Below are positions 1 to 11,271 of a DNA stretch of 11,271 nucleotides, piece by piece. The notes beneath the pieces are model-generated. The model was not told where the DNA came from. It searched no databases and saw nothing but the letters and a program-made list of their open reading frames with translations. This DNA comes from Candidatus Methanoperedentaceae archaeon (GTDB lineage Archaea > Halobacteriota > Methanosarcinia > Methanosarcinales > Methanoperedenaceae): the NCBI GenBank assembly GCA_027371625.1, contig DAHXMQ010000141.1, positions 1-11,271 on the forward strand, given 5' to 3'. How positions within the stretch are numbered: the stretch's first letter is position 1; the number at the start of each line of letters is the position of its first letter. The position numbers were made by a program, and so were the translations under genes.

Positions 1-658
1 TTATATCGAACAGGCGCGGATGGAAATATATCTTTGTTTCAAGCTTTTCCCTGGTATCGATCCGTTCGGCGATGCCGAGTTCCTCTGCTTTTGCATTGAT
101 TTCGTCCTTGTGCTCTATCAGCTCATCGATGACGGATGAAATGCTTATTTCCTTTTTCCCGATGCCGGTATTTGCGTTCTCGAATATGTCAATCACTGCA
201 TATATGTTCTTTACGGGACAGAACCTGAAGTTTTGCCCGACCCATACCGTCAGCTTATCAAGTTCCCTGGCAAGCGCGCTCCTGATGTAATCATGTTTCT
301 TCCTGATGTCCGCGGGTATTGCTCTTTTTATGATCTGCACGAACTCGGTTTCGGACTCGTGCTTTGACATTATGCTGCTTCCTCTAAGATGGTAGCTGAC
401 AACGTAGCCGGAAGGAAGCCTGCCCGACTCTACCTGTATATTCGGATGGGTTCTGGCTATTTCCGTTATGGTATCGGTCTTTTCCTTAGCTTCCTGCAGC
501 ACTGCTGCGGTATTGCCATCGGGAGGAGTTTTTCTCGAACGCTGCCTGAGCGCTTTAAAGGCAGGTTGAGGTTTAAATGTCATGATTTGTGCTGCTGTAT
601 TCTCTTCATGAGCATGTTGTTCTGAAGGCATTATTTCAAGGGAAAGTTGTTTTAACAT
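1..658 (-). CDS. hypothetical protein, partial (C-terminus beyond the window)
   Basis: An open frame of 219 codons reads from the ATG at 658 to the left edge with no stop, so the C-terminus is missing. The start is supported by a Shine-Dalgarno sequence AGGTGA (670-665) six bases upstream. I do not recognise the family. The first 60 or so residues are polar and low in hydrophobics, probably disordered. Residues 70-150 look like a mixed alpha/beta domain (SGYVVSYHLRG, then LTVWVGQNFRFCPVKNIYAV). Residues 165-205 are a charged helical stretch rich in E and K. There is no signal peptide or membrane segment. It starts 36 bases after the small membrane protein gene and is probably the next gene of the same minus-strand transcript. 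No function can be assigned. Confidence 0.8.
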   Translation of the reverse strand, partial: MLKQLSLEIMPSEQHAHEENTAAQIMTFKPQPAFKALRQRSRKTPPDGNTAAVLQEAKEKTDTITEIARTHPNIQVESGRLPSGYVVSYHLRGSSIMSKHESETEFVQIIKRAIPADIRKKHDYIRSALARELDKLTVWVGQNFRFCPVKNIYAVIDIFENANTGIGKKEISISSVIDELIEHKDEINAKAEELGIAERIDTREKLETKIYFHPRLFDI

Positions 659-694
659 TTTATGTCACCTGATATTTGTTTTGATTGATTTTGT

Positions 695-943
695 TTAATT
701 CAAAGAATATATGGAAGCAATTCCCCAGAAAATCGTTATCGGCAAGCTGATCAATATCGTAGTGTAGTACGCAAGTGTAGCCAGTGCGATAAGACTGGTC
801 GACATTCCAGCGAAATTGATTATCGAGCCAAATGGGTCGCAATCCTTCAATGTTGCCCTGTTTTTGATGACGCCTTTCATCAGAAACAGCGTTCCTGTCA
901 GGAACAGCGCGTTTGCAAGACTGAATATAAATTCCGTGTTCAT
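695..943 (-). CDS. small three-helix membrane protein, weakly SemiSWEET/PQ-loop-like
   Basis: This 82-residue protein has three predicted membrane helices, at about residues 5-24, 39-58 and 61-80, with a short basic cytoplasmic-type loop (KGVIKNRATLKD) between the first two. The size and three-helix layout resemble bacterial and archaeal SemiSWEET/PQ-loop half-transporters, but the clear proline-glutamine signature is missing, so this is only a suggestion. The start is well supported: AAGGAGA (957-951) lies seven bases before the ATG. The gene begins 21 bases after the stop of the XPA-like gene and is presumably cotranscribed with it. An overlapping longer frame (660-986) lacks a ribosome site of this quality and is taken as a shadow. 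Substrate and role are unknown. Confidence 0.75.
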   Translation of the reverse strand: MNTEFIFSLANALFLTGTLFLMKGVIKNRATLKDCDPFGSIINFAGMSTSLIALATLAYYTTILISLPITIFWGIASIYSLN

Positions 944-964
944 GGATTTTTCTCCTTCGTTTTA

Positions 965-1531
965 TCATTGATTCTTCTCTCTGCAATATTTCCGTGCAAG
1001 CTGTATGGTTTTCTTATCCTTTCCGTAGTTAACTTCCAGTTCCTCAAACAGGTGTTCCCTTTCAAGTCTCAAGGCATCTTGTTCTTTTGACCATTTGAAG
1101 CAGCGATTGCAATGATCAATTCCAGTTTCCCAGTAGTCGTTATTGTCGTCGCCTTCCCTGCAGTCGGCTTTCAGGTCGTGAAGTTCACGTATCCTTTCGC
1201 CTATTTCCCAGAGGCGCTTTGTTATTTCCGATACAATTTTGTTTTCAGTTTTAACTTTTTTGAACCATTCGATCAGCCGTTTCTTCCTTGTCTGATGCGC
1301 TTTTATGCCCGCTTCTCTGCGTTTGGCATGGAGACGTGCGCCATCTTCGCTTTTGAATGGTTGTACATCTTTCTCTTCCCAGAGGCGCATGGGCGCAGCT
1401 GAACTGTAATGAGGGTTTTTGACTTCTTTATATGGAATATTCAGTTTGAGAGGGTCAATTCCGAATTGTTTCTTATACCATTTCAGAGTGTGCCATTTTT
1501 TATCCTTATTTTTACGATTGGAACGGTGCAT
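965..1531 (-). CDS. basic protein with an XPA C-terminal-like DNA-binding motif
   Basis: This 188-residue, strongly basic protein probably acts on nucleic acid. Residues 36-51 read KEVKNPHYSSAAPMRL, followed by WEEKDV and a long K/R-rich helix (about 65-95). The pattern NPH(H/Y), four variable residues, (x)M(K/R)L(Y/W), then a basic helix is how I remember the C-terminal domain of the XPA nucleotide-excision repair protein and its wider DNA-binding superfamily. A pair CNRC (141-144) with C124 and C183 could bind a metal. I chose the ATG at 1531 because GAGTGAG sits just upstream. A TTG start at 1552 would put the start inside the Toprim gene. The gene lies four bases after that Toprim gene. 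Assignment to an XPA-like fold is from memory of the motif, not from a search. Confidence 0.7.
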   Translation of the reverse strand: MHRSNRKNKDKKWHTLKWYKKQFGIDPLKLNIPYKEVKNPHYSSAAPMRLWEEKDVQPFKSEDGARLHAKRREAGIKAHQTRKKRLIEWFKKVKTENKIVSEITKRLWEIGERIRELHDLKADCREGDDNNDYWETGIDHCNRCFKWSKEQDALRLEREHLFEELEVNYGKDKKTIQLARKYCREKNQ

Positions 1532-1535
1532 TATC

Positions 1536-2492
1536 TCACTCTTCCTTGTCAATAGCAGGCGCTACGAATTTATCGAATATCCCCTGCCATTTCGTGGTGT
1601 CTCTTTCTTCCCTGTCTATAGTCTCGTTAATAACTCCCGGTTTCCAGTATTCTTGAATCGCATTTTCGATGAGTTCTCTCGCCGGTTCATCTCCCAGCGA
1701 TTCCCACTGGTACTCGCCCGGTCTTTCAGGATTCTCAGGAAGGCGCCATTTATCAATATGCTCCTTGTTCAATCCAACTCTCACAAATTTCAGAGCTTCG
1801 AGATGCTCTTTCATCTGGCGTTGCATCTCTTCATTGTTCTCAGAATCTATTACTTCCATCCATACCAGATGGATCAGGAACCATTTTCGTATATCTTTGA
1901 GCGCATTTAACGGAATTGTTATTCCCTTGCCTCTACTGCCTCTATCTAAGTGAGGCTCATAGTCGCCGAAGTAGAGGATTATTATGGGTTTTCTGTATTG
2001 TTTATACAGCTCTGCAAGATACTCTGCTATGTCCCACTTGTGGCGTATTGAGGTATCGCCTTTAAAGGGAGCTAATGGAATCCTGTATGGCGAAGTGTAA
2101 TGCTCGAACTGGGAATACATAGCCTGTGCTTCGAACCATATGATCACAATATTTTCCTGGCGTGAGAACACTTCATAGATAGCTTCTTCTTTTCTCAGTG
2201 AGTTGAGCCAATCCCCGATATTCTGAAAACCATGTCCTGCTTTGTAGATTGTTCTCGTATCGTCCACAAGCGTATCCGGTCTCCAGCCGTTCCAGAATTC
2301 CTTTCTTGCACGTGCCGCGTAGCTTTTTATCTTTCCATAGTCGCTTTTCACAAGACCGAGTTTCTGAACGCATTGATAGAAAGCCCATCGCAAGGTCACG
2401 CCATATGGTACTGACTCGATTTCCTCGAGCATCCAGTTAAGGACCTTGGCGGTTTCCGGGGAAGGATTATAGTTTGATGTTGTTTCGGTCAT
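1536..2492 (-). CDS. Toprim-domain protein related to topoisomerase VI A-like proteins
   Basis: This 318-residue protein has the layout of phage and plasmid Toprim proteins distantly related to topoisomerase VI subunit A/Spo11. An N-terminal helix-turn-helix-like part (about 30-70) contains GVTLRWAFYQ, similar to the TLRxxFY segment of that family. The Toprim core follows: IVIIWFEAQAM (about 115-125) supplies the glutamate (E121), and IIILYFGDYEP (170-180) supplies the acidic pair (D177, E179) where most members have DxD followed by PSG. The tail VGLNKEHIDKWRLPENP (239-255) and a WESLGDEP segment are also typical. Such proteins are expected to cut or join DNA or RNA using metal at the acidic cluster, but this subfamily has no firmly known reaction. 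Its ATG overlaps the previous stop by four bases (ATGA), indicating translational coupling. Substitution of the second Asp by Glu is worth noting. Confidence 0.85.
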   Translation of the reverse strand: MTETTSNYNPSPETAKVLNWMLEEIESVPYGVTLRWAFYQCVQKLGLVKSDYGKIKSYAARARKEFWNGWRPDTLVDDTRTIYKAGHGFQNIGDWLNSLRKEEAIYEVFSRQENIVIIWFEAQAMYSQFEHYTSPYRIPLAPFKGDTSIRHKWDIAEYLAELYKQYRKPIIILYFGDYEPHLDRGSRGKGITIPLNALKDIRKWFLIHLVWMEVIDSENNEEMQRQMKEHLEALKFVRVGLNKEHIDKWRLPENPERPGEYQWESLGDEPARELIENAIQEYWKPGVINETIDREERDTTKWQGIFDKFVAPAIDKEE

Positions 2493-3202
2493 AGTCTGAA
2501 AGCTGTGTTCGCTGCCCTGTCCATAGTCTCAAGCAGGGTGGTCGTATCTATGGATATTTGCCGTATTTGGTTATTTACCGGAATCGGCGATCCGTGAATT
2601 ATGAAAGGCATCAAATCCACAGTGTAATTTCGTTTTCCAGTCTCCGGAGCAAGTTCCACGTCCCGCGGGATCGTTCCATCCCTGATGTCAGAATAAAACT
2701 CATCCCCGGCTCTGAGGAGGTCAACGGGATCCCATCTTTTAGTCATATTGTTTCTCAACAGTCTATAAAATGGGTTCCCCTGGTTGGTGTAGAGGTTGTA
2801 TACGGCGAGTGCCATTATCATATGATAGCAAGCATGGCTATCAGATAGACCTCTACAGGTATGATACAGGACGGCTTTCTTTATTCCATGTTTCATGCTT
2901 ACTGCCAGTGTCAGGGTATGCGTGTCCGAATACGACTCTGATTTTATCTCCATCTGCAATTCAAGATTGCTTGAAGGAGTAAGTGGATCTATTATGCCCG
3001 CGCTCCGTAACTGATAAGGCATCATGGTGATGGCTTTCAGTATCGTTTTGCTCACGCCCGGAACGCTTGTTGAATTGCGTGCGCTCTTTGCGTCGGGGTC
3101 ATGCTGGTGCGCAATCGCGATGTCCGGGCAGTAAGGGCTGATATCATTTCCTGGGACGGCAGGAGTCAGCCAGTTAAGATATCTGGTCCATGTATCGGGC
3201 AT
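2489..3202 (-). CDS. hypothetical protein, 237 residues
   Basis: I do not recognise this protein. It is soluble, without a signal peptide or clear membrane helix, and looks like a mixed alpha/beta fold. The N-terminal third is proline-rich and contains an H-x-H pair (AIAHQHDPDAKSARN). The middle holds a beta-rich stretch (DTHTLTLAVSMKHGIKKAVLYHTCRG) and then a helical stretch with several His and Tyr (DSHACYHMIMALAVYNLY). I chose the ATG at 3202 because AGGTGA (3213-3208) lies five bases before it. A GTG at 3211 would begin inside that ribosome site. The stop overlaps the start of the Toprim gene, so the two proteins are probably made in step and may work together. A 105-base gap separates it from the upstream zinc-ribbon gene, so a new transcript could begin here, although I see no strong TATA box. 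Confidence 0.8.
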   Translation of the reverse strand: MPDTWTRYLNWLTPAVPGNDISPYCPDIAIAHQHDPDAKSARNSTSVPGVSKTILKAITMMPYQLRSAGIIDPLTPSSNLELQMEIKSESYSDTHTLTLAVSMKHGIKKAVLYHTCRGLSDSHACYHMIMALAVYNLYTNQGNPFYRLLRNNMTKRWDPVDLLRAGDEFYSDIRDGTIPRDVELAPETGKRNYTVDLMPFIIHGSPIPVNNQIRQISIDTTTLLETMDRAANTAFRL

Positions 3203-3307
3203 TTGCGTCACCTATGTTGAAAGTTATGTTTTGATAACGGTGTATTACTTTTACGGGATTTTCAATTATGTTTGGTACATTGGAGAAAACGGCGTGAATA
3301 TAAGGGA

Positions 3308-3625
3308 TTATGCGATAGTTTCTGTCCTTTTGAGTTCTTCAAGCGCATGAAAAGATACTTTGCCTCCATGATTGACATCTATTTCGATAGCTTCCTTGGG
3401 AGTTCTACCTTCTCTATGGCATTTGTCACAGACAATGGCGACGGCTCTTTTGGTGTTATCTTGCGGCATTTTCCAGGTTGGAGCGTTCCACTCGGCTTTG
3501 TAGATAAGTGCAACGAGTTGTATTGTATCCGTTTTTCTCAGGAGAACCGTGCTTCCGCATGCGCAGCATTTGATTTGAATTTTATTTATGGCGCAACTTC
3601 CGCCTCTCTTCTGACCTATTCTCAT
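3308..3625 (-). CDS. small zinc-ribbon protein
   Basis: This 105-residue protein has two cysteine pairs, C20/C23 (KCCACG) and C66/C69 (CDKC), spaced as in a zinc ribbon. Between them is an insertion of about 40 residues with strands and Trp residues. The C-terminal part (AIEIDVNHGGKVSFHALEELK) resembles the strand-turn-strand tail of many small archaeal zinc-ribbon proteins of unknown role. The ATG at 3625 overlaps the preceding stop by four bases (ATGA), so it is translated by coupling. A longer reading would need a TTG at 3655 inside the neighbour and is less likely. It may bind nucleic acid or a protein partner, but nothing in the sequence decides which. Confidence 0.8.
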   Translation of the reverse strand: MRIGQKRGGSCAINKIQIKCCACGSTVLLRKTDTIQLVALIYKAEWNAPTWKMPQDNTKRAVAIVCDKCHREGRTPKEAIEIDVNHGGKVSFHALEELKRTETIA

Positions 3626-4005
3626 GTGCCTGTTGGTAATGACCAGTCGTGCCAAGGTTCTTCAATTCCCAAATCCTTGTATGCATTAAGATTGTCTTTT
3701 AACTGGTCGGCATACAAACGATTCATAGCATCCAACCCACCATACTCTGCTATTTCAAGCATTATCTCAGTGGCCTTTTCACGCCCAAGTTTATTGAATA
3801 ATAACGTGGCTAATATACGATGCGCTCCAACATAATCATGATTGTTCCTTGATTCTGCTTCTTGATCGCACATTTGCACAAGCTCTTCAAGTTTCATTAC
3901 TGGGTGCTCGTCAATTATGTCCTTTACAAACATTGGGCAGGTTGTGGGATAATAACAAAGATATCCATCACCTTCATCTTTCATTCTAACGATTTTTAGT
4001 TTCAT
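3622..4005 (-). CDS. hypothetical protein, 127 residues
   Basis: I do not recognise this protein. It is acidic and soluble. The N-terminal part (MKLKIVRMKDEGDGYLCYYP) could form a short strand pair, and the rest is mostly helical, with a repeat-like run of helices between about 40 and 110 (EELVQMCDQEAESRN, RILATLLFNKL, ATEIMLEIAEYGG). It ends in a Trp-rich tail (EEPWHDWSLP). I chose the ATG at 4005 because AGAGGT (4016-4011) lies five bases upstream. A GTG at 4038 lies upstream of that site and has no support. It begins 38 bases after the membrane protein gene and is translationally coupled to the following zinc-ribbon gene, so it sits in the same transcript. Confidence 0.75.
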   Translation of the reverse strand: MKLKIVRMKDEGDGYLCYYPTTCPMFVKDIIDEHPVMKLEELVQMCDQEAESRNNHDYVGAHRILATLLFNKLGREKATEIMLEIAEYGGLDAMNRLYADQLKDNLNAYKDLGIEEPWHDWSLPTGT

Positions 4006-4043
4006 ATTCAACCTCTTTTTAATTTGGTTTTTATGCACGGACG

Positions 4044-4826
4044 CTAAGCGATGCCTCGGAATAAATTCCGAGGTTGCATCACTATTCGTATTGCGGCTTT
4101 AAGAGAAATGGGTTTGATGACGAAAAAATAAATAAGCCCGGTTATGAAAACTGCTGCGTAGATGTCAGCCAGTTGCATGATAACAGCAAACAAACCTATC
4201 GGCATTGCCAGTTCAAAGAGCGCAGAGGCACACGATTCCAGTGAGTTCTTTCCAATTATTTTTATTGACGCATATATGATTTTAAACGGATCAGAGTCTG
4301 TATTTTCATTCGTACTCATACGAATCGAAAGGATTTCAGTATATCTAGAAATGAAAAGAATCACGCCTGCGTGTATAATCCACAAGAGCATACCGACGCT
4401 GTAGTCGTAACCGAAGCTGCGGAACAGCGGGAGGTATCCGATTCCTGCGGCTGCGATTAGTACAACCAGGATATTCGTCATTGCGACACTCTTTATAACA
4501 TCATATCTGATTGCACTGAAAGCCGGAGCCTTTGTGCTCACGGATATTGCAACGGTATCGAATAAGCTGTTTGACAGCATTATTATCGAGAAGACAACGA
4601 GGCATATGGTGAAAAACTCCGGGGTGAAGAGTACATGCATGATATTCAGGTTCGTTTGACCAGAGAGAATCATACTGAGTCCCGCGAAGAAGAGTACTGC
4701 GAAGAGCGCAGCGCCCGCTAGGGAAAGCATAAATGCCGTTTTGAGCAGGTATATAGTTCCCGGTTTAATGATTTCACTGGATTCGATATTTAAGAACGAG
4801 CTAAGATCTTTCATGTTATTTATCAT
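4044..4826 (-). CDS. polytopic membrane protein, about six helices
   Basis: This 260-residue integral membrane protein has predicted helices at about 30-53, 71-90, 113-131, 143-160, 201-220 and 222-240. The N-terminal 20 residues are polar (MKDLSSFLNIESSEII), and a polar loop lies at 166-195 (STNENTDSDPFK). There is no signal peptide. The helix pattern and SxxFDTVAIS motif near residue 86 recall small archaeal membrane proteins of the Yip1/DUF type, but I do not recognise the family with confidence. The ATG at 4826 is supported by AAGAGGA (4837-4831), four bases before it. An A/T-rich TATA-like stretch lies just upstream. The last codons form a strong hairpin (see 4050-4080). Confidence 0.75.
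   Translation of the reverse strand: MINNMKDLSSFLNIESSEIIKPGTIYLLKTAFMLSLAGAALFAVLFFAGLSMILSGQTNLNIMHVLFTPEFFTICLVVFSIIMLSNSLFDTVAISVSTKAPAFSAIRYDVIKSVAMTNILVVLIAAAGIGYLPLFRSFGYDYSVGMLLWIIHAGVILFISRYTEILSIRMSTNENTDSDPFKIIYASIKIIGKNSLESCASALFELAMPIGLFAVIMQLADIYAAVFITGLIYFFVIKPISLKAAIRIVMQPRNLFRGIA
4050..4080 (-). repeat. strong stem-loop overlapping the 3' end of the membrane protein gene
   Basis: A perfect 9-bp inverted repeat, CCTCGGAAT (4054-4062) and ATTCCGAGG (4065-4073), has a two-base loop. The stem is extended by GATG (4050-4053) pairing with CATC (4077-4080) past a small bulge. It lies in the final codons of the membrane protein gene, just before its TAG. There is no T-run after it, so it is not a simple terminator. 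It could stabilise or process the mRNA end. Confidence 0.5.
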
Positions 4827-4830
4827 AAAT

Positions 4831-4858
4831 TCCTCTTATTTGTTTTTATAAATAATAT
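4831..4858 (-). promoter_or_regulatory. possible internal promoter and ribosome site of the membrane protein gene
   Basis: In the 55-base gap before the membrane protein gene the minus strand carries a TATA-like TTTATAAAAA (4852-4843), then AAGAGGA (4837-4831). The ribosome site is convincing. The TATA-like element is close to the start, so a transcript from it would be nearly leaderless. It may be chance in A/T-rich DNA. Confidence 0.3.
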
Positions 4859-4881
4859 TCGATTTTGTGTTTGGATGATTT

Positions 4882-5154
4882 TCATTTTTTTGAGTCTCCG
4901 GGCCCGAACCTGTGTGACCCCACGAACTTGTGCTCGTAACGTTTTGCTACCCAGACATTTCTGAATCGGTAGTTCTTCGTATTAGTTCGCTCGTTCTGTT
5001 TCCACGCTATTCTGTTTGCAAGCCTCTCGTTGCATCTTTCGATGTTATCTTCCGTAATTATTATCTGTTCCCACATGTCCTCTATTTTTTCGTTAATTGC
5101 GTTCCGAAGTTCAGGGATTGCGTTGATTAATACGCCAAGGACGTTTGTGCGCAT
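4882..5154 (-). CDS. small hypothetical protein, 90 residues
   Basis: This 90-residue protein is unrecognised. The first half is helical (PELRNAINEKIEDMWEQI, then EDNIERCNERLANRI) and could form a short coiled coil or helical hairpin. The C-terminal half is basic and aromatic (NYRFRNVWVAKRYEHKF), which would suit nucleic-acid binding, although this is only composition. The start is well supported: GGAGG lies seven bases before the ATG, inside the end of the preceding gene, and the two frames overlap by 28 bases. It is probably translated from the same mRNA as the 135-residue protein. Confidence 0.7.
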   Translation of the reverse strand: MRTNVLGVLINAIPELRNAINEKIEDMWEQIIITEDNIERCNERLANRIAWKQNERTNTKNYRFRNVWVAKRYEHKFVGSHRFGPGDSKK

Positions 5155-5534
5155 TTTAATTCCTCCATTTCAATGATTTTATATTCAGATACTTTGCAAT
5201 CAATTTTGCTTAAAACCAAGGTCATGTTAAATTCTTCGCCGTCTATGTAAGTCCACAAAATGGTTTGTGGAATGATTGTGCTCAATTTACAGGAAAAGAA
5301 AGGATCAGCTTCTTTCAACTTGATCCAGAGCCCAACGATTTTCTCTTCATGAGCGCAATAGCATGTATTATCTTTCGCTTCCTTTTTGATGCTTTCGGGT
5401 GGATTTTGTTCGGGTATCCATCGGAAGGTTTTTATTTTGAGAAGCGCTTCCATCTTTTCAAGGTCGATATTAATTCCCATCAATTCGTCATCATGAAACC
5501 CAAGATCAATCGGTTTGGTTTTTTCAATTGGCAT
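5127..5534 (-). CDS. hypothetical protein, 135 residues
   Basis: I do not recognise this protein. It is soluble and looks like an alpha/beta fold with alternating strands in the second half (IVGLWIKLK, TIIPQTILWTYID, FNMTLVLSKID, EYKIIEMEEL). It has six Cys-free stretches but a CYC pair in the middle (about residue 57), which may or may not bind metal. The ATG at 5534 is preceded by AGGTG (5544-5540) at five bases. The 75-base gap to the nuclease-HhH gene upstream holds a possible TATA box, so this gene may start its own transcript. It overlaps the next gene by 28 bases. Confidence 0.75.
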   Translation of the reverse strand: MPIEKTKPIDLGFHDDELMGINIDLEKMEALLKIKTFRWIPEQNPPESIKKEAKDNTCYCAHEEKIVGLWIKLKEADPFFSCKLSTIIPQTILWTYIDGEEFNMTLVLSKIDCKVSEYKIIEMEELKCAQTSLAY

Positions 5535-5539
5535 TTCAA

Positions 5540-5579
5540 CACCTATTTATTTATTGAAGTTCTACGATTTATTTAATTC
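5540..5579 (-). promoter_or_regulatory. possible promoter before the 135-residue protein gene
   Basis: The minus strand has a TATA-like TTAAATAAAT (5575-5566) about 30 bases before the ATG at 5534, followed by AGGTG (5544-5540). It lies in one of the few sizeable gaps of the minus-strand gene run. Composition is A/T-rich, so chance is possible. Confidence 0.35.
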
Positions 5580-5609
5580 ACGTCTATTAATACCTGTCTG
5601 TTTATGTGT

Positions 5610-7040
5610 TTATGTATACCAGAGCAGGCTTTCTCGGGTGATGTTTTTTTTTCTCTCTTTTTTGGTGTGGTGGTTGCAATATCCGGTAAGTTTGCACTGC
5701 TCGCAGTTTGTGATCCTGTCGCAGTACTTTTTGCGAATGTACCAGAGCGCATGGCTTATGATCCCGCGGTTGCCTCCAAGGTACTGGTCAGCAAATTTGC
5801 CAAGCTCAGTTTCATATTCGCCCACGTTCTGGATCAGTCCGATTCTGGCTATGCTTGCGAATCTGATATTGAAAGGACACGCTTCAAGGAACTTATTGTC
5901 AGTGAGTGGGAGATTCCACGGACCTTTGAGCACCATGCCGCGGACGAACTGGCAGGATATTCTCGGTCCTGCGCCATATACGCTTTTCTGGATATCCATT
6001 CTGATAGAATTGCATACCTTCTCCAGGTTCTCCGATTGCGCTTCAAGATGTTTGTTATACAGAATATCGAAGCTGTAATCGTATCGCTTCATGTAATCAG
6101 CCGCTTCAAGGATTGACCTTGGTTGTGCGCTATATCCCATTGAGCTATCACACATCAGCGGGAACTTAGCTTCCGTAAGGATCTCGGCGATAGTATTGAT
6201 CGTTTTTTCGGTTCCAATAGCATCCTCGAGCACAGTGAGTTGGTCCGGCAGGAACAAATTCTTTGCCTCAAGAGCTTTTCTGGCGTTTATGAAAAGTGCT
6301 GCATTGCTTCTTCTATCGAGTACGCTGTAGAACAGCCAGAACCACACGTCGCGTTGATCAAGTAATTTCCCATCAAATCCATGGATGTTAATTTCATGCG
6401 CCCTGATCGGCGCAGATTCACTGAGGTCAGCAAATATATCGGCGATCTTTTTCCTTGCTGTGTGGTCATGTATCCCGGATTCCTGCCAGGCTTTGATACT
6501 TTCAATATCCAATGCAAGCACGGGGTCGGTTATTTTCTGTTTTATGACATCCGTTGCACTGATATCCGGTCTGCGAGTATAGAGGGTCGTGAGGAGGGAA
6601 TTGTGTTGTTGCTGGACTGATGAAGAATCAAATGGAGGCGCAGATTTGATAACTTCTTCGGGGTCGAGTGTGATGGGGTGTATTCGATTTAATCGACACA
6701 GGTTAACCAGTTCATCAGAGAATCCCACCGTGGTTACGAGGGCACAAATTATATTTTTTTCAGGAATATCCATAATGCGTGAGAAGTCTTTCCTGTACCT
6801 GAGCACCTGGTTCTTTACGATAGACGGGTCCTCAACGTATGTGCATTTTATTTCAGCTATAACGCAATTGTCGCTGCATTTATACAGGATGTCTATACGG
6901 CTGTTCGAATTCAATCGTTTCTGATTTTCGATGAATTCGAGTTTACCCGTAAACCTCGGTATTCTAAGAAGGTCAGGGTTCCAGATAAGTGCGATCTCAA
7001 TTTCCCATTCCGGTATGTATATGTTATGTTCATTTGCCAT
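5610..7040 (-). CDS. fusion of NucS/RecB-like nuclease domain and endonuclease III-like HhH Fe-S domain
   Basis: This 476-residue protein is built from two DNA-acting parts. Residues 10-130 look like the NucS/DUF91-type PD-(D/E)XK nuclease: acidic residues near 13-15 (EIEIALIWNPDLL), then SRIDILY (D50), then VIAEIK (E63, K65), and a QVLRYRKDF helix. Residues 220-460 resemble the endonuclease III/HhH-GPD fold: YGAGPRIS (355-362) fits the helix-hairpin-helix, ARIGL (398-402) fits the helix that normally follows the catalytic Asp, and four cysteines C440, C446, C449 and C455 match the Fe-S loop (five residues in the first gap where endonuclease III has six). The canonical catalytic Asp appears replaced (near F390), so the HhH part may bind rather than cleave. 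The start overlaps the PriL stop by 11 bases. The likely role is repair or nicking tied to replication; the domain calls come from motif reading. Confidence 0.8.
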   Translation of the reverse strand: MANEHNIYIPEWEIEIALIWNPDLLRIPRFTGKLEFIENQKRLNSNSRIDILYKCSDNCVIAEIKCTYVEDPSIVKNQVLRYRKDFSRIMDIPEKNIICALVTTVGFSDELVNLCRLNRIHPITLDPEEVIKSAPPFDSSSVQQQHNSLLTTLYTRRPDISATDVIKQKITDPVLALDIESIKAWQESGIHDHTARKKIADIFADLSESAPIRAHEINIHGFDGKLLDQRDVWFWLFYSVLDRRSNAALFINARKALEAKNLFLPDQLTVLEDAIGTEKTINTIAEILTEAKFPLMCDSSMGYSAQPRSILEAADYMKRYDYSFDILYNKHLEAQSENLEKVCNSIRMDIQKSVYGAGPRISCQFVRGMVLKGPWNLPLTDNKFLEACPFNIRFASIARIGLIQNVGEYETELGKFADQYLGGNRGIISHALWYIRKKYCDRITNCEQCKLTGYCNHHTKKERKKNITRESLLWYT

Positions 7041-8439
7041 AGTTTTTATTGCTTCTATCTAGCATCAATTCCTTCTTCTTTTCATAATATCTGTGCGGCA
7101 TCCTGAGTCCGGATATCCAGCAGCGCGTGCAGTTCTCGTATCCAATGCAGTAGGGAGCGAAGCCATTGATGCCGTAGCAGTATTTCGGTTCGTTCGTGTA
7201 CGGTTCGAGCAGCGAGTTCAACTGATATCTGCTGTAGTCCCGGTCGAAATCCGGTACTCCTATTTTCTTTTCGATTATATCAATGCACTGTTCTACACTG
7301 TAGAACCACATCAGCGTGGAGAACATTGCTGCGCGCATCTGGTGCGGTAGAGCTTTTTCTTTGACTGCGCGGCTGAAACATGGGAACACCATGAGGCTAT
7401 TGAAGTCGTCTATGCTCGACAGCATGATTTTCCTGGGGCGGCTTATTTTTATTAGGTTCCTTTCATTGACCAGTACTTGTAGAACTCCGCACCGGCTTTT
7501 ATTCTGCACGAGCAGCGCAAGCAGTTCGGCAGGCTGCAGGTTAACAAGTCTGCTTCTCACGTCAGTTTCCCACAATGCTGCAGGGCGGTAGCTCATAACG
7601 TTGTTTTTTAATCTGTTTGCCGTTATGAGTTCGTTCAAGCTTCCTGAAGCTTCAAGAGCGTTGTTGATGAATTCCATCGCAGCGTAAGCTTCAATATCCG
7701 CATCAGGAATATGTTCGCTGTTCAGTACCCAGGGTCCGTGGAAGTTCACGATGGATTTAAGAACTTCGTTGAATATGCGGGTTTCAGAGGCGAACTTGGT
7801 TTTAACGGGATATGGAAGCGATTTATCGACGGCTTCAACAAGCGCCCAAAAAACCCGTTTCGAATACGTTTCAAAATGGCGCTTAAAAGAACTTGGAGGT
7901 ACACGAACGTGTTTTGACTTTATCTCGATGTCGGGCGACACAAGAAAGCCGCTCGCCGCTTTCAGCGGGATTACAGCGCATCCGTTCTCTATCCTTGCTT
8001 CGGGTGTATTGTATATCGCTTCGAGCATCCCAGAGCGCTGTGCCTGCGCTGGGATATGAAAATCTAATTCCGGGGAACCAGCAGTATTCGCGATAATGTC
8101 AGGCAGCGCCGGCAGTCTTGTGCCGTGGTACTCAAGCAGCAGGTTTTCGAACAGTTTCAGCGTGCGTTCTGTGAGTTTAGAGAAATTCGTCTCTTTAGAG
8201 CGCCACCCCGCTATGCCTGCAATGGCTGCAAGCCTCTGTGGAGTTCCAAGTTCTTCGAATTCCAGAGGTTTACCGGCTTTTCCCATGCAGCAGAGAAGGT
8301 AGTGTTCCACAAGCCCGATAATCTCATTCGTTTTCAATCCCTTGAGTCCAGTTGCCATTGCTTCTACAGTGGCGTTGGCTTCCATGCGGTGAGCGAATAT
8401 CACCGGGTTTGAAGACGGTTGGCAGGTATTTTCTATCAT
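7030..8439 (-). CDS. priL: DNA primase large subunit-like protein (PriL) with C-terminal Fe-S domain
   Basis: This 469-residue protein is the likely partner of the PriS encoded just upstream. The C-terminal third matches the archaeal and eukaryotic PriL Fe-S domain: FPCFSR (C354), then LPHQMRAAMFSTLMWF, then VPDFDRDYSRYQL, then cysteines C421, C431, C437 and C440 (more than the four needed for a 4Fe-4S cluster). In the family this domain helps start primer synthesis. The first 340 residues are helical and unlike ordinary short archaeal PriL in sequence as far as I can tell, so they may be a divergent PriL N-domain or an addition. The ATG overlaps the PriS stop by four bases (ATGA), so subunits are made together. 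The family call is good for the C-terminus and weaker for the rest. Confidence 0.82.
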   Translation of the reverse strand: MIENTCQPSSNPVIFAHRMEANATVEAMATGLKGLKTNEIIGLVEHYLLCCMGKAGKPLEFEELGTPQRLAAIAGIAGWRSKETNFSKLTERTLKLFENLLLEYHGTRLPALPDIIANTAGSPELDFHIPAQAQRSGMLEAIYNTPEARIENGCAVIPLKAASGFLVSPDIEIKSKHVRVPPSSFKRHFETYSKRVFWALVEAVDKSLPYPVKTKFASETRIFNEVLKSIVNFHGPWVLNSEHIPDADIEAYAAMEFINNALEASGSLNELITANRLKNNVMSYRPAALWETDVRSRLVNLQPAELLALLVQNKSRCGVLQVLVNERNLIKISRPRKIMLSSIDDFNSLMVFPCFSRAVKEKALPHQMRAAMFSTLMWFYSVEQCIDIIEKKIGVPDFDRDYSRYQLNSLLEPYTNEPKYCYGINGFAPYCIGYENCTRCWISGLRMPHRYYEKKKELMLDRSNKNYGK

Positions 8440-9323
8440 ATTACTTTATATTGCCAGTTCGGTCTGGCGATTATTTCTTCAATATCGTATGGATGGAACA
8501 GTTCCTGTACTCTTCTATTTACTCCGCCGTGAAGGCTTCCCGGAAACCTGAGTATTCTTCTTGCATCTATCGTAACCATGGTGTCTATGGGTATCTGCTT
8601 GTGATTGTCAAGCTGCTTTGCTACGAAATCTCTTGCGGGTCTTGAGTAATTCCAGGCATCAGGGTCGGTGACGTGTACGTGTGCTCCCTGTCCGCTGTAA
8701 TAAACGTGAATATCATCCGAGGAAAACCCCCATTCTATGAGTGTTCTTTTCAATTCAAAGGCTTTGTTAATGGCTATCTGAAGGCAGTTAAAGCAGTAAA
8801 GGTATCCTTTTTCAGGGTCTTTAATATGCTGTGGATGCACCGGCGGTATGCTGCCGATCATGCGGCGCCAGCTTATTACTTCTGCATCATCGGCATCGGG
8901 CTTCAATCCTGGATGATGTTCGCACATACCAGCCATTGCAACGTTCTTTGCGTCAATGTCGAAAGCAAGAAGCCAACTTTCATCTTTCATTTTAAGCGAG
9001 AAGTATAAGCTTTCTATTTGGCTGTTCTCTACCACGGCAGCTATAGGATCGAACCGCTTGAAATCCAGCAGCAGGTTCTGCAGCTTTTTAAGACCTTCTA
9101 TGTTATGGTTCGTCCTACGAAGGAAATCTTTCTCTTTTACGGCGCTTCCTTCCACAGTCTTGACTGGTTTCTGGAAAGCAAAGGCATATTCCATAGACGA
9201 AGATTTTGTTATGTACTCAGGCAGGCTGTTCCATGTCGTAGGGAATATATGTTTATAGTAAGACTGTATTTCCTTAGCGGTCGAAGGACGCCAGTCCGAG
9301 GATGAGATATCAAAGGGGTTCAT
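8436..9323 (-). CDS. priS: DNA primase small (catalytic) subunit PriS
   Basis: This 295-residue protein is the catalytic primase subunit that makes RNA or DNA primers. All hallmark motifs are present: the metal-binding FDIDA (D122, D124); the nucleotide-binding SGQGAHVHV (210-218); IDTMVT with the third Asp (about D247); and RRILRFPGSLHG (255-266). C134, H136 or H137, C177 and C180 fit the zinc-binding knuckle usual in archaeal PriS. It is shorter than many chromosomal archaeal PriS proteins, which, with its setting, suggests an element-borne copy. The ATG at 9323 has no clear ribosome site; a TATA box about 35 bases upstream would give a very short leader. It is the first gene of the primase operon. 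Confidence 0.93.
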   Translation of the reverse strand: MNPFDISSSDWRPSTAKEIQSYYKHIFPTTWNSLPEYITKSSSMEYAFAFQKPVKTVEGSAVKEKDFLRRTNHNIEGLKKLQNLLLDFKRFDPIAAVVENSQIESLYFSLKMKDESWLLAFDIDAKNVAMAGMCEHHPGLKPDADDAEVISWRRMIGSIPPVHPQHIKDPEKGYLYCFNCLQIAINKAFELKRTLIEWGFSSDDIHVYYSGQGAHVHVTDPDAWNYSRPARDFVAKQLDNHKQIPIDTMVTIDARRILRFPGSLHGGVNRRVQELFHPYDIEEIIARPNWQYKVI

Positions 9324-9332
9324 AGGTTACTC

Positions 9333-9368
9333 GTCGATTTGTATGGTTTTTTCACTTATAAGTTTCAC
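9333..9368 (-). promoter_or_regulatory. probable promoter of the primase operon
   Basis: Reading the minus strand, GAAAC (a BRE-like element) is followed by CTTATAAG (9362-9355), a good archaeal TATA box. A start about 25 bases on would fall near 9333, ten bases before the PriS ATG. A 6-bp-arm inverted repeat (TTTCAC 9363-9368, GTGAAA 9378-9383) abuts its upstream side and could be an operator. Confidence 0.55.
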
Positions 9369-9455
9369 GTAAGCACTGTGAAAGTGCGGTGATTTTTAAT
9401 GAAACAAACAGCTTTGTTCCTATTAATATTAACTTGATTCTTTTAGACAATCAGT

Positions 9456-9483
9456 ATTTCATTAATTGAAATAACATTTCAAT
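9456..9483. repeat. alternating ATTTCA/TGAAAT inverted repeat cluster
   Basis: ATTTCA (9456-9461), TGAAAT (9467-9472) and ATTTCA (9476-9481) occur in alternating orientation within 28 bases. The last two form part of a perfect 8-bp-arm hairpin with a three-base loop. Such clusters can be replication-initiator or regulator sites, but the sequence is A/T-rich and no initiator gene is seen nearby. Confidence 0.4.
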
Positions 9484-9826
9484 CATTTTTATTTCTTTAT
9501 CAATTATTAATAATCGCAATCTGTACAATCATTATAAATAAGATTTCCTTTCTTCTCACGCCAAATGCTTATTTCTTTATTAGGACTTAGAAACATCAAT
9601 GTTAATAACATAAAACCCAGTATCTTAAGACCATATTTTTCATTACAATAGCAAAATTCATATCCAGACAATTAGTGAATGTTAGATTTTCCATAATTTC
9701 AATCAATCGATAATGCTGCTGATTCTTTCAATCGCCCTCAAAATCTCCGCATACATCTCTGTCGAACATCTCCACCCCATGGGTATCATCTGATTCAGCG
9801 CATCCCGGGCCGTTATTGATGAGTTT

Positions 9827-9857
9827 GATTCCTGAAAACAGGAAAATATCGTCAAAC
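9827..9857 (-). repeat. degenerate terminal CRISPR repeat (probable)
   Basis: The eight bases CGTCAAAC at 9850-9857 match the repeat end exactly and lie at repeat-plus-spacer distance from the next repeat. About 16 of 31 bases match without gaps. Decay toward the leader-far side is typical of terminal repeats. Confidence 0.45.
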
Positions 9858-9889
9858 TCAGACGTATTAGTCTCCATTTCTTAGATAAT

Positions 9890-9920
9890 GTATCAATCCC
9901 ACAAGGGGTGGACGTCAAAC
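9890..9920 (-). repeat. CRISPR repeat, second from leader
   Basis: A 31-base repeat identical to 9956-9986. It contains GACGTC and a CCAC/GTGG short stem. Confidence 0.88.
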
Positions 9921-9955
9921 TTTGACCTTAAACCATTCATTGATTCAACAAAAAA

Positions 9956-9986
9956 GTATCAATCCCACAAGGGGTGGACGTCAAAC
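9956..9986 (-). repeat. CRISPR repeat, leader-proximal
   Basis: A 31-base repeat identical to 9890-9920. It is the first repeat after the leader. Confidence 0.88.
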
Positions 9987-10091
9987 AAGGCACATCAAGC
10001 ACGGCACCGGTCTTCATGAAAAAACTATCAAACAAAACGTTTATATTTAACCTTGGTTTCGTATATTAAGTTTCTGGTTGTTATTGGGGGG
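9987..10091 (-). promoter_or_regulatory. CRISPR leader with TATA promoter
   Basis: This 105-base segment between cas2 and the first repeat carries, on the minus strand, TTAAATATAAA (10050-10040), a good TATA box that would start transcription near 10015, about 30 bases before the first repeat. A second TATA-like ATATAC lies further upstream (about 10060-10070). It fits a leader in place and orientation; integration-site motifs are unknown. Confidence 0.65.
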
Positions 10092-10364
10092 TCAGATAAA
10101 GTTTGATTTCTCTGAAGCACTATCTCCGATAGCTGTCAATTGTAAGAATTTTTTATCTTCAACAGTCCATATACGAACATTTTCACCATCAGTAACCATA
10201 TCCTCCAGAGTATCTTTGAGTATTGTAAATTGTGTTGGTTTAAGTTCCCCTTCAAAAACGCTATTTTGAACCCATGTGAGGTATTGCCTACAGAAGGTCT
10301 TGAATAGATTTGTCCTATTGAACTGGACATCGTAAGCCAGCACAACATACAATTTAATCACCAT
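10092..10364 (-). CDS. cas2: CRISPR-associated protein Cas2
   Basis: This 90-residue protein is Cas2, the small dimeric partner that bridges two Cas1 dimers during spacer integration. It has the beta-strand start YVVLAYDV with the conserved Asp (D12), the family signature YLTWVQNSVFEGEL (28-41), and a final strand region ending near GD. Length is normal for the family. The ATG overlaps the cas1 stop by 11 bases, so the two are translated together. The leader and array follow directly, so this is a self-contained adaptation locus. The signature is most like Cas2 of type I-B and type III systems. Confidence 0.95.
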   Translation of the reverse strand: MVIKLYVVLAYDVQFNRTNLFKTFCRQYLTWVQNSVFEGELKPTQFTILKDTLEDMVTDGENVRIWTVEDKKFLQLTAIGDSASEKSNFI

Positions 10365-11118
10365 CAGGTATTTTTATAGGATCGTATTTCTCTATCCCTT
10401 CGATATGTTTGGCGTATTTATGCATCTCAAGCAGAAGTAAGTGCCTGTGAGATACTTTTCTCTTTAACTTTTTATGAAAAATTGTATGTTCCAGCCATTT
10501 ATCCCAATATTCCAGAAAAATTTTCTTCCCGTTTTCATTCAATAATATTCCCCCACCAACCTCGTTGAAATGCACTTGATTTGGCTGTAATATGCCCTCT
10601 TTCACAATTTGATAAAGAAACCGGTCAACAATTCCAGGTTTAAAAACCTCCGACAAATCCAGAGATAAAGCAAACCTTCCTGCGGCTGGTTCATGATAGA
10701 ATGGAATTGTAATATTTACAGAAGTTTTTCTTGCCGCCGTAATTATTGATGTATATAGCAAAGTATTCCCGAAAGAGATCAGACTATTCCCGTAATTGCT
10801 TGGGGGTCGTATCTCTCTTCGATCAATCTTGAATTCATCTGGCAACAGCGCATCAAAACGATTATAGTAATCTCGGCGCATGCGAGCCTCGATCAACATC
10901 ATATCCTGAATGGATTTTACATCATTTAAATCGCTATCGTTCAAAAAAGACGTGCTATTTCCCTCTATATGACCAAGGAACGCACGCATATTGTTCTCAA
11001 CACCTTTAACTAGTATTCGGGAAAGCTCCAATCGTTTTTGAATATCCGAATAAACAAGGCTTTGTTTAATAGTCAGATCTCCACTGAAATAATGTTCTTT
11101 CGGCCAGTATGTGCCCAT
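10354..11118 (-). CDS. cas1: CRISPR-associated Cas1, catalytic domain only (N-terminal domain missing)
   Basis: This 254-residue protein is the integrase Cas1 but lacks the usual N-terminal beta domain of about 80 residues. Its start, MGTYWPKEHYFSG, lines up with the linker that begins the helical domain in type I-B Cas1 (about TGSFYPRE). The catalytic domain looks complete: IEARMRRDYY (E77), PPSNYGNSLISFGNTLLY, YHEPAAGRF (H142), LSLDLSEVFKP (acidic D154/E157), GGILLNENG, and the basic tail HKKLKRKVSHR. In known Cas1 the missing domain forms the dimer interface and helps hold Cas2. An in-frame TGA lies just upstream of the ATG, so no longer frame exists here. A TATA region about 30 bases upstream shows that this short form has its own promoter. 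It may be a decayed gene, a natural short form, or one half of a split protein. Confidence 0.9.
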   Translation of the reverse strand: MGTYWPKEHYFSGDLTIKQSLVYSDIQKRLELSRILVKGVENNMRAFLGHIEGNSTSFLNDSDLNDVKSIQDMMLIEARMRRDYYNRFDALLPDEFKIDRREIRPPSNYGNSLISFGNTLLYTSIITAARKTSVNITIPFYHEPAAGRFALSLDLSEVFKPGIVDRFLYQIVKEGILQPNQVHFNEVGGGILLNENGKKIFLEYWDKWLEHTIFHKKLKRKVSHRHLLLLEMHKYAKHIEGIEKYDPIKIPDGD

Positions 11119-11181
11119 ATATAGTCAAATGCTAAACTTATACTAAATAAATATATAGTATAAGTATCAATTTATACGTCA
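11118..11181. promoter_or_regulatory. divergent promoter with perfect inverted repeat between cas1 and the plus-strand gene
   Basis: A perfect inverted repeat, ACTTATACTA (11136-11145) and TAGTATAAGT (11156-11165), has 10-bp arms around a 10-base A/T core AATAAATATA. That core lies 27 to 36 bases from both starts (ATG at 11118 on minus, 11181 on plus), so it probably serves as TATA region for both genes, giving near-leaderless messages. The symmetric arms suit a dimeric repressor. Each arm is followed by 15 or 17 bases and then ATGGG(C/T)AC, so the two start regions mirror each other. Confidence 0.6.
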
Positions 11182-11271
11182 TGGGTACTGAATGGAGAAT
11201 TATTCAAAGAAGGGGACAACTTAGGATTTATCTTAAGGACGAAAAGGATTTTGAACTTAAATTCAAACTTT
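11181..11271 (+). CDS. divergent gene, partial (30 codons, unrecognised)
   Basis: An ATG at 11181 opens a frame running to the window edge (30 full codons, no stop). The product starts MGTEWRIIQRRGQ and continues as alternating charged and hydrophobic residues that would make two beta strands. No ribosome site is seen; the TATA region lies about 30 bases upstream, so a leaderless message is likely. I do not recognise it. It could be another cas gene, or, as a hypothesis only, the separated N-terminal beta domain missing from the neighbouring Cas1. The first codons nearly copy those of cas1 (MGTYW and MGTEW). Too little is present to decide. Confidence 0.5.
   Translation, partial: MGTEWRIIQRRGQLRIYLKDEKDFELKFKL

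What the first reader, a model, noticed from the sequence alone, without database searches (positions are those of the whole stretch)
5610..9323. Primase operon with a nuclease-HhH fusion as third member
PriS, PriL and a NucS-like nuclease fused to an endonuclease III-like HhH/Fe-S domain overlap end to end (4 and 11 bases), implying stoichiometric production and probably a common complex. I know of no standard archaeal operon of this composition. A lesion- or mismatch-directed nuclease linked to the primase could make nicks for replication start, process primers, or repair ahead of the fork.
Basis: partly seen in the sequence, partly recalled or inferred. Interest (0 to 1): 0.7.

Follow-up and report, generated by a model that had tools for sequence, protein, structure and literature searches.

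The report
Plasmid primase genes plus cargo nuclease
A DNA fragment, probably from a plasmid of a methane-oxidising archaeon, carries a common plasmid primase gene pair followed directly by a rare nuclease made of two DNA-repair folds, which looks like added cargo from a defence-type gene family rather than a built-in part of the primase.

Summary
In detail: PriS (8436-9323), a PriL-type protein (7030-8439) and a 476-residue fusion (5610-7040), all minus strand, overlap by 4 and 11 bases. The proposed bond with the primase is not supported. The PriL-type gene occurs in 25 other places of 20 genomes; PriS was found beside it in 19, in 16 with the same 4-base overlap; none of the 25 shows the nuclease in the 1.4-1.5 kb read downstream. 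Five other nuclease loci with readable flanks show no primase but have defence-type neighbours: radical SAM, dCTP deaminase-like, TIR, HpaII restriction, pAgo. In plasmid pMETHO01 the gene after PriL weakly resembles one lying beyond the nuclease here, which suggests insertion. Half of the gene neighbours in this window overlap, so overlap says little about a complex. Most likely: a Methanoperedens plasmid fragment with cargo, an apparently undescribed, mainly archaeal NucS-EndoIII fusion, beside a truncated CRISPR adaptation locus. Recruitment to the primase stays possible but unproven.

The parts
8436..9323 (-). PriS-like primase catalytic subunit (295 aa), plasmid-type
   Evidence: Pfam PF01896 E 1.3e-4, below cut-off; TIGR00335 E 3.3e-13, below cut-off; profile to PDB PriS E 4.9e-17; D122, D124, S210-G-Q-G-x-H215 invariant in 20 rows
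7030..8439 (-). PriL-type / primase-associated protein (469 aa), overlaps PriS by 4 bases
   Evidence: NF038197 E 1.8e-7 and PriL NF002588 E 1.4e-4, both below cut-off; C354, C431, C437 invariant and C421 nearly so in 12 rows including haloarchaeal plasmids
5610..7040 (-). NucS-EndoIII fusion (476 aa), overlaps PriL by 11 bases
   Evidence: 106 proteins at E <= 1e-3, window included; model pLDDT 91.6; fold matches
6657..7013 (-). NucS/EndoMS-like PD-(D/E)XK nuclease domain (residues 10-128); D50, E63, K65, Q78, Y82
5652..6470 (-). Endonuclease III-like HhH/Fe-S domain (residues 191-463); EndoIII lysine position is Arg360; Cys440/446/449/455
2489..3211 (-). ORF with weak similarity to the two pMETHO01 genes that directly follow PriL there
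   Evidence: blastp E 1e-6 (27% over 62 aa) and 8e-6 (26% over 152 aa) to L042 ORFs
2..658 (-). ORF (cut by contig end) with pMETHO01 homologue
   Evidence: blastp 40% over 169 aa, E 3e-29
10354..11118 (-). cas1 (type I-B like) lacking its first 74 residues
   Evidence: Pfam Cas1 E 4e-46; TIGR03641 259.3 of 304.1 bits; 328-aa copies in L082, L083; DNA homology to them ends at 11121
10092..10364 (-). cas2
   Evidence: Pfam PF09827 E 1.1e-16
9890..9986 (-). two-repeat CRISPR array (31-nt repeats 9890-9920 and 9956-9986, one 35-nt spacer)
   Evidence: repeat identical to arrays in G014 and G046

Best explanation
The contig is a piece of a Methanoperedens plasmid or integrated plasmid-like element. 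Its PriS + PriL-type pair is the primase module that such archaeal plasmids share and that primes plasmid replication (role recalled from the families). Directly downstream, between PriL and the next gene shared with plasmid pMETHO01, the element has gained a NucS-EndoIII fusion nuclease, probably co-transcribed with the primase because of where it landed. The fusion belongs to a mainly archaeal family that I found among defence genes elsewhere. Inferred working: the EndoIII-fold half binds DNA and tests it for an abnormal base (deaminated, mismatched or modified), and the PD-(D/E)XK half then cuts. As cargo this would act on foreign or damaged DNA and protect the plasmid or its host. Shown: gene order, folds, conserved residues, separate occurrence of the two modules in the loci read. 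Inferred: plasmid nature of this contig, insertion, DNA target, cutting, defence or repair role.
For: PriL-type gene in 25 other places of 20 genomes: PriS beside it in 19, with a 4-base overlap in 16, and the nuclease in 0 of 25 in the 1.4-1.5 kb downstream; also G003, pair 6 bases apart, no nuclease. The MAG has another, chromosomal-type PriL match (G000:C234). PriS relatives occur in 78 plasmid records; one PriL relative, P0166, is named a plasmid gene; HMp plasmids of Methanoperedens carry a primase (PMC9674854, passages). pMETHO01 keeps PriS, PriL and a distant 2489-3211 homologue contiguous, the latter overlapping PriL by 43 bases, and a 2-658 homologue further on, all on one strand. Nuclease relatives: 0 of 5 loci with primase; a radical SAM gene next to it or one gene away in 4 of 5 (L001, L084 by Pfam; L002, L003 by reading); ThsB-type TIR in L003 and L084, HpaII restriction and C5 methylase in L084, pAgo in L004. 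The window nuclease groups with Methanoperedens relatives, SH-aLRT 95.
Against: The nuclease keeps its catalytic residues, begins inside priL and is tightly placed, unlike most third genes: only 2 of 25 other places have an overlapping same-strand ORF there. Its long branch (0.95) may mean a changed role. PADLOC has no model matching the nuclease, and defence neighbours do not prove a defence role. Homology to pMETHO01 at the insertion border is weak (26-27% identity). In 6 of 25 places PriS was not found beside PriL; in two of these (L095, L098) the end of a PriS lies about 1.4 kb upstream, and some places are on megabase contigs, so the pair is not strictly a plasmid unit. The MAG is fragmentary (429 contigs, 68.75% complete).
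Confidence: 0.66

Rival explanations
1. The fusion is a real third subunit or partner of the plasmid primase: it cuts at mismatched or deaminated bases near new primers, or nicks DNA so that priming can start.
For: Overlap of 11 bases with priL; same strand; intact active site; long branch suggests a new role; such tight third genes are rare after PriL (2 of 25). There is a precedent in archaeal mobile elements for a PD-(D/E)XK endonuclease family associated with a viral primase (arCOG09441 with arCOG07809, PMC4158269, passage), though of other families.
Against: 0 of 25 other PriL-type places and 0 of 5 other nuclease loci show the pair; 7 of 14 chosen gene neighbours in this window overlap, so overlap is the local norm.
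Confidence: 0.15
2. The fusion is an ordinary DNA-repair enzyme (deaminated-base or mismatch repair) rather than a defence protein, carried by plasmid and chromosomes alike.
For: NucS and EndoIII are both repair folds; NucS enzymes are reported to cut at deaminated bases and mismatches (PMC10140301, passages); a Vsr mismatch endonuclease gene is near one relative.
Against: Sparse distribution: 4 full-length matches in 99 related genomes and only the window's own in a phylum sample of 392, and repeated defence-type neighbours.
Confidence: 0.14
3. The whole stretch is a CRISPR adaptation cassette with its own primase, like the CRISPR-associated primase-polymerases (CAPPs), with the nuclease trimming prespacers.
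For: cas1, cas2 and a CRISPR array lie upstream on the same strand; CAPPs are known next to cas1-cas2 (PMC8211822, passages).
Against: cas1 lacks 74 N-terminal residues, and homology to two fuller loci stops at 11121 on one side and at the last repeat on the other; 768 bases separate cas2 from PriS, with the array between; no cas gene is listed in the seven annotated plasmid stretches with the primase that I read (PLSDB gene tables are incomplete).
Confidence: 0.05

Closest known systems
Haloarchaeal and methanoarchaeal plasmid PriS + primase-associated protein pair (NCBIfam NF038197; pMETHO01; HMp plasmids)
   Same: Gene order, short overlap (4 bases in 16 of 19 other pairs), conserved PriS motifs and PriL-type cysteines
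   Different: No nuclease third gene in the stretch read at any of 25 other places
NucS/EndoMS mismatch endonuclease
   Same: Nuclease domain fold and D/E/K plus Q/Y residues
   Different: Nuclease domain is at the N-terminus; the NucS N-terminal recognition domain is absent and an EndoIII-like domain follows instead
Endonuclease III (Nth) family
   Same: Nearly the whole fold, HhH motif, Cys cluster at the end
   Different: The position aligned to the catalytic Lys is Arg in 104 of 104 rows with a letter; fused to a nuclease
CRISPR-associated primase-polymerases (CAPP)
   Same: A primase gene lies near cas1-cas2
   Different: PriS/PriL-type pair of a plasmid family; cas1 truncated; 768-base gap
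Long NucS proteins of Antarctic soil metagenomes (PMC10140301, passages)
   Same: NucS-type nuclease in a protein longer than usual
   Different: There the nuclease is C-terminal, the extension is N-terminal, and no added domain was detected

Membership tests
Archaeo-eukaryotic primase, PriS | DxD and SGxGxH catalytic motifs (motifs recalled) | tested here: met
   D122, D124, S210, G211, G213, H215 invariant in 20 rows
Archaeo-eukaryotic primase, PriS | Curated cut-offs of PF01896 and TIGR00335 | tested here: not met
   22.8 of 26.8 bits; 49.7 of 143.5 bits: a divergent, plasmid-type PriS, so called PriS-like
PriL / primase-associated protein | Four conserved cysteines of the C-terminal Fe-S domain (role recalled) | tested here: met
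   C354, C431, C437 invariant, C421 nearly, across 12 rows; cluster binding itself not tested
PriL / primase-associated protein | Curated NCBIfam cut-offs | tested here: not met
   NF038197 30.2 of 100 bits; NF002588 21.4 of 439 bits: called PriL-type only
Plasmid PriS + primase-associated pair | PriS directly followed by PriL-type gene with short overlap | tested here: met
   -4 in the window and in 16 of 19 other places where PriS was found beside it
NucS/EndoMS | RecB-like nuclease fold with D, ExK and QxxxY | tested here: met
NucS/EndoMS | N-terminal DNA-binding/recognition domain before the nuclease | tested here: not met
   The nuclease fold starts at residue 10
Endonuclease III | EndoIII fold with HhH | tested here: met
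Endonuclease III | Catalytic Lys of the lyase (Lys120, recalled) | tested here: not met
   Arg360 at the aligned HhH position by reading; Arg in 104 of 104 rows with a letter
Endonuclease III | Catalytic Asp (Asp138, recalled) | tested here: inconclusive
   Asp381 is the likely equivalent, Asp in 85 of 103 rows with a letter; alignment unsure here
CAPP CRISPR adaptation operon | Intact cas1-cas2 in one operon with the primase | tested here: not met
   cas1 lacks 74 residues; 768-base gap
Known anti-phage defence system | Match to a PADLOC model | tested here: not met
   No PADLOC match at E 0.1 for the fusion, PriS or PriL

The most novel reading that the evidence does not exclude
The plasmid has recruited a defence-derived NucS-EndoIII nuclease as a third component of its primase, so that priming and base-lesion- or modification-directed DNA cutting are coupled: the plasmid copies its own DNA while cutting chemically different rival DNA.
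Probability: 0.12. Interest if true: 0.8.

Novelty: new variant of a known kind. Interest (0 to 1): 0.47.

Why it matters
The fusion joins in one chain a NucS-type nuclease and an EndoIII-type base-reading fold. I saw no description of it in the listings of six searches or in the passages of the five papers that I opened, and no Pfam, PHROG, NCBIfam or PADLOC model passes its cut-off or E 0.05 on the window copy. About 100 relatives, most of them unnamed metagenome proteins, the named ones mainly archaeal, make it a concrete, expressible candidate for a lesion- or modification-directed defence or repair nuclease. The case also shows that short gene overlaps in compact plasmids should not be read as evidence of a complex.

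Tried and rejected

Considered and rejected: a stoichiometric complex inferred from overlaps (half of the neighbours overlap); a CRISPR cassette (cas1 truncated); loss of all glycosylase chemistry (Asp381 is mostly kept, so only the Lys change is claimed); calling the radical SAM neighbours viperins (best PADLOC pVip E 1e-9 in L001 and 5e-16 in L084, but they carry a SPASM domain).

Limits: Pfam was run on neighbours of L001, L003 (two genes), L004 and L084 only; L002 and the other L003 neighbours, and Cas4 and other cas genes in L082 and L083, were judged by reading. The third-gene and nuclease tests around PriL used loci with 1.4-1.5 kb after PriL and ORFs of at least 60-70 aa. Nuclease loci are only five besides the window; L004 holds only the C-terminal half, with a stop inside the match. 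Primase absence near them was tested with the plasmid-type profiles A2 and A6 at E 0.01. The tree is a quick one with long branches. In the residue counts all 106 rows were used; one search drops 7 rows that cover one half poorly. In the overlap count I kept 15 minus-strand ORFs of the 43 listed.
Full report
WHAT IS THERE. The window is one whole contig (G000:C247) of a fragmentary MAG. Three same-genus genomes hold the same contigs, by length, as the records L001 and L002 (named Methanoperedens) and L003 (named uncultured archaeon), so the genus is inferred to be Methanoperedens. The fusion's ATG is the only common start codon before the conserved IPEWEIE motif, which begins eight residues later (by reading), so the 11-base overlap is likely real.

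THE PRIMASE PAIR. tblastn finds PriS relatives in 78 plasmid records, mostly haloarchaeal; in six haloarchaeal stretches read, the next gene is annotated primase-associated protein in five and hypothetical in one. In 392 genomes of the phylum sample, 21 had the PriL-type gene at E <= 1e-10, in 26 places, one being the window; some are on megabase contigs. PriS was found beside it in 19 of the 25 others, with exactly 4 bases of overlap in 16 (the rest -38, 142 and 241); in two of the other six (L095, L098) the end of a PriS lies about 1.4 kb upstream, and in four none was found in the stretch held. The nuclease was found in 0 of 25, by profile and by tblastn. An overlapping same-strand third gene occurs at 2 of 25 others, both on what is by coordinates pMETHO01, and they are different genes. 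One further copy, G003, has the pair 6 bases apart and no nuclease. The MAG itself also has a chromosomal-type PriL match.

WHERE THE FUSION LIVES ELSEWHERE. It is sparse: 7 of 99 related genomes match, 4 of them full length including the window's own, and 3 only with the nuclease half; 10 of 392 in an evenly drawn phylum sample that leaves out most of the genus, only the window's own full length; 20 of 227 in the phylum of L004, two of them long matches. Five loci besides the window have readable flanks (6 to 19 kb in all). None matches the plasmid-type PriS or PriL profile. L001, L002 and L003 share a block: nuclease, then on the other strand a radical SAM protein and a dCTP deaminase-like protein (Pfam run for L001 only). 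L003 also has a ThsB-type TIR and a SLATT protein. L004 has a pAgo-type protein. L084 has a HpaII restriction endonuclease, a C5 methylase, a Vsr endonuclease, a TIR protein, an Nmad3 protein and, one gene from the fusion, a radical SAM protein. This is a defence-island setting, though the fusion itself matches no PADLOC model and neighbours do not prove function.

HOW THE TWO MET. In pMETHO01 the order is PriS, PriL, then a gene weakly related to window 2489-3211 (27% over 62 aa) overlapping PriL by 43 bases, a second such gene, and later a gene related to window 2-658. In the window the same order and strand hold, but the nuclease and several small ORFs lie between PriL and 2489-3211. The simplest reading is insertion of cargo at this point. 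The window nuclease falls with relatives named or inferred Methanoperedens (SH-aLRT 95) on a long branch (0.95), so the donor was probably a Methanoperedens island and the copy has diverged; a long branch also fits a changed role, which keeps the rival alive. So does the precedent of another PD-(D/E)XK family associated with a viral primase in archaeal islands (PMC4158269, passage). The overlaps do not decide: 7 of 14 chosen neighbours in this window overlap.

THE OTHER SIDE OF THE PRIMASE. Upstream lie cas2, a cas1 that lacks its first 74 residues, and a two-repeat array. DNA homology of 90% (G014) and 88% (G046) to loci with a Cas4-like gene (by reading), a 328-aa Cas1, Cas2 and arrays of 13 and 12 repeats runs from 9890 or 9889 to 11121; the 31-nt repeat is identical. 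So this looks like a broken-off piece of a CRISPR locus, not a CAPP-type operon (compare PMC8211822, passages).

LITERATURE. HMp plasmids of Methanoperedens carry a DNA primase in a seven-gene cluster (PMC9674854, passages). A metagenome study describes longer NucS proteins, extended N-terminally with no added domain, and reports cutting at uracil and abasic sites (PMC10140301, passages). A 2026 survey of archaeal immunity and the 2014 archaeal dark-matter paper have no occurrence of NucS or HhH in their main texts (PMC12988326; PMC4158269; term counts and passages). I saw no paper on a NucS-EndoIII fusion in the listings of six searches; the library holds open-licence papers only. The roles of catalytic residues and of primases, and the organism of 2abk, are recalled.

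VERDICT. The interesting object is the nuclease family.

Noticed in passing
window 9890-11121: Piece of a type I-B-like CRISPR locus: cas1 without its first 74 residues, cas2 and a two-repeat array, 88-90% identical in DNA to fuller loci in G046 and G014 and cut off at both ends.
   Followed up: yes
L082 74-2770 (G014:C200) and L083 8035-10669 (G046:C71): Very similar Cas4-like, Cas1 and Cas2 proteins and identical CRISPR repeat in genomes of two different families of one order, which suggests transfer of the CRISPR locus or a mis-binned contig.
   Followed up: partly
L001 3369-7632, L003 9296-13649: Conserved block: NucS-EndoIII fusion, radical SAM-SPASM, dCTP deaminase-like and a 212-220 aa protein; a candidate defence system.
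   Followed up: partly
P0087, P0089, P0090, P0096, P0102, P0105, P0106: The EndoIII-like half is joined to a strongly diverged N-terminal nuclease-like domain in a second architecture (label PF26915 in the protein table).
   Followed up: partly
L084 (G514:C31): Dense island with HpaII restriction-modification, Vsr, ThsB-type TIR, 8xMP membrane protein, Nmad3 and radical SAM around the fusion.
   Followed up: partly
window 1536-2492: ORF matching a phage DNA topoisomerase family (phrog_6247, E 8e-23), overlapping its upstream neighbour by 4 bases.
   Followed up: no
L115 (G096:C1, second place): A second PriS-PriL-type pair on the contig that is pMETHO01 by coordinates, with a 4-base overlap and another gene overlapping PriL by 8 bases.
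   Followed up: no
L095 (G438:C3) and L098 (G205:C10): The end of a PriS lies about 1.4 kb upstream of PriL, as if something had been inserted between the two genes.
   Followed up: no
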